56,241 nt of DNA. It comes from a virus. Position 1 is the stretch's first letter; every line of letters starts with the position of its first letter. Location: positions 1-56,241 of the IMG/VR virus record IMGVR_UViG_3300038825_000174. The stretch is one strand, 5' to 3'. Under the pieces are notes generated by a model, which was not told the origin of the DNA, made no database searches, and saw nothing but the letters and a program-made list of their open reading frames with translations. Positions 1 to 56,241 of this stretch are shown in pieces. The position numbers and the translations under genes are program-made.

Positions 1-228
1 CTTTGCTTCGTCCTTCTTGAGTTCCCAATAAACCCATACAGGTGGTAGTATCCCACCATTCAATGCACAAGCCATCCAATTAGGGTCAGGGTGTGTAACC
101 TTTGCAGGTTCATCTAGGTTGTCAGGGTCTTCCCATACAATGCAATACTCACTTCTGTATGGCTCTAGGTTTTCTTTTGCCCACCCTAGTCTATCCCATA
201 AATGTGTTCCTTGAAATTCTGGTGTCAT
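1..228 (-). CDS. Hypothetical tail-locus protein, N-terminal 76 codons (continues at 56241)
   Basis: The ATG at 228 overlaps the TGA of the preceding fibre paralog (ATGA), and a GGAGA Shine-Dalgarno lies inside that gene's last codons. Position 1 is exactly the third base of codon 76, and the frame continues without a stop at 56241-56071 when the ends are joined, giving about 132 aa. The N-terminal part is Trp- and Pro-rich (TPEFQGTHLWDRLG, PDPNWMACALNGG). I do not recognise the family; its place between fibre paralogs and a fibre-assembly-like gene suggests a tail accessory role. Confidence 0.75.
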   Translation of the reverse strand, partial: MTPEFQGTHLWDRLGWAKENLEPYRSEYCIVWEDPDNLDEPAKVTHPDPNWMACALNGGILPPVWVYWELKKDEAK

Positions 229-614
229 GCTAAATCTCCAAATTTACCTGTATGTGTTCTGCCTGAGTCTTGAGCAGTGCCACTTGCGTTGGATGTAAAA
301 ACTCTAATAACTCCATCATTATCACTAGACGCATCAGAAGCATTAATAGTACTACCTGTAGCAAAAAATGGACCTGTGTTTGGACTTAACTTATTAGTCA
401 TGTTGACCGTATAATCTCCAGTTCCTCCATCCGTTAAGCTAGACACATTAAAGCTTTTTGTTATTGATGCTGTTCCTGTTCCGTCAAATTGACACCAACA
501 CTTGCACAAGCCACTTTGCACATTCATAGTAGTAACATTACCTGCACCTGCAACAATAGTGATGCTGTTCTTTGCGTCTACTCCCTCTAGGGCATTTGTT
601 CTTAGTGTACTCAT
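225..614 (-). CDS. Tail-fibre paralog (GDLA family), copy 1
   Basis: A 129-aa member of a six-copy family in this genome. It shares the N-terminal 'LRTNALEGVDAKNSI' type segment, the central QSGLCKCWCQFDGTGT stretch (compare NLQQGLxKxW in its sisters), the 'SFNVSSLTDGGTGDYTVNM' type segment, and a C-terminus ending in Gly-Asp-Leu-Ala. Start ATG at 614 overlaps the stop of the upstream paralog. Probably a small beta-rich fibre or receptor-binding accessory; function is inferred only from position among fibre genes. Confidence 0.8.
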   Translation of the reverse strand: MSTLRTNALEGVDAKNSITIVAGAGNVTTMNVQSGLCKCWCQFDGTGTASITKSFNVSSLTDGGTGDYTVNMTNKLSPNTGPFFATGSTINASDASSDNDGVIRVFTSNASGTAQDSGRTHTGKFGDLA

Positions 615-1039
615 GCCAAGTCTCCTGTTATCTGAACGAATGCTTCAGGAGGGTCAAAAACTCCAGTGCTTCCCCCTGCGTTAAAGTTAGCAGTTACTCT
701 CAATTCAGACGCAGACTTAGTGCCACTGTTTCTTTGATACAAAGTAACATTACCATCTGTGCTATCATTATTTCTTTTTATTGCAGTGGTATAGCAATAA
801 TTTACGTTTCCCATATCGTTACCTATTGCGATAGTGTAGTCTCCTGTTCCATTGTCTGTAAGCCCACTTGCATTAAAGGTATCTAAAGTTGTTGCACCAG
901 AAGCATCACCATCTATTGTTACCCAACACTTAATCAACCCCTGCTGTAAGTTGGTAGTTGTAGAGTTACCCTCTCCTGTGACGGCAATAGACCCTGCTGT
1001 TGATGTGCCTGTGAGTGTGTTTGTTTTGAGTGTTGCCAT
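611..1039 (-). CDS. Tail-fibre paralog (GDLA family), copy 2
   Basis: 142 aa from the ATG at 1039, which overlaps the TAA of the upstream gene (TAATG) and is preceded by GGAGA in that gene's GDLA codons. An in-frame start at 1069 exists but lacks this signal. Starts MATLKTNTLTGTSTAGSI and is closest to the copy at 52946-53359 (MASTLKINTLTGVSTAGSI). Central NLQQGLIKCW and DTFNASGLTDNGTGDY segments are the family signature; it ends GDLA. Confidence 0.82.
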   Translation of the reverse strand: MATLKTNTLTGTSTAGSIAVTGEGNSTTTNLQQGLIKCWVTIDGDASGATTLDTFNASGLTDNGTGDYTIAIGNDMGNVNYCYTTAIKRNNDSTDGNVTLYQRNSGTKSASELRVTANFNAGGSTGVFDPPEAFVQITGDLA

Positions 1040-1455
1040 TATGCTAAGTCTCCGTGTACAAGTAAACAAGCAAGGTCAGGGTCAATTGCATTTGCTGCAC
1101 TATTATAAAGTTCCATTCTACAACTACTCGTTGTTTTAGAACCCTCACTAGCAAACTGATAGTTCATTGACCCATGAACTCCACTGACAGCGTAGTCATC
1201 GTTAGACATATCGTTTGCTATTGCTAGTGTAAAATCTCCTGTTGCATTGTCTGTTATTCCTGAACAATTAAAACTATCGTCTAGCTCTGCTGTTCCACTA
1301 CCATCATACTGACACCACATCTTACACAAACCTTGTTGTAAGTTTGTCGTAGTAGCACTTCCTTCACCACGAACACTTACCTGACCAGAGGTATCCACAG
1401 TCATACTCGTAGTATTATTCGTATGCTTTATGTTTTGTACTAGAAGATTGCTCAT
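1039..1455 (-). CDS. Tail-fibre paralog (GDLA family), copy 3
   Basis: 138 aa, first of the three paralogs after the 149-aa adaptor gene, to which it is coupled by an ATGA overlap. It carries VRGEGSATTTNLQQGLCKMW, DDSFNCSGITDNATGDF and a C-terminal GDLA. The extra Cys in the core is shared with copy 1. Role as an alternative fibre tip or adhesin module is inferred from the locus. Confidence 0.82.
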   Translation of the reverse strand: MSNLLVQNIKHTNNTTSMTVDTSGQVSVRGEGSATTTNLQQGLCKMWCQYDGSGTAELDDSFNCSGITDNATGDFTLAIANDMSNDDYAVSGVHGSMNYQFASEGSKTTSSCRMELYNSAANAIDPDLACLLVHGDLA

Positions 1456-1901
1456 AGTATTGCTACGTTCCCTCCTGATTCTATTGTCAGTGTAGACCCA
1501 CTTGCTATTGTCAGAGGTCCTGTAACATTTGCGTTCTCTGTAGCTGCAATTGTTACATCACTATCCATTGACTGTGCATTAGTTCTAAACATACCACCAT
1601 GCTTGAAGTTACCCTTGTTTGCTTCAGGTGCTGTGACACTACCGTCTGTTAGACCAAGATAGTTGACAAAGATGTTACCTGTTCCTGAAGAAGGTGCTGC
1701 ACTAAAGGTTAGTGTTGTACCGTCAGGCACTGTATAAGCGTTACTGTCCTGCACTACACCATCGACTGATACAAGTATATCTTGAACGCTAGTGACGGTC
1801 TGTGACAGCGTAAATGTCGTGTCAGAGCCATCTCCGTTAAACCTTTGCACAGATGGTATTGTGCTGAATGTAGTTGCTATTGCATTACCCACATATGCCA
1901 T
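1452..1901 (-). CDS. Fibre adaptor-like protein heading the first paralog block
   Basis: 149 aa. The N-terminus (FNGDGSDTTFTLSQTV, DILVSVDGVVQ, YTVPDGTTLTFSAAP) matches a small beta-domain often found in phage fibre proteins. The C-terminus (GPLTIASGSTLTIESGGNVAIL-like) resembles the end of the 154-aa protein at 54248-54712. Both sit directly upstream of three GDLA paralogs, so the pair marks a duplicated block. ATG at 1901 overlaps the TAA of the upstream gene. Confidence 0.8.
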   Translation of the reverse strand: MAYVGNAIATTFSTIPSVQRFNGDGSDTTFTLSQTVTSVQDILVSVDGVVQDSNAYTVPDGTTLTFSAAPSSGTGNIFVNYLGLTDGSVTAPEANKGNFKHGGMFRTNAQSMDSDVTIAATENANVTGPLTIASGSTLTIESGGNVAIL

Positions 1902-2251
1902 TATGATGTTATCTCCATGATTGATAGTGCTATATCTGTTGCACCAGATGCTGCAAGTTTTATTTCATCTGTATCTTCTAGCACAACTTTGTTACCTGCA
2001 AGAAGTTCTAGTGATGAACCTGCAGGTATTGGTGCATTAGTTACTAACTCTACGTCTTGGTTAGCTTCGTCATTGTTTCCTGCTCTAGCTGATGTGTTTG
2101 AGACTAATGTAACTGTAGCAGTGACTTGGCTTGTTGTTGTATTACCTAACATCAATCCTAACACTATAGTAGCATCAACACTACCTGCTGTGTAGATAAC
2201 ATCTGCAGAAGTTACTCCTGCCTTTGTTACTACTTTAAATGTATTTGCCAT
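1901..2251 (-). CDS. Small virion structural protein, unknown
   Basis: 116 aa, MANTFKVVTKAGVTSADVIYTA start, predicted all-beta with Val/Thr-rich strands. It reads like the small tail or baseplate-associated proteins that often sit next to fibres in marine podoviruses, but I cannot name the family. It lies between the large fibre (2264-4336) and the adaptor gene and is coupled to the latter by TAATG. Confidence 0.75.
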   Translation of the reverse strand: MANTFKVVTKAGVTSADVIYTAGSVDATIVLGLMLGNTTTSQVTATVTLVSNTSARAGNNDEANQDVELVTNAPIPAGSSLELLAGNKVVLEDTDEIKLAASGATDIALSIMEITS

Positions 2252-2263
2252 ATCTTTTTCTCC

Positions 2264-4336
2264 TTATCCTAGTGCAATGGCTAATGCTGTAGCGTCATTA
2301 GATGCTACTGTTGTAGTTGCGATAGTACCTGCACTACTTGGTAGTGTCAGTGTTATGTCTGATGTAGCTGATGGTCCTATAAGTGTTACCTTGTTAGTTC
2401 CATTATCAGAGTCTTCAAAGAACTCTATAAATCCTGCTGATGTTGCACCATTCTTTACAGAAACTCCTGCATCTAAAACTGGCTTACCACTAACAGTAAG
2501 TCCTGTAAGTGTCCCAACTGAGGTGACATTTGTTTGGGCTGCAGTCTGTAGTGTACCAGATAATTGTGTTGCTGTCAACCTTCCTGTGCTAGGATTATAG
2601 GTTAAGTCACCATCTGATTCTAATCCAATGTTACCACCGTCTACATCACCACCTGATGTAAATATAATAGCATTGTCTTCATTTGTGCTTTCGTTGTCAC
2701 TAATAGTTACTGTTGTTGCTACGGCTGCAGTAGTTGCATTTGCTACTGTTACTCCTGCAATCACAGTATTAAGTGCTGTGCCACCCACAGTTATAGCATC
2801 TGCTTCTAGTGTACCATCAATATCTGCATCACCACTAATATCAAGACTACTAGCTTCTATTTCACCATTAGTTTTGAATATAACATTGTCACCACCGTCA
2901 ACCTCAAAGATAATTTGATTGTCTGTGCCAAACTTAATTCTATTATCTGCATCTCTACCTATTTCTAAACTAGAGTTTACTACAGAGGTAATTCCTGTTT
3001 GGGCAGCATCTACTGCCATTGTAACTGTTGTTGATGATGCACTTGAAGTTAGACCTGTGCCACCTGCAATGGTTAATGTTTCGCTATCCAAGTCAATATC
3101 AATAGTGCCACTGTCAGTAGTTACATCTAAATCTTCTGCTGTTATCTGTGCGTCAACATAAGCTTTTACAGACTGCTGTGTAGGCACAAGAGTGGCACTG
3201 TTAGATGTCATATCATCTTCATCTACAAATGCCGTTATAGTTATTGAGCCATCAGATAAACTACCATATGTAACTGTGCCTGTTGTTGTTATGGCTGATG
3301 AACCATTATCTATTGCACCAAAGCCACTTGTTATAGAACCACTGTTCAATGCACCTACAGTTGTAACATTAGAGAGTGTATCTAAGGCTGACTCAAAGTA
3401 TGTTTCAAAATCAGTCAGGGCAACTTGCTTCATTGTCCCTGCATCGTTTACAACAACTCTATCAGCGTCTGCTAATGTTGTTGCTGTGGCAGATGTGCCA
3501 CCATCCATAATGTTGAGTTCAGTGGCTGTGGCTGATACTGCTACGTTCTCATTTATCTTTGGTGAAGTTAGTGTTTTGTTTGTAAATGTTTGTGTATCTG
3601 CGAGTGTGGCTACAGTAGAATCTATTGCAAAAGTAACAGCATTACCACTCCCACTTGTATCAATACCTGTACCACCTGTAAATGTAAGTGTTTCACTATC
3701 TAGGTCAATACTTAATGCACCACCACTATCTGCTTGAAAGTCTAAGTCTTCTGCTGTTAGCTGTGTATCTACGTATGCTTTTACAGATTGTTGTGTTGGT
3801 ACGAGAGTAGCACTGTTAGAGGACATGTCATCTTCGTCCACAAACGCTGTAATTGTTATTGAACCATCTGACAAACTACCGTATGTAAGTGTGCCTGATA
3901 TATCTACATTACCATTAATATCAACAGTAGTCGCTGCTATCTGTACTTCTGTGTCAGCTACAATGTCAAGCTGTCCATCTGTGCTAGAATTTATATATAA
4001 AGCTGTATCACGGAACTGTAACTTTTCTGTGGACGCTACAAGTATATCATCAGAGAACTCAAAGTAGTCTTCATCTTCCATCCACTTGAGTACACCATCT
4101 GATGTTTCACCATCAAAGGTTACAGTGATGTCTGTACCTGCTGTGCCATCTCCTAGTGTAAGAGATGTACCAAGCATCTTAGTTATAGGACCACCTTCGT
4201 TAGCAGTGCCATCATGTGTATGTCCACTACTTGCTTGAAAGGCTGCTAATAACTGATTAAACTCGTCATTAGTGTGGGCAGCCGTGATAACATCACCGTC
4301 AGAGTATGAGGACTGTCTTGTATATGTATTTCCCAT
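2264..4336 (-). CDS. Large tail-fibre protein with internal duplication
   Basis: 690 aa. After an N-terminal segment (YTRQSSYSDGDVITAAHTND, GHTHDGTANEGGP) typical of marine phage fibres, a ~70-residue unit occurs twice, at about residues 150-245 and 355-445. Each copy runs YGSLSDGSITITAFVDEDDM, NSATLVPTQQSVKAYVD, then TAEDLD and IDLDSETLT. Low-complexity Thr/Ser/Asp-rich beta-repeats fill the rest. Likely trimeric host-recognition fibre. The ATG at 4336 directly follows the tail-tube gene. Confidence 0.88.
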   Translation of the reverse strand: MGNTYTRQSSYSDGDVITAAHTNDEFNQLLAAFQASSGHTHDGTANEGGPITKMLGTSLTLGDGTAGTDITVTFDGETSDGVLKWMEDEDYFEFSDDILVASTEKLQFRDTALYINSSTDGQLDIVADTEVQIAATTVDINGNVDISGTLTYGSLSDGSITITAFVDEDDMSSNSATLVPTQQSVKAYVDTQLTAEDLDFQADSGGALSIDLDSETLTFTGGTGIDTSGSGNAVTFAIDSTVATLADTQTFTNKTLTSPKINENVAVSATATELNIMDGGTSATATTLADADRVVVNDAGTMKQVALTDFETYFESALDTLSNVTTVGALNSGSITSGFGAIDNGSSAITTTGTVTYGSLSDGSITITAFVDEDDMTSNSATLVPTQQSVKAYVDAQITAEDLDVTTDSGTIDIDLDSETLTIAGGTGLTSSASSTTVTMAVDAAQTGITSVVNSSLEIGRDADNRIKFGTDNQIIFEVDGGDNVIFKTNGEIEASSLDISGDADIDGTLEADAITVGGTALNTVIAGVTVANATTAAVATTVTISDNESTNEDNAIIFTSGGDVDGGNIGLESDGDLTYNPSTGRLTATQLSGTLQTAAQTNVTSVGTLTGLTVSGKPVLDAGVSVKNGATSAGFIEFFEDSDNGTNKVTLIGPSATSDITLTLPSSAGTIATTTVASNDATALAIALG

Positions 4337-5866
4337 TTACCTTCTTGCTCCTACTTGATATTCTAATTGAAAACCTTTTAGTGAGTATGGTGCTGTTTCT
4401 CCACCATCATTTACTCTTAGTGCTACAGCAAATCCTGATCCTTCTACTGACTGTCGGAACAATGGCTGTGATGCACCACCATATGTACCAACTACAGAAG
4501 AGGATGTACCATATGTTGAAGTTCCATATATGGCTGCAATATCTTGTGAGTCTAACTCATATGCAGCAGGTCTTGCTGAGTCTTTAGATTCATAATCATA
4601 TCGTAAAAATAAATCTGCATCTATAGATGACTCAGGTTTAAAGTTTACAACTACACGTTGCATGTGCTTTCGTATACCTGCATCACCAAATGTCATGTCA
4701 GGACTTCTATACTTTGCTAGTATTGCTGTCCCATCGAATGTGTTGCCTTGCTCTTGTCTATAAACATAACCATTAGCATAATCACCATGTAAAACTATAA
4801 CATTACCTGCTGATACAAAACTGTCTGTTGACGCAGGTTTTATACCTCTTAACTCTGAAAACTCAAATGTCTGTCCTTTTAAAACACAAGCTATGCCTTT
4901 TGTAGAGTTTTGTCCTGTACCATCTTTAGTAAAAAATATTCTATACTGTGATCTGTCTGGTATAACTACACTTTGAAACTCAGATGCACTCGCTAGATTT
5001 TCATCAAATATAGACTGTACATTAGAGCTAATTGTGCCAAGTTCAACGTCACCAATTCTTGCTGTACCTGCAACTGTTCTTAAACCATCAGGTCCTAAAA
5101 ATATTAAGTCACCTGCAAATTCTTGTATTGTATCACCGTTTATACATCCAATATCTCTTGTAATAGCAGACACAGCAAAGTCACTAGAACTACTGCCACT
5201 GAGTTTAAATATTCTATTTTCGCAAAAAACAAATAAGTTATCACGAAAGACTTTTAGACCTGTTATAGTATCGTCTACTTTTATACTTCCTGAACCAGTG
5301 CCAGTATTAAAATCATCTTCATCAAATGGTGTACTAAATATTAATGTTTGTGGTGTGCTAGACTTACCTGCATAAAACATGTGGTTTTTAAATGCTGTTA
5401 CAAACTTAGAACCTGATACTGAACTCTCACTTACATCTGTTGCTGACATTGCCGTGTTAAATACAGTAGGAGCATTTGCTCCGTCTACTACTATTAGTTT
5501 GCTGTTGCCATCAAAGTTAAATCTTTCAAAGCTATATGTACCTGCACTCGTTCTACCAGTATCTCTTTCTGTCCAACTAGAGCCACCTGCTGTAGCACTA
5601 AATATCTTTTCACCTCTAGCTGCAACTACTAGATCACCAAATGTTGCCACCATTAAAACTTTTTCACTAGCAGAACTTGTTTGTGGTACGACAGCATTTA
5701 CATATTTACTAAACCCATTTATTCTTCTGTATCCACCCTCTATATCAGGCTCAAAGTTTTGTAGTTCTAATGCTTCTCCGGGTTGCATCATAAATGTAGA
5801 ACGATTTAAAACTAATCCACCTTGGCAGTTAAAAGCTGTAGGCTGTACTTGCGATAAATCAGGCAT
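4337..5866 (-). CDS. Tail tubular protein B-like structural protein
   Basis: 509 aa. The N-terminal motif ALELQNFEPDIEGGYRRING is typical of podovirus tail-tube B or stabilisation-type proteins that begin with a gene-ordered 'leading' motif and then fold as beta-propeller-like repeats (many GDLVVAARG, FLGPDGLRT strands). It sits between the tail-tube A-like gene and the fibre, the usual order in T7-like and HMO-like phages. Family assignment is from recognition, not a search. Confidence 0.7.
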   Translation of the reverse strand: MPDLSQVQPTAFNCQGGLVLNRSTFMMQPGEALELQNFEPDIEGGYRRINGFSKYVNAVVPQTSSASEKVLMVATFGDLVVAARGEKIFSATAGGSSWTERDTGRTSAGTYSFERFNFDGNSKLIVVDGANAPTVFNTAMSATDVSESSVSGSKFVTAFKNHMFYAGKSSTPQTLIFSTPFDEDDFNTGTGSGSIKVDDTITGLKVFRDNLFVFCENRIFKLSGSSSSDFAVSAITRDIGCINGDTIQEFAGDLIFLGPDGLRTVAGTARIGDVELGTISSNVQSIFDENLASASEFQSVVIPDRSQYRIFFTKDGTGQNSTKGIACVLKGQTFEFSELRGIKPASTDSFVSAGNVIVLHGDYANGYVYRQEQGNTFDGTAILAKYRSPDMTFGDAGIRKHMQRVVVNFKPESSIDADLFLRYDYESKDSARPAAYELDSQDIAAIYGTSTYGTSSSVVGTYGGASQPLFRQSVEGSGFAVALRVNDGGETAPYSLKGFQLEYQVGARR

Positions 5867-5867
5867 A

Positions 5868-6803
5868 TTACATTACTCTTGGATTTAAATCTAATACTTG
5901 ACTTGGTGTTCTTGGTATATATGTAGATCTTATATATTCATATTTGTTTACTAGCAGTGACTGCATATTTTTTATACCTTGCTCAAATCGTGCAAAGTTA
6001 AGTTGATACTGTGCAGTCTCTCCTCTATACTGATACACAAAAGCTGTAGCACCATCCACTATAACTGCATCAAAACGTGCAGGTATACTTGTTGTGTCTC
6101 CATGTGCTGATAGGTCTGTTGGGAAAGTATAATAATCAAATTTTATAGAATAAGATTTATTAGGATAAGGGTGTAGAAGATAATTGTTGTCTGGAGATCT
6201 AACCACATTTCTAGGAACTCCTCCTTGATCAAATTGTGCTACTTGCACTCCACTACTATGAGCAGAAGCTGTCGTGCTGTTTGCTCCACGTGAAACACCT
6301 GTAAAGGTCGTAGATGAAGTGCCTGTGTAAGTAACCTCTTCATTGCCTATATGCAATGTACCTGTACTATCAAATCCTGTTGTACTAGCTACGGTTATTG
6401 TAGTCGCTGAGTCTGTTAGTGAACCATCTAATGTCGTAGTATTTATTTCATCTTCTTGGGTTACAAACTGATTTATATAATCATTGTACTGAAGAATGGA
6501 TAACTTACCACCACTTGTTGCTAAATCTTCATCTTTAACTAATCTAAAAGTATTGTAGTCTACATGTTTAGTTGATGTGGGCAAACTATATCTAACTGTT
6601 CCTGCTGTAACTGTTTTTGTTTCGGTAGCATGATTAAATGGAAAGTTATATTCTTTCTGATTAATATACCTTATAGATTCATTCACAGCATTTTGTGCTT
6701 GCACCTGTATACCTCTAGCACTACTAAAGTTAGATGAAGTTAGCTGTACTTCATTTAGTCTTGCTAGTGTATTGTTTGTAAGTGTTAGATATGTTCCAGA
6801 CAT
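5868..6803 (-). CDS. Tail tubular protein A-like / head-tail connector
   Basis: 311 aa. The N-terminal helix-rich part (LTLTNNTLARLNEVQL, AQNAVNESIRYINQKEYNFPF) resembles podovirus tail-tube A adaptors. Residues ~130-190 contain an inserted small beta-domain (LHIGNEEVTYTG, FTGVSRGA) that recurs in many phage structural proteins. The C-terminal half returns to the connector-type fold (NYLLHPYPNKSYSIKFDYY). Probably joins portal and tail tube. Confidence 0.72.
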   Translation of the reverse strand: MSGTYLTLTNNTLARLNEVQLTSSNFSSARGIQVQAQNAVNESIRYINQKEYNFPFNHATETKTVTAGTVRYSLPTSTKHVDYNTFRLVKDEDLATSGGKLSILQYNDYINQFVTQEDEINTTTLDGSLTDSATTITVASTTGFDSTGTLHIGNEEVTYTGTSSTTFTGVSRGANSTTASAHSSGVQVAQFDQGGVPRNVVRSPDNNYLLHPYPNKSYSIKFDYYTFPTDLSAHGDTTSIPARFDAVIVDGATAFVYQYRGETAQYQLNFARFEQGIKNMQSLLVNKYEYIRSTYIPRTPSQVLDLNPRVM

Positions 6804-6812
6804 TATATCCTC

Positions 6813-7211
6813 TTAGGATTGTTTTGTCATATCTAGTATGATGTTATATGTTTCCGTGTTGGCATGTCCCACAGTTGTAAACAGTATGTCACCTGTTTTA
6901 CCTGAACCTGCATTATTTTGTAGACCTCCAAAGCTAGAGAAGTCATAGTATCCTTCAGTATCTAATAGTTTGTATGCTTCTACATTTGATGTAGCATCCC
7001 AAAGTATCTGCACTTTCATTCCGTCATTTACAAAATGTATTCTGTCTATTGTTACACCTGTGCATGTTGCACCTTTTTCCCCTGCAGTAAATGCACTTAC
7101 ATCTACTTTGTTAACGGCACTCTCTCCTGTGCCGTCACTTACATTAGTGAATTTCATAACTAATCTGTAAGGTGTATTGAGTATTGTTTGTGATGTGACT
7201 GTATCTGCCAT
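6813..7211 (-). CDS. Virion structural protein, unknown
   Basis: 132 aa, predicted beta-rich (TPYRLVMKFTNVSDGTGES, VTIDRIHFVNDGMKVQILWD, ILFTTVGHANTETYNIILD). It lies between the decoration-like gene with its terminator and the tail-tube A-like gene. The type is common beside capsid genes of marine phages, but its exact role is unknown to me. Confidence 0.75.
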   Translation of the reverse strand: MADTVTSQTILNTPYRLVMKFTNVSDGTGESAVNKVDVSAFTAGEKGATCTGVTIDRIHFVNDGMKVQILWDATSNVEAYKLLDTEGYYDFSSFGGLQNNAGSGKTGDILFTTVGHANTETYNIILDMTKQS

Positions 7212-7233
7212 TAGTATTCCTTTATATTAAAAT

Positions 7234-7259
7234 AGAGGGCAAGCTTTCACCTGCCCCCT
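7234..7259 (-). terminator. Rho-independent-type terminator after the capsid/decoration genes
   Basis: On the minus strand the arms AGGGGGCA and TGCCCTCT (7259-7252 and 7241-7234) pair with one G-U, with a 10-nt loop, followed by ATTTTA. It lies in the gap just after the 158-aa gene ends at 7270, so it would cut abundant capsid mRNA from downstream tail messages. Confidence 0.6.
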
Positions 7260-7269
7260 AAATTATAAT

Positions 7270-7746
7270 TTATGCAAGCTGATCCCTGCCCACTTCGTCA
7301 GCTTCCATCTCACCGATGTCACTAACGTCCTGTAGAACAGCATATACTCTGATCTCACCTGCAGAAAATGAAGCTCCATCCCCTGCTAATGTTAAGTCCA
7401 AAGTATTTGCTGAAGTGATAACTAAATCAGCAGACACGGTAACACTAGGAGCATAAGCTCCATCAGATGCACCGTCAATGTCAAATGCAGTTACATACTC
7501 GTCAGCATCAGCATCAGTACCTAATGTAGCTGTTGCGTTAGTGCCAGTATTCATAGTTGCACTTGAAGTGACCTGTAAACCTGCAGCAATGATTTTGGTG
7601 TTTGCAGGTACAGTAAGACACTGAACTACATCTCCCGGAGCAATGCTGTTTGCTGTTAGGTCAACGATTTGTTGCACATAGTATGGTTGTCTCCCACGAG
7701 AAGAAGAACCATGAGTATTTGCAAGAGTTGCTGTAATTGTAGCCAT
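7270..7746 (-). CDS. Capsid decoration-like structural protein
   Basis: 158 aa, Ala/Thr-rich and beta-predicted (NSIAPGDVVQCLTVPANTKI, AGLQVTSSATMNTGTNATAT). It is encoded 12 nt downstream of the major capsid gene and followed by a terminator, the usual place for a head decoration protein. Its C-terminal tail is acidic. Family not recognised with certainty. Confidence 0.7.
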   Translation of the reverse strand: MATITATLANTHGSSSRGRQPYYVQQIVDLTANSIAPGDVVQCLTVPANTKIIAAGLQVTSSATMNTGTNATATLGTDADADEYVTAFDIDGASDGAYAPSVTVSADLVITSANTLDLTLAGDGASFSAGEIRVYAVLQDVSDIGEMEADEVGRDQLA

Positions 7747-7758
7747 GATTTACCTCCC

Positions 7759-8826
7759 TTAGAATTTTGAGACATATATAGCACGTGTAAGTGCTTCAGG
7801 TCGTAATATTTTACGTCCATAGAGATGCATACCTCTGACGATGTCAGCAAAGCTGTCAGGGTCACGATATGTCTCTGTTTTGTTGATTTGCTCTGCAGTG
7901 GCTACTGCTGAACTATGTCCTGCAACGATTACACCAAAGTGGCTTGATCCTGTAGAAGTAGCTCCTGTTGGACCATTACCGACTTCAGGTAAGTTGTTTG
8001 ACATGAACACTTTGAAGCCATGCAAGTTGCTAAAGATCATTCCATTTTTGAGTTCGTCCTTTGAAGAAACAAAGTCACCATTCATAATTCTGGAGTCTTC
8101 ATCTTTTAGCAATTCAGCAAAGACTGGGTCGATTACAAGCCATCTTCCCTCTTTATCAACAAACTGTTGGTCAAGCTTTCGCCCCATTCTGTTGATAACA
8201 GCTAGAGGTGTAGCATGTGCAGCAGTGGTATTAACACCATCGCCCATACCTCTTGGCTGAACAACAATAGAGTTGCCTGAAGAACCACCGTTGAAGTCTT
8301 CAGCATCTACCTGCATAGTTGCAAGCAGTTCGTTTGAAGCAGCAGTTGATACAGCTTTAGAACCAGACACAGATGTATTCACAGAGCTTGGTCTAGCATG
8401 TAGAGCAGTCTGTGCGTAACCTGATAGGTAGCCTAGTACTTCCTGATCATATTGATCTGAAAGTCTGTAAGCAGCCCTGTCGGTTGCTAAAGATTGGAAG
8501 TTGACATGTGAATGAGCTTCCTCAATGTCATCAACTTTAAATGCAAAGTAGTTTGCTTTGTCAACGACTAGAGAAAAATCCTCATCGTCCAAGTCCTGAG
8601 GTGTGATTGTAGTTCCACGAGCATAAGATTTTACGGTAATCTCAGGCTCTTTTATAATTTTAACAGTATCACCCATCTGAGCAATTTCACCAAAATAGTC
8701 AGAGTTTGTGATACCCTCCACAACAGATGACTTACGGAAAGCAAGCTGTACCTGTTTGGAATAGATTATTGGCGAAAAGTTACCGTTAGGTAAATTGCCA
8801 TAACCTGCAGCGGTTGAAAAAGCCAT
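7759..8826 (-). CDS. Major capsid protein
   Basis: 355 aa. It has the typical features of the N4/HMO-like branch of HK97-fold coats: NGNFSPIIYSKQVQLAFRK at the N-terminus, GDTVKIIKEPEITVKSY, then DDEDFSLVVDKANYFAF, and a C-terminus with SSHFGVIVAGHSS and GMHLYGRKILRPEAL. It is preceded by a scaffold gene and followed by a decoration-like gene. Length is normal for this group. Confidence 0.92.
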   Translation of the reverse strand: MAFSTAAGYGNLPNGNFSPIIYSKQVQLAFRKSSVVEGITNSDYFGEIAQMGDTVKIIKEPEITVKSYARGTTITPQDLDDEDFSLVVDKANYFAFKVDDIEEAHSHVNFQSLATDRAAYRLSDQYDQEVLGYLSGYAQTALHARPSSVNTSVSGSKAVSTAASNELLATMQVDAEDFNGGSSGNSIVVQPRGMGDGVNTTAAHATPLAVINRMGRKLDQQFVDKEGRWLVIDPVFAELLKDEDSRIMNGDFVSSKDELKNGMIFSNLHGFKVFMSNNLPEVGNGPTGATSTGSSHFGVIVAGHSSAVATAEQINKTETYRDPDSFADIVRGMHLYGRKILRPEALTRAIYVSKF

Positions 8827-9054
8827 AGTTAATCCTCCTCACTTTTTCAGGGTCACAGATACAAATTACAATTCTGATTAGGGGCTAATTTAGATCAAGG
8901 TGCAGTTGTACATACTGGGCTTGTTAAACTAGGTAAGTCTCACCATATTGTCGTTTGTGATGTAATGCATATATAGGTATCCAAAAGGGGCTATGTATAT
9001 GCATTCTAAGTATTATACATAGTTATATGTATAAATATTTAAATGTCAACTTTT
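8827..9054 (-). promoter_or_regulatory. Capsid leader region with hairpin
   Basis: This is the largest gap inside the structural block. It holds a 9-bp stem-loop, CTATGTATA (8991-8999) with TATACATAG (9014-9022), in AT-rich DNA about 165 nt upstream of the capsid start. It could be a processing site or promoter that raises capsid expression; I see no clear -35/-10 pair. Confidence 0.4.
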
Positions 9055-9930
9055 TTATCTAGCAGAACCAGATACGTCATAAACAAACTTACCACTTCGT
9101 ATAGCTTCCATGACTTCATCAGCTCTCCTCTCATACTCCTGTGATGACATCTTTTGTACTTGAGATTCCTTTAGATATGTAGACTCCTCGTTAGTCTGAG
9201 GTTTTGTGCGTGTTGACTTTGTATTTGTAGCTAATGCTGCATCCTTTGAGCTTGTTTTTTTCTTGCCAATATTTCTATCAGCTTTGTATAAATCAATAGC
9301 TCGTGCTGCAGATTTAGCATCATTATCATTTTCATATAAAGCTTTCTGCACCCACTGTGGTTGCTCTTCAGCCCAGTTATGAAAGTCATCATCCTCACGA
9401 ATGTCTACAAAATCAGGATGTAGCTTTAATAATTCTACTTCAGCTTTCTCCTTAGAAGCTGACTCCTGCATCTCATTTATCTTTTGAATCCTATCTTCAA
9501 GCTCTTTTGCTTGCTCTTTAGATTTTTTAATAGCTATGGTTTCTACTATACCTGCCACATCAGGATATTTTTTTGTCCATGCTTCAATATCCTCGTCAGA
9601 CTTTGGTAGCTCTATTTGTTTTTTAGTAGCACTATCAAGCTGTTCCTTTAGCTGATTTATCTGCTCTTGCAGATCAGCTTCTTTTTGTTGAGCATGTCTT
9701 CTAAGATCACCATAGCGTTTCTTAAAAGTTTTTTCTTCTGCAGAGGTTGGTTCTGGCTCTTGCTCTTCAGCTTCTGCCTTTACCTCACCTTTATTTTCTG
9801 CAATGAGTTGTTCTAGTTCCTCTTCGTCCTTTTTAATTTTATCATCTCTTGAATATTTACGAGATGCTAATGCCATTACCTTTTTAGGTGTTGCATCTTT
9901 TACCATTACATTTGCTTGTGCTTCTGCCAT
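9055..9930 (-). CDS. Capsid scaffolding protein
   Basis: 291 aa, very Glu/Lys-rich, with long predicted coiled coil (residues ~60-175, e.g. LQEQINQLKEQLDSATKKQ and KELEDRIQKINEMQ). It is placed directly upstream of the major capsid gene, as scaffolds usually are. The C-terminal part is basic, as expected for the coat-binding end. Confidence 0.85.
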   Translation of the reverse strand: MAEAQANVMVKDATPKKVMALASRKYSRDDKIKKDEEELEQLIAENKGEVKAEAEEQEPEPTSAEEKTFKKRYGDLRRHAQQKEADLQEQINQLKEQLDSATKKQIELPKSDEDIEAWTKKYPDVAGIVETIAIKKSKEQAKELEDRIQKINEMQESASKEKAEVELLKLHPDFVDIREDDDFHNWAEEQPQWVQKALYENDNDAKSAARAIDLYKADRNIGKKKTSSKDAALATNTKSTRTKPQTNEESTYLKESQVQKMSSQEYERRADEVMEAIRSGKFVYDVSGSAR

Positions 9931-10003
9931 TTACTTTACCTTTCGTTAGGGCTAACTGTATGCCATGTTAGATGGGGAGTTAGGTAGCCAACATAGTGTG
10001 GAT

Positions 10004-13000
10004 TTATTTTTTACGTGATGAAGCCAATCCACCCTTCTTCATTCTTTTGGGTTTAACTTTGGGTTTAGCTAAACCACCCTTCTTTAGTCTCTGTGGTTTC
10101 ATAGGTTTGGTAGGTACACCACCTACATAAAATCCACCAGTAGGACCAAACCTTTGTCCTCTACCACCACCACCAGTTCCTATAGATGGTGTAGATGGTA
10201 CTCCAAATGTTTGTGGTCTTTGTTGACCACCTGCTGTTTGAGATGTATATACTGGTGTTGTAGTTGGTGTAAATGTTGGTTGAGGTGGCTGACCAAAGTC
10301 ACTACCAAAGAAATCATCTATACCTGAAGCAGGACCACCATCATCTCTATCGTCATCCTGTTGCACTCTTTGTTTACCATAATCTGTACCCATACTAGCC
10401 AACTTCTTTTTCAAAGTGTCAGCTTCTCTTTTATTTCTTGCTTCTAAGGCTCTTAAATCTTTTTGAATACTTAAAAGATCTTGTACACCTTCTGATGGCT
10501 TTTCAATTCTACGTACAGACTCTTCTGTATAATCTTCATCAACAGGTGGTACTATAGACTCAGGTACATCATAGTCTATTATAGGTTTAGTTAAATCAGC
10601 TTTTTCTGTTTCTATCCTCTTTACCTCTTGTGCTTTTACTGGTGTAGTTTCTCTTGGGTCTACTACGGCATAATTCTGTTCTTCATCCATACCCATATCT
10701 ATTGGGGCTGTTTGTGTAACAGGATCTGCAAATCCAAATTCTTGTTCTCCTAATTCTGTAGGAAGTCCTGATGGTTGTGGTTCTGCAAAGGGTTTTCTTC
10801 TATCTATATCCATGCCCATACCACCCTCTGTGATATATTTTTGAAACCCCTCTCTACTAGCATCAGCAAATGTTTTTGCATTGTTTGAACTTGACCCTAC
10901 TGCACTACCTGCAGCTTTTGTTGCAGCAGCTGTATTACCACTTTTTATTGCTTTCTCAAAATCAGTTAGCTCTTCACCTTGTTCTGTATTACTTAGTATA
11001 CCTATACCCTGTAATAACTTTTTACCTAAAGTACCTATACCACCTGATCCATTCTTCCGTAGACTTTCAGCAGTTGCTAACACGGTTTTTCTTTGTTCAG
11101 CAGTAAGTTTTCTTTTTTGTAATTCAGCTTGTACAGCATTTAGTCCAGTTGGAGAGTTTTTGTTACTTAAAGTTTGTCCTGCCATAATTGCTAGACCTGC
11201 AAGTGGACTAAAGAATAATGCAGCCCCTGTTGCGGCATATCTGTAGATGGGACTGTCGAACTGTTTATAATATTTTATTAATGTATCTTCATCCATTTCT
11301 TGAAGACTCTTATACTCTACTCCATCTACCATTGGTCCTCTAGGTTTTTCAAATGTAATTCCATCACCAATAGCAGGTGCAGGTGAAGCAGGTCCACCAC
11401 TGTCTCCACCACCTTCTGAATAACCACCACCTATATTGCTTTGTTGTTTAGGTGCAGACTCGTCTAGCTCATAGCCCTCTGGTATCTCCATCTGAGGTTC
11501 ACCATTAACAAATGGTATATACTTTACATCACCATCAGCATTTACATATCTCTTCATAACAACATTACCATAGCCAGTTCTTAGTAATGCGTCTTCCATT
11601 TCTTTTCTATCTTCATCTGTTATGGTTGGTGTATCGCCACCTGTAGGTCTTTTAAAACGTGGGTCATCTAATAATCCACCACTTTGCATCTTCTTTGGTG
11701 CATTACCAGACACTACAATAAGGTCTGCCATCTCAAATGGCACGTCATCAGGTATGGTAGCTTCCTCTGAGTTACCCATTTGTCCCATCTCTTCCATCAT
11801 CTTTAGACCTTGCTTTGCATCTTGTCGCATCTTCATTAAGGTATTAAGACCAATAAATCGCACCACATCAGCAGGAAAGACAAACTCACCCTCACTCATC
11901 ATCACAGGTATATCATCAGCTACTTCTTCTTTTAGTGAACCTGATGGCACTTTGTTACCTGACTTTGGCTCTGTCTCACCACCTTCATCACGTAATCCCC
12001 CTTCATTAAAAAGTTCCATTTGACCGTCCATCAGTGTTCCTCCCTTACTAAATCTGAATGTCTGTTTTTTTGGATCAAACTCAAAGTTTGATATGTCTAA
12101 CTCAGATGCAAAATCTTCATCAAAATCTGCCCCACCATAATGTGGCATCTCGTCTAAATATGAACTAACATCTTCATCAGGTTTTGCATGTTTTAATTTT
12201 ATAGTATTTAATTTTATAGTTCCTTTAGATTCTTTCTGTAAAACATTTACAGCTTTTTTAAAAGCTTTATCATAAAGATCCTTAAATCCCTCTTCATTAC
12301 CTCTTTCTCTTCCTATCATTCTATAACTAGGAATTACTATCTTATCTAAACCTTGCTCTTTAGCTAGTGCTATACTAGCCTTTAGACCCTTTAACATAGT
12401 TTCTGTTTTAGTTGTAATTGGTGTTTTATATTTTTCAAATATAGGTTCTTCAGGTCCGAGTGGTTGTGGATCATTTGCAGGATTTTTAGTATATAGATTT
12501 TCTTCAATCTTTTTAAGTTTTTGCTCAATAGCTTGTGCATTTACTCCTTCTAACCTACCAGTGCTTGTATCTCCTTTATACTCTAAAACTGAGTATAACA
12601 TATCTAAGTCATAGGGTAAACCAAGAATGTGTGATCTTGCATCATTTTCTATAGCATACGCATGTATCTTTCTAATACCATCTTCAACTAACTTTTGATT
12701 TTGTTTATCAGTCTTATCTATATAATTTTCTACATCAAATTTAGGATCATTTCTTAGCGACTTGTAACCTCGTTTATACTCCTCTATAAGATTTTCTGCT
12801 ATTTTTATCTGAGATAGTCTATATGTAGAGGGAATATCCTCACCCTGTATGTCTAAATCAAGTGCTTTGTCTGCTTCTCTTATATTTCCATAATTTGTAT
12901 TATCATAAGCTAACATCATTGAATCAAATTCAAAATTAGGAGTGTTGAATCTTTGATGCACCTCCTCATAAAAATTCTTTGCTATATAATTATAAGGATT

Positions 13001-13966
13001 AGTTGTTGACATAGAATAACTCATTATGTCATTTTCTAAATTTTCTGTTATTTCTTCTACATCAAAATTAGGATCATCAGTATATCTATCTGTTTTTAAT
13101 TTATATTTAGTAATACCCTCAACATCTTCTTCATTAAGAAGAATGTCATCCATAAATGTATCTAGTTCATTAGCTAATTCAAAATTAACATCAGGGTTGT
13201 AAAGTACACCCTCTGCAGGTTCAGTTATACCTGAAGCTCTAGCAGCATCACTTTGTATTTCTTCTACTAATATGTAATCTTTACCATCTTCTCCTTGTCT
13301 GCGAGAAGCTCTAACATGGGCTACAACACCTATGGGAAAATGATCTTTAACTATATCTTCTACATCTTGTTCTACTTTAGGTGTATGTACAGTTACTTCA
13401 AAATAATTTCTTGGAGCATCTAATACACGTTGCCTTTGTGTATTATGAAAAATAGTATTTTTTTCTCTTAACTCCCTAACTCTTATGTCATAACCTTCAG
13501 GTATATTTTGAAGAGCTAACACCTCTTCTCTAAGGTATTTTTTATTTGGGTCTAATCTTATTTGAGCATTAGCTAATTCTGATTTTGTTACATTTGGTGA
13601 TCTTTTATTTATAAATGCTTCAATAGTTTGTCCTGTAGACCCTTCTTTAGCTATAGGCATCTGCTCTATTGTATCTTTTACAGGACTATAAAACTCTCCT
13701 ATCTTTCTAGGAATAGGTGCTTCTTGTCTTTCTTTAGCAGTTAAGTCATACAGTTCATCACTGTCAGGCAAATCCCTATACTCAAACTCATGAGCCGTTT
13801 CATATACAGCATCTCTTACTTGTGCTTTCTGTGTGTAAACTCTAGGCTTTGTAATAGGATTAGTGACTTTACCTGAAAGAGAAGATTTTTTTGCTTCTCT
13901 TTTTTGAATAAAATTATCTGGGTCAGGTTTTAAAAGTTTAGTTAAACCTTTACTTAATATTCCCAT
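10004..13966 (-). CDS. Giant polyvalent-type virion-associated protein
   Basis: 1320 aa. The N-terminal ~600 residues contain YILVEEIQSDAARASG and a helical segment (LKASIALAKEQGLDKIVIPS). This combination resembles the EIQSD domain of large polyvalent proteins carried by phages and plasmids. Residues ~650-800 (FNEGGLRDEGGE, MMSEGEFVFPADVVRFIG, MQSGGLLDD) match a segment often seen in marine podoviruses. The C-terminus is Gly/Lys-rich with repeated MKKGGLA-like units. It lies between portal and scaffold, so it may be packaged or ejected. The catalytic role is unknown. Confidence 0.8.
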   Translation of the reverse strand: MGILSKGLTKLLKPDPDNFIQKREAKKSSLSGKVTNPITKPRVYTQKAQVRDAVYETAHEFEYRDLPDSDELYDLTAKERQEAPIPRKIGEFYSPVKDTIEQMPIAKEGSTGQTIEAFINKRSPNVTKSELANAQIRLDPNKKYLREEVLALQNIPEGYDIRVRELREKNTIFHNTQRQRVLDAPRNYFEVTVHTPKVEQDVEDIVKDHFPIGVVAHVRASRRQGEDGKDYILVEEIQSDAARASGITEPAEGVLYNPDVNFELANELDTFMDDILLNEEDVEGITKYKLKTDRYTDDPNFDVEEITENLENDIMSYSMSTTNPYNYIAKNFYEEVHQRFNTPNFEFDSMMLAYDNTNYGNIREADKALDLDIQGEDIPSTYRLSQIKIAENLIEEYKRGYKSLRNDPKFDVENYIDKTDKQNQKLVEDGIRKIHAYAIENDARSHILGLPYDLDMLYSVLEYKGDTSTGRLEGVNAQAIEQKLKKIEENLYTKNPANDPQPLGPEEPIFEKYKTPITTKTETMLKGLKASIALAKEQGLDKIVIPSYRMIGRERGNEEGFKDLYDKAFKKAVNVLQKESKGTIKLNTIKLKHAKPDEDVSSYLDEMPHYGGADFDEDFASELDISNFEFDPKKQTFRFSKGGTLMDGQMELFNEGGLRDEGGETEPKSGNKVPSGSLKEEVADDIPVMMSEGEFVFPADVVRFIGLNTLMKMRQDAKQGLKMMEEMGQMGNSEEATIPDDVPFEMADLIVVSGNAPKKMQSGGLLDDPRFKRPTGGDTPTITDEDRKEMEDALLRTGYGNVVMKRYVNADGDVKYIPFVNGEPQMEIPEGYELDESAPKQQSNIGGGYSEGGGDSGGPASPAPAIGDGITFEKPRGPMVDGVEYKSLQEMDEDTLIKYYKQFDSPIYRYAATGAALFFSPLAGLAIMAGQTLSNKNSPTGLNAVQAELQKRKLTAEQRKTVLATAESLRKNGSGGIGTLGKKLLQGIGILSNTEQGEELTDFEKAIKSGNTAAATKAAGSAVGSSSNNAKTFADASREGFQKYITEGGMGMDIDRRKPFAEPQPSGLPTELGEQEFGFADPVTQTAPIDMGMDEEQNYAVVDPRETTPVKAQEVKRIETEKADLTKPIIDYDVPESIVPPVDEDYTEESVRRIEKPSEGVQDLLSIQKDLRALEARNKREADTLKKKLASMGTDYGKQRVQQDDDRDDGGPASGIDDFFGSDFGQPPQPTFTPTTTPVYTSQTAGGQQRPQTFGVPSTPSIGTGGGGRGQRFGPTGGFYVGGVPTKPMKPQRLKKGGLAKPKVKPKRMKKGGLASSRKK

Positions 13967-14198
13967 TGTTTACGGCATCCCTTAATTGACGTAGTCTTCT
14001 TAACATCATAATAGCACCTTGTGATCTATGCAGTATAACTAGATCGTTTGTCTGCTCCATGACTGCGTGGTTTTGTGCTATAAGATAATTTATATAATCA
14101 CTGAAGCTGTCCCATTGGTCCTTGTTGTTGACCAGTGGCTTGAGCTTGCTGAGTAGCTTGTCCTGTAGGTTGTGGGTTTGGCTGTTGTTGTTGTTCAT
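13950..14198 (-). CDS. Small hypothetical protein between portal and polyvalent gene
   Basis: 82 aa, helical (LQDKLLSKLKPLV, QDRRLRQLRDAV-like C-terminus). It overlaps the portal gene's Gln-rich 3' end by about 100 nt in another frame and the next gene by 17 nt. An AGGA lies very close to the ATG. The first ~30 codons mirror the portal's low-complexity tail, so the start is uncertain. Confidence 0.6.
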   Translation of the reverse strand: MNNNNSQTHNLQDKLLSKLKPLVNNKDQWDSFSDYINYLIAQNHAVMEQTNDLVILHRSQGAIMMLRRLRQLRDAVNNGNIK

Positions 14199-16260
14199 TT
14201 CCTGAGAATCCTTGTTCCTGTGGCATAGGCACTTGTCCTGTACCTATGGTTGCACCACCTGCTCCTGTTGGGTCTTGTGCGTCTGCTCCTGCAGGAGGTG
14301 TTGGTGCTTCAGGGGGTTGCTGAAATTTTTTCATGATCTCTGCTTGCAATGCAGCTTCGTCCATGTTGTTGGTTACTTTATCTGGGTCTAGGTCTAATGA
14401 CTTGGCTATCTCTCTTATTACATACTGAAACTTTGCAAACGGTGCAAGTGCTTGGTTACTTGCTACCTGCAAGAACTGCATAAGTCTCTGGCTACGTACT
14501 TCATTAGCCATAAGACTTTCTGTGCCACGAGCTTTTACTTCTAGATCACCTTTTGTATTCTTATCGTAATTAAACTGCATATTAAATCTAAACAATCCCT
14601 CTCCTAGAGGTCTGAGCAGATAGTCATCTACATTCTTTATGACATTCTTTACACCACCACTTGCAGCATTCATCAACATAGATATACCTGATGCAGTTCT
14701 TCCTACACCTGACACACCTGTTTGTCCATGAGAGAAGCTAGGTAGTCCTGTGCTTTCATCTGCAAGCACTCGTGCCTTATCAAACAGTTGCATATTTTCA
14801 TTTGCTACATTTGGAAACTTCGTACCAAAGATAGCTTGTCCGGGTGCCCCACCTTGCCTTCTAAATATTTTTCCGGGATATACACTTAGGTCTTGTCCGG
14901 GAACTAGGTTAGTTTCATCTATCTCTATAAGCAGATTACCTGACATTACAGCATTGTCTACAGCCATACGCATAAAACCATTCATCAATGTCTGTGTATC
15001 ATCCATGTTCTCTGCTATGCCTACACCAAAGAAACTGTATGGGTTAAGCTCATAGGGTGCTGCCATGTAGGGTATCTTTGCAGGTTTGAATGGGTTAAGC
15101 ACCATTCGGATTACTTTGTTATTACACACCCATGCATTTATCTGCACTTCATCAAAGTCATCTAGGTCTTCTGGTAGCTCTATCTGTTGCTCTCGTAGCA
15201 TACTCACATCTGCTGTACCCCAATACTCTAGCACCTCAAATCGTGCTATTGCATGTTCTGGTGAGTAATCAGATAGATCATCTTCCCAGTATTCTTTATT
15301 ATAGTTCTCTCCCATAGCTATAGCATCTTCTATAACCTGAGATCTAAAGTGTGGTCTTTTCTTTAATGCACGTAGCTGTGTACGTGATAGCTTGTGTCGT
15401 TCTATCACATACTGTGCTTCATCCATATTATTTGCATCAGGATCAGGAAAGAAGTTCCATACTGATACATGTGAAACTTGTGGCACTGTTTTAAATACAG
15501 GAGAATACTCACCATCTTCATCCCAGTTTGGATATTCTTTATCTACAGCAAATGGTCCTTTCATTACACCTGTACCAAACAAAGCCATCTCAAAGGCTGT
15601 GCTTCTTAGATGTTTGTTGGCATTAGACTCTTCTAGCTGATCGTGTATTTTCTTCTGCATATTCTTTGCAGCAATCATAGCAGGACTAAATGTCACTGCT
15701 GTTGGTGTCTTGCCCACACCCTCTCTTAAATTATCTACATCATCAAACTTACCCTGTAATGGTCCTAGCTTTTCCATTAGAGTTTTTTGTGTAGCACCTG
15801 CAGGTAGATCCTGACCATCTCCTGAAAAGCCATAAGGACTTTCCATTTCATCTAATCTATTTCGAATGCTTTCAGGTTCTTTGGGATCAAAGCTTACGTC
15901 TGATACTACACCCTCTGGTAGAGTTGTAGGCTCTACTGTGAGTGGGAACTTATTGTTAGCAAACAATACGTCTATTATCTGACCGTAAGCTGCAAGTGTT
16001 TTTGTTTTTGTTACTTTAATAAATACTCGTGACTTCTCTGCTTCTGTAAACTGCACATCAGAACCATATAGACCTCTGTAGTTTCTATAGGCTCTTAACC
16101 ATCTCTGTTCGTCTTGTTCTCTGTAGTCATCAGCTTTTTTGTATCTATCCATAATAAATGGTATGATATTGTAGCTTTTAGATTCGTCCTGTCCACCCTC
16201 TTCAGCTACATCATCAATAGCTATGGACGTGTCATCCATCATTATTTCTTCTTCTGCCAT
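14098..16260 (-). CDS. Portal (head-tail connector) protein
   Basis: 720 aa from the ATG at 16260 (MAEEEIMMDD); an in-frame TTG lies 12 nt upstream. Podovirus portal features include IPFIMDRYKKADDYREQDEQRWLRAYRNYRGLYG near the N-terminus (in parts), the SHVSVWNFFPDPDANNMDEAQYVIER-type segment and the GVGRTASGISMLM segment. The last ~90 residues are a Pro/Gln-rich disordered tail. It forms the dodecameric ring for packaging and ejection, directly downstream of the large terminase. Confidence 0.9.
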   Translation of the reverse strand: MAEEEIMMDDTSIAIDDVAEEGGQDESKSYNIIPFIMDRYKKADDYREQDEQRWLRAYRNYRGLYGSDVQFTEAEKSRVFIKVTKTKTLAAYGQIIDVLFANNKFPLTVEPTTLPEGVVSDVSFDPKEPESIRNRLDEMESPYGFSGDGQDLPAGATQKTLMEKLGPLQGKFDDVDNLREGVGKTPTAVTFSPAMIAAKNMQKKIHDQLEESNANKHLRSTAFEMALFGTGVMKGPFAVDKEYPNWDEDGEYSPVFKTVPQVSHVSVWNFFPDPDANNMDEAQYVIERHKLSRTQLRALKKRPHFRSQVIEDAIAMGENYNKEYWEDDLSDYSPEHAIARFEVLEYWGTADVSMLREQQIELPEDLDDFDEVQINAWVCNNKVIRMVLNPFKPAKIPYMAAPYELNPYSFFGVGIAENMDDTQTLMNGFMRMAVDNAVMSGNLLIEIDETNLVPGQDLSVYPGKIFRRQGGAPGQAIFGTKFPNVANENMQLFDKARVLADESTGLPSFSHGQTGVSGVGRTASGISMLMNAASGGVKNVIKNVDDYLLRPLGEGLFRFNMQFNYDKNTKGDLEVKARGTESLMANEVRSQRLMQFLQVASNQALAPFAKFQYVIREIAKSLDLDPDKVTNNMDEAALQAEIMKKFQQPPEAPTPPAGADAQDPTGAGGATIGTGQVPMPQEQGFSGNEQQQQPNPQPTGQATQQAQATGQQQGPMGQLQ

Positions 16261-16261
16261 A

Positions 16262-17824
16262 TTAATACCCAAATGTTGCGTCTGCTACAGGCATTGAGTT
16301 TGTATGCCCACCTGCAGGATCATAGTCAAATATACTAAACCTTGGTCTTGACATTATACCATATCTCAAAGCGTCATACAAGTGATCTTCTGAGTTTGTA
16401 TCTATATCTTCTGGATTCTTTTTATCCAGTGGTATAGCAGGTAGTTGCGAGATGATGTTAGTACATGTGCTAAAAAAAACCAAACGTGGCTCTTCGGTGA
16501 ACTCATCAACTTGTAATCTTCTGTGTATTTCATTCTTACCTGATACTCTACTTCCTCGACTTCTGTCAGAAGGTCTGAACCTACAGCCTTTCATAATCAT
16601 TTGTTCTGCTAGGCTTGGTCCTGTATCCCCTCGTTTGTGCCAGAGTGAACTATCCAACACTCCATACTTTATATTACCGTCTTCTGCTTCTTCATCGAGT
16701 ATCATATCAGCCAAGTCTGTGGCTAATACTTTTGATACATACATCTCTCTGTATACTACTAACTGTTCTGATGGGCTAACAGCAAACCAGACAACGGCAG
16801 AATAACTTCCATACCCATAGTCACATGCCCTAAACTTAACCCAATTGCTAGGTATACGGAAAGGCTCAACCACATGTATGTTGCGATCAAACTCGGTGAA
16901 AGCTGCTCCCTCTTTAATATCCCAATCGCCTTCCAATAATTGTCTTCTTTGCTGTTCAGGAAGGGATAGAAGCATTGCTTCATAATCACCCTGAGATGAG
17001 AGATAAGGGTTATCTGTAAGTCGAGCAGGTATAAACCTACGTTTGAATAGTGGCTGTCCTGCTTTGCTGTGTCCTGCAGGATATTTGAGTTCTTCTCCAC
17101 TGTCAATGTCTGTTGCATTAAATGCCTTGTTATATGGTGCAGGGTCAATAAACATCTTCTTAACCCAATGATGTCCTCTACCTCCGGGATTGGTTGTTGC
17201 TCTCATGTACACTGGTAGATCTGGTGATGTAGATCTTAGTCGTGATCTCATGTAGTTCCAAGCAAATGGTGAAGACCACTGTGTAAGTTCGTCAAAACCT
17301 ATCCAACTAAATGCTAGTCCTTGATATCGTAGAACATCATCATCTCTATCTAGATATGACATCCATAGTCTTGCACCTGACGGAGCAACCCACTGCATCT
17401 TTCGTTCTGACCACTTGATACCGTTCCAGATTTTAGGGTACAGTTCTTGGCTTTTAAATATAAGCTCTCGTAGTTCCTCAGTGGTGTGACGCAAGAGTAA
17501 ACCACTGAAAGAAGGATGTCCCATATAACGTAAAGGATCAGCCAACATTGCGTAAGACTTGCCACCTCCTGCCGATCCACCATATAAAACTTCTCTTTCA
17601 CTTGCTGCTAGAAACTCTGTCTGTGGTCCTTCATTTGGTTTGAAGATAACATTACGAGCTTCTTCTATAGGCAGTAGTTCTTCTTCAATCAGAGGTGTCT
17701 TGGGCTGTGCTTTCTTTTGCACCTGTTCTTTTTTCTTCGTAGTCCTCTGCTTTTTGGATCGCCTTTTGGGCATAGTCTGCCCATCTGCGTAGGCTTGTAG
17801 CCTTGTTCTTTCGTTGTCTCTCAT
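16262..17824 (-). CDS. terL: Terminase large subunit
   Basis: 520 aa. ATPase: Walker A GGSAGGGKS at residues 82-90 and Walker B-type WIGFDELTQW near 175-183. The C-terminal RNase H-like nuclease begins near residue 340 with FRACDYGYGSYSAVVWF. A Lys/Arg-rich N-terminal tail (residues 19-41) overlaps the preceding gene by 140 nt in another frame; a second ATG at 17773 would shorten the overlap. It powers DNA packaging with TerS and the portal. Confidence 0.94.
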   Translation of the reverse strand: MRDNERTRLQAYADGQTMPKRRSKKQRTTKKKEQVQKKAQPKTPLIEEELLPIEEARNVIFKPNEGPQTEFLAASEREVLYGGSAGGGKSYAMLADPLRYMGHPSFSGLLLRHTTEELRELIFKSQELYPKIWNGIKWSERKMQWVAPSGARLWMSYLDRDDDVLRYQGLAFSWIGFDELTQWSSPFAWNYMRSRLRSTSPDLPVYMRATTNPGGRGHHWVKKMFIDPAPYNKAFNATDIDSGEELKYPAGHSKAGQPLFKRRFIPARLTDNPYLSSQGDYEAMLLSLPEQQRRQLLEGDWDIKEGAAFTEFDRNIHVVEPFRIPSNWVKFRACDYGYGSYSAVVWFAVSPSEQLVVYREMYVSKVLATDLADMILDEEAEDGNIKYGVLDSSLWHKRGDTGPSLAEQMIMKGCRFRPSDRSRGSRVSGKNEIHRRLQVDEFTEEPRLVFFSTCTNIISQLPAIPLDKKNPEDIDTNSEDHLYDALRYGIMSRPRFSIFDYDPAGGHTNSMPVADATFGY

Positions 17825-18107
17825 TCTTTAATCTTTTTACCAAACCTACGTGAGATATTGTGCGTCCACTATTTTTAGTCAACCAGTTTGCTACTTCTCT
17901 ATATGAGAACTGTTTTGTGTAATCTCTAGCTTTTTCTAACAGGTCTAGCTCTATAGAAACTGGTAGGAGCATGTTGTTGTCTTCAGGATCTACCTTATAC
18001 CCAAATGGTATTGTTCGTGCAATACGTGGTATGGGCATCCACTCGTTCTCACTTTTCAGGTCAGTAGGCTGTGGTAGCTTCCACTTACCCAATGCTCTGT
18101 TACGCAT
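17685..18107 (-). CDS. HTH-like DNA-binding protein next to terminase
   Basis: 140 aa, very basic. Residues ~65-100 (YREVANWLTKNSGRTISHVG, LVKRLKNER) look like a helix-turn-helix of the recombinase/terminase-associated type. The gene sits between TerS and TerL, starts right at the TerS stop and overlaps TerL by 140 nt. It could be a packaging cofactor or second small-terminase component; function is inferred. Confidence 0.75.
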   Translation of the reverse strand: MRNRALGKWKLPQPTDLKSENEWMPIPRIARTIPFGYKVDPEDNNMLLPVSIELDLLEKARDYTKQFSYREVANWLTKNSGRTISHVGLVKRLKNERQRKNKATSLRRWADYAQKAIQKAEDYEEKRTGAKESTAQDTSD

Positions 18108-18472
18108 TAGCCCTCTTCTGCATTCTTAGGTGGCATTAACATTACACCACCTGTAGCTTCTACTTGCATCTTTTCTGTTTTAACTAGTCCTGTTCTATCT
18201 AGCATCTCTCTTGCTGCAACCATCTTATCTCTTAGTCCTAGCTGAACAGGATCGTCAATACCACTTGCTATAGCCATTGCAGCCTTTGGTGCGTTACTTG
18301 CCATAAACTCTTGAGTAGCTTCTAGTATTTCTTCTTTCAATGCTTTTACAATCTGTGATGGTGTAGTATGTTCTGCATATCCTGCTAACTTAATAGCTCT
18401 TGACATATCACCACCTGCTTCTGAAAACAGCACATCTAAAAACTTCTGTTGTTTTTCTGTAAGTTGTCTCAT
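18107..18472 (-). CDS. terS: Terminase small subunit
   Basis: 121 aa. The N-terminus LTEKQQKFLDVLFSEAGGDM...AIKLAGYAEH is the classic TerS helix-turn-helix region (Terminase_2-like), followed by a helical oligomerisation segment (APKAAMAIASG, LGLRDKMVAAREML). It recognises phage DNA for packaging. The order TerS, HTH protein, TerL is compact. Confidence 0.88.
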   Translation of the reverse strand: MRQLTEKQQKFLDVLFSEAGGDMSRAIKLAGYAEHTTPSQIVKALKEEILEATQEFMASNAPKAAMAIASGIDDPVQLGLRDKMVAAREMLDRTGLVKTEKMQVEATGGVMLMPPKNAEEG

Positions 18473-18473
18473 A

Positions 18474-18761
18474 TTAACACTTCCATCTTCTTCTAGCTTG
18501 TCGTAGTCTACTGTTTGGATCTTTGGCAGCTTTAGGAAACTGCTTCATTTGTCCTGCACTTCTAGCACAAAAAGACTTTCTTCTTTTTGCATCTTTGCTT
18601 CCGGGTTTTACTTTGCCTGTAACTGCTGTTTGTAATTTACTTCCGGGATTTTGTCTTCTATATTTTGCTACCCCTTTAGCAGTCATACCTGCCCCTAACT
18701 TAGTAGGACGTTTGTCACCACTCTTTATGGACATACCCTTCATGCCACTACCTTTTCTCAT
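18474..18761 (-). CDS. Small basic protein conserved in marine phages
   Basis: 95 aa, ~30% Lys/Arg, pI very high. Contains TAKGVAKYRRQNPGSKLQTA, KRRKSFCARSAGQ and a C-terminal RQARRRWKC. I recognise the type from many marine and T4-like cyanophage genomes (a DUF6321-like family, from memory), where the function is unknown. The charge suggests nucleic-acid binding. Confidence 0.82.
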   Translation of the reverse strand: MRKGSGMKGMSIKSGDKRPTKLGAGMTAKGVAKYRRQNPGSKLQTAVTGKVKPGSKDAKRRKSFCARSAGQMKQFPKAAKDPNSRLRQARRRWKC

Positions 18762-19228
18762 GTTGACAATTGAAAATGAGGACCATCAATAAATGGTCTG
18801 CGACCAGAACTCCTACGTAAGTCTACATAAGCGTTCATGGCTTGCTCCATAGTACCATCCCATTTGGCTATATCATCTATATGCCATGCAGCTCCCCAAC
18901 AAATTTTAGCTCCAGTTTCTAGTGCAGCTTTTTTCATTGCGTCTGCTATATCATCATACATCACGATGTCCCAACTTGGGTCACTACCATCATACGCCAT
19001 TAAATCGACAGCATGTGCTGTGCCGTCTTGTTGCAAAAGGTGTTTAGATTTCATCGTCTGTGATCGTCCTGCATCATAGAGCTTCCTTTGCTCTTCAACA
19101 GAACGCACTCCATATATCACTCCAAAGTCCACGGAACTCACTTCAATGGCACGTTTTACTGTGTCTATCATTAAAGGATTTACACCTTTTAATTTTCCTA
19201 AACTTCTATTTGATAATTTAAATGCCAT
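18758..19228 (-). CDS. M15-type endolysin (L-alanyl-D-glutamate / D-Ala-D-Ala peptidase)
   Basis: 156 aa from the ATG at 19228. Zinc peptidase motifs: SKH at 61-63, GTAHAVDL with Asp75, and DGPHFQL near the C-terminus supplying the last His. These match the VanY/T5-endolysin family, which cleaves peptidoglycan cross-links. The gene is translationally coupled to the holin just upstream (stop and start overlap), forming a lysis cassette. Confidence 0.9.
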   Translation of the reverse strand: MAFKLSNRSLGKLKGVNPLMIDTVKRAIEVSSVDFGVIYGVRSVEEQRKLYDAGRSQTMKSKHLLQQDGTAHAVDLMAYDGSDPSWDIVMYDDIADAMKKAALETGAKICWGAAWHIDDIAKWDGTMEQAMNAYVDLRRSSGRRPFIDGPHFQLST

Positions 19229-19587
19229 CACTTCTTCCTCATGTTAAAAAATTTACCTGCAGATCGTGTGGCAAAGCTTGCACTTACAATAGCTCCTAAC
19301 GCTATCTGATACCACTGGGGCATACCTGCAAGTGCAGTAAACCCATCTGCTACTATTGCCCTACCCCATTCACCACAGAAGCTCAGTACTAGAGGAATGC
19401 TAAACAAAAGTGTAAGCCATTCGTCTTTCCACGAGGACTGTGATGCCCTCATAGCAGCTAAGTCCCAATCTATCTCACCAGTAGCTTCTTTCATACGAAT
19501 GGTAGCTTCAGCCTTTTGTATGGCTGTCTTACCTTCTATGTAAGAAGATGCTAGGCTAGATACAGAACTTAATATCGTGCCTAGCAT
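19228..19587 (-). CDS. Holin (3-TM, GTA-type)
   Basis: 119 aa. A helical N-terminus with KAEATIRMKEATGEIDWD and WKDEWLTLLFSIPLVLSF resembles the three-TM holin family first seen in gene-transfer agents. Hydrophobic segments lie at ~58-75, 78-92 and 95-108. It is immediately followed by the endolysin and starts at the TAA of a 28-aa peptide (TAATG). Confidence 0.85.
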   Translation of the reverse strand: MLGTILSSVSSLASSYIEGKTAIQKAEATIRMKEATGEIDWDLAAMRASQSSWKDEWLTLLFSIPLVLSFCGEWGRAIVADGFTALAGMPQWYQIALGAIVSASFATRSAGKFFNMRKK

Positions 19588-19673
19588 TATACGCAGTCAC
19601 ATTTATCGTGGCATTTCTTATTTAAGATAGCACACCATATTCTTTTAAAGTATCTCCATATTTTCCAGTTCAT
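19587..19673 (-). CDS. 28-aa Cys-rich basic peptide in the lysis cassette
   Basis: The ATG at 19673 overlaps the stop of the 75-aa membrane gene (ATGA) and its TAA overlaps the holin ATG (TAATG), so it is tightly coupled on both sides. The product starts MNWKIWRYFKRIW and ends CHDKCDCV: an amphipathic aromatic/basic half and a Cys cluster. Possible lysis regulator; function unknown. Confidence 0.6.
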   Translation of the reverse strand: MNWKIWRYFKRIWCAILNKKCHDKCDCV

Positions 19674-19897
19674 CGTTCTTCTCTTTCCATTCTTTTGGGT
19701 TCTGATTTCTCTGCTCCCATCCATATGGCGAAACTGCCTGTCATTGCTCCAGTAATCACAGATATTAATCCTGCTTGCTGTGTAGTCAACTCTGGCTGAC
19801 TCAAAGCCCATTCTATACAGCGAATGTAAACTCCTGTCATCACTAGCATCATAAGTCTTGGTAGTATTCGCCATTTGTCAAGAGTCTCTGGAGTCAT
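19670..19897 (-). CDS. Small two-TM membrane protein (holin-like)
   Basis: 75 aa with hydrophobic segments at ~13-30 (LPRLMMLVMTGVYIRCIEW) and ~43-60 (GLISVITGAMTGSFAIWMG), a charged C-terminus ending KRMEREER, and an AAGGA ribosome site ahead of the ATG. Proteins of this type sit in lysis regions of marine phages, so it may be a second holin or antiholin. Confidence 0.78.
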   Translation of the reverse strand: MTPETLDKWRILPRLMMLVMTGVYIRCIEWALSQPELTTQQAGLISVITGAMTGSFAIWMGAEKSEPKRMEREER

Positions 19898-20015
19898 CTT
19901 TTTCCTTTATAACTTCCTCTACCCAGTCACCGTTATCACCAGTATGCTCACATACCTCACACTTATCATCCTCTATGTGACTGCCACATACTTCACAGGT
20001 AGGTTCGTATAGCAC
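19878..20015 (-). CDS. 45-aa zinc-ribbon mini-protein
   Basis: Starts with GTG at 20015, sharing one base with the TAG of the upstream gene, with GAGGAG about 10 nt ahead. Two CxxC pairs (CEVCG and CEVCE) separated by ten residues, then an acidic tail, match a small zinc ribbon. It overlaps the next gene by 20 nt. No known family; the Cys pairs support a real product. Confidence 0.6.
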   Translation of the reverse strand: MLYEPTCEVCGSHIEDDKCEVCEHTGDNGDWVEEVIKEKDDSRDS

Positions 20016-20287
20016 TAGGTTGGTTCTCCTCGTTTGCCACCCTCTTGCATAAACAATTTTACTGTTTCTTCAGGCACACACATAATCTGCTCTGGTGGTC
20101 TGTTGCCATACTCTTTAATTAAAGCTCGTGCAAGCTTGAACGGATGATCCCCTATAAACCTCTGGCACATGACTGAACTGTGAAAGTGTCCGTGATCTAA
20201 TGGGTTATTAAATATAAATACATCCTTTGTTCCATCTGTATATACACCAGACATTACTGCTACTATAAACCATGCTTTAGCTATCAT
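20015..20287 (-). CDS. Hypothetical protein with N-terminal hydrophobic segment
   Basis: 90 aa from the ATG at 20287 (MIAKAWFIVAVMSGVYT). The first ~18 residues could be a signal or TM segment, followed by FIFNNPLDHGHFHSSVMC and RPPEQIMCVPEE. It resembles small secreted or periplasmic phage proteins with a conserved Cys pair. Family unknown. Confidence 0.65.
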   Translation of the reverse strand: MIAKAWFIVAVMSGVYTDGTKDVFIFNNPLDHGHFHSSVMCQRFIGDHPFKLARALIKEYGNRPPEQIMCVPEETVKLFMQEGGKRGEPT

Positions 20288-20304
20288 TGTCAAAATACCC
20301 CATA

Positions 20305-20553
20305 TTATGTAACCTTTCTATAACTTCTCGTTTTCTTAGCAATACTTTTAGGTTGTTTAACGAATTGTTTTCCTGCCGCCTTGCCTTTTCTTTTAGCTCT
20401 AGTTGTTGCTGCGTACTCTTGGGGTGATAGAGCCTTGATTGCAGCCGTTGGAAGATAGCGTTCTCCAGTTTGTTTACTCGGCTTACCACTTTTCGTTCTC
20501 CATTTTTGCTTTGTCCACGATTTAAGACTTCTTTGACTTTTTGCTAGTGCCAT
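20305..20553 (-). CDS. Small basic protein conserved in marine phages
   Basis: 82 aa, Lys/Arg-rich: SLKSWTKQKWRTKSGKPSKQ, RYLPTAAIKALSPQEYAATT, and VKQPKSIAKKTRSYR. I recognise this family from many marine viruses (DUF5872-like, from memory). No biochemical role is known to me. It belongs to a cluster of four short basic proteins (20.3-22.8 kb). Confidence 0.82.
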   Translation of the reverse strand: MALAKSQRSLKSWTKQKWRTKSGKPSKQTGERYLPTAAIKALSPQEYAATTRAKRKGKAAGKQFVKQPKSIAKKTRSYRKVT

Positions 20554-20621
20554 TTTTCCTTGCCTTACTGGGTATTATACCCTTATTTACGGCTCTAGCC
20601 CTTTCACTAAAGCCTAATTTC

Positions 20622-20936
20622 TTACCTTGCTTTACTTTTGCTCTTATTGTTGCTAGTTTTGCTACCACGTTGTCTCTTTAATGTTTCTTTCGCTTTCTTG
20701 GCAAGCCTAGATTGTTCAACTTTTCCTGCAAACCTAGCTCGTTGTTCAAGAACGGTGAGGATTTGGATCTTCCTCGCATAGGGTTTGTTAATTCTTTTAA
20801 CTTTTGCAATAGTTTCTTTTGCATCTTTCACCGTAGCATACTTGATACTTACTGTATCCTTAGGATTTTCATCCGTATAGAGTCTTCGTCCACTTCCTTT
20901 AGGCTTTTTGCCTGTGCCAACCTTAGGGTCAGCCAT
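20622..20936 (-). CDS. Small basic protein conserved in marine phages
   Basis: 104 aa. MADPKVGTGKKPKGSGRRLY, KDTVSIKYATVKDAKETIAK and INKPYARKIQILTVLEQRAR are strongly reminiscent of short proteins common in marine phages. The C-terminus is a Lys/Ser-rich tail. Possible virion DNA-associated or packaging accessory protein; function unknown. Confidence 0.82.
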   Translation of the reverse strand: MADPKVGTGKKPKGSGRRLYTDENPKDTVSIKYATVKDAKETIAKVKRINKPYARKIQILTVLEQRARFAGKVEQSRLAKKAKETLKRQRGSKTSNNKSKSKAR

Positions 20937-21217
20937 TACTTATAGCCCCCACCTGCTTTTTTGTAGCGTTGTGCTAGTAATTGTGCCTTTCTTGCAGACC
21001 ATTGTCCGGGATTACCCCCTTTTGACCCTGCTTTTATAGCTTGAAACATTCTTTTTCTCATTCCGGGCTTGGTATAGTTACCTGCTTTGTTAACAGTACT
21101 ACCACCTTTGCTTAATTTGATAGCTGATAAAGCTTTTGCCTGTCCTGCGTGAGCCTGACTAGCCTTTTTTAGCTTTCCTGCTACCTTTTTTATTGTTGCC
21201 TTTGCTTTTGCTGCCAT
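20936..21217 (-). CDS. Small basic protein conserved in marine phages
   Basis: 93 aa from the ATG at 21217, which has AGGATAA just upstream; an earlier in-frame start at 21265 lacks one. An Ala/Lys-rich coiled N-terminus is followed by KGGSTVNKAGNYTKPGMRKR and GGNPGQWSARKAQLLAQRYK. It overlaps the upstream gene by 59 nt. Function unknown. Confidence 0.8.
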   Translation of the reverse strand: MAAKAKATIKKVAGKLKKASQAHAGQAKALSAIKLSKGGSTVNKAGNYTKPGMRKRMFQAIKAGSKGGNPGQWSARKAQLLAQRYKKAGGGYK

Positions 21218-21890
21218 AGTTATCCTCATATAAGTTGTTAAATACCCTTTGGGTATCCCACACATACTCCGTTTCTTGTTTTGAATGAAAGATTCTTTGG
21301 GAGGGTCTAAAGTCAGGTGGTCCTTCTCCTGTTTCGAACCATGCAGGGTGGGTCACTCTGACTCTATTATTAGGTAATGCCACGATATTTCCTGTATATT
21401 TACCTGCATCCATCAGTTCTAGTACGTGTGACTGCTTGTGTTGGGCAGGATCGTCAGCTATTTCACTGTTAGTATAGTCTACAGTAAAGTAATACTTAGC
21501 AGGATAGAACTCACCATCAACTTTTGCTATCCAAGGAGCAGGTGTAGCTCTGTTAAGTACGTACACACTGTGGTCATGGGACATACAATCCCAAGGTTGA
21601 GCAATGTACGGTGGCATTTCTTCAGCCCACTCGTCCACAGGAGTGTCTCCTACTAGGGCTGTAATAGGCATTCTCGCCCACATTGCACCACCGTGTACAT
21701 TTGGCTCGTCAGTATCATCAGATTCACAGCCAGTAAATATTACTTGAAAGCTTAGTGATCTGTTTGGCATTGAGGTTACTGCAATAACCATGCAGTGTAA
21801 AAACTCACCATGATACTGAGCAAAGTTACAGGTATACTCTCGTCTTACCCAAGCTTTGAAATACGGAATGTTACTTTGAAGATATGCCAT
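21159..21890 (-). CDS. Conserved hypothetical protein
   Basis: 243 aa. Starts MAYLQSNIPYFKAWVRREYT; centre rich in Trp, His and Asp (WARMPITALVGD, AQPWDCMSHDHSVYVLNRAT); basic tail KSKGNNKKGSRKAKKG. Resembles a hypothetical protein often found near terminase genes in marine phages. No catalytic motif recognised. Confidence 0.78.
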   Translation of the reverse strand: MAYLQSNIPYFKAWVRREYTCNFAQYHGEFLHCMVIAVTSMPNRSLSFQVIFTGCESDDTDEPNVHGGAMWARMPITALVGDTPVDEWAEEMPPYIAQPWDCMSHDHSVYVLNRATPAPWIAKVDGEFYPAKYYFTVDYTNSEIADDPAQHKQSHVLELMDAGKYTGNIVALPNNRVRVTHPAWFETGEGPPDFRPSQRIFHSKQETEYVWDTQRVFNNLYEDNYGSKSKGNNKKGSRKAKKG

Positions 21891-21905
21891 AGTGACATAA
21901 TTATA

Positions 21906-22808
21906 CTACTTCTTCTTTCGGTTGTCAACACTTCCGTATGTTTTTCCTTTAGCCATACCACCTACTTTGTACTTTACTGTCATACCACCTGCTGCATAGC
22001 CCTTCTTCTTCATGCCACCACGAGCCATACCCTTCTTTTTCATCATGCCACCTTTTTGAGCATAACCCATTTTGTTTCGTACAGTAGTGGGTAACTTCTT
22101 GAGTCCAGTTTGATTAGCTGCAGGTTTCTTGAGTCCACCCATAGCCATACCTTTCTTCTTCATCATAGCTCCTCCACGAGCCATGCCTTTCTTTTTCATC
22201 ATAGCACCACCTTTAGCCATGCCTTTTTTCTTCATCATACCACCTTTAGCTTTAGCCATACCCTTCTCCTTTGCAAGTTTTCTAACTAATTCTACACGTT
22301 CTCTATCTTCTTTGAGTTGCTTCTTTTCATAAGCTTTCATATCCTGATCTTTAGTCTTAGGAACATTTTTAGAAGGATCATATCCCTTCATCTTTGTTTT
22401 AGTTATAGCTCCTCTTACATTAGCTTTGTCAAAAGCTCTTGCAGCTACACCATCTACTCTAGATTGTAAAGCTTCTAGTTGTTTTCTTTGTGCTGATGTC
22501 AACTCTGAGTTTTTCTTTAGAGCCAATAGCTCTGCTACAATCTGTCTTTCCTTCTTTGCTGCTGAAGCATATGTTATTTTATCTTTAGTTGTGGGTGCTT
22601 TTTCTCCTGCGTCTTTACCTTTGTTAGCATCCCTCATTCTCTTTCGTGCTGCAGATCCTTCAGTTGAAGGTCTTCCCTCTGCACGGAAAGCACTAAACCT
22701 CATACCCTTTAGACTGTTCATAAATTTACGAACCTTTTGCCCCAATGCATTCATTCTTTCTTTTGAGATGCCTTTACCTTGTGGCTTTTTTAATTTAACT
22801 CTACTCAT
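21906..22808 (-). CDS. Lys/Gly/Met-repeat basic protein
   Basis: 300 aa, extremely basic. The first ~190 residues are helical (KERQIVAELLALKKNSELT, RKQLEALQSRVDGVAARAF). The C-terminal ~100 are about seven tandem units of the type GGAMMKKKGMARGG. Similar Lys/Met/Gly repeats end several structural proteins of marine phages. It may coat or condense DNA in the head; that is inference. Confidence 0.78.
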   Translation of the reverse strand: MSRVKLKKPQGKGISKERMNALGQKVRKFMNSLKGMRFSAFRAEGRPSTEGSAARKRMRDANKGKDAGEKAPTTKDKITYASAAKKERQIVAELLALKKNSELTSAQRKQLEALQSRVDGVAARAFDKANVRGAITKTKMKGYDPSKNVPKTKDQDMKAYEKKQLKEDRERVELVRKLAKEKGMAKAKGGMMKKKGMAKGGAMMKKKGMARGGAMMKKKGMAMGGLKKPAANQTGLKKLPTTVRNKMGYAQKGGMMKKKGMARGGMKKKGYAAGGMTVKYKVGGMAKGKTYGSVDNRKKK

Positions 22809-23028
22809 TGTCAGTATCTCCTTTATCTTCTGACCATCCCTCGGCTCTCATTGAATCCTCTACGTGCTTTAATGTAAAGGATCTCCCATAATGAGCTTCT
22901 ACTGCTGCCTTCACGTAGAATACATCACTATGAGGTATGTGGAGCTTGTCCAAGTTGTTATTGATTACGTGTTTATAAAACTCTTCAATAACATTATCTG
23001 TGTATAGTTTTACGGATTTTTTTCCCAT
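22801..23028 (-). CDS. Small hypothetical protein, first gene of the late arm
   Basis: 75 aa from the ATG at 23028 (an in-frame TTG lies 6 nt upstream). MGKKSVKLYTDNVIEEFYKH, YVKAAVEAHYGRSFTLKHVE, acidic C-terminus. It is the first gene downstream of the leftward promoter at 23.17 kb and overlaps the next gene by 8 nt. Could be a regulator or terminase accessory; no clear HTH. Confidence 0.7.
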   Translation of the reverse strand: MGKKSVKLYTDNVIEEFYKHVINNNLDKLHIPHSDVFYVKAAVEAHYGRSFTLKHVEDSMRAEGWSEDKGDTDNE

Positions 23029-23072
23029 TGTCAATTATTTTTTTGGAAAGTACGGAGAATGCCTATTACCGT

Positions 23073-23134
23073 ACATTTAAATGTATCATATAAGTGTTAA
23101 TTTATTTTTAATGAATAAACATTTAAGTGTATCA
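23073..23134. repeat. Two-copy direct repeat in the late-arm leader
   Basis: ACATTTAAATGTATCA (23073-23088) and ACATTTAAGTGTATCA (23119-23134) match at 15 of 16 bases, 46 bp apart (centre to centre). The first copy lies in the perfect 14-bp palindrome TACATTTAAATGTA (23072-23085). They sit between the leftward promoter and its first gene, so a regulator-binding role is plausible. Confidence 0.55.
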
Positions 23135-23167
23135 CTTTATATGTCATCTTAGAACTAGTTATATATA

Positions 23168-23195
23168 ATTATAACAGATTCTGTGAGTATGTCAA
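23168..23195 (-). promoter_or_regulatory. Consensus sigma70 promoter for the leftward (late) arm
   Basis: On the minus strand: TTGACA at 23195-23190, 16-bp spacer, TATAAT at 23173-23168. Both hexamers are perfect consensus. The spacer contains the palindrome ACAGATTCTGT (23174-23184, plus-strand reading), a classic place for an operator. The first downstream gene starts at 23028, leaving a ~130-nt leader with direct repeats. Confidence 0.7.
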
Positions 23196-23558
23196 TATGC
23201 AATCTCAGCCAATTCAGTCAAATATTTGGCAGCAGCAGTTTCATATATACAAAAGTGGTTAACATTCAAAAATCCTAATCTGTGTATTTATACAAGCATA
23301 TAACGCCAGTACCCCTAGGTGTCCCCTGCCTGTAAGGCAGTCATGCAGTCTTATGATTCGAAGACTTGGTCAAGATCAGAAACAAGCAAATCACTACCAT
23401 AGGTAGTGTAAGTTATTGAAATATAAGCATATATTTCTAATAAACAACTGTTATCACATCAGTTGCAAGCAACTGTAGCTTCTTAAAATCTTCAATTCCC
23501 AGAGAATTGAGTAAAATTAGAGTGCCGATGCATGGTTTAGTTGGTACAACTAACCTAC

Positions 23559-23572
23559 CCCAACATTGGGAC
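23559..23572. promoter_or_regulatory. Palindromic operator-like site 1 (half-degenerate)
   Basis: CCCAACATTGGGAC: core CCCAA-CA-TTGGG of the six-copy palindrome family. The left-most GT is replaced by AC. It lies 84 bp upstream of the first early gene, just ahead of the long hairpin. Confidence 0.65.
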
Positions 23573-23581
23573 AACTTATAT

Positions 23582-23635
23582 ATCCTCATTTTTATTTACA
23601 CCATGAAATGGGTAAATGTAAATAAAAATGAGGAT
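23582..23635 (+). promoter_or_regulatory. 19-bp-arm hairpin that covers the first early gene's ribosome site
   Basis: Left arm ATCCTCATTTTTATTTACA (23582-23600) is perfectly complementary to 23617-23635. The 16-nt loop itself begins with CCAT-GAA-ATGG. The right arm includes AGGA at 23631-23634, the Shine-Dalgarno of the gene starting at 23643, so folding would hide it. May act as translational switch, processing site or cruciform. Confidence 0.7.
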
Positions 23636-23642
23636 TAATATA

Positions 23643-24317
23643 ATGTCAAATCAAACAGCAAAAGCTTTCGAAACTTTCACTGGTACTCTCGAAGAGAGAG
23701 GTTCTGTTCTAGCGAAGCTAGAGAAACAGAGAGTAACTAGCCTTGAGAAGGCTAACACTAAAGACGTAGTCTTTAATGGTTTAGCTTATCAACTGGGACA
23801 GTTGATCCATGAACTCACTCTAGAGAGTGACTCTGGTCGAATAACTTCAGATAGGTTGCAAGCAACCTCGATGAACAAAGTTGCTTCTCAGAGAAGAAGC
23901 GAAGCTTTACAGCTTTACAGAAACTTTGATGCCATTCAAGAATGGCTCAAGGGAAGAGTTGTCAAGAAGAGAAAGCAGAAGATTGCTTTCACTTCTCTAA
24001 CAGCAATGCTGAAAGCATTCAAGTTTGAAACTCAACCTAAGGTTGAGAAGACAGATGATAAATCATCTGCTACACCATCAACTAAGGTTGATGAAAAGCC
24101 CAACGTTGGGACTACTCAACCAAAGGCTGAAACACAAGATGCTAAAGCATCTGATACTCAACCTAAGGTTGAGAAAGTGAGAGTTCCACAGAACTCTAAA
24201 GAGTTTGCTGACTACGTTCACAAACTAGTTATCAAATTTGGATTTGATAAAGATGAAGTTCTTGAAGCTATCTTTGATAGCTTTGAGAATAAAACAGCTA
24301 AAAAGAGAGTAGCTTAA
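23643..24317 (+). CDS. First early protein, unknown; hairpin-studded gene
   Basis: 224 aa from the ATG at 23643, 8 nt after AGGA; an in-frame ATG at 23628 lies inside the Shine-Dalgarno stem and is less likely. Helical N-terminal domain to ~residue 125 (LEERGSVLAKLEKQRVTSLE, EALQLYRNFDAIQEWLKGRV), then a Lys/Thr/Asp-rich linker (~130-185) with QPKVEK twice and PNVGTT from an in-gene palindrome, then a C-terminal helix (EFADYVHKLVIKFGFDKDEV). Roughly one perfect hairpin per 36 nt runs through the gene. No family recognised; position suggests an early host-takeover or regulatory protein. Confidence 0.85.
   Translation: MSNQTAKAFETFTGTLEERGSVLAKLEKQRVTSLEKANTKDVVFNGLAYQLGQLIHELTLESDSGRITSDRLQATSMNKVASQRRSEALQLYRNFDAIQEWLKGRVVKKRKQKIAFTSLTAMLKAFKFETQPKVEKTDDKSSATPSTKVDEKPNVGTTQPKAETQDAKASDTQPKVEKVRVPQNSKEFADYVHKLVIKFGFDKDEVLEAIFDSFENKTAKKRVA
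24099..24112. promoter_or_regulatory. Palindrome copy inside the first early gene
   Basis: CCCAACGTTGGGAC, lacking only the outer GT on the left. It is in frame as Pro-Asn-Val-Gly-Thr, as is the copy at 25676. Confidence 0.6.
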
Positions 24318-24328
24318 TTGCTACTCTC
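24305..24328 (+). terminator. Strong hairpin across the first early gene's stop codon
   Basis: GAGAGTAGC (24305-24313) pairs perfectly with GCTACTCTC (24320-24328); the TAA stop is in the 6-nt loop. No long T-run follows (ACTTTAAT), so it could equally be an mRNA 3'-end stabiliser or processing site as a terminator. Confidence 0.5.
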
Positions 24329-24348
24329 ACTTTAATCGGAGATTAAAC

Positions 24349-24423
24349 ATGAATACATTTGAAGACATCTTTGGATGTCTTGCCATATTTATTGGCTTGA
24401 CAATCTTATTATATGTAACCTAA
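24349..24423 (+). CDS. 24-aa single-TM peptide
   Basis: ATG at 24349 with CGGAG 8 nt ahead; the product MNTFEDIFGC then a hydrophobic LAIFIGLTILLYV segment. Its TAA is the first three bases of the 46-bp hairpin element at 24421, exactly as in the next gene. An 8-bp hairpin (24362-24381) lies in its coding part. A membrane micro-protein is likely, but translation is unproven. Confidence 0.6.
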   Translation: MNTFEDIFGCLAIFIGLTILLYVT

Positions 24424-24466
24424 TATATTTATTCACTCAGTATGAGTGAAGTAAATAAATATATTA
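24421..24466 (+). repeat. 46-bp hairpin element, copy 1
   Basis: Outer arms TAATATATTTATT (24421-24433) and its complement (24454-24466) enclose an 8-bp apical stem TTCACTCA-GTA-TGAGTGAA (24432-24450). Identical over all 46 bases to 24870-24915. It starts at the stop codon of the upstream peptide, and a palindrome and ribosome site follow. Confidence 0.85.
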
Positions 24467-24476
24467 GTCAACAACA

Positions 24477-24492
24477 GTCCCAACATTGGGAC
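24477..24492. promoter_or_regulatory. Palindromic operator-like site 2
   Basis: GTCCCAACATTGGGAC, one base off perfect symmetry at the centre. It lies 10 bp after the 46-bp element and 20 bp before the next ATG. If TATATT at 24460-24465 is a -10 box, the site would overlap the first transcribed bases. Confidence 0.75.
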
Positions 24493-24512
24493 ACAACTTA
24501 ACGGAGTTAAAC

Positions 24513-24872
24513 ATGAAAAAAGTTTCTGCATTAATTGATGAAATCAATAAAGGTTTGCCAAAGAAAAAGATATCTTATGGATATCTTGGTAACGTTTATT
24601 TTTCCAAAGGAAAACAGGTTGATGATACCTCTTGGAGAATCTTTGTGCCACCTACAGAAAGAGAGGTGGTAACACGGACATATAAATCACGTATAGAAGG
24701 ACAGGAAGGTCTTGAAAAGACCTACACTACTTCTGTAGGCTCTGCTCCTTACGGAGATAGCATTGGTGGTTTCCACAGAGCAGATGCCGAAGAGCATTGT
24801 CTTTCTATACTAGAAAGATTAATGAGTGGTGAAACTCTTAGAACAAATAGTGGAGCAGACTTTAAACTGTAA
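24513..24872 (+). CDS. Early hypothetical protein
   Basis: 119 aa from the ATG at 24513 with ACGGAG 7 nt ahead (an ORF reaching back through the palindrome has no proper start). MKKVSALIDEINKGLPKK, YGYLGNVYFSKGKQVDDTSW, GGFHRADAEEHCLSILERL. Unknown family. It is flanked on both sides by the 46-bp element plus palindrome module and contains several hairpins (24567-24587, 24600-24614, 24707-24723, 24800-24818). Confidence 0.8.
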   Translation: MKKVSALIDEINKGLPKKKISYGYLGNVYFSKGKQVDDTSWRIFVPPTEREVVTRTYKSRIEGQEGLEKTYTTSVGSAPYGDSIGGFHRADAEEHCLSILERLMSGETLRTNSGADFKL

Positions 24873-24915
24873 TATATTTATTCACTCAGTATGAGTGAAG
24901 TAAATAAATATATTA
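24870..24915 (+). repeat. 46-bp hairpin element, copy 2
   Basis: Base-for-base copy of 24421-24466. Its first three bases are the TAA stop of the upstream gene. Followed after 14 bp by a perfect palindrome and then AACGGAGTTAACATG, nearly the same as after copy 1. Confidence 0.85.
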
Positions 24916-24929
24916 CTTGGATTGAAACA

Positions 24930-24945
24930 GTCCCAACGTTGGGAC
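24930..24945. promoter_or_regulatory. Palindromic operator-like site 3
   Basis: GTCCCAACGTTGGGAC, perfect 16-bp palindrome, 17 bp before the ATG at 24963. It has the same arrangement relative to hairpin and ribosome site as site 2. Confidence 0.78.
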
Positions 24946-24962
24946 ACTTTAACGGAGTTAAC

Positions 24963-25640
24963 ATGAAAGTTAGATTTACAAAAATGTCTGCCAACCGAAA
25001 GGTTGGTAAGATGACTGTGACAACTACAGAGAGACAGTCCTGTCCTGATGCCTGTCCATTCAAAGGGAATGGATGCTATGCCGATGGCTTCCCATTGGCA
25101 GGTGTTTGGAACAGAGTTCCAGATGAAGGTCATGATTGGGACACTCTGTGTGACAGAGTGGAGCATGAAGCCACAGATGTGTGGAGACATAATCAGGCAG
25201 GAGATTGTCCAAAGGACAAGCACAATCCTGAGTTGATTGATGCTCCAAAAATGCTACAGCTTGTTCATGCTAATAAACGTGGGAACAAGAAGGGCATGAC
25301 CTATACACATTACAGTATGGCTTATAGCCATAACAGAAATGTGGTCAAAAAAGCCAACAGTAATGGTTTTACCATTAACTTGTCTGGCAATAACCTAAGT
25401 CATGCAGATGACTTGTTTGATCTTGGTATAGCACCAGTTACCACTGTGCTACCTATTGATCAGATGACTAACACGACTACTCCCAAAGGGAGAAAGGTTG
25501 TAGTCTGTCCTGCTGTCATCAAAGATGACGTGTCTTGTATGACTTGCAAGTTGTGTTGGAAACAGCGTGATGCAATCGTAGGTTTCCCTGCACATGGAAA
25601 CAGTAAACAAAAAGCAAATGGAGTTGCAAATGCAGAGTAA
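24963..25640 (+). CDS. Cys-rich phage protein with CPxxCP...GCYA and CxxCxxC motifs
   Basis: 225 aa. N-terminal SCPDACPFKGNGCYADG (residues ~26-42) and C-terminal VSCMTCKLCW (~198-207) carry six or more conserved-looking Cys, as in a family widespread in phages and plasmids (I recall it as a DUF). The Cys pattern fits a zinc or iron-sulphur site; catalysis is unknown. ATG at 24963 follows GGAG. Many hairpins lie in it, including 24991-25006 with a GAAA loop, 25055-25073, and 25079-25100, which pairs only if one G-U is allowed. Confidence 0.85.
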   Translation: MKVRFTKMSANRKVGKMTVTTTERQSCPDACPFKGNGCYADGFPLAGVWNRVPDEGHDWDTLCDRVEHEATDVWRHNQAGDCPKDKHNPELIDAPKMLQLVHANKRGNKKGMTYTHYSMAYSHNRNVVKKANSNGFTINLSGNNLSHADDLFDLGIAPVTTVLPIDQMTNTTTPKGRKVVVCPAVIKDDVSCMTCKLCWKQRDAIVGFPAHGNSKQKANGVANAE

Positions 25641-25773
25641 CAGTAACTTTGAAAAAGTTAAAAAGAAACCAGACAGTCCCAACGTTGGGACAGATAGAAG
25701 AGCCAAACACTCTCTCCTCAGAGAGAGAAGGCTTGTCCGTAAACTTAGACTACGTCAGAAGGGAGTAGCTTAA
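25630..25773 (+). CDS. 47-aa very basic peptide
   Basis: ATG at 25630 overlaps the end of the Cys-rich gene, and the TAA overlaps the next ATG (TAATG). The product is Lys/Arg-rich (FEKVKKKPDSPNVGTD, LRERRLVRKLRLRQKGVA). It contains a perfect palindrome copy read as Ser-Pro-Asn-Val-Gly-Thr. Coupling on both sides supports translation. Confidence 0.62.
   Translation: MQSNSNFEKVKKKPDSPNVGTDRRAKHSLLRERRLVRKLRLRQKGVA
25676..25691. promoter_or_regulatory. Palindromic operator-like site 4
   Basis: GTCCCAACGTTGGGAC, perfect, inside the 47-aa ORF and 82 bp before the next gene. Followed at 25710-25727 by CTCTCTC-CTCA-GAGAGAG. Confidence 0.75.
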
Positions 25774-26147
25774 TGGATAAAAATGTTAGGACATATTGGA
25801 ATTTGCATGGTGGTCTGTGGTCTATCATGGATAGACAGACAGGCTTAGTCATAGGCAGACAGCCAGAACTGTTCCTATTGGTGGGCAGGTTTAATGTCCG
25901 TCAAGGTGGCAGACAGCGTGTACTTCTCGAAGGGAAGAAGAACGTCCATGCATTTGCAGAGGGATGGTATCCAGAGGTCTGGATTAGTCCCAAGTTCTAC
26001 CATGATGAGGGTAGGTCTGTGACCTACAATCCTTACAAGAACGATACCTTTGTCTATGTAGACAATGGTGAACCTGTTGGCGAGGTAGGTTCTATCTGGC
26101 TAACAACTACGGCTGAAGGCAAACCTTCAGTTAAAGTATACAGTTAA
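25773..26147 (+). CDS. Early hypothetical protein
   Basis: 124 aa, MDKNVRTYWNLHGGLWSIMD, FNVRQGGRQRVLLEGKKNVH, WYPEVWISPKFYHDEGRSV. The pattern of aromatic and basic residues resembles small phage proteins of unknown function often found beside DNA-metabolism genes. Ribosome site GGGAG. Five 7-bp hairpins lie inside (25820, 25969, 26011, 26050, 26113). Confidence 0.82.
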   Translation: MDKNVRTYWNLHGGLWSIMDRQTGLVIGRQPELFLLVGRFNVRQGGRQRVLLEGKKNVHAFAEGWYPEVWISPKFYHDEGRSVTYNPYKNDTFVYVDNGEPVGEVGSIWLTTTAEGKPSVKVYS

Positions 26148-26186
26148 TATAATACTTGATACTTTAGTGAAAGTATTATATAACTG
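26141..26186 (+). promoter_or_regulatory. Long hairpin at a gene end, with an alternative fold
   Basis: CAGTTAATATAATACTT (26141-26157) pairs with 26171-26186 with one bulged A; the left arm contains the TAA stop. A competing 7-bp fold ATACTTT/AAAGTAT lies at 26159-26176. A palindrome follows 17 bp later, so this repeats the hairpin-palindrome-gene pattern with unrelated sequence. Confidence 0.65.
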
Positions 26187-26202
26187 TTCACATAACTCAA
26201 CA

Positions 26203-26218
26203 GTCCCAACGTTGGGAC
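26203..26218. promoter_or_regulatory. Palindromic operator-like site 5
   Basis: GTCCCAACGTTGGGAC, perfect, 23 bp upstream of the ATG at 26242 and just ahead of AAAGGAG. Confidence 0.78.
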
Positions 26219-26241
26219 ACAACACAGAAAGGAGCATTACC

Positions 26242-26556
26242 ATGCTTACATTTAACTTTGACAATCTTCCAAAGGGAGAAAAAATCTCTGGTGGTTTTAC
26301 TGCCGTAAAATTAATTGCTACAGCTATCAAGCTAAAGCTACAAGGCTACAAGCCTGTGATCTACAGGAATGACAACATCCAAGAAACTGGATGGTTTATC
26401 CGTAAGGGTAAAGGTGGCAAGTCTGGTGAGCCTTTGGTTCGCTTGAACTTTGGCAAGTCCTACTCTTCCTTCCATGCCTATGATAGGAAGGGCAAGCGAA
26501 GAGTGGCAAGCTATGTGCCTATCAAGTCCTTCTTGATACAGAAGAAGGTAGCCTAA
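26242..26556 (+). CDS. Early basic hypothetical protein
   Basis: 104 aa from the ATG at 26242 with AAAGGAG upstream. MLTFNFDNLPKGEKISGGFT, KLKLQGYKPVIYRNDN, SSFHAYDRKGKRRVASYVP. Small basic protein, unknown family. Hairpins at 26395-26412 (GTAA loop, one G-U) and two mutually exclusive ones at 26521-26537 and 26528-26548. Confidence 0.8.
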   Translation: MLTFNFDNLPKGEKISGGFTAVKLIATAIKLKLQGYKPVIYRNDNIQETGWFIRKGKGGKSGEPLVRLNFGKSYSSFHAYDRKGKRRVASYVPIKSFLIQKKVA

Positions 26557-26558
26557 CC

Positions 26559-26798
26559 ATGATGCACTATGAGATATTTATCTCAGTGGATGGGCAACGA
26601 GGTGTGGTGAGAGTTGGTAGCTCTCACCCTCTCGTGAAGGGTACACCTTCTGCTATTGAGTATGCCTTGCATCTTACAGAGATGTGCTATCCAGACGCAG
26701 TAGTTGAGTTTGACTTTATCAAAGAGTACACTCTTGACGATGAACCAGACGTAGGCTATGTCTATGAAGCACCTACACCAGTACAAACATATCATTAA
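26559..26798 (+). CDS. Small hypothetical protein
   Basis: 79 aa (start 26559 or the next ATG at 26562). MHYEIFISVDGQRGVVRVGS, acidic C-terminus DDEPDVGYVYEAPTP. Starts two bases after the upstream stop. Hairpins at 26570-26585 and 26606-26628 lie in the first 70 nt and could affect its translation. Confidence 0.75.
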   Translation: MMHYEIFISVDGQRGVVRVGSSHPLVKGTPSAIEYALHLTEMCYPDAVVEFDFIKEYTLDDEPDVGYVYEAPTPVQTYH

Positions 26799-26810
26799 TG
26801 GAGACAGCCA

Positions 26811-26999
26811 ATGGCTAAAATCATACACAAAAAACCAGTGCCTAAAAGACCACGCAATCTGCTTCATGCAGAGATGGTAACACAGGGCATCTTGACACAC
26901 AAAGTAATAGGTGACAAGAGGTCTAAGATATTAGAGAACAGAGCCAAGAAGAGGGCAATGGAGTTTAAGAAAATGAACAAGGAAGATTATGATGATTAA
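26811..26999 (+). CDS. Small basic hypothetical protein
   Basis: 62 aa, MAKIIHKKPVPKRPRNLLHA, KRSKILENRAKKRAMEFKKM. Highly basic and helical, acidic last residues. GGAG lies upstream of the ATG. Could bind nucleic acid; no family recognised. Confidence 0.75.
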   Translation: MAKIIHKKPVPKRPRNLLHAEMVTQGILTHKVIGDKRSKILENRAKKRAMEFKKMNKEDYDD

Positions 27000-27168
27000 A
27001 AATTATGATGACTTTAAGGATAAAGTCTATGAACACAGATCCAAGCTACGTGGTATGCTCAAGCTACTCAAAGGTATAAAACCTTTGGAGTCTGAGGTCA
27101 CGAAAGCTTATAATATAATTAATGCAATTGAACAGGAGAGAACTGATGCAGAAAAAAATAGTGGTTAG
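26992..27168 (+). CDS. 58-aa hypothetical helical protein
   Basis: ATG at 26992 (or 26989) overlaps the upstream TAA and follows AAGGA. Product MIKNYDDFKDKVYEHRSKLR then GMLKLLKGIKPLESEVTKAY: a probable helical hairpin. It overlaps the methyltransferase start by 23 nt. A 7-bp hairpin lies inside (27069-27087). Confidence 0.62.
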   Translation: MIKNYDDFKDKVYEHRSKLRGMLKLLKGIKPLESEVTKAYNIINAIEQERTDAEKNSG

Positions 27169-28240
27169 TCTATGTGGTGGCACAGACAGTGCCTACCTCT
27201 CATGCCTTGACGCAGGTATTGATGTATCACCTGATGGTGAATACGAGTACCACACATTTGAGACAGACAAGTATGCTAGTGCTGTATCAAGATACAGGAT
27301 ACCTCATGCTATACATCATGGTGATGCCAATGGTTGGGATAAACTAAAAGGTAGAGATGTCTTTCTGCTTATAGCAGGTTTCCCTTGTCAGCCTTATTCT
27401 GTGGCAGGTAAACAGCTTGGCACTTCAGATAGTCGTGACTTATCTGAGGTTATGTATCAGGCATTGGAAGGATTGAACCCTGAGTTCTATCTGTTTGAGA
27501 ATGTCGAGTCCAAAGCCAAGCATGAGTGGTACAAGCGTATTAGTGCCATACGTCCAGATGCACAGATGCGATCTCACAACAGTGGCAAGGTGTCAGGACA
27601 GGAGAGAAAGCGTGTCTACATAACTAACTCACCACATGACGAGTTGGCTGACATGGGCATCGTACTCAATGATGTGCTAGAAGATGGTGCTATGGCAGAT
27701 AGAGATAAGTCCTACTGCATTGATGCCAACTACTTCAAAGGTGGTAGCATGAAGATGTACTACGAGAAAGCACGTAGGCAGATAGTCTATGTGCAAGGTG
27801 AGAAGATTGCTCTCAAGTCTAAGAAGTGTAGACAAGTTGGCGAAGCTGATCTCAAAGGCTACGACATCATCAAGCGTGTGTATAGTAGGTGGGGCAAGAG
27901 TCCTACCCTGACTACCATGCAAGGTGGATGGCGAATGCCCAAGGTAGAGTGTGACAATTGGATAAACCAAACCACTTTACTAAAAGACAATGCAGATGTG
28001 GACGAACTTTTTTGGAGAGCATTAACACCTTTAGAATGTGAACGTCTACAGACTTTGCCTGATGAGTGGACACAGTATGGAGACTTTTATGAGTACGAAG
28101 AAATAGAGATGCCTTACGAAACTGTCACACACAGAGTTCGTAAGACTAAACGTATATCAAACAGCCAACGCTACAAGATGATCGGCAATGGCTTCACTCG
28201 TGCAGTGATCTCGCACATATTAGAAGGAGTATATACATGA
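27146..28240 (+). CDS. DNA (cytosine-5) methyltransferase
   Basis: 364 aa from the ATG at 27146, 8 nt after GGAG. Motif IV GFPCQPYSVAGKQ with catalytic Cys81, motif VI FENVESK, motif VIII QERKRVYI, and late motifs LTPLECERLQTLPDEWT and MIGNGFTRAVISHIL. Motif I is a variant, SLCGGTDSAYL, instead of the common FxGxGG. It methylates cytosine in phage DNA, probably against host restriction. Target unknown, and no partner endonuclease is seen. Confidence 0.93.
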   Translation: MQKKIVVSLCGGTDSAYLSCLDAGIDVSPDGEYEYHTFETDKYASAVSRYRIPHAIHHGDANGWDKLKGRDVFLLIAGFPCQPYSVAGKQLGTSDSRDLSEVMYQALEGLNPEFYLFENVESKAKHEWYKRISAIRPDAQMRSHNSGKVSGQERKRVYITNSPHDELADMGIVLNDVLEDGAMADRDKSYCIDANYFKGGSMKMYYEKARRQIVYVQGEKIALKSKKCRQVGEADLKGYDIIKRVYSRWGKSPTLTTMQGGWRMPKVECDNWINQTTLLKDNADVDELFWRALTPLECERLQTLPDEWTQYGDFYEYEEIEMPYETVTHRVRKTKRISNSQRYKMIGNGFTRAVISHILEGVYT

Positions 28241-28458
28241 AACGAATAACATTACCTAAGGATGTATGGGTATCATTGTATGGCAGATTACATGATACAA
28301 TCAGGCATTCAAATAGAATACAGGAGCTACCCTTGAGAGATGCATTCAAGGATGATGACGTAAGGGATGAAGTCCTGAACATAATGAACTTTTATTTTGA
28401 CAGAGGTTTCCCTGTCGGATTAACAAATGAAACAGAGGTGGTGATACATGACAACTAA
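28237..28458 (+). CDS. Small hypothetical protein
   Basis: 73 aa, coupled to the methyltransferase by ATGA. MKRITLPKDVWVSLYGRLHD, LNIMNFYFDRGFPVGL. Helical; unknown family. Confidence 0.72.
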   Translation: MKRITLPKDVWVSLYGRLHDTIRHSNRIQELPLRDAFKDDDVRDEVLNIMNFYFDRGFPVGLTNETEVVIHDN

Positions 28459-28636
28459 GCTTATACAATATGCAGTAGTGTTTGAGCCTTTCGAAGAGGA
28501 AGGCTTAACCTACGTCAAACAAGGGTGTGGTGCTATGTGGACAGAGGATAGTCCTGTAAAGGTATTCGATACACAAGAGGACGCACAGAAGGAAGCAGAC
28601 AAATGGAACACAGGACAGGTGGTGCAGTATGGATGA
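28448..28636 (+). CDS. Small acidic hypothetical protein
   Basis: 62 aa, MTTKLIQYAVVFEPFEEEGL, FDTQEDAQKEADKWN. Overlaps both neighbours by 8-11 nt. Alpha/beta-like; no family recognised. Confidence 0.7.
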   Translation: MTTKLIQYAVVFEPFEEEGLTYVKQGCGAMWTEDSPVKVFDTQEDAQKEADKWNTGQVVQYG

Positions 28637-28856
28637 TGATGATGATGTAAAACAACAAGCCTTGGAACAGGCACAACAAGCCTATGGATTATTCATATGG
28701 TTTGTGAAGTGGTTCAGCTACATTATGATAACATTGATTGTTATAATGTTTATGAACAACTGGTTTGATGATGGCACAGGCAGTATGTTTATGCCAGATG
28801 AAATATATGAAGATCAATACGACCCAAAGGGTCTTAACAAAAAGAAAGGAATATAG
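28629..28856 (+). CDS. Small single-TM protein
   Basis: 75 aa. Acidic start MDDDDDVKQQALEQAQQAYG, then a hydrophobic stretch WFVKWFSYIMITLIVIMFM (residues ~24-42), then an acidic tail. Probably an inner-membrane protein; first of a run of membrane micro-proteins. Confidence 0.72.
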   Translation: MDDDDDVKQQALEQAQQAYGLFIWFVKWFSYIMITLIVIMFMNNWFDDGTGSMFMPDEIYEDQYDPKGLNKKKGI

Positions 28857-29090
28857 ATGAAAGCATATCACAATAAAGGCTTTGGCATGGCATTCTTTGT
28901 AGTGTTCCTGCTACTCGTACCTGTGCCTATACTAGCACTGTGGGCAGCCGATGGGCAGGATTGGGTGGACAGGTTTACTACAAAGTATTTCTCACCTTGG
29001 CAATCAGAGTGTTGGGAAACAGCCAAGCATGAACGAGTGTGCAAGGGTGACAACCAATGCAAATGGTTCAGGAATTTCTGCCATGACTGA
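28857..29090 (+). CDS. Small membrane or exported Cys-containing protein
   Basis: 77 aa. N-terminal TM or signal (MAFFVVFLLLVPVPILALWA) followed by a short domain with four Cys (SECWETAKHERVCKGDNQCK, RNFCHD), likely two disulphides in the periplasm. Starts directly after the preceding stop. Confidence 0.72.
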   Translation: MKAYHNKGFGMAFFVVFLLLVPVPILALWAADGQDWVDRFTTKYFSPWQSECWETAKHERVCKGDNQCKWFRNFCHD

Positions 29091-29175
29091 GGGGCAAGTA
29101 TTATTATTGACAATAGCATTCGTTATCCTTATAACATTGATAACCAATGCAACTATAGGAGTATTTATATCATGA
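29083..29175 (+). CDS. 30-aa single-TM peptide
   Basis: ATG at 29083 overlaps the 3' end of the upstream gene by 8 nt; its TGA overlaps the next ATG (ATGA). MTEGQ followed by a hydrophobic stretch VLLLTIAFVILITLI. A longer in-frame ORF from 28951 would overlap the upstream gene almost fully and is unlikely. Confidence 0.6.
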   Translation: MTEGQVLLLTIAFVILITLITNATIGVFIS

Positions 29176-29360
29176 TTGATAAAACAAAAAGAACACTTAG
29201 GCGATTAACACAATGTGTTAAGGACAACCCTGACTTGTTACAAAGTTTTGTAACACTTGCAGTAGAGTACGAGAAGCTAGGTCTAATTAAATTAGACTCA
29301 GTTGGAATGAATCGTGAGTCACTAACAGAACATTTTGAAAGGAGTGTAGCATATGAATAG
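29172..29360 (+). CDS. Small hypothetical protein
   Basis: 62 aa, MIDKTKRTLRRLTQCVKDNP, QSFVTLAVEYEKLGLIKL. Two strong hairpins lie in it: TGTTACAAA/TTTGTAACA (29236-29255) and GTCTAAT/ATTAGAC (29281-29297). Unknown function. Confidence 0.7.
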   Translation: MIDKTKRTLRRLTQCVKDNPDLLQSFVTLAVEYEKLGLIKLDSVGMNRESLTEHFERSVAYE

Positions 29361-29853
29361 ATTTATTATTGAAGAAAATGCAATTGATATTGCAAAGTCA
29401 CTATGTGATCAGCATATAGTGAAGATGCCACTAGAGGAAGCACAGATGCTATGCACTGCACTATGGCATCATGCACCTGAATATGCAGAGGAGAAAGATT
29501 TGTACAAGCCTGTTCATCAGAAGCATCCTTGCACACTGTGGGCTATGGAGTGTCAACTAAACTATGCTTTTGCTTTTAGGTTGTATGATGCTATGCTAAA
29601 TGAATATACAGCTAGGTATGGTAAGAAGCATGGTGCAAGTAAGCATTGGGTTTCTTTATATTATGGTACAAACTATGTGCCTAATACAACTAACTTTAGA
29701 ACACCTCACCCACAGTGTTTCAGTGGGCTTGATCATCTCAAGACTGACGAGCAATATCCTATCAAGGCATATCGTGAGTTTTACAAGGCAGACAAGCTCA
29801 AGTTTGCACGTTATACCAAGGGCAGACCTATGCCTGAGTGGATGGCTGCATGA
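29353..29853 (+). CDS. Probable pyrimidine-dimer DNA glycosylase-like protein
   Basis: 166 aa. MNRFIIEENAIDIAKSLCDQ, HIVKMPLEEAQMLCTALW, KHPCTLWAMECQLNYAFAF and EYTARYGKKH match a phage family I associate with DenV-like (endonuclease V) excision proteins. These remove UV-induced pyrimidine dimers, sensible for a surface-ocean virus. I have not confirmed the catalytic Glu. Overlaps the previous gene by 8 nt. Confidence 0.65.
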   Translation: MNRFIIEENAIDIAKSLCDQHIVKMPLEEAQMLCTALWHHAPEYAEEKDLYKPVHQKHPCTLWAMECQLNYAFAFRLYDAMLNEYTARYGKKHGASKHWVSLYYGTNYVPNTTNFRTPHPQCFSGLDHLKTDEQYPIKAYREFYKADKLKFARYTKGRPMPEWMAA

Positions 29854-29987
29854 ACAAGTATAGCAAGCACAAGAAGACCAGACGAGAGATACTGACAGAT
29901 CTGTTGGTAGCTGTTGTTTGCATAGCAATAATTGGTGGGATGCTAGTGTATGCCCACTTTGATATAGTGAGTATTGTAAATGAGTGA
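29850..29987 (+). CDS. 45-aa single-TM protein
   Basis: ATG at 29850 overlaps the upstream TGA (ATGA). Basic N-terminus (NKYSKHKKTRREI) then TM (LLVAVVCIAIIGGMLVY). Positive-inside topology; unknown role, perhaps in lysis because the SleB-type hydrolase follows. Confidence 0.62.
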   Translation: MNKYSKHKKTRREILTDLLVAVVCIAIIGGMLVYAHFDIVSIVNE

Positions 29988-30072
29988 GAACTTTAGAATT
30001 ACACTGCTGATAATATGGGTGAATCTTATATTAGCAGTGGCAACACATGAGGTAGGCAAATGGCTATTTTAG
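29980..30072 (+). CDS. 30-aa single-TM peptide
   Basis: ATG at 29980 overlaps the upstream stop (ATGAGTGA). Product MSENFRIT then a hydrophobic LLIIWVNLILAVAT. It overlaps the hydrolase start by 13 nt. Two successive TM micro-proteins before a cell-wall hydrolase suggest a holin/spanin-like function. Confidence 0.58.
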   Translation: MSENFRITLLIIWVNLILAVATHEVGKWLF

Positions 30073-30491
30073 AAACAGCATTTATGTGCATGGCACTTAA
30101 CATGTATCATGAAGCAAAGAATCAATCTATGCTTGGGCAGATTGCCGTAGGGCAAGTTGTCATGAACAGGGTAGAAGATACTAGGTTTCCTGATAATGTT
30201 TGTGATGTAATAACCGAAGCTGTTACATACAAAGGTACAGACAAACCTGTACTGCACAAATGCCAGTTCAGTTGGTATTGTGATGGGCAGAAAGACGAGC
30301 CTTTGTATGACAGCGAAGAGTGGTGGAATGCACAAGAGTATGCATCCATTGTCCTGTCAGGCACAATCGTGCTTGATGTGACAGAGGGTGCTACACATTA
30401 CCATGCAACCTATGTGCGTCCTGCATGGGCAAAGACTAAGACACGCACAACCAGAATTGACCGACATATTTTTTATCGTTGGGAAAAATAG
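30060..30491 (+). CDS. SleB-type cell-wall hydrolase
   Basis: 143 aa. ALNMYHEAKNQSMLGQIAVG, VVMNRV, then CQFSWYCDG, THYHATYVRPAWAKT and RIDRHIFYRW are the signatures of the Hydrolase_2/SleB family (lytic transglycosylase-like). MYHEAKNQ holds the expected catalytic Glu. It lies in the early arm, apart from the M15 endolysin of the late arm, so it may act at superinfection or lysis. Confidence 0.88.
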   Translation: MAILETAFMCMALNMYHEAKNQSMLGQIAVGQVVMNRVEDTRFPDNVCDVITEAVTYKGTDKPVLHKCQFSWYCDGQKDEPLYDSEEWWNAQEYASIVLSGTIVLDVTEGATHYHATYVRPAWAKTKTRTTRIDRHIFYRWEK

Positions 30492-30552
30492 TACTTGATT
30501 ATTTATTTAGATAGTATATCTTTAACACATAAACAACATAAGGAGAACTAAC
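30492..30552 (+). promoter_or_regulatory. Possible promoter and leader ahead of the replication operon
   Basis: TTGATT at 30495-30500 and TATCTT at 30517-30522 are 16 bp apart, weak matches to sigma70. A small hairpin AGATA-GTA-TATCT (30509-30521) overlaps the -10. AAGGAG precedes the ATG at 30553. It is the only sizeable gap in the middle of the early arm. Confidence 0.35.
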
Positions 30553-31407
30553 ATGGCTTTAGATTTTACAAACAACGCACTTGGAGAACTTCCAATTTAT
30601 TTAGACTTTACTACACGTACTGAGCCTACACGTATGGCAGGTAAGAAGTACGTCATCAACAATGATACTGATGAGGTCATTGGTATTGTTGGTAGCAAGT
30701 TCAACTCTGTTACACACAAAGAGTTCTTTGATAAGGTGTGCAGAACTATGTCTGAACAGCTTGGTGATGAAGCAATGGAAGGTGCAAATGTAAAGTGGAA
30801 CAATGCACGTAATGGTGCATTCGCTATGCTTGACGCAACCCTACCTGCGACTAAGGCGTTAATCACGACTGATAAGCAACAGACAGAAATATCACAAAGA
30901 GTGATAGCTCTGCATGGTGTGGATGGTTTATGTTCTAACCAAGTATTCTTTGGTGCAATAGATTTCTTCTGCACAAATGGTATGATCAGAGGTGAGCATG
31001 ACAAGGTGCGAAGAAAGAACACTACTAACTTCAGCATGTCTGCCTTTATTAAGGAGCTAGAGGATGCTAACAGTGACTTCTATTCACAGGCTGAACAGCT
31101 ACAGGAGTGGGCAAGAACACCTCTTGAGTATAACTCAGTGAGAGATATGCTTCACTCTCTCATGGGTTCTGAGAAGAAAGGTGATAAGATGCTTGGCTTG
31201 TATGCACAAGAGGTACAAACAAGAGGACACAATGCCTTTGCTCTGTACTCTGCATTCACTAACTATGCATCATATGCAGATGAGAGAAATGGTTTCAAGC
31301 TACGTAACACAGGCAATGATACCAATGCTATCAGCATGTGGGGACGTGAGCAGGAAGTTACCAAGTGGGTATCATCAAAGCAGTTCAAAGAACTGGTTGC
31401 TGCTTAA
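30553..31407 (+). CDS. DUF932 (phage/plasmid-like) protein
   Basis: 284 aa. Features: IGIVGSKFNSVTHKEFFDKV near the N-terminus; RVIALHGVDGLCSNQVFFGA; FFCTNGMIRGEHDKVRRKN; and WGREQEVTKWVSSKQFKELV at the end. This is the DUF932 family common in phages and plasmids; function unknown, often next to recombination genes. Its TAA overlaps the integrase ATG. Confidence 0.85.
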   Translation: MALDFTNNALGELPIYLDFTTRTEPTRMAGKKYVINNDTDEVIGIVGSKFNSVTHKEFFDKVCRTMSEQLGDEAMEGANVKWNNARNGAFAMLDATLPATKALITTDKQQTEISQRVIALHGVDGLCSNQVFFGAIDFFCTNGMIRGEHDKVRRKNTTNFSMSAFIKELEDANSDFYSQAEQLQEWARTPLEYNSVRDMLHSLMGSEKKGDKMLGLYAQEVQTRGHNAFALYSAFTNYASYADERNGFKLRNTGNDTNAISMWGREQEVTKWVSSKQFKELVAA

Positions 31408-32492
31408 TGAAGCTACCTCGCTACATGTATAAGAGGTACACACCTAAGGGGGATCGGACATTCAGGTTCAGTCCCCCTCGTCAACTTATTGACAGTGGTG
31501 TTGTATGTCGCAGAGAACTTGGTAAAAATTTTAATGAAGCAAAAAAAGTTGCAGATGAATTAAACAAATTGATAGATGAATATCGTGAGGAAATGCTGAC
31601 AGAGTCTGTGGTCACACGATCTACAACCCTGTCAGAATTATGTGACATATATCTTTTGTCTAATGATTTCAATGCTTTACGTGACTCAACTAAAGCTGAT
31701 TACATCTACTTTATTAAGATACTTTGCCTAGATTTAGGTGAGAAAAAGTGGCATACTATATCTAGTAGGTTGGCTAAGAGGACTTATGAACTCTGGGTCA
31801 GACGTGGTGTGTCACTTGCAAACCATGTGTGTAGTATTGCATCACGGATATACAACTATGCGACTGAGATGGAGTATGGGAATCACAACCCATTCTCTAA
31901 CATTAGACGTAAGTCTACCAAACCCAGACGTGTAGTGTGGGCAAAGGAACATGTGCGTCAATTTCTTGACTATGCTTATGCCAACTATGAGTACAGGAGC
32001 ATTGGCTTGATAGTGCAGATGGCATATGAGTGGTGTCAGAGGATAGGTGATATGCGTTTGCTCACTTGGAATGACCTTGACATGGACAAGGGTATGCTCA
32101 CATTAGAGCAGTCCAAGCGTAGGTCAAAGGTGTTTCTGCCTATCAGTGACAGCTTGTATGACATGTTGTATGAACAGCAGGGTGACTTTGGCTTTCAACA
32201 GTACGTAGCTCCCAATGTAAGCCCCATACAGGGCGAGTACAAGCCTTATGGGTTGGAGAGTGTATCAAAGATTGCAAAGCGTGTCATGAAGCATTTAAAC
32301 CTGCCTGATGAACTCCGACTTATGGATCTCAGAAGGACAGGAGTTACAGAAATGATTGACAGTGGAGTCCCAATGGGGCAACTTATGTCAGTGACAGGTC
32401 ACACAAATGTACAGTCTGTCAAGCCGTACATGAAACACACTTATGAGAGTGCTAAGAATGCTCTCAACACAAGGAGTAAATATAATGCATAG
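31407..32492 (+). CDS. int: Tyrosine recombinase (integrase)
   Basis: 361 aa from the ATG at 31407 (TAATG overlap with DUF932); an in-frame start at 31365 lies inside the previous gene. N-terminal SAM-like domain ~60-150, catalytic domain from ~185. Arg in QRIGDMRLLTW, Lys in SKRRSKVFLP, MDLRRTG at the HxxR box (first His replaced by Met), GH in VTGHTN, and Tyr in VKPYMKHT. Core Arg/Lys/Arg/His/Tyr residues are present. It is buried in the replication operon with no repressor or attP seen nearby. Confidence 0.9.
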   Translation: MKLPRYMYKRYTPKGDRTFRFSPPRQLIDSGVVCRRELGKNFNEAKKVADELNKLIDEYREEMLTESVVTRSTTLSELCDIYLLSNDFNALRDSTKADYIYFIKILCLDLGEKKWHTISSRLAKRTYELWVRRGVSLANHVCSIASRIYNYATEMEYGNHNPFSNIRRKSTKPRRVVWAKEHVRQFLDYAYANYEYRSIGLIVQMAYEWCQRIGDMRLLTWNDLDMDKGMLTLEQSKRRSKVFLPISDSLYDMLYEQQGDFGFQQYVAPNVSPIQGEYKPYGLESVSKIAKRVMKHLNLPDELRLMDLRRTGVTEMIDSGVPMGQLMSVTGHTNVQSVKPYMKHTYESAKNALNTRSKYNA

Positions 32493-33267
32493 TTTATATA
32501 ACACTATAAATGATATAGATATATTAAATGGTGAAACAAAAAGAATGAACTGTCCTGAGTGTGGTGGGTTCAAGACCTTCACCATCACTAACAACATGGG
32601 CAGAATGCTGTGGAATTGTTACAAAGCTTCTTGCAGTATTAGTGGATCTAAGCCTGTGCATCTATCTGTAGAGGACATCAAGAGAACTTTGCGTAGAGAG
32701 GAGAAACAGGCTGAACATTTTGTAATGCCAGAATATATCGTGCCATACAAGGGGCAGCGTGACATTACTAGGTTCATGGAAAGGTTTGACTTGATGGGTG
32801 GATTATATCATGATGTAAAAGATAATCGTGCAGTGTTTCCCATTGTGCATGATGGCATTACAGTTGATGCAATAGGGCGAAGTCTCAGAAATAGTTTGCC
32901 TAAATGGAAAAGATATGGGAATAGTGGCTTGCCATTTACATCTGGTTGTGGTAAAGTCGCTGTAGTTGTTGAGGACTGTGTCAGTGCCGTAGTTGTAGGC
33001 AGTGACGTGTATGTTGGGGTTGCTGTGTTAGGCACATCACTGTCTGATATACACAAGAGGTACTTGTCACAGTTCTCTTCAGCAATTGTAGCTCTTGATC
33101 CTGATGCCCTACCCAAGGCAACAGAGATGTGTAAAGATCTCAGGAGTGTAGTAGACACAGTAAAGGTACTTAGATTAACCGATGATTTGAAATACAAGCA
33201 TCCTAACGACATTGAAAAACTAACAGCAATAGGAGAAGAACTAAATGGAACAAGCATTAATACGTAG
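32485..33267 (+). CDS. DNA primase (zinc-ribbon, Toprim)
   Basis: 260 aa from the ATG at 32485 with AAGGAG 8 nt ahead. Zinc ribbon MNCPECGGF ... CYKASC (two Cys pairs) at residues ~23-50, then Toprim with VVVEDCVSAVVVG (Glu) and IVALDPDALPK (DxD). It makes primers for phage replication. Separate primase and helicase genes, rather than a T7-like fusion, are normal for HMO-like phages. Confidence 0.87.
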   Translation: MHSLYNTINDIDILNGETKRMNCPECGGFKTFTITNNMGRMLWNCYKASCSISGSKPVHLSVEDIKRTLRREEKQAEHFVMPEYIVPYKGQRDITRFMERFDLMGGLYHDVKDNRAVFPIVHDGITVDAIGRSLRNSLPKWKRYGNSGLPFTSGCGKVAVVVEDCVSAVVVGSDVYVGVAVLGTSLSDIHKRYLSQFSSAIVALDPDALPKATEMCKDLRSVVDTVKVLRLTDDLKYKHPNDIEKLTAIGEELNGTSINT

Positions 33268-34468
33268 TCTGATGAACAAAGACTTCTATGATGATCATAG
33301 AGGTATTCGCTGTCCTGATAAACTATTTACCAAGGACATGCGAAAGATAAAAAACTCTGTGGATTATGCCATGCAACAGTATGATAGGACTGTCACACCT
33401 GATGAGGTTGAGGTCTTGTTCATGGCAAACAATCCTACACTTACCACTGCACAGAAGCAAGCATATGGTGATCTGTTTACACGTATCAAGAAAGAGTCAC
33501 CTCTTGGTAATGATGTAGCACAGGAAGTATTATCCAAGCTGTTTCAGCAGGTGGTGGGTGAAGAGATAGCTAACCTTGGCTTTGATTATGTGAATGGTTC
33601 ACAGTCTAGCCTTGAACCTCTACGCAATCTGTTAGAGCAGTATGGTGATGACTTCATACCTACCATGAACATAGAGTGGGCTGACATTTCTATTGAGACT
33701 TTGCTTGCAAAGAATGCAATGGAAGCACGTTGGGCATTCAACATACCTAGCCTTACACGTAAGATAGAGGGTGTGAATGAAGGACACTTGATCGAAGTTG
33801 GAGCTAGACCCAATACAGGTAAGACATCTTTCCATGCATCTATGATTGCAGGTGACAATGGCTTTGCCAGACAGGGTGCTAGATGTGTTGTGTTATGTAA
33901 TGAAGAGTCAGTGCATAGGGTGGGTATGCGTTACCTGACTGCAAGTTCTAACATGAATCAATACGAGATCAAAGATAATCCCAAGGTTGCACACGAGAGA
34001 TACTCTGCCGTAAAGGATAACATTAAGTTGTATGATTCTACAGGACGAGACATGGCATGGGTTGAAAGTATTGCTAAGTCTTTCAAACCTGATGTCGTTA
34101 TATTAGACATGGGTGACAAGTTTGCCAAGACAGCAGGATTTGCTAGGCAAGATGAAGCACTCAAGGCTAATGCTGTACATGCAAGAATGATTGCAAAGCA
34201 ATACAACTGTGCTATATTCTACATGTCACAGTTATCTGCAGAAGCAGAGGGCAAGGTTGTACTCAATCAAGCCATGATGGAAGGTAGTAGAACAGGTAAG
34301 GCTGCCGAAGCTGACCTTATGTTACTACTTGCCAAGAACCCTGACGTTGAAGGTGAAGAGGAGCAAAGTCCTCAGAGACATATCAACGTTGTAAAGAACA
34401 AACTATCTGGTTGGCATGGCAAGATTGTCTGTGAACTAGACTACAAGACAGCGAGGTACACAGCATGA
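33245..34468 (+). CDS. DnaB-like replicative helicase
   Basis: 407 aa. RecA-fold ATPase: Walker A GARPNTGKTSFHASM near residue 195, Walker B VVILDMGDKFA near 285, sensor-like AIFYMSQLSAEAEGK, and a C-terminal GWHGKIVCELDY. Overlaps the primase gene by 23 nt, suggesting co-translation of the two partners. Confidence 0.88.
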   Translation: MEQALIRSLMNKDFYDDHRGIRCPDKLFTKDMRKIKNSVDYAMQQYDRTVTPDEVEVLFMANNPTLTTAQKQAYGDLFTRIKKESPLGNDVAQEVLSKLFQQVVGEEIANLGFDYVNGSQSSLEPLRNLLEQYGDDFIPTMNIEWADISIETLLAKNAMEARWAFNIPSLTRKIEGVNEGHLIEVGARPNTGKTSFHASMIAGDNGFARQGARCVVLCNEESVHRVGMRYLTASSNMNQYEIKDNPKVAHERYSAVKDNIKLYDSTGRDMAWVESIAKSFKPDVVILDMGDKFAKTAGFARQDEALKANAVHARMIAKQYNCAIFYMSQLSAEAEGKVVLNQAMMEGSRTGKAAEADLMLLLAKNPDVEGEEEQSPQRHINVVKNKLSGWHGKIVCELDYKTARYTA

Positions 34469-34953
34469 ATACATTTAAGCCTATTAAAGGTGCATACACT
34501 AGGAAGTTTAAACCCTACTCGTATGCCAAGAATGATGGTGTAGCTAAAGATGCAGTGTCAGGTTACTTAATTAGGAACGGACACACTATCTTATCTACTG
34601 AAGAAGATTATTCTTTTGATATCAAGAGTGAGAAGAATGGTAATACATACTACTCAGAGGTTGAGATGAAGAGACAATGGTTTGGGGATTGGCTACCATC
34701 TTGGAAAGAGATTAGGATTCCCTATCGTAAATTTAAATTATTAAATAAGTTTAAAGAGATGAATGAAAAAGATGCATTCTTTAATTTTTATGTTATAAGA
34801 GGTGACATGGAGTATGCATGGAGAATAAAAGATTATCAGTTTACACCTGAGACTGTGCAAGAGATATACTTATCTAACGCAAGAAGATATGAATACTTCT
34901 TTCACATACCCTATCAGGAAGCTGAACTGGTACAACTAAAGGAAGATAAATGA
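34465..34953 (+). CDS. Putative PD-(D/E)XK-like nuclease
   Basis: 162 aa. SFDIKSEKNG followed by YSEVEMKRQW gives the D...ExK spacing of the PD-(D/E)XK fold. VAKDAVSGYLIRNGHTIL fits the leading helix and strand. It sits between helicase and polymerase and overlaps both by 4 nt. The family is not certain; it could be a non-catalytic replication accessory. Confidence 0.65.
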   Translation: MNTFKPIKGAYTRKFKPYSYAKNDGVAKDAVSGYLIRNGHTILSTEEDYSFDIKSEKNGNTYYSEVEMKRQWFGDWLPSWKEIRIPYRKFKLLNKFKEMNEKDAFFNFYVIRGDMEYAWRIKDYQFTPETVQEIYLSNARRYEYFFHIPYQEAELVQLKEDK

Positions 34954-36983
34954 GACTAATACTAGACGTAGAAAATACTGTAACAAAACGTAATGACAAG
35001 CTACACTTAGATCCTTTTGAGAGTGGCAACAGTCTTGTTATGGTAGGTATGAAGACAGACAACTGGGAAAGGGTCGTGACATTTGATCATGCTCACGAGT
35101 TACCCACACAAAATGGTCATGCTATTGTACAAGAACAGTTAGATAAAGCTACTGTGCTTGTATGTCACAACGTATCACATGACTTGATATGGCTATGGGA
35201 GTCTGGATTCAAGTATGATGGTATTGTGTTTGACACTATGCTTGGTGAGTATGTATTACAACGTGGACAGAAACAACCTCTGTCGTTGGAGCAGTGTGCA
35301 GAACGTTACATGCTATCTAACAAGAAGCAGGACACGATGAAAGATTACTTCAAGAGTGGTGTGCCTGTATCAGAGATACCACACGATGAGTTATCAGAGT
35401 ATTTATTACATGACTTACGTGCTACATATGATCTGGCTGACAAGATACATCACAGACTTAGTAATGGTGATGCAGATCTTATGGACACAGTTACACACAC
35501 CAACATGGTTGCTGTTTGTCTATGTAAGATATATCAGCGTGGATTCAGTGTAGACCTGAAGAAGCTTGATGAAGTGCGTAAGGAGTTTGAGAAAGAGAAG
35601 GTGGGTATCTGGAATGATCTCAGCCAACAGGTTCGTGATCTTATGGGTGACAGACCTATCAATCTCAATAGTCCAGAGCAATTGTCATGGGTAATCTACA
35701 GCCGTAAACCAAAGGACAAGTCTATGTGGGCTAATTACTTTGAGCCTTACATGAGAAAGGATGCGTTTACAGATGCTGTCAATGATCATACGGACATTGT
35801 CTACAAGGTTACGGCTAGTACCTGCCCTGTATGCAGAGGACGTGGTAAGATTACAAAGATCAAGAAGGATGGCACACCATTCAAGAAACCAAACAAGTGT
35901 GTAAGGTGTGAAGAATCTGGTTGGGTGTACACACCACGACAGCAGATAGCAGGTCTTAGATTTACTGCACCCTCTGCCAAGTGGGTAAGTGCCAATGGCT
36001 TTAGTACAAACAAACTAAACCTTGAGATACTTGAACACTATGCCAAGCGTACAGGTAATACAAAGGCAGAGTTGTTTCTCAAGAATGTGCGTAGATTGTC
36101 TGCCTTAGATACATACCTATCTAGTTTTGTAGAGGGCATATCTACATACACTAAGCCTGATGGCAAACTACATGTTAGATTGCTACAGCATCGTACATCT
36201 ACAGGACGATTTAGTGGTGCAGATCCTAATATGCAGAACATGCCTAGAGGTGGTACGTTTCCTGTGAAGAAGATCTTTGTGTCACGTTGGGAAGGTGGCA
36301 AGATACTTGAAGCTGACTTTGCACAGCTAGAGTTTAGAACTGCAGCATATTTGTCACAGGACAAAGTTGCAATGCAGGAGATAAGTGAAGGCTTTGATGT
36401 GCATAGTTATACTGCAAAGGTTATCACGGATGCAGGACAGCCTACATCTAGGCAAGAAGCTAAAGCACATACCTTTGCTCCTCTGTATGGAGCTACAGGG
36501 TTTGGCAGATCTGAAGCAGAAGCTATGTATTACGAGCAGTTTGGTGACAAGTATAAGGGTGTGTCTGCATGGCACAAGAAGTTAGGCGATGAAGCTATTA
36601 ACACAGGACGTGTTGGTATTCCTTCAGGACGTTCCTTCTCTTTCCCTGATGTGGTACGTAAAGGTAATGGCACAGTTACATTCTTTACACAGATAAAGAA
36701 CTATCCTGTGCAAGCGTTTGCTACTGCAGACATTGTGCCACTAATTCTTATTACGATTGATAGTATGCTCGTGCCTTTACAGAGTTGTATTGTAAATACT
36801 GTGCATGATTCAATAGTGATTGACGTTCACCCTGACGAGGTGGACATGGTATTACAAGTAGTAGAGAGTATAAATAGTAACATGAAATCTATCATTGATA
36901 CACGTTGGAATATAGACTTTAATGTACCTTTGAAATTAGATGCAAAAATAGGTGACAACTGGCTTGACACTAAAGATGTATGA
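34950..36983 (+). CDS. Family A DNA polymerase with DnaJ-type zinc-finger insert
   Basis: 677 aa. 3'-5' exonuclease: LILDVENTV, VCHNVSHDLIW, YLLHDLRATYDLAD. Residues ~292-320 hold CPVCRGRG and CVRCEESG, half of a DnaJ-type zinc centre, inserted before the polymerase domain. Polymerase motifs: A EADFAQLEFR, B RQEAKAHTFAPLYGATG (Arg501, Lys505, Phe509, Tyr513), C NTVHDSIVID. The position equal to E. coli Pol I 762 is Phe. The zinc insert is the recognised mark of HMO-2011-type phages. Confidence 0.95.
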   Translation: MRLILDVENTVTKRNDKLHLDPFESGNSLVMVGMKTDNWERVVTFDHAHELPTQNGHAIVQEQLDKATVLVCHNVSHDLIWLWESGFKYDGIVFDTMLGEYVLQRGQKQPLSLEQCAERYMLSNKKQDTMKDYFKSGVPVSEIPHDELSEYLLHDLRATYDLADKIHHRLSNGDADLMDTVTHTNMVAVCLCKIYQRGFSVDLKKLDEVRKEFEKEKVGIWNDLSQQVRDLMGDRPINLNSPEQLSWVIYSRKPKDKSMWANYFEPYMRKDAFTDAVNDHTDIVYKVTASTCPVCRGRGKITKIKKDGTPFKKPNKCVRCEESGWVYTPRQQIAGLRFTAPSAKWVSANGFSTNKLNLEILEHYAKRTGNTKAELFLKNVRRLSALDTYLSSFVEGISTYTKPDGKLHVRLLQHRTSTGRFSGADPNMQNMPRGGTFPVKKIFVSRWEGGKILEADFAQLEFRTAAYLSQDKVAMQEISEGFDVHSYTAKVITDAGQPTSRQEAKAHTFAPLYGATGFGRSEAEAMYYEQFGDKYKGVSAWHKKLGDEAINTGRVGIPSGRSFSFPDVVRKGNGTVTFFTQIKNYPVQAFATADIVPLILITIDSMLVPLQSCIVNTVHDSIVIDVHPDEVDMVLQVVESINSNMKSIIDTRWNIDFNVPLKLDAKIGDNWLDTKDV

Positions 36984-37026
36984 TGGTATAACTATAACAC
37001 TTTTTTAAATTATAAGGAGAATATAT

Positions 37027-37935
37027 ATGAATGAAATAGTAACAATAAATGGAAACTTTGACGATATGGCTAAAGCTATGGGGATGGCAGAACCTGTGGG
37101 TACTGAGATCTCTAAGAAGTCTGCTAGTTCTTTGGCTAGACTAAAGCTTAGTCATACACCCATCATGGGTACGACAGAAATCAATGGCAAGACAGTGAAT
37201 GTTGAAACCATACCATCTGGTGCTTATAAAGTAGAAGTGCCTGACGATGGTCAGTACTATCAGTCTGACATTGAGATCAGACCTTTCATGCAAAGGTATA
37301 TGTATAAAAGGTTTATCAAGGGCAATGATAGCACACCCAATCGTTATGTTAAGACAGTAATGTCTGACAACCTTAACGTTGATCTAAAGGATAACGATGG
37401 TGGCTTCAACTGTGGCAAACCTGCAGGATATATACAGGACTTTGCTTCTCTGCCTGACAAGCAGAAGGAACTGATCAGACAGATCAAACGAGTCAGAGTC
37501 ATACTAGGACTTGCTAAGTTTGATAAGGCTCTCAAAGTTGAGGGTGACTACAGCAGTGAAGCTGATCTAGGTTATGTACCTTTCATATGGGAAGTGGATA
37601 ATCGTGAAGCATTCAAAACTGTAGGGGATGTCTTTGTAAAGCTCTCCAAGATGAAGAGACTACCAGTTAATCACACTGTGTACGCTTCATCTGAAGAGAG
37701 AAAACTACCGAATGGTAACAGCTATTATGTGCCAAGCACAAGGCTAGACCTTACCAATAAGGTAGAGACATCTGACAAAGATCAGGAACTCTTTGGTGAT
37801 CTTCTGTCTTGGGTTACTAACTACAACCAGTACATCATGAATCAGTGGGATGAGAATGTTCATTCCAAAGAGGACATTGATCCTGCTGTTGTGGAAACTT
37901 TCATCGACATTACAAGTGAAGAGAAAGTTCAGTAA
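37027..37935 (+). CDS. Probable ssDNA-binding protein
   Basis: 302 aa. Beta-rich centre (TIPSGAYKVEVPDDGQYYQS, IEIRPFMQRYMYKRFIKGN, LPNGNSYYVPSTRLDLT) and an acidic C-terminus. Its place between DNA polymerase and recombination exonuclease, and its size, match proteins annotated as ssDNA-binding in similar phages. There is no motif proof. A 43-bp AT-rich leader with AAGGAG precedes it. Confidence 0.55.
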   Translation: MNEIVTINGNFDDMAKAMGMAEPVGTEISKKSASSLARLKLSHTPIMGTTEINGKTVNVETIPSGAYKVEVPDDGQYYQSDIEIRPFMQRYMYKRFIKGNDSTPNRYVKTVMSDNLNVDLKDNDGGFNCGKPAGYIQDFASLPDKQKELIRQIKRVRVILGLAKFDKALKVEGDYSSEADLGYVPFIWEVDNREAFKTVGDVFVKLSKMKRLPVNHTVYASSEERKLPNGNSYYVPSTRLDLTNKVETSDKDQELFGDLLSWVTNYNQYIMNQWDENVHSKEDIDPAVVETFIDITSEEKVQ

Positions 37936-37937
37936 CC

Positions 37938-38801
37938 ATGAATCACAAGGCAGAACTTAAACTGCACCGATTCCTAGACCAAGCTACTGACGGTAAGAAG
38001 GTGTTGTCTGATGCAAACATTGATAAGATTTGTGATGACATAAAAGAAGCCTTACACCGTCAGTTTGGCTCTAAAAATACTAGGAAAGAGTTCAGACTTA
38101 GGATGTCTAACATAGGCAAGCCTACCTGTCAGCTTTGGTTTGAGAAAAACAAACCAAAGGAAGCACTACCTTTTCCTAACAACTTTGTAATGAACATGAT
38201 GTTAGGGGACATAGTTGAGTCTGTGTTCAAGGGATTGCTTAGACAGGCAGGTGTAGCCTTTGAGGATTCTAAGAAAGTGTCTATGGATCTAACTATAGAT
38301 TCTAATATAGAGGGGACATATGACATAATCATGGACGATGCAGTTGACGATATTAAGTCTGCATCTGATTGGTCATACAGGAATAAGTTTGAATCATTTG
38401 ATACTCTTGCTAATGGTGATGCATTTGGTTATGTAGGACAGTTAGCAGGGTATGCACAGGCTTTGAATAAGAAAGCAGGTGGATGGTGGGTAATAAATAA
38501 ATCTAATGGTAGCTTTAAATATGTACCTGCCACTGGTTTAGACTTGACAAAAGAAGTAGATAAACTATCTGATAATGTAAGCGTAGTGCAGAGTAACAAG
38601 TTCAAAAGATGTTTTGATGCAGTTGAAGAAACATTCAGAGGTAAGCCTACAGGAAATAAAATCTTAGGAACGACATGCTCATTCTGTAGATTTAAACATT
38701 CTTGTTGGACTAACTTGCAGGAGCTACCTTCTCTGGTATCTCAGGCAAAAGAACCAAAGATTGTTTCATATGTTGAAATAAGAAAGGAGAAACTTATATG
38801 A
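37938..38801 (+). CDS. PD-(D/E)XK exonuclease with Cas4/AddB-like Cys set
   Basis: 287 aa. RecB-family nuclease: MLGDIVESVFKGLL (motif with His/Glu region), GTYDIIMDD (Asp), DDIKSAS (D-x-K), QLAGYAQAL (motif with Gln and Tyr). A Cys in GKPTCQLW plus CSFCRFKHSCW near the C-terminus give the one-plus-three Cys pattern of iron-sulphur nucleases. Likely used in recombination or host DNA breakdown. Confidence 0.82.
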   Translation: MNHKAELKLHRFLDQATDGKKVLSDANIDKICDDIKEALHRQFGSKNTRKEFRLRMSNIGKPTCQLWFEKNKPKEALPFPNNFVMNMMLGDIVESVFKGLLRQAGVAFEDSKKVSMDLTIDSNIEGTYDIIMDDAVDDIKSASDWSYRNKFESFDTLANGDAFGYVGQLAGYAQALNKKAGGWWVINKSNGSFKYVPATGLDLTKEVDKLSDNVSVVQSNKFKRCFDAVEETFRGKPTGNKILGTTCSFCRFKHSCWTNLQELPSLVSQAKEPKIVSYVEIRKEKLI

Positions 38802-39001
38802 CAAACAAAGAACCTACACTAGAGGAGATGGCTGAACAGATCTCCGATTTACAAACACAGCTTTCAGAAATGAAGAAAGCATATAATGATAAAAAGTATG
38901 CTGCCTATAATGCTGCAAAAGAAGCATACCTTGCAGAAGCAAAAGCTCTGTATGGTGATAGGCATGTTCCTCTGTCGAGGACATACTCTGTTTGGTGGTA
39001 G
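38798..39001 (+). CDS. Small coiled-coil protein
   Basis: 67 aa. EEMAEQISDLQTQLSEMKKA is a clear coiled coil, followed by an Ala/Tyr-rich helix (KYAAYNAAKEAYLAEAKALY). Overlaps the exonuclease by 4 nt. May bridge the adjacent nucleases; function unknown. Confidence 0.7.
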   Translation: MTNKEPTLEEMAEQISDLQTQLSEMKKAYNDKKYAAYNAAKEAYLAEAKALYGDRHVPLSRTYSVWW

Positions 39002-39466
39002 GTGTTATACACTTCTAAACAGTACAAGGTAGCACGTAAGTTAGGCTATCGTAGTGGACTTGAGGTTAAGCTTTCAGAGTTTCTTGATGAACTAAAAGTA
39101 AAATATATTTACGAGGGCATCAAGATAGAATGGGAAGACTTGGCTTACAGACATTACACACCTGACTTTGTGCTACCTAATGGTATTATAGTAGAAACAA
39201 AAGGACTCTTCACCGTAGAAGATAGAAGAAAACACATATGTATTAAGAAACAGCACCCTAAATTAGACATACGTTTTGTGTTTACAAGTAGTAAAAGAAA
39301 GATTAAGAAAGGCTCTAAGACTAGCTATGGAGATTGGTGTGAAAAGAATCAGTTCCTCTATCATGATAGAATTATACCAGAGCCTTGGCTTAAAGAACGT
39401 AAAAAGAAACCACTTCCTGAACTCATAGAGTTTCCAAGGAAAAAGATTATAAGGAGTTTTAAATGA
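39002..39466 (+). CDS. T7-type endonuclease I (Holliday-junction resolvase)
   Basis: 154 aa. YRSGLEVKLSEFL (Glu), YTPDFVLPNGIIVETKG (Asp and ExK) are the catalytic core of phage endonuclease I. Starts with GTG directly after the previous TAG. It resolves branched DNA before packaging. Confidence 0.88.
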   Translation: MLYTSKQYKVARKLGYRSGLEVKLSEFLDELKVKYIYEGIKIEWEDLAYRHYTPDFVLPNGIIVETKGLFTVEDRRKHICIKKQHPKLDIRFVFTSSKRKIKKGSKTSYGDWCEKNQFLYHDRIIPEPWLKERKKKPLPELIEFPRKKIIRSFK

Positions 39467-39831
39467 CACAAGACGGATTTAAAGATTTACATTTCAAATT
39501 AGATGACCAAGACATTCTAATAAGAATGCAACCTATACTAGATCACCAGAACAATTGGACAGGTGATGTTAACTTACAAGTTATAGATTCAATTGCGAAT
39601 CCTCTATCTGATAGAGACTTTAATGATATAATGTTTTTTGCTCGTATGACACTCGTAAGTATTGATCTACTTAGATCTGATGAAGATCATGCTAAGAAAG
39701 TGTATGAGATAGTTAGATCAGAGATGGAAGCACCAAAAGAAAAGCCACCAGTTGCAATTACCAGTAGACAAGGTAATGTAATTAAGGTAGACTTCAGAGC
39801 AATGAAAGAGAAACTAAATGGGAGTGCATGA
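39463..39831 (+). CDS. Hypothetical protein
   Basis: 122 aa, MTQDGFKDLHFKLDDQDILI, NDIMFFARMTLVSIDLLRSD, ITSRQGNVIKVDF. Overlaps the endonuclease I gene by 4 nt. Alpha/beta; no family recognised. Confidence 0.72.
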   Translation: MTQDGFKDLHFKLDDQDILIRMQPILDHQNNWTGDVNLQVIDSIANPLSDRDFNDIMFFARMTLVSIDLLRSDEDHAKKVYEIVRSEMEAPKEKPPVAITSRQGNVIKVDFRAMKEKLNGSA

Positions 39832-39832
39832 T

Positions 39833-40129
39833 ATGGCAAAATGGGATATAGATTGTAAGGATAAAGATATGGTAAACAATCCACCACACTACAACAAGTA
39901 TGGTGTTGAGTGCATAGAAGCTATTCAGTCAGCTACAGGTGAAGGATATGAGTATTATTTGCAGGGTAATATTATTAAGTATCTATGGAGATACCGATAC
40001 AAGAATGGTGTGCAAGATCTTGAGAAAGCACAGTGGTATCTCAATAAGCTTATAGAAGTAAAAAAGGCTAGTAAAGATTCTACTGATGTCTATACTAGCT
40101 TTGGTATAGAGTTGGACAATGGTTGTTAA
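39833..40129 (+). CDS. DUF3310 protein (nucleotide-kinase-like annotation)
   Basis: 98 aa from the ATG at 39833 with GGGAG ahead; an ATG at 39818 lies inside the previous gene's end. VNNPPHYNKYGVECIEAIQS, YLQGNIIKYLWRYRYKNG and DLEKAQWYLNKLI are the DUF3310 hallmark, common in phages. Its biochemical role is unclear; often found beside nucleotide genes, as here. Confidence 0.88.
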   Translation: MAKWDIDCKDKDMVNNPPHYNKYGVECIEAIQSATGEGYEYYLQGNIIKYLWRYRYKNGVQDLEKAQWYLNKLIEVKKASKDSTDVYTSFGIELDNGC

Positions 40130-40280
40130 AGTATATCTCACTCTTGATCTAGATAAAGATGAGTACCCTGTTCCTGCTGACGGTGATCCTAGTGAAGAGA
40201 TACAGCAAGCCTTAGAAGAGTTTATCTATGATATTGATGGACTAAAAGTAAAACACATTCGAATAACATTGGAGGATTAA
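40119..40280 (+). CDS. 53-aa acidic hypothetical protein
   Basis: ATG at 40119 overlaps the DUF3310 stop by 11 nt. MVVKVYLTLDLDKDEYPVPA, DIDGLKVKHIRITLED: beta-alpha-beta-like and acidic. Its end contains GGAGG, the ribosome site of the reductase gene, which starts 2 nt later. Confidence 0.65.
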   Translation: MVVKVYLTLDLDKDEYPVPADGDPSEEIQQALEEFIYDIDGLKVKHIRITLED

Positions 40281-40281
40281 C

Positions 40282-42168
40282 ATGAATGATTATCAAAAAT
40301 TTATTGCAATATCTAGATATGCTAGATGGATTGATGAAGAGAACAGAAGAGAAACATGGGAAGAAACTGTACAAAGATATGTGGACTACATTACTGAGAA
40401 AGTAAAAGGACACTTACCTAAACCACAGATTATTGATGCTATAACTAACTTAGAAGTTATGCCCTCTATGAGAGCCTTGATGACAGCAGGACCTGCACTT
40501 GAGAGAGATAATACAGCAGGGTATAACTGTAGCTATCTGCCTGTCGATGATCCAAAAGCTTTTGATGAAGCCATGTATATATTATTATGTGGCACAGGTG
40601 TTGGCTTCTCTGTAGAAAGACAATATGTAAGTCAGCTACCAGAGATACCACAAAGCTTAGATCATGTTGACACTGTAATAAAAGTACAAGATAGCAAAGA
40701 AGGATGGGCAAGAGCCTTACGTAAGCTCATAGGGCATCTATACATGGGTGAAGTTCCTATGTGGGACATGTCAAATGTAAGACCTGCAGGTGCTAGACTC
40801 AAAGTATTTGGTGGTAGAGCTAGTGGTCCTGCACCTCTAATTGATTTATTTAGCTTTACTGTTGCTTTGTTTCGACAGAATGCAGGTCGTAAGCTATCTA
40901 GCTACGATTGTCATAATCTTATGTGTAAGGTTGGGGAAGTTGTAGTCTCTGGTGGTGTACGTAGATCAGCCATGATTAGTTTATCTAACCTATCTGATGG
41001 ACGCATGAGACATGCCAAGTCTGGCAAGTGGTGGGAGACAGCACCACAGATGGCTCTATCAAACAACTCTGTTGTCTACACTGACAAGCCTGATGGAGAA
41101 ACTTTCTTACGTGAGTGGACATCTCTTGTTGAATCTAAGTCAGGTGAACGTGGTATATTTAATAGAATATCTGCAAAGGAACAGGCAAAGAAGTTTGGCA
41201 GAAGAGATGCCGATCATGAGTTCGGTTGTAATCCTTGCAGTGAGATCATACTCAGACCCTATCAGTTCTGCAATCTTACAGAGGTTGTAATACGAGAGAA
41301 AGATAAGTTTGATGATTTGAAGAGAAAGGTTATGCTTGCCACTATACTTGGCACAGCACAGGCTACACTCACTAAGTTCCCATACTTGCGAAAGATATGG
41401 CAGAAGAATACTGAAGAGGAAAGACTCTTGGGAGTTAGCCTTACAGGTATTATGGATAATGAATTAACGAATGGAAAGAAACATGGACTTGAAAAAACCC
41501 TTGAAGCACTCAGAGAAATCGCAGTTGAAACAAACAAAGAATGGTCAGCAATCTTTGGAATCCCACAAAGCACAGCAATCACCTGCGTCAAACCCAGTGG
41601 CACAGTATCACAGCTTGTGGACTCAAGCAGTGGTATCCACCCTCGTCATAGCAGTTATTATATTAGGACTGTCAGGGGGGATAATAAAGATCCTCTTACT
41701 AACTTCATGAAGGATAGTGGTATACCAAGTGAAGCTGACTTCATGAAACCTGATACACAAACTGTATTTAGTTTTCCTATGAAGTCACCTAAGAAATCTG
41801 TAGTGAGAAACGACATGACAGCTATCGAACAGCTAGAGATGTGGCTTCTCTATCAGAGACATTGGTGTGAGCATAAGCCTTCTGTTACTGTGTCAGTGCG
41901 TGATGAAGAGTGGATGGAAGTAGGTGCATTTGTATTCAAACACTTTGACGAGATGTCAGGTGTTTCTTTCTTACCACACTCCGATCATACTTATCAACAA
42001 GCACCCTATCAGGACTGTACAGAAGCTGTATACAATGATTTTAGCAGTAAGTTCACTCATATTGATTGGAATAAGTTTACGGATTATGAAAAAGAGGATA
42101 ACACTAATTCTTCTCAGACCTTTGCCTGTTCTGGTGACAGTTGTGAGATAGTGGACATAGGAGCTTAG
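40282..42168 (+). CDS. nrdJ: Class II (B12-dependent) ribonucleotide reductase
   Basis: 628 aa. Signatures: MPSMRALMTAG, CGTGVGFSVERQ, CNPCSEIIL (Asn-Cys-Glu active site), KPSGTVSQLVDSSSGIHPRH, and a C-terminal redox pair in ACSGDSCE. The monomeric RTPR-like form is common in marine podoviruses. It turns ribonucleotides into deoxyribonucleotides for replication and needs cobalamin from the host. Ribosome site GGAGG. Confidence 0.93.
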   Translation: MNDYQKFIAISRYARWIDEENRRETWEETVQRYVDYITEKVKGHLPKPQIIDAITNLEVMPSMRALMTAGPALERDNTAGYNCSYLPVDDPKAFDEAMYILLCGTGVGFSVERQYVSQLPEIPQSLDHVDTVIKVQDSKEGWARALRKLIGHLYMGEVPMWDMSNVRPAGARLKVFGGRASGPAPLIDLFSFTVALFRQNAGRKLSSYDCHNLMCKVGEVVVSGGVRRSAMISLSNLSDGRMRHAKSGKWWETAPQMALSNNSVVYTDKPDGETFLREWTSLVESKSGERGIFNRISAKEQAKKFGRRDADHEFGCNPCSEIILRPYQFCNLTEVVIREKDKFDDLKRKVMLATILGTAQATLTKFPYLRKIWQKNTEEERLLGVSLTGIMDNELTNGKKHGLEKTLEALREIAVETNKEWSAIFGIPQSTAITCVKPSGTVSQLVDSSSGIHPRHSSYYIRTVRGDNKDPLTNFMKDSGIPSEADFMKPDTQTVFSFPMKSPKKSVVRNDMTAIEQLEMWLLYQRHWCEHKPSVTVSVRDEEWMEVGAFVFKHFDEMSGVSFLPHSDHTYQQAPYQDCTEAVYNDFSSKFTHIDWNKFTDYEKEDNTNSSQTFACSGDSCEIVDIGA

Positions 42169-42169
42169 T

Positions 42170-42469
42170 ATGAGACACTTATCTAGAAAGGAAAGAGGAT
42201 TAGGTAAACATGATGCACCACTGAAGATACAGTGGATGAAAGGTTACGATGCATTTGTTTATGGAAAGATTCGCAACCCCTATAGTTCCGACACTATGTT
42301 ATATAGAGAGTGGGAACGTGGCTTTAACACAGCCTATTATGATAACATACATAGAGGACGAGATGGAATTAGAAAAAGAAGCAAAGGCTTTCATGGACAG
42401 AAGAAGCAGAGAACCCAAGACAATGTTCGAACTTCTAACAGAGATGAATTACAAACTAAAAGAGTGTGA
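42170..42469 (+). CDS. Ribosome-modulation-factor-like small protein
   Basis: 99 aa. LKIQWMKGYDAFVYGKIRNP and YREWERGFNTAYYDN follow the RMF pattern (G..A......NPY......W..G). RMF dimerises ribosomes in starving bacteria; phage copies of unknown role are known. Its last ~35 codons overlap the next ORF in another frame. Confidence 0.7.
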   Translation: MRHLSRKERGLGKHDAPLKIQWMKGYDAFVYGKIRNPYSSDTMLYREWERGFNTAYYDNIHRGRDGIRKRSKGFHGQKKQRTQDNVRTSNRDELQTKRV

Positions 42470-42539
42470 GAACGGCATTAGAGATATTAATGACTCTTTG
42501 AAAAAACTACGGAGACTCTTTCCCATAGAGAAAAAGTAG
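42363..42539 (+). CDS. Small coiled-coil protein at the end of the early arm
   Basis: 58 aa from the ATG at 42363 with GAGG ahead. MELEKEAKAFMDRRSREPKT, YKLKECENGIRDINDSLKKL. Overlaps the RMF-like gene by 107 nt and the convergent late gene by 33 nt. A start at 42249 is less likely. Confidence 0.6.
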   Translation: MELEKEAKAFMDRRSREPKTMFELLTEMNYKLKECENGIRDINDSLKKLRRLFPIEKK

Positions 42540-42541
42540 TT
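42505..42541 (-). terminator. Terminator of the late arm at the convergent junction
   Basis: On the minus strand AACTAC (42541-42536) pairs with GTAGTT (42510-42505), with an inner CTCT/AGAG pairing, and is followed by a run of T (read as TTTTTT from about 42506). It overlaps the stop codon of the 1368-aa gene. The plus strand lacks a T-run, so it acts mainly on the late transcript. Confidence 0.5.
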
Positions 42542-45500
42542 GTAAATCTTGTAGCTTTAGATTCTTCAAAGCTTGCTCTTTGTCATCTGCACTTAAATCC
42601 TCAAACTCAGGTAAAGCTCTCTCTAGATATTCACTTGTGAAATCAAAGGGAGATCTTTCCTCTTCTTCCACAAATCTAAACCATCCCTTTGACCTCTGGT
42701 TCTTTGATAGTCTTCTGTAGTCAGTCATAGACTGATACTCTAATACCTTTTGTGGATCATCTAGTGCCACAAGACTATCAGTTGGATTTCTAAAAAGATC
42801 TATCTGATCTTTAATATATTTCTTCACATTATCTTTTATATACTTTTCTTTGCTGATACCTGTGTCTATCAGCCCAAGTATTCTACCACCACCTATCTGA
42901 GATAACTCTCTCTGGTTAGCATCATACATGCTACCCCATAATGCTTCTAGTTCAGTGGCTTCTTCTACTATGGATGGTAGGTTCTCCCTGATTGACTTGT
43001 TCTCAAAGTTTCTTACGGTTGGTATTCTAGATCTACTACTCACATCCCACTTATCAAATCCCAAAGACTTTAATTTTTTACCCTCTTCACTATCAGCAGT
43101 GTACATGTTAAGACCCAGTGCAACCTTGGCTAGTGGTGCAACACGTCTTCTTTCTTCTTGGAAAGGATCTTCTTTTTTAGGCAATGCACTCTCATCTACC
43201 ACTGCTCCAAAAGGATCATACTTTCTAAATGGCTTAACAAAGCCCTCTATGAATGCATCTGTACCACTCACAATCTCAGGATCTTTGGCTGTTTCTTTGT
43301 ATGCAAGCCCTCTCATGCCTAATGCTCTTTGTGTATCTAGCACCTGATTCAAAGGCACAGCAAATGTAGATAAGTAATCTCCTAATATCTGTCCTGAGTT
43401 TCTTCCCCACCATTCATCATTGGTCAAGTCCTGCTCATTGAACAAAGATGCAGCTTCATCTACTAGATTACCTGCCACACCAGTTCTGAAGCTAGTTCCT
43501 AGGAATGTCTCAGCCCACTCTCTTCTATCAAATGTCTGAAAGAATGCTTCTTTACCACCAGATAGCCAATCAGTCTGCTCAGAAGCTCTATAGTATTCAT
43601 TTAATATCTTGCCCAAGAAGAAGAACTGTCTAAGAGGAAATAGTGGTGTTACATCCAGAACTGTACCATCACCTACAGGTACAAGTTTATAGTCCTCTCC
43701 TTGTTGGTCAGTTTCCTGTAGCATCATAGATGCAGCCATGACACCCAATGCACCTGTTGTGTTACGTGCTATCATACGATGCTCTCTTGCTGTTAGACCA
43801 TCTCCAAATCTCTTTGCTCCATATCCTGTAAGACCGTATATTCTTCTTGTTAATGGCATGAAAGCACCTACAGAGTTCTCAGCCATTAGTTCCATGCTCT
43901 TTGCCATAAATCTAGGGAACGGTATGATTACTGTAAGATTGTTTTTTGTTATAAAGTTAGCAAAGGCTTTACCAAATGGTGACTCAGGTGGGTTAGCATA
44001 AGTTAAATCTAAGGCTCTTTCGGTGGCTTCTGCAAATATCTCTGTTGCTGTTACACCTAATTGATCTTTGCCATCTACCACCTTAAAAGTAGGATTAAGA
44101 TCTCTAGCATCATTCATTAGATCATCTAGTCTGCCACTGTTTAGTACCTCTATTAGATCTATATCCCACTTCTGTCTGAACAGACGCTGTGCTTCACCCA
44201 TAAATATACCACGTCTTAGCATAAAGTCTTGCCAACGATTTGGTTTGTTAAGTAACTGTGTAAAATCTTCTGCCTTTGATATAAGCTTATCAAAAGTAGT
44301 ATCACTACCTCTACCTGTGGCTAGTTGTATCTCGTTAATTGTGTTAAACATTCTGTCAGAAAAATCTTGTAGCTTTGGGTGGGCTACCAGATCAGGATTA
44401 TCAGGATCACCTAATAAAATATCTGTAAATTCTTTTGCTGTCTTTCTGTCAGAGTATATGTATCGCATACCTGCAAAGCTATCAGTCCATGTAGTTTTCT
44501 TTATCAATCTATTCTTACCACTAAAGAAGTTACCATTGGCTATATCCATAGTGGCTGTTTCTATTATATTATTTAATGCTTCTACAGGAGTACGGAGTAG
44601 ACCTGACTCTAAGTTTCTGGCAGCAGTTGCTATCTGAGACACAAGAAGACCACGTCTTACATTCTCTACTCTTCTAAACCACTGAGCAGTTCTGTTCTGA
44701 TTCCTTAACATTTCATCTAACTCGTCTTGTTGCTTCTGACTCTTGGGCTTTACTCTCTTGGCTAACTGTGAATACTTATTTAGTATCTTACCTGCCTGAC
44801 TTGCAGAGCCTAGGTGCATGAGAGTGAAGTCTTCAAAGGACATACCTGCCTTATCTAGTGCATCAAACAAAGGATGATCTCCACGCAGTGTCAAGTCTCC
44901 TCTAGTGACAGAGTCAAATATGTTTTCCATAACTGACTTCTTTACTGTCACTCTTCTCTTCTTACCAGTTTTCTGATCTCTTATAGTTATCTTCTTTTTG
45001 TCTTTCCACATACTAGGATTGGCATCTCTTAGTTCTTTAGCCACGACTGTGAGAGCTTCAATGTTTTCAACCTTTAAAACTCTATCAAACAATTCGTTTA
45101 TATCATACTTGTCCTCTACCCCCTTTTCTATGTATATACTTTGGGGCATCCTTGGGTCTTGTCTGGTTGCTAACTTACTGTTTGCAGTGTCAACTTCATC
45201 TATCTTTTGTACAGATAAATTCTTTGCAGCTTCTAGCTTTGTTGGGTCTAGTATTCTCTTGCCACCCTTGACTGTGGTTATTGTTATATACCCACTATCT
45301 CCCCTGATAAAGTCTTTGTTTATGCCTAAATTATCTTCAAACTCTTCTACCAGTTCGTTGTGTATCTTTACCTCTGACTTTACAACCTCTTTGTTTTCTT
45401 TTATTTTCTTTTGCTTTACCTCTGTCTGCTTTGCCTTTATTTTCTGCACATTTTCACTAATCTTCTTTGCTTTCTTTACAGTTTCTTTTCCAACTTTTGC

Positions 45501-46613
45501 ATTATTTATTATCTCTTCAACTTCTGCCCCATCTTCTGCTATAATTTTACCATTATTATCTATACGTTCCATAGTTTCATCAGATACTTTGCCTGTTTTC
45601 TTCTGCTCTAGTTTAGCATCTTCTATGGCTATCTTTTTATCTTTTACTGCACCAAATACTTTGGCTATTTTATCTCCTGCATAGGTTAATGGGACTCCAA
45701 ATACTATACCCTCTCCTGCCCCTTTGAGTCTTTTTACAGCCAAGCTGTCATCATCCTGTCTTGCTATGTACTCTGACATATTGGTGTCAAATACACCATC
45801 CAAAAATGATACACCTAAGTCTGTCATTAATGTTTCTTCTGGATCAAAAAATGCTGCACCCACTATGGCTTCTTTTAAAAATAGGTTTTTGTACCCATGA
45901 TTACCAAGCTTTGTTAGTTTGCCTGTGATTCCATACCCTGTAGCAAACTGTGTAATTCCCTCAGTTAATCCACCTAAAACAGATTCTGTTTCTGCAGTTT
46001 CAAATCCTAAGGCTGTAACAGCATTGTCTCTAAGCTCATCAATTTTATTTGATGTCTTATATAATAGAGGTGCATTCTTTATCTCCTCACCATACTGTTG
46101 TTTTAGTTGTTTATATTCGCTAGGAGATATATAATCTGGTATTTGAAACAAGTCCATAAGGTCAAAGCCCTTTTTGCCCTTATCTTCAAAATTTAGTGTC
46201 CCTAAATATTCATAAGATGCTTTGTCTATATCACCTATTGTTTGAGCTAGTTCTGCCACAGCACTAGGTACACCTCTTATACCACCTTTTATCATATCTC
46301 CAACATAATCAGTAAAGCCCCACTCCTCATCTTCAGGAGCAAGCTCTGTCTTCTGTTCTGTTGTAGTTTTTGTGGGATCTATTTGGGCATGATCACCCAT
46401 AGTGTCTTGTGGAGTTACACTCGTATCATTGAGGTCATTTCCAGTAGACTCTCCTTCTAGTATACTAGCTATATATTCATCATTACTTTGCCTTTTTGTA
46501 GGTTGTAATTGTCTAGGTAATTCTGGTTGTTGCTCTGAATCCTGTGACTGAGAAACATCACCACCTAGCATACTCGCTATGTAGTCATCATTTTGTTGTT
46601 GTTGTGGGTTCAT
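42507..46613 (-). CDS. Large internal virion (ejection) protein
   Basis: 1368 aa, last gene of the late arm. The N-terminal 80 residues contain a NDDYIASMLGG / NDEYIASILEG duplicate. Hydrophobic Gly-rich segments at ~95-130 and ~215-320 (GGLTEGITQFATGYGITG) and a long basic coiled coil (~340-420) follow. The C-terminal half is helical. This fits a T7 gp16-like internal core protein that forms part of the DNA ejection channel. No transglycosylase motif seen. Confidence 0.75.
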   Translation of the reverse strand: MNPQQQQNDDYIASMLGGDVSQSQDSEQQPELPRQLQPTKRQSNDEYIASILEGESTGNDLNDTSVTPQDTMGDHAQIDPTKTTTEQKTELAPEDEEWGFTDYVGDMIKGGIRGVPSAVAELAQTIGDIDKASYEYLGTLNFEDKGKKGFDLMDLFQIPDYISPSEYKQLKQQYGEEIKNAPLLYKTSNKIDELRDNAVTALGFETAETESVLGGLTEGITQFATGYGITGKLTKLGNHGYKNLFLKEAIVGAAFFDPEETLMTDLGVSFLDGVFDTNMSEYIARQDDDSLAVKRLKGAGEGIVFGVPLTYAGDKIAKVFGAVKDKKIAIEDAKLEQKKTGKVSDETMERIDNNGKIIAEDGAEVEEIINNAKVGKETVKKAKKISENVQKIKAKQTEVKQKKIKENKEVVKSEVKIHNELVEEFEDNLGINKDFIRGDSGYITITTVKGGKRILDPTKLEAAKNLSVQKIDEVDTANSKLATRQDPRMPQSIYIEKGVEDKYDINELFDRVLKVENIEALTVVAKELRDANPSMWKDKKKITIRDQKTGKKRRVTVKKSVMENIFDSVTRGDLTLRGDHPLFDALDKAGMSFEDFTLMHLGSASQAGKILNKYSQLAKRVKPKSQKQQDELDEMLRNQNRTAQWFRRVENVRRGLLVSQIATAARNLESGLLRTPVEALNNIIETATMDIANGNFFSGKNRLIKKTTWTDSFAGMRYIYSDRKTAKEFTDILLGDPDNPDLVAHPKLQDFSDRMFNTINEIQLATGRGSDTTFDKLISKAEDFTQLLNKPNRWQDFMLRRGIFMGEAQRLFRQKWDIDLIEVLNSGRLDDLMNDARDLNPTFKVVDGKDQLGVTATEIFAEATERALDLTYANPPESPFGKAFANFITKNNLTVIIPFPRFMAKSMELMAENSVGAFMPLTRRIYGLTGYGAKRFGDGLTAREHRMIARNTTGALGVMAASMMLQETDQQGEDYKLVPVGDGTVLDVTPLFPLRQFFFLGKILNEYYRASEQTDWLSGGKEAFFQTFDRREWAETFLGTSFRTGVAGNLVDEAASLFNEQDLTNDEWWGRNSGQILGDYLSTFAVPLNQVLDTQRALGMRGLAYKETAKDPEIVSGTDAFIEGFVKPFRKYDPFGAVVDESALPKKEDPFQEERRRVAPLAKVALGLNMYTADSEEGKKLKSLGFDKWDVSSRSRIPTVRNFENKSIRENLPSIVEEATELEALWGSMYDANQRELSQIGGGRILGLIDTGISKEKYIKDNVKKYIKDQIDLFRNPTDSLVALDDPQKVLEYQSMTDYRRLSKNQRSKGWFRFVEEEERSPFDFTSEYLERALPEFEDLSADDKEQALKNLKLQDLQLLFLYGKESP

Positions 46614-47836
46614 TGTTGTGGATTATATGTATCTAATGGATTTTCAGGAATGAATAATTGTATGCCTGTAGGATTTGCCTGAGTAGGCTCTGCAAAACCT
46701 CTAAATATTTCATACTTAGCCTGACCATTAACTATGTGCTTTACGACATCTCCTGCTTTTAGTGTTCTTTTGTCAACATCAGACATTACACGTAAATTTA
46801 TTAATTTTGGTTTGTTTACTTTTGTAGGATTACGATCTCTTTCTGCACCTTGTTTTATTCTTTGAAAATATTCTAAATTATATTCGTTTATTAATTGTGT
46901 ATTAGCATTCACAATAAGTTCATTCATGAAGGCTGCACTACCACCACTAATTGCATTTGGATTTTCAGGACTATATGCCTGTATTTCATTTTTCATGCTG
47001 TCTATACTTGTTAGGTAGGCTTCAAATGCTCTACCATAATTACCTGTAAATTTTTTCTGGACTCTGCCTAAATTATCACTAACTATAAGCTCTCCAAATG
47101 CACCTTTCTTAGCATCTTTTACTTTACGTAGTGCTAGAGACATATATCCTGATGCTAACAAACCTGTATTACCTGTTGTCTGTTCCATCTCAACATACTT
47201 CTTTGTTAGCTCTGTAATTAAATCTCTTTTCTGATTTACTAACTTCTGATTTTGTTCTACATTTGTACCTTTATCTATCAGTTGTTCAAGACGATATATT
47301 GAGTTATATTGATTCTCTATTTGCTTCTTAAATCCAACAGGATCACCTATAGATTCTAGTGCTTTAAGTTGGTCAGATATCTCTGTTCTGTATGGATTCT
47401 TATATACCTTGCCCTCTAGTCTTGCATCCAATAAGTTACTCTGAACATAGTTTACAGCACCACCCTCTATATCTTCTGGACTAAAGTTCTGTCCAAAGGT
47501 AACATTTAGTGAAGAGCCAAAGTCTATATCGTTGTCATTAGCAATTTGTTTAAGATTTCGTAGCCTTTCTACATTAGCCATGCCACCTGACATGTTTGCA
47601 GCTATTTGATTTTCATCTAGACCTAAAGCTGATAAAGCTTCTTGCACTTCTACAAGTTTATCTAACTGATCAAATCTTCTTCTTTTATACAATAAATCTA
47701 CTGCATGTTGTCTACCTGCTGCAGCTTCTGCAGATCTGGCTGCCCTGTCTCTTTCTCTCTGCTCTCTATCTAGACCCTCCTGTATGGTCTTAGATGCACC
47801 ACCTGCAGCTAATCCTAACGCTGTTAAAAACTTCAT
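46610..47836 (-). CDS. Internal virion protein, helical
   Basis: 408 aa. The Gly/Ala-rich N-terminus (LTALGLAAGGASKTIQEGL) is followed by a charged coiled coil (REQRERDRAARSAEAAAGRQ) and further helices. Overlaps the 1368-aa gene by 4 nt. Likely partner of the internal core; family unknown. Confidence 0.7.
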   Translation of the reverse strand: MKFLTALGLAAGGASKTIQEGLDREQRERDRAARSAEAAAGRQHAVDLLYKRRRFDQLDKLVEVQEALSALGLDENQIAANMSGGMANVERLRNLKQIANDNDIDFGSSLNVTFGQNFSPEDIEGGAVNYVQSNLLDARLEGKVYKNPYRTEISDQLKALESIGDPVGFKKQIENQYNSIYRLEQLIDKGTNVEQNQKLVNQKRDLITELTKKYVEMEQTTGNTGLLASGYMSLALRKVKDAKKGAFGELIVSDNLGRVQKKFTGNYGRAFEAYLTSIDSMKNEIQAYSPENPNAISGGSAAFMNELIVNANTQLINEYNLEYFQRIKQGAERDRNPTKVNKPKLINLRVMSDVDKRTLKAGDVVKHIVNGQAKYEIFRGFAEPTQANPTGIQLFIPENPLDTYNPQQ

Positions 47837-47837
47837 C

Positions 47838-48344
47838 CTACTGTTCCCTTCTTGTCATCAAACCCATTGGTGGCTGTTCTGGTGGTTGCTCTGGCTGTGG
47901 TTGTGGAGCAGGTTCTTCTGCCCCCTTCATTGCTTTTAGCTTACCCTGCTTTCTAGCTAGTGCTATAGTTGCAGGACTAATCTCTCCAGTTTCTTCTCTC
48001 TCCATGCCACTCTTGAATGGCACTTGATTAGCTTCAGCCATGTTGGACATAAGTTCTACAAGTATAGGTATTACAAGCATACCCACATCAATACTGTGCT
48101 TACCTTCCATAACAGATGCCAGTTGCATAGTGTTGGCAAGCGTTGTCAGTGGCACACCTAATTCTATAACGGTTAATAGCTCTGGTGCAAAGTCTGGATC
48201 TTCTAGCTTTTGCACATAATATTCCATAGCTTGTTCTACTGTAGCCATTTGTGGTGGTTGTTGCCAAGGTCTACCACCTAAAGGTGCAGTCATTCCCATT
48301 CCCGGAATAGGAGCATCCATTTGTATTTGTCTATCATCAGCCAT
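47838..48344 (-). CDS. Hypothetical virion-associated protein
   Basis: 168 aa. A helical centre (MATVEQAMEYYVQKLEDPDF, PLTTLANTMQLASVMEGKHS) and a Pro/Gln-rich tail (PQPQPEQPPEQPP). Common position next to internal virion genes. No family recognised. Confidence 0.72.
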   Translation of the reverse strand: MADDRQIQMDAPIPGMGMTAPLGGRPWQQPPQMATVEQAMEYYVQKLEDPDFAPELLTVIELGVPLTTLANTMQLASVMEGKHSIDVGMLVIPILVELMSNMAEANQVPFKSGMEREETGEISPATIALARKQGKLKAMKGAEEPAPQPQPEQPPEQPPMGLMTRREQ

Positions 48345-48561
48345 CTTGCTTATACTTCTCTCTTATTCTTCTAATAGCCTGTACATAAGACGCAACTTTA
48401 TCCATAACGTCTTGTTTTGCTTCAGGTGCTGTTGGTGTTTGTTTACTAACTAATCCTCTGGTAGCTTTTGACTCTAGCTCCATAGGTTTTTGCCTATTGA
48501 TTATTGCTTCCAAGTTTAAGCAAGCATCTACGGCAGGGTTTGTTGGGCTGTATCTGCTCAT
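48337..48561 (-). CDS. Small helical hypothetical protein
   Basis: 74 aa, NPAVDACLNLEAIINRQKPM, VMDKVASYVQAIRRIREKYK. Overlaps both neighbours by 4-8 nt. Possibly an internal-core accessory. Confidence 0.7.
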   Translation of the reverse strand: MSRYSPTNPAVDACLNLEAIINRQKPMELESKATRGLVSKQTPTAPEAKQDVMDKVASYVQAIRRIREKYKQDG

Positions 48562-50555
48562 ATTGGTAATAACTTTCCTAATATGCTGTCAGATCCTGCA
48601 GTCAGGAATGTACCTATTAGACTACCAAAACCTACAGCACTATCATAATCTGCTTTCATCTCTGTCAACTCCTTAGATGTTTCAGATTGTAGCTGTGCTA
48701 TTGCCATCTGCACAATTCTCTGTCTTTCATTCTCAGAACTTTCCCATGACATTTCCATAACGTCATTGTAATAGTTCCACAAGTTATTGTATGCACTGTT
48801 TGACATGTTGAGTAATGCAGTAGCATTAAGTTCATTAGCTCTGTTAATAGCTGTAGTATCAGCAGTAGCTATCTCTCTTCTCCACTGTGCATTGTTCTGA
48901 TCTATAATTAACCTGTTCTTTGAATTAAACTGATCACGCTGATTCTGCATCTCTTTATTAAACTTCTCCATTGCATTCTTCTCACCTGCATTAAACTGCT
49001 TGTGAGCATTTTGTTGGGCAGCATTGAACTGAGATGTTTGAGTTCTTAGATTTGCAAAGAACTGATCTACCTGATTCTGACTAGTAGCATTAAATTGTTT
49101 TGCTGCATTTTCTGCAGCTTGATCATTAAACAGAGCAGTCTGCATTGACTGAGCCTTGAATAACTCTGTCTGTTGTTTATTAGAGAGGTTAGCCATATCT
49201 AATTGCAAGAAGTTTTGTGCATTCATAACCTGTGCTTGTTGTCTATTGTTTAAATTAGCCATATCCATGTTAGCTAATGCACTTGCTTCTGTCATTATAA
49301 GAGCTTGTCTATTGCTTAGATTAGCAAGCTCCATAGTGTTTACAGCCCTACTATTCTCTAATATGACTTGTTGCTCTGCATTAAAGTTCATGTTAGCTAT
49401 GTCACTAACTTTTGCAGCATTCATAACCTTGGCTTGAAATGCTTGGTCAAACTCCATGCCCATAAATTCAGCACGTTGTTGGGCAGCAAGCATGGCACGT
49501 TGTTGTCTGTTGGATAAGTTTTGTGCTTCAAAGGAAGCTATAGTTTTTGCATCGGCTGATGCAATAGGTAGGGCAGACTCTAGGGCTGCCTGAACCATAG
49601 CCTGTCCTGCAATACTAGATGCTCCCATACCTCGTTGAGCCATTGCAGCTTGAACACCTCGTAATGCTCCTGCCGCCCATGCAGGTGGGTTCTTTGCATC
49701 AAAGTCTGCTGTAAGGTTGGCTAGTTGTCCTTGTACGGTAGCTTTCTCTGATGGTGTGGCAGTAGCTGCCTGTACTTCTTCTGTAAACTTAGATGCTTTC
49801 TCTGCATTAGCTACAGGGTCTACTTTTTCACCTATCTCAAGCTCTCTCTTTGCAGGGCTGTTTATTATATGTGCCTTACCTTCAGCAGCTTCTAGACTGC
49901 CAACTAAAGATTCAGTAGCTTCTTGTGCAGTTACCTTTGCTCTTACATCATCTGGATTTGTTTGGGCAGCTTCTAGTGCTTTGTTTACACTGTCTACCTG
50001 TGTAGCCTTTTGATCTGCATCATAGGTTCTTGCTTCAGCTTCCTTTGTTGGAAAAGGAAAAAATCCTGATCTAAATTCTGCTGATTCTGCTGACATTGGT
50101 CCTGTGGAAAGTGGTCTAGCATAAAAGTCATATTTAGGATTAGGATTAAAGGCTGTAGCTGTAGAAGCAAATGTAGGTGTAGTAGCTGTGCCTGTAGGTG
50201 TAGTGCCTAGCTTGGATGCCCTAGGATCTATGTCTTGATCTGGAGATGTAGGCACACCAAATGGATTTACCATAGCACCTTTTGGCATCTTAGGATCTGT
50301 GACTCGTTTAGCTGTTACGTCTGTAATAGTAGTTTTCTTTGGTTTTTCAGGTGTAGTATCTCCACCCTCTTGCATCTTCTTTACATAACCACCCTCTACC
50401 ATCTTACGTGCCATGTCCTGATAACGCATCATTTCTGATTGTCTATCTGGATTGTCTTCTAAGAACTTTTGAAAGTCTTTTATATTGCCTTGAAACCCCA
50501 TAGCATTGGCTATCTTTTCCATGCCAGAGGGTTTAAATCCTTGAAATGTATTCAT
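48558..50555 (-). CDS. Internal virion protein with ~22-residue Asn/Gln helical repeats
   Basis: 665 aa. Residues ~320-460 contain at least five related units beginning with NLSNRQQ, NFNAEQQ, NLSNRQA, NLNNRQQ and NLSNKQQ. Then follows a Phe-Asn-Ala-rich stretch (QFNATSQNQ, QFNAAQQNA, QFNAGEKNA). The N-terminus holds a GGYVKKMQEGGD segment like the 1320-aa protein. Repeats of this kind are common in marine phage internal proteins. Likely part of the ejected core. Confidence 0.78.
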   Translation of the reverse strand: MNTFQGFKPSGMEKIANAMGFQGNIKDFQKFLEDNPDRQSEMMRYQDMARKMVEGGYVKKMQEGGDTTPEKPKKTTITDVTAKRVTDPKMPKGAMVNPFGVPTSPDQDIDPRASKLGTTPTGTATTPTFASTATAFNPNPKYDFYARPLSTGPMSAESAEFRSGFFPFPTKEAEARTYDADQKATQVDSVNKALEAAQTNPDDVRAKVTAQEATESLVGSLEAAEGKAHIINSPAKRELEIGEKVDPVANAEKASKFTEEVQAATATPSEKATVQGQLANLTADFDAKNPPAWAAGALRGVQAAMAQRGMGASSIAGQAMVQAALESALPIASADAKTIASFEAQNLSNRQQRAMLAAQQRAEFMGMEFDQAFQAKVMNAAKVSDIANMNFNAEQQVILENSRAVNTMELANLSNRQALIMTEASALANMDMANLNNRQQAQVMNAQNFLQLDMANLSNKQQTELFKAQSMQTALFNDQAAENAAKQFNATSQNQVDQFFANLRTQTSQFNAAQQNAHKQFNAGEKNAMEKFNKEMQNQRDQFNSKNRLIIDQNNAQWRREIATADTTAINRANELNATALLNMSNSAYNNLWNYYNDVMEMSWESSENERQRIVQMAIAQLQSETSKELTEMKADYDSAVGFGSLIGTFLTAGSDSILGKLLPI

Positions 50556-50788
50556 CTGCTCTCTCTACTTAATACTCTATCTAGTTTATCTTCTAGTCTG
50601 TGTAGTGCTTCCATTACATGTTGCATCTCATCTCTAACTTCTGCTCGTGATGCATAGTCCTCTCGTGTTCTGTTTAGCAGTATGTCTATACGTTTTACCT
50701 CTGCCATCATGTTACGAAAAGCCCACACTGCAGGAGCTATGATGAGTGTCAACACTACGTTCCAAAATATTACTGGGTCTATTTCCAT
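50552..50788 (-). CDS. Small TM plus coiled-coil protein (holin/spanin-like)
   Basis: 78 aa. N-terminal TM (VIFWNVVLTLIIAPAVWAF) then a charged coiled coil (MEALHRLEDKLDRVLSRE). The pattern resembles XhlA or i-spanin-like phage proteins. Overlaps the next gene by 4 nt. Confidence 0.68.
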   Translation of the reverse strand: MEIDPVIFWNVVLTLIIAPAVWAFRNMMAEVKRIDILLNRTREDYASRAEVRDEMQHVMEALHRLEDKLDRVLSRESR

Positions 50789-50789
50789 A

Positions 50790-51257
50790 TTACTTCTTAA
50801 ATTTATCGTTGAGTGAGTCCACTACGCTGTCTATATTAGGCTCTTTACCGAAAGGATCATATTTGCAACGATACTCTGTAGGACACTGACCTTCAACCAC
50901 TAGCGTATATGTATCGTTTGCTCCTTTATATAAACAGACTTGTTGTCCGTTCTTGGCTTGCACTCTTTTGTATCTACGGCAAGTTATATACTTTGGGTCT
51001 TCACGTATGCCTAGTCTTTTCTCTTGCTCCCATGTCCAATCGCTAAACTTCTTGAGAAAGCAGGTGTAACAGTTCTTGATGTTGTCTGATTGTGCTAGTG
51101 TTATGATTCCGTTGTCTGCACAAAGCCACTCAAACGTATACTGTCCACCATCTTTTCTTACGCAGTTACCACCAACCTCTGTCGAACCCCATAAGACCGT
51201 ATACAAACCCACCCAAAACACTAACACCAATAGCAAGAACCACTGCCAATACGACAT
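50790..51257 (-). CDS. Membrane-anchored Cys-rich protein
   Basis: 155 aa. N-terminal TM (WQWFLLLVLVFWVGLYTVLW), then eight Cys in a probable periplasmic domain (GNCVRKDGG, NCYTCFLKK, TCRRYKR, CPTEYRCKYD). Could be a superinfection-exclusion or lysis protein. Its first 30 codons overlap the upstream gene in another frame. Confidence 0.72.
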   Translation of the reverse strand: MSYWQWFLLLVLVFWVGLYTVLWGSTEVGGNCVRKDGGQYTFEWLCADNGIITLAQSDNIKNCYTCFLKKFSDWTWEQEKRLGIREDPKYITCRRYKRVQAKNGQQVCLYKGANDTYTLVVEGQCPTEYRCKYDPFGKEPNIDSVVDSLNDKFKK

Positions 51258-51660
51258 ATGTTATAACCTTTTCTCTGAACACTTGTTTGTCATATACTTC
51301 TTTCTGTCTTCTCTTGCGTATCTGACCTTCCATTGCAAGCAAATCGTCCCATGACTTACTGCCATATGTGAACATCAAAAACTGCTTTAGCTCATAGCGT
51401 TGTTCCTCTAGCTTCTTTTTAGCAGTATATGCTTCGATGGCTTCTTGCTCTATACTGCCACCACTAAACACCTTACGTAGCATTGATGGGTTTTTGGCTG
51501 ACTTGTGTGCGTTGTCTACATCACTGACTGCTCCCATCCACCGTGACAAGTCCTGTGACATTGCTTCCAAGTCTCGCCCTGCTTGGAACATACGCTTAAT
51601 GTTACTAAATGCTGCAGATGCTACGCTAAGACTTGCAGATATGGTAACAGGGTCAAACAC
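51166..51660 (-). CDS. Helical protein with C-terminal TM
   Basis: 164 aa, starts with GTG at 51660 overlapping the TAG of the upstream gene. MFDPVTISASLSVASAAFSN, long helices, then a TM (VITYVVLAVVLAIGVSVLG) near the end. This type precedes lysis or internal-virion genes in several marine phages. Function unknown. Confidence 0.72.
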   Translation of the reverse strand: MFDPVTISASLSVASAAFSNIKRMFQAGRDLEAMSQDLSRWMGAVSDVDNAHKSAKNPSMLRKVFSGGSIEQEAIEAYTAKKKLEEQRYELKQFLMFTYGSKSWDDLLAMEGQIRKRRQKEVYDKQVFREKVITYVVLAVVLAIGVSVLGGFVYGLMGFDRGWW

Positions 51661-51830
51661 TACTCAGCGTCCTTGATGGTCAGTTTACCTTCCTTTACAA
51701 GTTTTAGTATTAGTGCATAGTCTGTATTAGCAGGGTCTAGTGGTATAGACATTTCTGTACCATTTATGGTTGCCCTTATACTTACGTTTACATTATTACT
51801 TTTATGATATTGTGCTTGTGTTATATTCAT
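51660..51830 (-). CDS. 56-aa hypothetical protein
   Basis: ATG at 51830, TAG at 51662-51660. MNITQAQYHKSNNVNVSIRA, NYALI-like DYALILKLVKEGKLTI. Short beta-then-helix protein of a kind common next to tail genes of marine phages. It fills the only gap between the fibre gene and the 164-aa gene. Confidence 0.7.
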   Translation of the reverse strand: MNITQAQYHKSNNVNVSIRATINGTEMSIPLDPANTDYALILKLVKEGKLTIKDAE

Positions 51831-51836
51831 TTTATC

Positions 51837-52949
51837 CTACAATTCTGCATCTATTGTAATTCCAAAATTAGTTCCATTAGTGTAAATTCTTCCTGAAGCT
51901 TCGTCTGTATGCCCACTTGTTGTTCCCTCTATCCAAAGTCTTCTGTCAGAAGCACTAGCACTAAGATTGATACCTGTTACATCCCTATTAGTACCATTCT
52001 CTCTAAATATAAAATTATTTGTTTTTGTAAGGGTAGGAGTTGCTCTCATATTAGAGTACATATTAATGATAAAATCTACTCTTGTTGTATTTTCTGCATG
52101 ACCATGACTGTCTGCTATCAACTCATTTGCATTTGCACCTTTTGCTGCATTTTGATAATACCTTAAACACTTAGCCAACGTCCTCTCAAAAGGCTCATGC
52201 TCAAAATCTGTTGGGTTCTGTCCTACTTCTATCTGAACACCTGTAATAAAAAAAGTTCTGTCTGTGCTGTCAAAGAATGACCCACCACCTGCTGCCCTGT
52301 TTGCATTTGTTTTAGAAGCCCATGTCGCAGGTAATGTGCCACTTGTAAAGTTTGACCCTGCATGTAAAAATATTTGTAAATGTAAACTTGCAGCATTGTC
52401 ATCGTCATATGCTCCTGTGGTATCAGCAGGAAATGATAACTCTACTCTTGACCAATCTGTTCCTACAGTAAATGTTTTACATACATGTCTTGAGTTATCT
52501 GCATCAAACAATTCACACACATATGTGGCACTTGCATTTCCTTTAACGTAAAAACTTACAGCATAAGGTTTGGCACTTGATGTTCCTTTACAAAAATGTT
52601 GTACGTTTTGTCCTTCTATTATTTGACTTAGAGTTACAAGTTCAGAAGCTCCAATAGATGTATCTGCTGTAGTACAATCTAGTTTTAAGCTATTTGCAAA
52701 CCCTTCTGGTGCAGAACTGTCTTGTGTTAATGTATATCGCCCTAATGTAGTACCCTCAACATCTACTGCCCACCTATCACAGACTTTATATCTATCTGCT
52801 GTAGTGCTAGTGTTAGCACCCAACCCTGTGCTTGACGTTCCTCTCTGTGCCACATTCATTGCACCATTGATGATGACATTCCTGTTTACTCCACCCCCAC
52901 CTGCGTTGATGTTGCCTATAAGGTTTGCTAATTCTGCTGCTTTGCTCAT
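51837..52949 (-). CDS. Fibre/adhesin with carbohydrate-binding-type fold
   Basis: 370 aa. VNRNVIINGAMNVAQRGTS at the N-terminus and the sequence ITGVQIEVGQNPTDFEHEPF followed by ERTLAKCLRYYQ are typical of phage fibre tips with a carbohydrate-binding module. The central part (residues ~95-215) is the beta-sandwich; the C-terminal ~90 residues form a second domain. It closes the fibre cluster and is coupled to paralog 6 by GDLA/ATGA. Confidence 0.82.
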   Translation of the reverse strand: MSKAAELANLIGNINAGGGGVNRNVIINGAMNVAQRGTSSTGLGANTSTTADRYKVCDRWAVDVEGTTLGRYTLTQDSSAPEGFANSLKLDCTTADTSIGASELVTLSQIIEGQNVQHFCKGTSSAKPYAVSFYVKGNASATYVCELFDADNSRHVCKTFTVGTDWSRVELSFPADTTGAYDDDNAASLHLQIFLHAGSNFTSGTLPATWASKTNANRAAGGGSFFDSTDRTFFITGVQIEVGQNPTDFEHEPFERTLAKCLRYYQNAAKGANANELIADSHGHAENTTRVDFIINMYSNMRATPTLTKTNNFIFRENGTNRDVTGINLSASASDRRLWIEGTTSGHTDEASGRIYTNGTNFGITIDAEL

Positions 52950-53359
52950 GCTAAGTCTCCATGTGCTATAAATGATGCGTCATCTGGGTCTACTCTATTA
53001 TTGTGCTGACCGTCTGCAAGATTAATGGAGTTTAGTTGATAGTTACTTGTAGCAAAGGTCACTCGTCCACTTACGGCTAAGTTTGTTGACCCTATGTCTA
53101 CAGCAACACCAGATGTAGCATAATTTGTACTACTCATATTATTTGTAAAATTAATTGTTTGAAGACCTGTAGAAGCATCAGTAATTGATGCCGTGTTAAA
53201 ACTATCTCCAACAGCAGGTGTTGTTTGATTATAAAATGCCCATTGTTTAGCTAATCCCTGTTGCAGATTAGTCGTGGTGCTATTCCCTTCGCCTGTCACA
53301 GCGATTGACCCTGCTGTGCTGACACCTGTTAATGTATTTATTTTAAGTGTTGATGCCAT
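52946..53359 (-). CDS. Tail-fibre paralog (GDLA family), copy 6
   Basis: 137 aa. MASTLKINTLTGVSTAGSI and VTGEGNSTTTNLQQGLAKQW match copy 2 over the N-terminal half almost exactly; the C-terminal half differs (NNMSSTNYATSGVAVDIGST). Ends AHGDLA. Suggests recent duplication with a variable tip. Confidence 0.82.
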   Translation of the reverse strand: MASTLKINTLTGVSTAGSIAVTGEGNSTTTNLQQGLAKQWAFYNQTTPAVGDSFNTASITDASTGLQTINFTNNMSSTNYATSGVAVDIGSTNLAVSGRVTFATSNYQLNSINLADGQHNNRVDPDDASFIAHGDLA

Positions 53360-53841
53360 TATGCTAAGTCTCCAGTTATTTGAACGCTTACTTCTTGTGC
53401 GTCAATGTGAGAGTCTGAAAGATTTTTAGAGTATACTCTAACTGAACCTGCTAGAGTGTTTGTAGCATTTAATGGAGAAAAAACTTGTTCTGAACCATTA
53501 CAAGTGTGTGCATAGTCATCATTTGCCATATCATTGTCTATAGATATAGTGTACTGTCCTGTGCCATGGTCGGTTAAACCAGAAACATTAAAACTATCAT
53601 CGTTTGAAATGCTACTTTCCTCTCCATTAAACTTGCACCAAGCTTTAACTAACCCCTGCTGTACACTCGTAGTAGTCGTACCACCCTCTCCAACGATAGT
53701 GGTCTGTCCTGTAGAGTTCATGGTTAGCTTTGTAGCATTGGCTACCTTCAGCAATATCTGGTCATTAGTCGCAAGGTCAATCCCAGTGTCATTATCTCCC
53801 CCTGCATTGACGATTGTATCTACTTTAATTTCACTTGCCAT
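53359..53841 (-). CDS. Tail-fibre paralog (GDLA family), copy 5
   Basis: 160 aa, the longest copy, with an extra N-terminal ~25 residues (INDTGIDLATNDQILLKVAN-like). Core TTTTSVQQGLVKAWCKF and DDSFNVSGLTDHGTGQY; ends VQITGDLA as in copy 2. TAATG coupling on both sides. Confidence 0.82.
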   Translation of the reverse strand: MASEIKVDTIVNAGGDNDTGIDLATNDQILLKVANATKLTMNSTGQTTIVGEGGTTTTSVQQGLVKAWCKFNGEESSISNDDSFNVSGLTDHGTGQYTISIDNDMANDDYAHTCNGSEQVFSPLNATNTLAGSVRVYSKNLSDSHIDAQEVSVQITGDLA

Positions 53842-54251
53842 TATGCTAAATCTCCTGCTACCTGAAAACTGGTTTGAGCATCATCATCATTGTCGGAATT
53901 ATCAGTTTGGCTCACTCTTATTACTACACTAGATGCACCTTGTGTACCACCTGCGTTACTTTTTGTTGTGCAATTATGAAAACCACTATTACCTGCATTT
54001 CCTGCACAAGAATAATTTACATTACTCATTACATTGGTAAAACCAAATTGATGTATACCAGTATTTACATCCGTGATAGAACCAATATTAAAGTTGTCAG
54101 ATATAGAGTTATTGTCACCATCATAATTGCACCAAGCTTTAACTAATCCTTGCTGTAAGTTAGTAGTCGCAGATGTGCCTTCACCCAAGACATTTATACT
54201 GCCACCTGTGGTGCTACCTTTTAAATTATCTACTCTAAGTTCACTTGTCAT
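53841..54251 (-). CDS. Tail-fibre paralog (GDLA family), copy 4
   Basis: 136 aa. MTSELRVDNLKGSTTGGSIN, SATTNLQQGLVKAWCNYDGD, DNFNIGSITDVNTGIHQ; ends VAGDLA. First of the three paralogs after the 154-aa adaptor, mirroring the block at 225-1901. Confidence 0.82.
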   Translation of the reverse strand: MTSELRVDNLKGSTTGGSINVLGEGTSATTNLQQGLVKAWCNYDGDNNSISDNFNIGSITDVNTGIHQFGFTNVMSNVNYSCAGNAGNSGFHNCTTKSNAGGTQGASSVVIRVSQTDNSDNDDDAQTSFQVAGDLA

Positions 54252-54712
54252 AATATTGTATAAAATCCATTAACTGTTAGCGTTGCTGATGCACCGACTG
54301 TAATAGGTCCTGCTGACAGTGCATTGGTTGTACTACTGATTGTTACATCAGCACTGATAGTCTGACCATTAGTTCGTATGATGCTGTCGTTACCTAAGAA
54401 GGGATAGCGTGTGTCAGACTCAGACTTGGTGTAGCTGTTGGCTATACTGAATGTGTCATACACGACTATCTCTACTACATCATTAGCTGATGCTCCTGTG
54501 ACCAACACGACTGATGTACCTGATGTAGAGGTGTAGTCGGTTGCAGGTTTGAGCAAGATTCCATTCTGAAAAACATCAACATATTCGGAGTCTGGATATG
54601 TCAATGTGAGTGAGTTAGCATCTGAGCCACTAAAGGTTGTCTGCCCTGCTGTTGCTTGGTAGATGAACCTGTTACGGATGCCTTGCTGTGGTGCTTTTCC
54701 TATATACGGCAT
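54248..54712 (-). CDS. Fibre adaptor-like protein heading the second paralog block
   Basis: 154 aa. MPYIGKAPQQGIRNRFIYQA, VDVFQNGILLKPATDYT and SYTKSESDTRYPFLG are features of T7-like fibre attachment domains. The C-terminus (AGPITVGASATLTVNGFYTI) resembles that of the 149-aa protein at 1452-1901. Coupled to the S74 fibre by TAATG and to paralog 4 by ATGA. Confidence 0.82.
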   Translation of the reverse strand: MPYIGKAPQQGIRNRFIYQATAGQTTFSGSDANSLTLTYPDSEYVDVFQNGILLKPATDYTSTSGTSVVLVTGASANDVVEIVVYDTFSIANSYTKSESDTRYPFLGNDSIIRTNGQTISADVTISSTTNALSAGPITVGASATLTVNGFYTIL

Positions 54713-55671
54713 TATTTACTCTCCAATGCTGTTAGTCTTGCTTCTATAGATGCAAACCTCTGTTCGTTATATGCACTTAAAAAAGATAATAGCTCTGTAT
54801 ATCTTACACCTAATCTTATATATTTTGTATAGCCATCTGTTTCTTCTTTTTTTATGTCCTTGTATGATTTTTTAGAACCTATTGTTATCTCTTTTTCCCA
54901 CCATGTGTTTTTACACCAAAAAGCATATTTAGAAGCATCTAAACCCTCTGCTGTAAATGCACTTTCTATTTCTTGTGCTATAACACCAGTGTGTGTTCTT
55001 GCGTCACTACCTTTTTTACTCACAGAGTTTTTGAATTTAAACTTCTTAAACAGAGCAGATATTCTTTTTGCCACTTTCATTTCAGTGTCCGTGAGTGTTT
55101 CTATATCTTGCTTATAATTTTGGTCTGAGGTTTGTATTGAGCCGTTGGTAGCATATATGTCCTCAAATTTTATAGAAGGATGCCCTAGGTCAACTGCTCC
55201 ATCAGAGTCTGAACCATTTTTTCTTGGTGTCATATCAGCACCACCAAAACTTAATCCTGCTCTATCGCCAGTGCCTTCTATATAGCCATTTGCACCACCT
55301 ATTGAGCCAAGTTCTAATACTGGTATGCCATCTTTTTTACAAGTAACAACATCACCATCATTCCCAAGTCTATTAAAAACAGCAGGGACATCGTTACTTG
55401 CTGAGTTTGATGCAATACCACCTGCAGCATAAATGATACTGCCTGATTCAGAATTGCTAGATTGAAAGCCACTGGTTGCTGTAGCTGATACAAAGAAGTT
55501 ACCACTACTATCAATTCTAGCACGTTCAGAACCTGCTGTATCTATTATAATAGTATCGTCAGCAGAACTTGCATCTATGCTAGTGTCACCATCAGCGTCA
55601 ATAACAAGCTCTTGCCCTTTTAGGGCAGTAGCTCCATCTAGTCCACTTCCTCTAACTTTAGTTAAAGCCAT
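54712..55671 (-). CDS. Tail fibre with self-cleaving S74 chaperone domain
   Basis: 319 aa. A Gly/Ser/Asp-rich shaft to ~residue 180, then an intramolecular chaperone of the endosialidase (peptidase S74) family: SDQNYKQDI with Ser182 and Lys187 as the self-cleavage pair, GVIAQEIESAF, and a coiled C-terminus (QRFASIEARLTALESK). Cleavage before Ser182 would release a 181-aa trimeric shaft. Confidence 0.88.
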   Translation of the reverse strand: MALTKVRGSGLDGATALKGQELVIDADGDTSIDASSADDTIIIDTAGSERARIDSSGNFFVSATATSGFQSSNSESGSIIYAAGGIASNSASNDVPAVFNRLGNDGDVVTCKKDGIPVLELGSIGGANGYIEGTGDRAGLSFGGADMTPRKNGSDSDGAVDLGHPSIKFEDIYATNGSIQTSDQNYKQDIETLTDTEMKVAKRISALFKKFKFKNSVSKKGSDARTHTGVIAQEIESAFTAEGLDASKYAFWCKNTWWEKEITIGSKKSYKDIKKEETDGYTKYIRLGVRYTELLSFLSAYNEQRFASIEARLTALESK

Positions 55672-55680
55672 TTATTTACC

Positions 55681-56055
55681 TCATGCGTAAGGGCTATCAC
55701 CCAATGTGCTTGTATCCCAAGCAGCTTTTAGTTTAGCTATTGTGTCTGCATCATCTATAGCCTTTGCAGCAGGAGCATCTCTCAATGCTTTCTTCTTAGC
55801 TACGGATGCTGTTTTAGCAGATGCGTCATCAGCTTCAAGTGCCTTCATGTAGACTACATCTTCGGCTTCAAGAAGTGGCTGTCGCACTTCCCTGATTTTG
55901 TTTTTGAAGATAACTTTAGCAGCAGTCATGTCTTCAGCCATAACAGAACCATTTAGTTTCCAAGCATTTCTGAAATGCCTGTCGGATGGCATGGTTATGC
56001 TTGAAGCGTCTGCTGTTGCACCATCCTTGTCGGTTACAAAAGTTTTAGTTGCCAT
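55681..56055 (-). CDS. Fibre-assembly or tail accessory protein
   Basis: 124 aa. DRHFRNAWKLNGSVMAEDMT and KIREVRQPLLEAEDVVYMKA are features of small tail-fibre assembly-like proteins (DUF4376-type) in marine phages. The C-terminus is a Lys/Ala-rich helix. It is directly upstream of the S74 fibre. Confidence 0.75.
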   Translation of the reverse strand: MATKTFVTDKDGATADASSITMPSDRHFRNAWKLNGSVMAEDMTAAKVIFKNKIREVRQPLLEAEDVVYMKALEADDASAKTASVAKKKALRDAPAAKAIDDADTIAKLKAAWDTSTLGDSPYA

Positions 56056-56070
56056 TTTAGTTCCTCCTAT

Positions 56071-56241
56071 TTAAGCAGCTATTTTCCAAGCATTTCGCCA
56101 TGTACGATGTTGTGGCAGTTGCTCTTTCTTACATATGACAAGTCTTGGTCGGTTTGACTTCTCATAATCTCTCCATACCTTTTCAGGTATATCTTTCTGT
56201 ATAAGGTACTCTATTGCTTCTTCTTCTGTCATAGCCTTTAC
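56071..56241 (-). CDS. C-terminal part of the gene that begins at 228
   Basis: Reads in frame from 56241: VKAMTEEEAIEYLIQKDIPE, then VWRDYEKSNRPRLVICKKE and QHRTWRNAWKIAA before the TAA at 56073-56071. No ribosome site is seen at the internal ATG, and joining the window ends restores one ~132-codon ORF. The segment resembles small accessory proteins next to fibre genes in marine phages; function unknown. Confidence 0.75.
   Translation of the reverse strand, partial: VKAMTEEEAIEYLIQKDIPEKVWRDYEKSNRPRLVICKKEQLPQHRTWRNAWKIAA

What the first reader, a model, noticed from the sequence alone, without database searches (positions are those of the whole stretch)
23326..26628. Early region saturated with short perfect hairpins, inside genes as well as between them
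Seen: about 59 inverted repeats with stems of 6-9 bp (a few longer) and small loops in 3.3 kb by hand count, about 45 of them with 7 bp or more (two of those include a G-U pair). Rough arithmetic (eight loop sizes x 4^-7 x 3300) predicts about two perfect 7-bp cases by chance, a few more with AT bias. In the gene at 23643-24317 they recur about every 36 nt through the reading frame, so codon choice appears tuned to keep the stems. Loops are strongly biased to GAA, GTA, AAA, TAA, AA and TTT. I see no similar density in the capsid or tail genes. Possible meanings: armoured or processed early mRNA, ssDNA hairpins bound by a phage protein, an origin or entry segment, or quasi-palindrome perfection by template switching during replication.
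Basis: partly seen in the sequence, partly recalled or inferred. Interest (0 to 1): 0.92.

Follow-up and report, generated by a model that had tools for sequence, protein, structure and literature searches.

The report
Hairpin-packed first operon of marine phage
In one lineage of an abundant ocean phage group, the first genes expected to be expressed after infection carry a small perfect hairpin roughly every 40 bases, inside genes as well as between them, and comparison of relatives shows selection keeps them in the messenger RNA, probably to protect or control that first message.

Summary
Window 23326-26628 has 69 inverted repeats with stems of 6 bp or more and 49 with 7 bp or more; dinucleotide shuffles give 7.0 and 1.9. 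Shuffles keeping protein and codon usage do not reproduce it: first gene 15 observed, 1.5 expected, maximum 5. The window is an HMO-2011-type (subgroup I) marine phage. The zone starts just after a promoter-like region and stops at a DNA-methyltransferase gene. It recurs in about a dozen related contigs but not in sister contigs similar elsewhere. Individual hairpins come and go while density stays high. Stems covary (28 double-changed cells, 9.4 expected, 0/500 shuffles). Fourfold sites diverge 7.8% in stems, 14.9% outside, 24.6% in loops. Stems avoid ribosome-binding sites. Excess structure is stronger on the sense strand in about 90% of genes tested. This indicates selection on the mRNA, although G-U pairs are not clearly favoured over A-C mismatches in the saturated lineage, an unresolved anomaly. 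Best explanation: the immediate-early mRNA is armoured against ribonucleases or RNA-targeting immunity. The RNA-level part is well supported; the protective function is inferred. No precedent turned up in the papers searched.

The parts
23326..27087 (+). hairpin-saturated zone of the first rightward operon, including leader, genes and gaps; ends just before the methyltransferase gene
   Evidence: boundary repeated in relatives
23141..23195 (.). divergent promoter-like region: leftward TTGACA-16-TATAAT, 12/12 (23195-23168, minus strand), and rightward ATGTCA-17-TATAAT, 10/12 (23141-23169); transcription start inferred near 23177, not measured
   Evidence: consensus match only; 23 sites found vs 24.6 expected in shuffles for the class as a whole
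23326..23553 (+). leader hairpins: 23326-23340, 23392-23408, 23418-23437, 23460-23475, 23492-23510, 23537-23553
   Evidence: leader folds at z -4.5
23576..23643 (+). long AU-rich hairpin with 5-nt bulge; its 3' arm holds the Shine-Dalgarno sequence of the first gene; similar shape, different sequence in sister phages
23643..24317 (+). gene 1, 224 aa, no clear family (weak sub-threshold UBA_2 match); densest hairpin array (21 stems >=6 bp); predicted mostly helical with a disordered linker
24305..24381 (+). hairpins over the end of gene 1 and a 24-codon ORF (24349-24423); Shine-Dalgarno GGA lies in the loop of 24331-24347
24420..24467 (+). long intergenic hairpin (about 13+7 bp, 5-nt bulge, GUA loop)
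24477..24492 (+). dispersed palindrome GTCCCAACATTGGGAC
24513..24872 (+). gene 2, 119 aa, no family; 6 stems >=6 bp vs 0.85 expected
24869..24917 (+). long intergenic hairpin, near copy of 24420-24467
24930..24945 (+). dispersed palindrome GTCCCAACGTTGGGAC
24963..25640 (+). gene 3, DUF7227 (PF23872, E 9e-78); 10 stems >=6 bp vs 1.3
25676..25691 (+). dispersed palindrome GTCCCAACGTTGGGAC inside the small ORF 25594-25773
25773..26147 (+). gene 4, Phage_L5_gp82 family (PF25735); 5 stems >=7 bp vs 0.41
26138..26187 (+). long intergenic hairpin
26203..26218 (+). dispersed palindrome GTCCCAACGTTGGGAC
26242..26556 (+). gene 5, 104 aa, no family; 4 stems >=6 bp vs 1.2
26559..26798 (+). gene 6, 79 aa, no family; 3 stems >=6 bp vs 0.65
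27010..27087 (+). last two hairpins of the zone, in the small ORF 26989-27168
27122..28240 (+). C5-cytosine DNA methyltransferase gene; near background in the contigs where it was measured: the outer boundary of the zone

Best explanation
The zone encodes a hyper-structured immediate-early mRNA. Selection on the sense RNA keeps a 7-9 bp, 2-4 nt-loop hairpin about every 40 nt through leader, gaps and coding sequence of the first rightward operon, while leaving most ribosome-binding sites open; synonymous and some amino-acid changes are used to do so. The most likely benefit (inferred) is that the first transcript, made by host RNA polymerase before the phage controls the cell, resists single-strand-specific ribonucleases (RNase E type, toxin RNases) and/or RNA-targeting immunity. 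Long hairpins between genes may be processing sites.
For: Far above synonymous shuffles, and only in this operon. Density is kept although individual hairpins turn over. Covariation: 28 cells with both sides changed vs 9.4+-2.2, 0/500 shuffles, far above slid controls. Fourfold-site divergence among saturated genomes: stems 7.8%, unpaired 14.9%, loops 24.6%; no such conservation against unsaturated sisters. Stems nearly absent from -12 to +11 around 49 starts, sparse at -18 to -13. Folding excess vs synonymous shuffles is stronger on sense than antisense: mean z difference -0.96+-0.17 (saturated, 89% of genes) and -1.29+-0.19 (unsaturated, 91%). A DUF932 relative encoded inside the zone is hairpin-rich (12-13 vs ~1.8) while relatives downstream of the methyltransferase have 2-4. 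The zone starts after a promoter-like region; the leftward side is not enriched. Precedent for protection: in phage T4, structure protects RNAs from RegB, and RegB plus RNase E drive early mRNA decay (PMC3014915).
Against: In the saturated lineage G-T pairs are barely commoner than A-C mismatches inside stems (9 vs 5; 121 vs 95 in a looser count; 19 vs 16 in single-change comparisons), whereas stability selection on RNA should tolerate G-U. No transcript, RNA structure or half-life data exist. Sister phages with similar flanks do with much weaker structure. Genomes compared are related, so counts are not independent. A translated mRNA is unwound by ribosomes, so the benefit of armour in coding sequence is not obvious. 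Protection itself was not tested.
Confidence: 0.48

Rival explanations
1. Mutational origin: template switching between imperfect inverted-repeat arms during replication of a heavily transcribed segment perfects the hairpins; selection mainly removes harmful ones at ribosome-binding sites.
For: Stems are perfect, with G-T and A-C mismatches similarly rare; nonsynonymous changes on both arms are tolerated; transcription-linked quasipalindrome mutation is known in yeast (PMC3820800, abstract); arm homogenisation in coding DNA is known (PMC8604942).
Against: Spacer (loop) inversion, a reported signature, seen at one 2-nt loop only among 69 differing loops; listed substitutions between near-identical genomes were mostly isolated; stem sites conserved, though partner codon constraint could mimic this; sense-strand bias is not expected; sister phages with the same operon lack saturation.
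Confidence: 0.17
2. Regulatory array: a phage or host RNA-binding protein or RNase (for example an antitermination, Rho-excluding, processing or early-shutoff system) recognises the hairpins by shape.
For: Long intergenic hairpins with conserved shape and changing sequence; a dispersed palindrome that differs in concert between lineages; first operon only.
Against: Short hairpins share no loop or stem consensus; no gene in the ~14 kb around the zone was found in all saturated and no unsaturated contigs apart from antisense or spurious ORFs; far more hairpins than a regulator would need.
Confidence: 0.17
3. DNA-level function: hairpins form in single-stranded or cruciform phage DNA (entry, replication start, protein binding).
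For: Little G-U preference in stems; loop sizes and GNA loops suit DNA hairpins as well as RNA.
Against: Confined to the rightward transcribed side of the promoter region; sense-strand bias; no shared stem sequence for a binding protein; no known single-stranded stage in tailed-phage entry (general knowledge).
Confidence: 0.12
4. An extreme of the general tendency to strong mRNA folding in coding interiors, with no special function.
For: Many genes of this phage and of its relatives show milder sense-strand structure; strong folding inside genes with weak starts is common across life (PMC7063772).
Against: Sharp boundary at the methyltransferase gene, presence in untranslated gaps, perfect short stems and two-level distribution between sister lineages.
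Confidence: 0.06

Closest known systems
Selection for strong local mRNA folding in coding interiors with weak folding at starts (PMC7063772)
   Same: Same direction inside genes and at start codons; the same 40-nt windows were used here
   Different: Here discrete perfect hairpins, one operon only, including gaps, with present and near-absent states in sister phages
Genome-scale ordered RNA structure of positive-strand RNA viruses, and structured genomes of RNA phages such as MS2 (largely from memory)
   Same: Pervasive structure through coding sequence, density kept while pairs change
   Different: Those are RNA genomes; this is an mRNA segment of a tailed dsDNA phage
T7-type early operon cut by RNase III between genes (from memory)
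   Same: First operon with long hairpins between genes
   Different: T7 structure is at processing sites, not throughout the genes; RNase III cleavage is not shown here
T4 RegB / RNase E early mRNA decay (PMC3014915)
   Same: Precedent that RNA structure shields phage mRNA from an early endoribonuclease
   Different: Hairpin-saturated early genes are not described there in the passages read; no RegB homologue was identified or sought here
N4 virion RNA polymerase hairpin promoters (from memory)
   Same: Short-stem, 3-nt-loop hairpins near the early region
   Different: Here dozens of unrelated hairpins inside genes, with no consensus
HMO-2011-type phages CRP-1, CRP-345, HMO-2011
   Same: Same genome plan; mild hairpin enrichment in first genes (strongest in CRP-1)
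   Different: Not saturated; CRP-2, CRP-207, CRP-603 show little or none

Membership tests
HMO-2011-type phage, subgroup I | DNA polymerase and genome plan shared with HMO-2011 / CRP-1 / CRP-345 | tested here: met
   Polymerase 66% (HMO-2011), 64% (CRP-345, CRP-1) over full length; collinear blocks to CRP-1 and CRP-345
RNA-level structured coding sequence | Excess of structure over synonymous shuffles | tested here: met
RNA-level structured coding sequence | Covariation in stems | tested here: met
   28 double-changed cells vs 9.4, 0/500
RNA-level structured coding sequence | Sense strand more structured than antisense | tested here: met
   about 90% of 59 genes; genomes related
RNA-level structured coding sequence | G-U tolerated more than A-C in stems | tested here: inconclusive
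   small excess only: 9 vs 5, 121 vs 95, 19 vs 16
Quasipalindrome template switching | Loop (spacer) inversions between relatives | tested here: not met
   one 2-nt site only
Quasipalindrome template switching | Clustered multi-base changes in one arm | tested here: inconclusive
   listed stem substitutions mostly isolated, no formal cluster test
T7-type RNase III-processed early operon | Long double-stranded hairpins between early genes | tested here: met
T7-type RNase III-processed early operon | RNase III cleavage of those hairpins | not testable with these tools
   needs RNA from infected cells
N4 hairpin promoters | Conserved promoter hairpin sequence upstream of early genes | tested here: not met
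   no stem or loop consensus; most hairpins lie in coding sequence
N4 hairpin promoters | Giant virion RNA polymerase gene (about 3500 aa) | tested here: not met
   largest ORFs 1368 and 1320 aa; no homology search for the polymerase was made
Known Rfam RNA family | Match at gathering score | tested here: not met
   none in the window

The most novel reading that the evidence does not exclude
A tailed DNA phage lineage has turned its whole immediate-early transcript into an array of dozens of small perfect RNA hairpins as a defence against a ribonuclease-based or RNA-guided host immunity: a cis-acting structural counter-defence written into codon choice that sister phages lack.
Probability: 0.25. 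Interest if true: 0.9.

Novelty: new variant of a known kind. Interest (0 to 1): 0.72.

Why it matters
If right, it shows a phage protecting or controlling its first message by RNA shape, written into synonymous codons, and gives natural pairs of saturated and unsaturated sister phages. It would make testable which early threat (RNases, toxin RNases, RNA-guided immunity) acts on phage mRNA in abundant ocean bacteria. It also warns that codon choice and even amino acids in such genes can be driven by RNA folding, which affects how early phage proteins are read.

Tried and rejected
Chance or AT bias: rejected by two kinds of shuffles. Repeat copies of one element: rejected, stems are diverse; only the palindrome and the long hairpins recur. 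The palindrome as a marker of kinship: a collection scan found 79 stretches, but most are one unrelated conserved context from other contigs. Known RNA family: none. Defence or anti-defence gene in the zone: no PADLOC match except the methyltransferase next to it. Gene 1 as a known RNA-binding fold: low-confidence helical model, no significant PDB match. A trans factor marking the saturated state: none found in the ~14 kb around the zone. A recent transplant of the DUF932 gene into the zone: rejected on inspection, the two versions are diverged relatives, so this is weaker evidence for location than first thought. Host by integrase: one Rhodobiaceae MAG hit at 53%, not enough to name a host. 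Hiding of a particular single-strand motif: YC-rich words are enriched in stems but base composition explains at least part of it. Literature: no report of a hairpin-saturated early operon in a DNA phage was found.
Full report
What was checked. The claimed density is real. In 23326-26628 there are 69 stems of 6 bp or more and 49 of 7 bp or more with loops of 0-8, against 7.0 and 1.9 in dinucleotide shuffles; no 3.3-kb stretch clear of the zone has more than 7. Shuffles that keep each protein and its codon counts also fail to reproduce it: 15 stems >=7 bp in 23643-24317 against 1.5 expected, with smaller but clear excess in the next five genes and little or none from 27122 onward or in late genes.

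Identity. The window is an IMG/VR virus record. [quoted passage not shown]). The first rightward genes are mostly of unknown function: DUF7227, an L5 gp82 relative, then a DNA methyltransferase.

Two states among close relatives. Contigs L001, L002/L106, L004/L111, L005/L118, L006/L125, L015, L018/L109, L019/L108, L020, L112, L115-L117 and partial L105, L107, L113 are saturated; L007/L123, L008, L009/L124, L110, L114, L119-L122 and L126 are not. The states are not strictly binary: the first gene of some unsaturated contigs is enriched several-fold (for example 8 vs 1.1-1.5 in L121 and L122), and the CRP-1 first gene is also enriched (11 vs 1.8). On the left flank the window groups with unsaturated contigs (support 95/96), and on the integrase tree two saturated groups are separated by unsaturated ones, weakly, so the state is not tied to the whole genome; two gains, or one gain and a loss, are possible.

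The zone has edges. It begins after a promoter-like region and ends before the methyltransferase gene in the saturated contigs that reach it. The leftward genes on the other side are not enriched. In L112, L115, L116, L117 (partial) and L118 a DUF932 relative lies inside the zone and is rich in hairpins (12-13 vs about 1.8 where complete), while the DUF932 relative downstream of the methyltransferase in the window group has 2-4. These two versions are diverged, so this shows that a gene in the zone carries hairpins, not that one gene gained them by moving.

Signs of selection. Density is retained while particular hairpins change place. On nine first-gene sequences (eight distinct) 28 cells change on both sides of a pair against 9.4 expected, 0 of 500 shuffles, and far above slid controls. 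Some changes alter amino acids on both arms, as in AAGCTATCTTTGATAGCTT to AACATATTTTCAATATGTT. Fourfold-degenerate sites diverge 7.8% in stems, 14.9% in unpaired sequence and 24.6% in loops among saturated genomes, with no stem conservation towards unsaturated sisters. Genomes are related, so these are not independent counts; partner-codon constraint could add to the stem effect.

RNA or DNA. Three results point to RNA. Stems are almost absent from -12 to +11 around 49 start codons and sparse from -18 (exceptions are the 24-codon ORF at 24349, whose Shine-Dalgarno sits in a hairpin loop, and the first gene, whose Shine-Dalgarno lies in the long hairpin). The folding excess over synonymous shuffles is stronger on the sense than on the antisense strand in 89% of saturated and 91% of unsaturated genes tested. 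The zone lies on one transcribed side only. Loops peak at 2-4 nt against a flat background, with pyrimidine-purine closing pairs 131 to 47 and a G..A loop bias on the plus strand (32 vs 12 in the pooled tri- and tetraloop counts; codon usage may contribute). Against RNA: G-T is not clearly preferred to A-C within stems. This is unexplained; it would suit DNA hairpins or template switching.

Template switching. It makes perfect arms, is raised by transcription in yeast lacking RNase H2 (PMC3820800, abstract) and reshapes coding sequence (PMC8604942). A reported signature, inverted loops, was found at one 2-nt loop only among 69 differing loops, and substitutions in near-identical pairs looked isolated (no formal cluster test). 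It remains a rival.

Mechanism. Shown by sequence: hairpins exceed chance, are position-bound, and covary with conserved stems. Supported: selection acts through the sense RNA. Inferred: the RNA is the immediate-early message and the hairpins protect it. In T4, RNA structure protects against the RegB endoribonuclease, and RegB with RNase E dominates early mRNA decay (PMC3014915), so the idea has precedent. Alternatives are regulation by a shape-reading protein, processing at the long hairpins, or exclusion of Rho. Which host the window phage infects is not known.

Verdict. A real and strong feature, best described as an extreme and localised form of selected mRNA structure in a DNA phage. No earlier description was found in the papers searched, but the library is incomplete.

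Noticed in passing
24097-24112, 24477-24492, 24930-24945, 25676-25691, 26203-26218: A dispersed palindrome, mostly just upstream of ribosome-binding sites and twice within reading frames: GTCCCAACGTTGGGAC or close variants here, CCCGATGTCGGG (5-7 copies) in unsaturated sister contigs at matching places, TCCCGACAATGTTGGGA in L116. The copies change in concert, as expected for sites of one trans-acting factor (operator or RNA target).
   Followed up: partly
23168-23195: A perfect 12/12 sigma-70 consensus promoter with TG extension on the minus strand, sharing its -10 region with a rightward 10/12 promoter.
   Followed up: no
24420-24467 and 24869-24917: Two near-identical long intergenic hairpins with a 5-nt bulge; like the leader hairpin 23576-23643, equivalents of similar shape but different sequence occur in sister phages.
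   Followed up: partly
29205-29297: Three 8-9 bp hairpins close together in a small gene (29172-29360) outside the zone; two or three stems of 6 bp or more also occur in the same gene of several saturated contigs.
   Followed up: no
11001-14300: The next richest stretch for hairpins (7 stems >=7 bp per 3.3 kb) lies largely in the 1320-aa minus-strand gene of unknown function, part of which is low in G+C.
   Followed up: no
23300-27120 and the same zone in eight relatives: CpG is strongly depleted inside stems relative to unpaired sequence (54 vs 492 occurrences).
   Followed up: no
L112, L115, L116, L118 and window 30553-31407: Two diverged versions of a DUF932 gene occupy different places in related genomes, inside the early zone or downstream of it.
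   Followed up: partly
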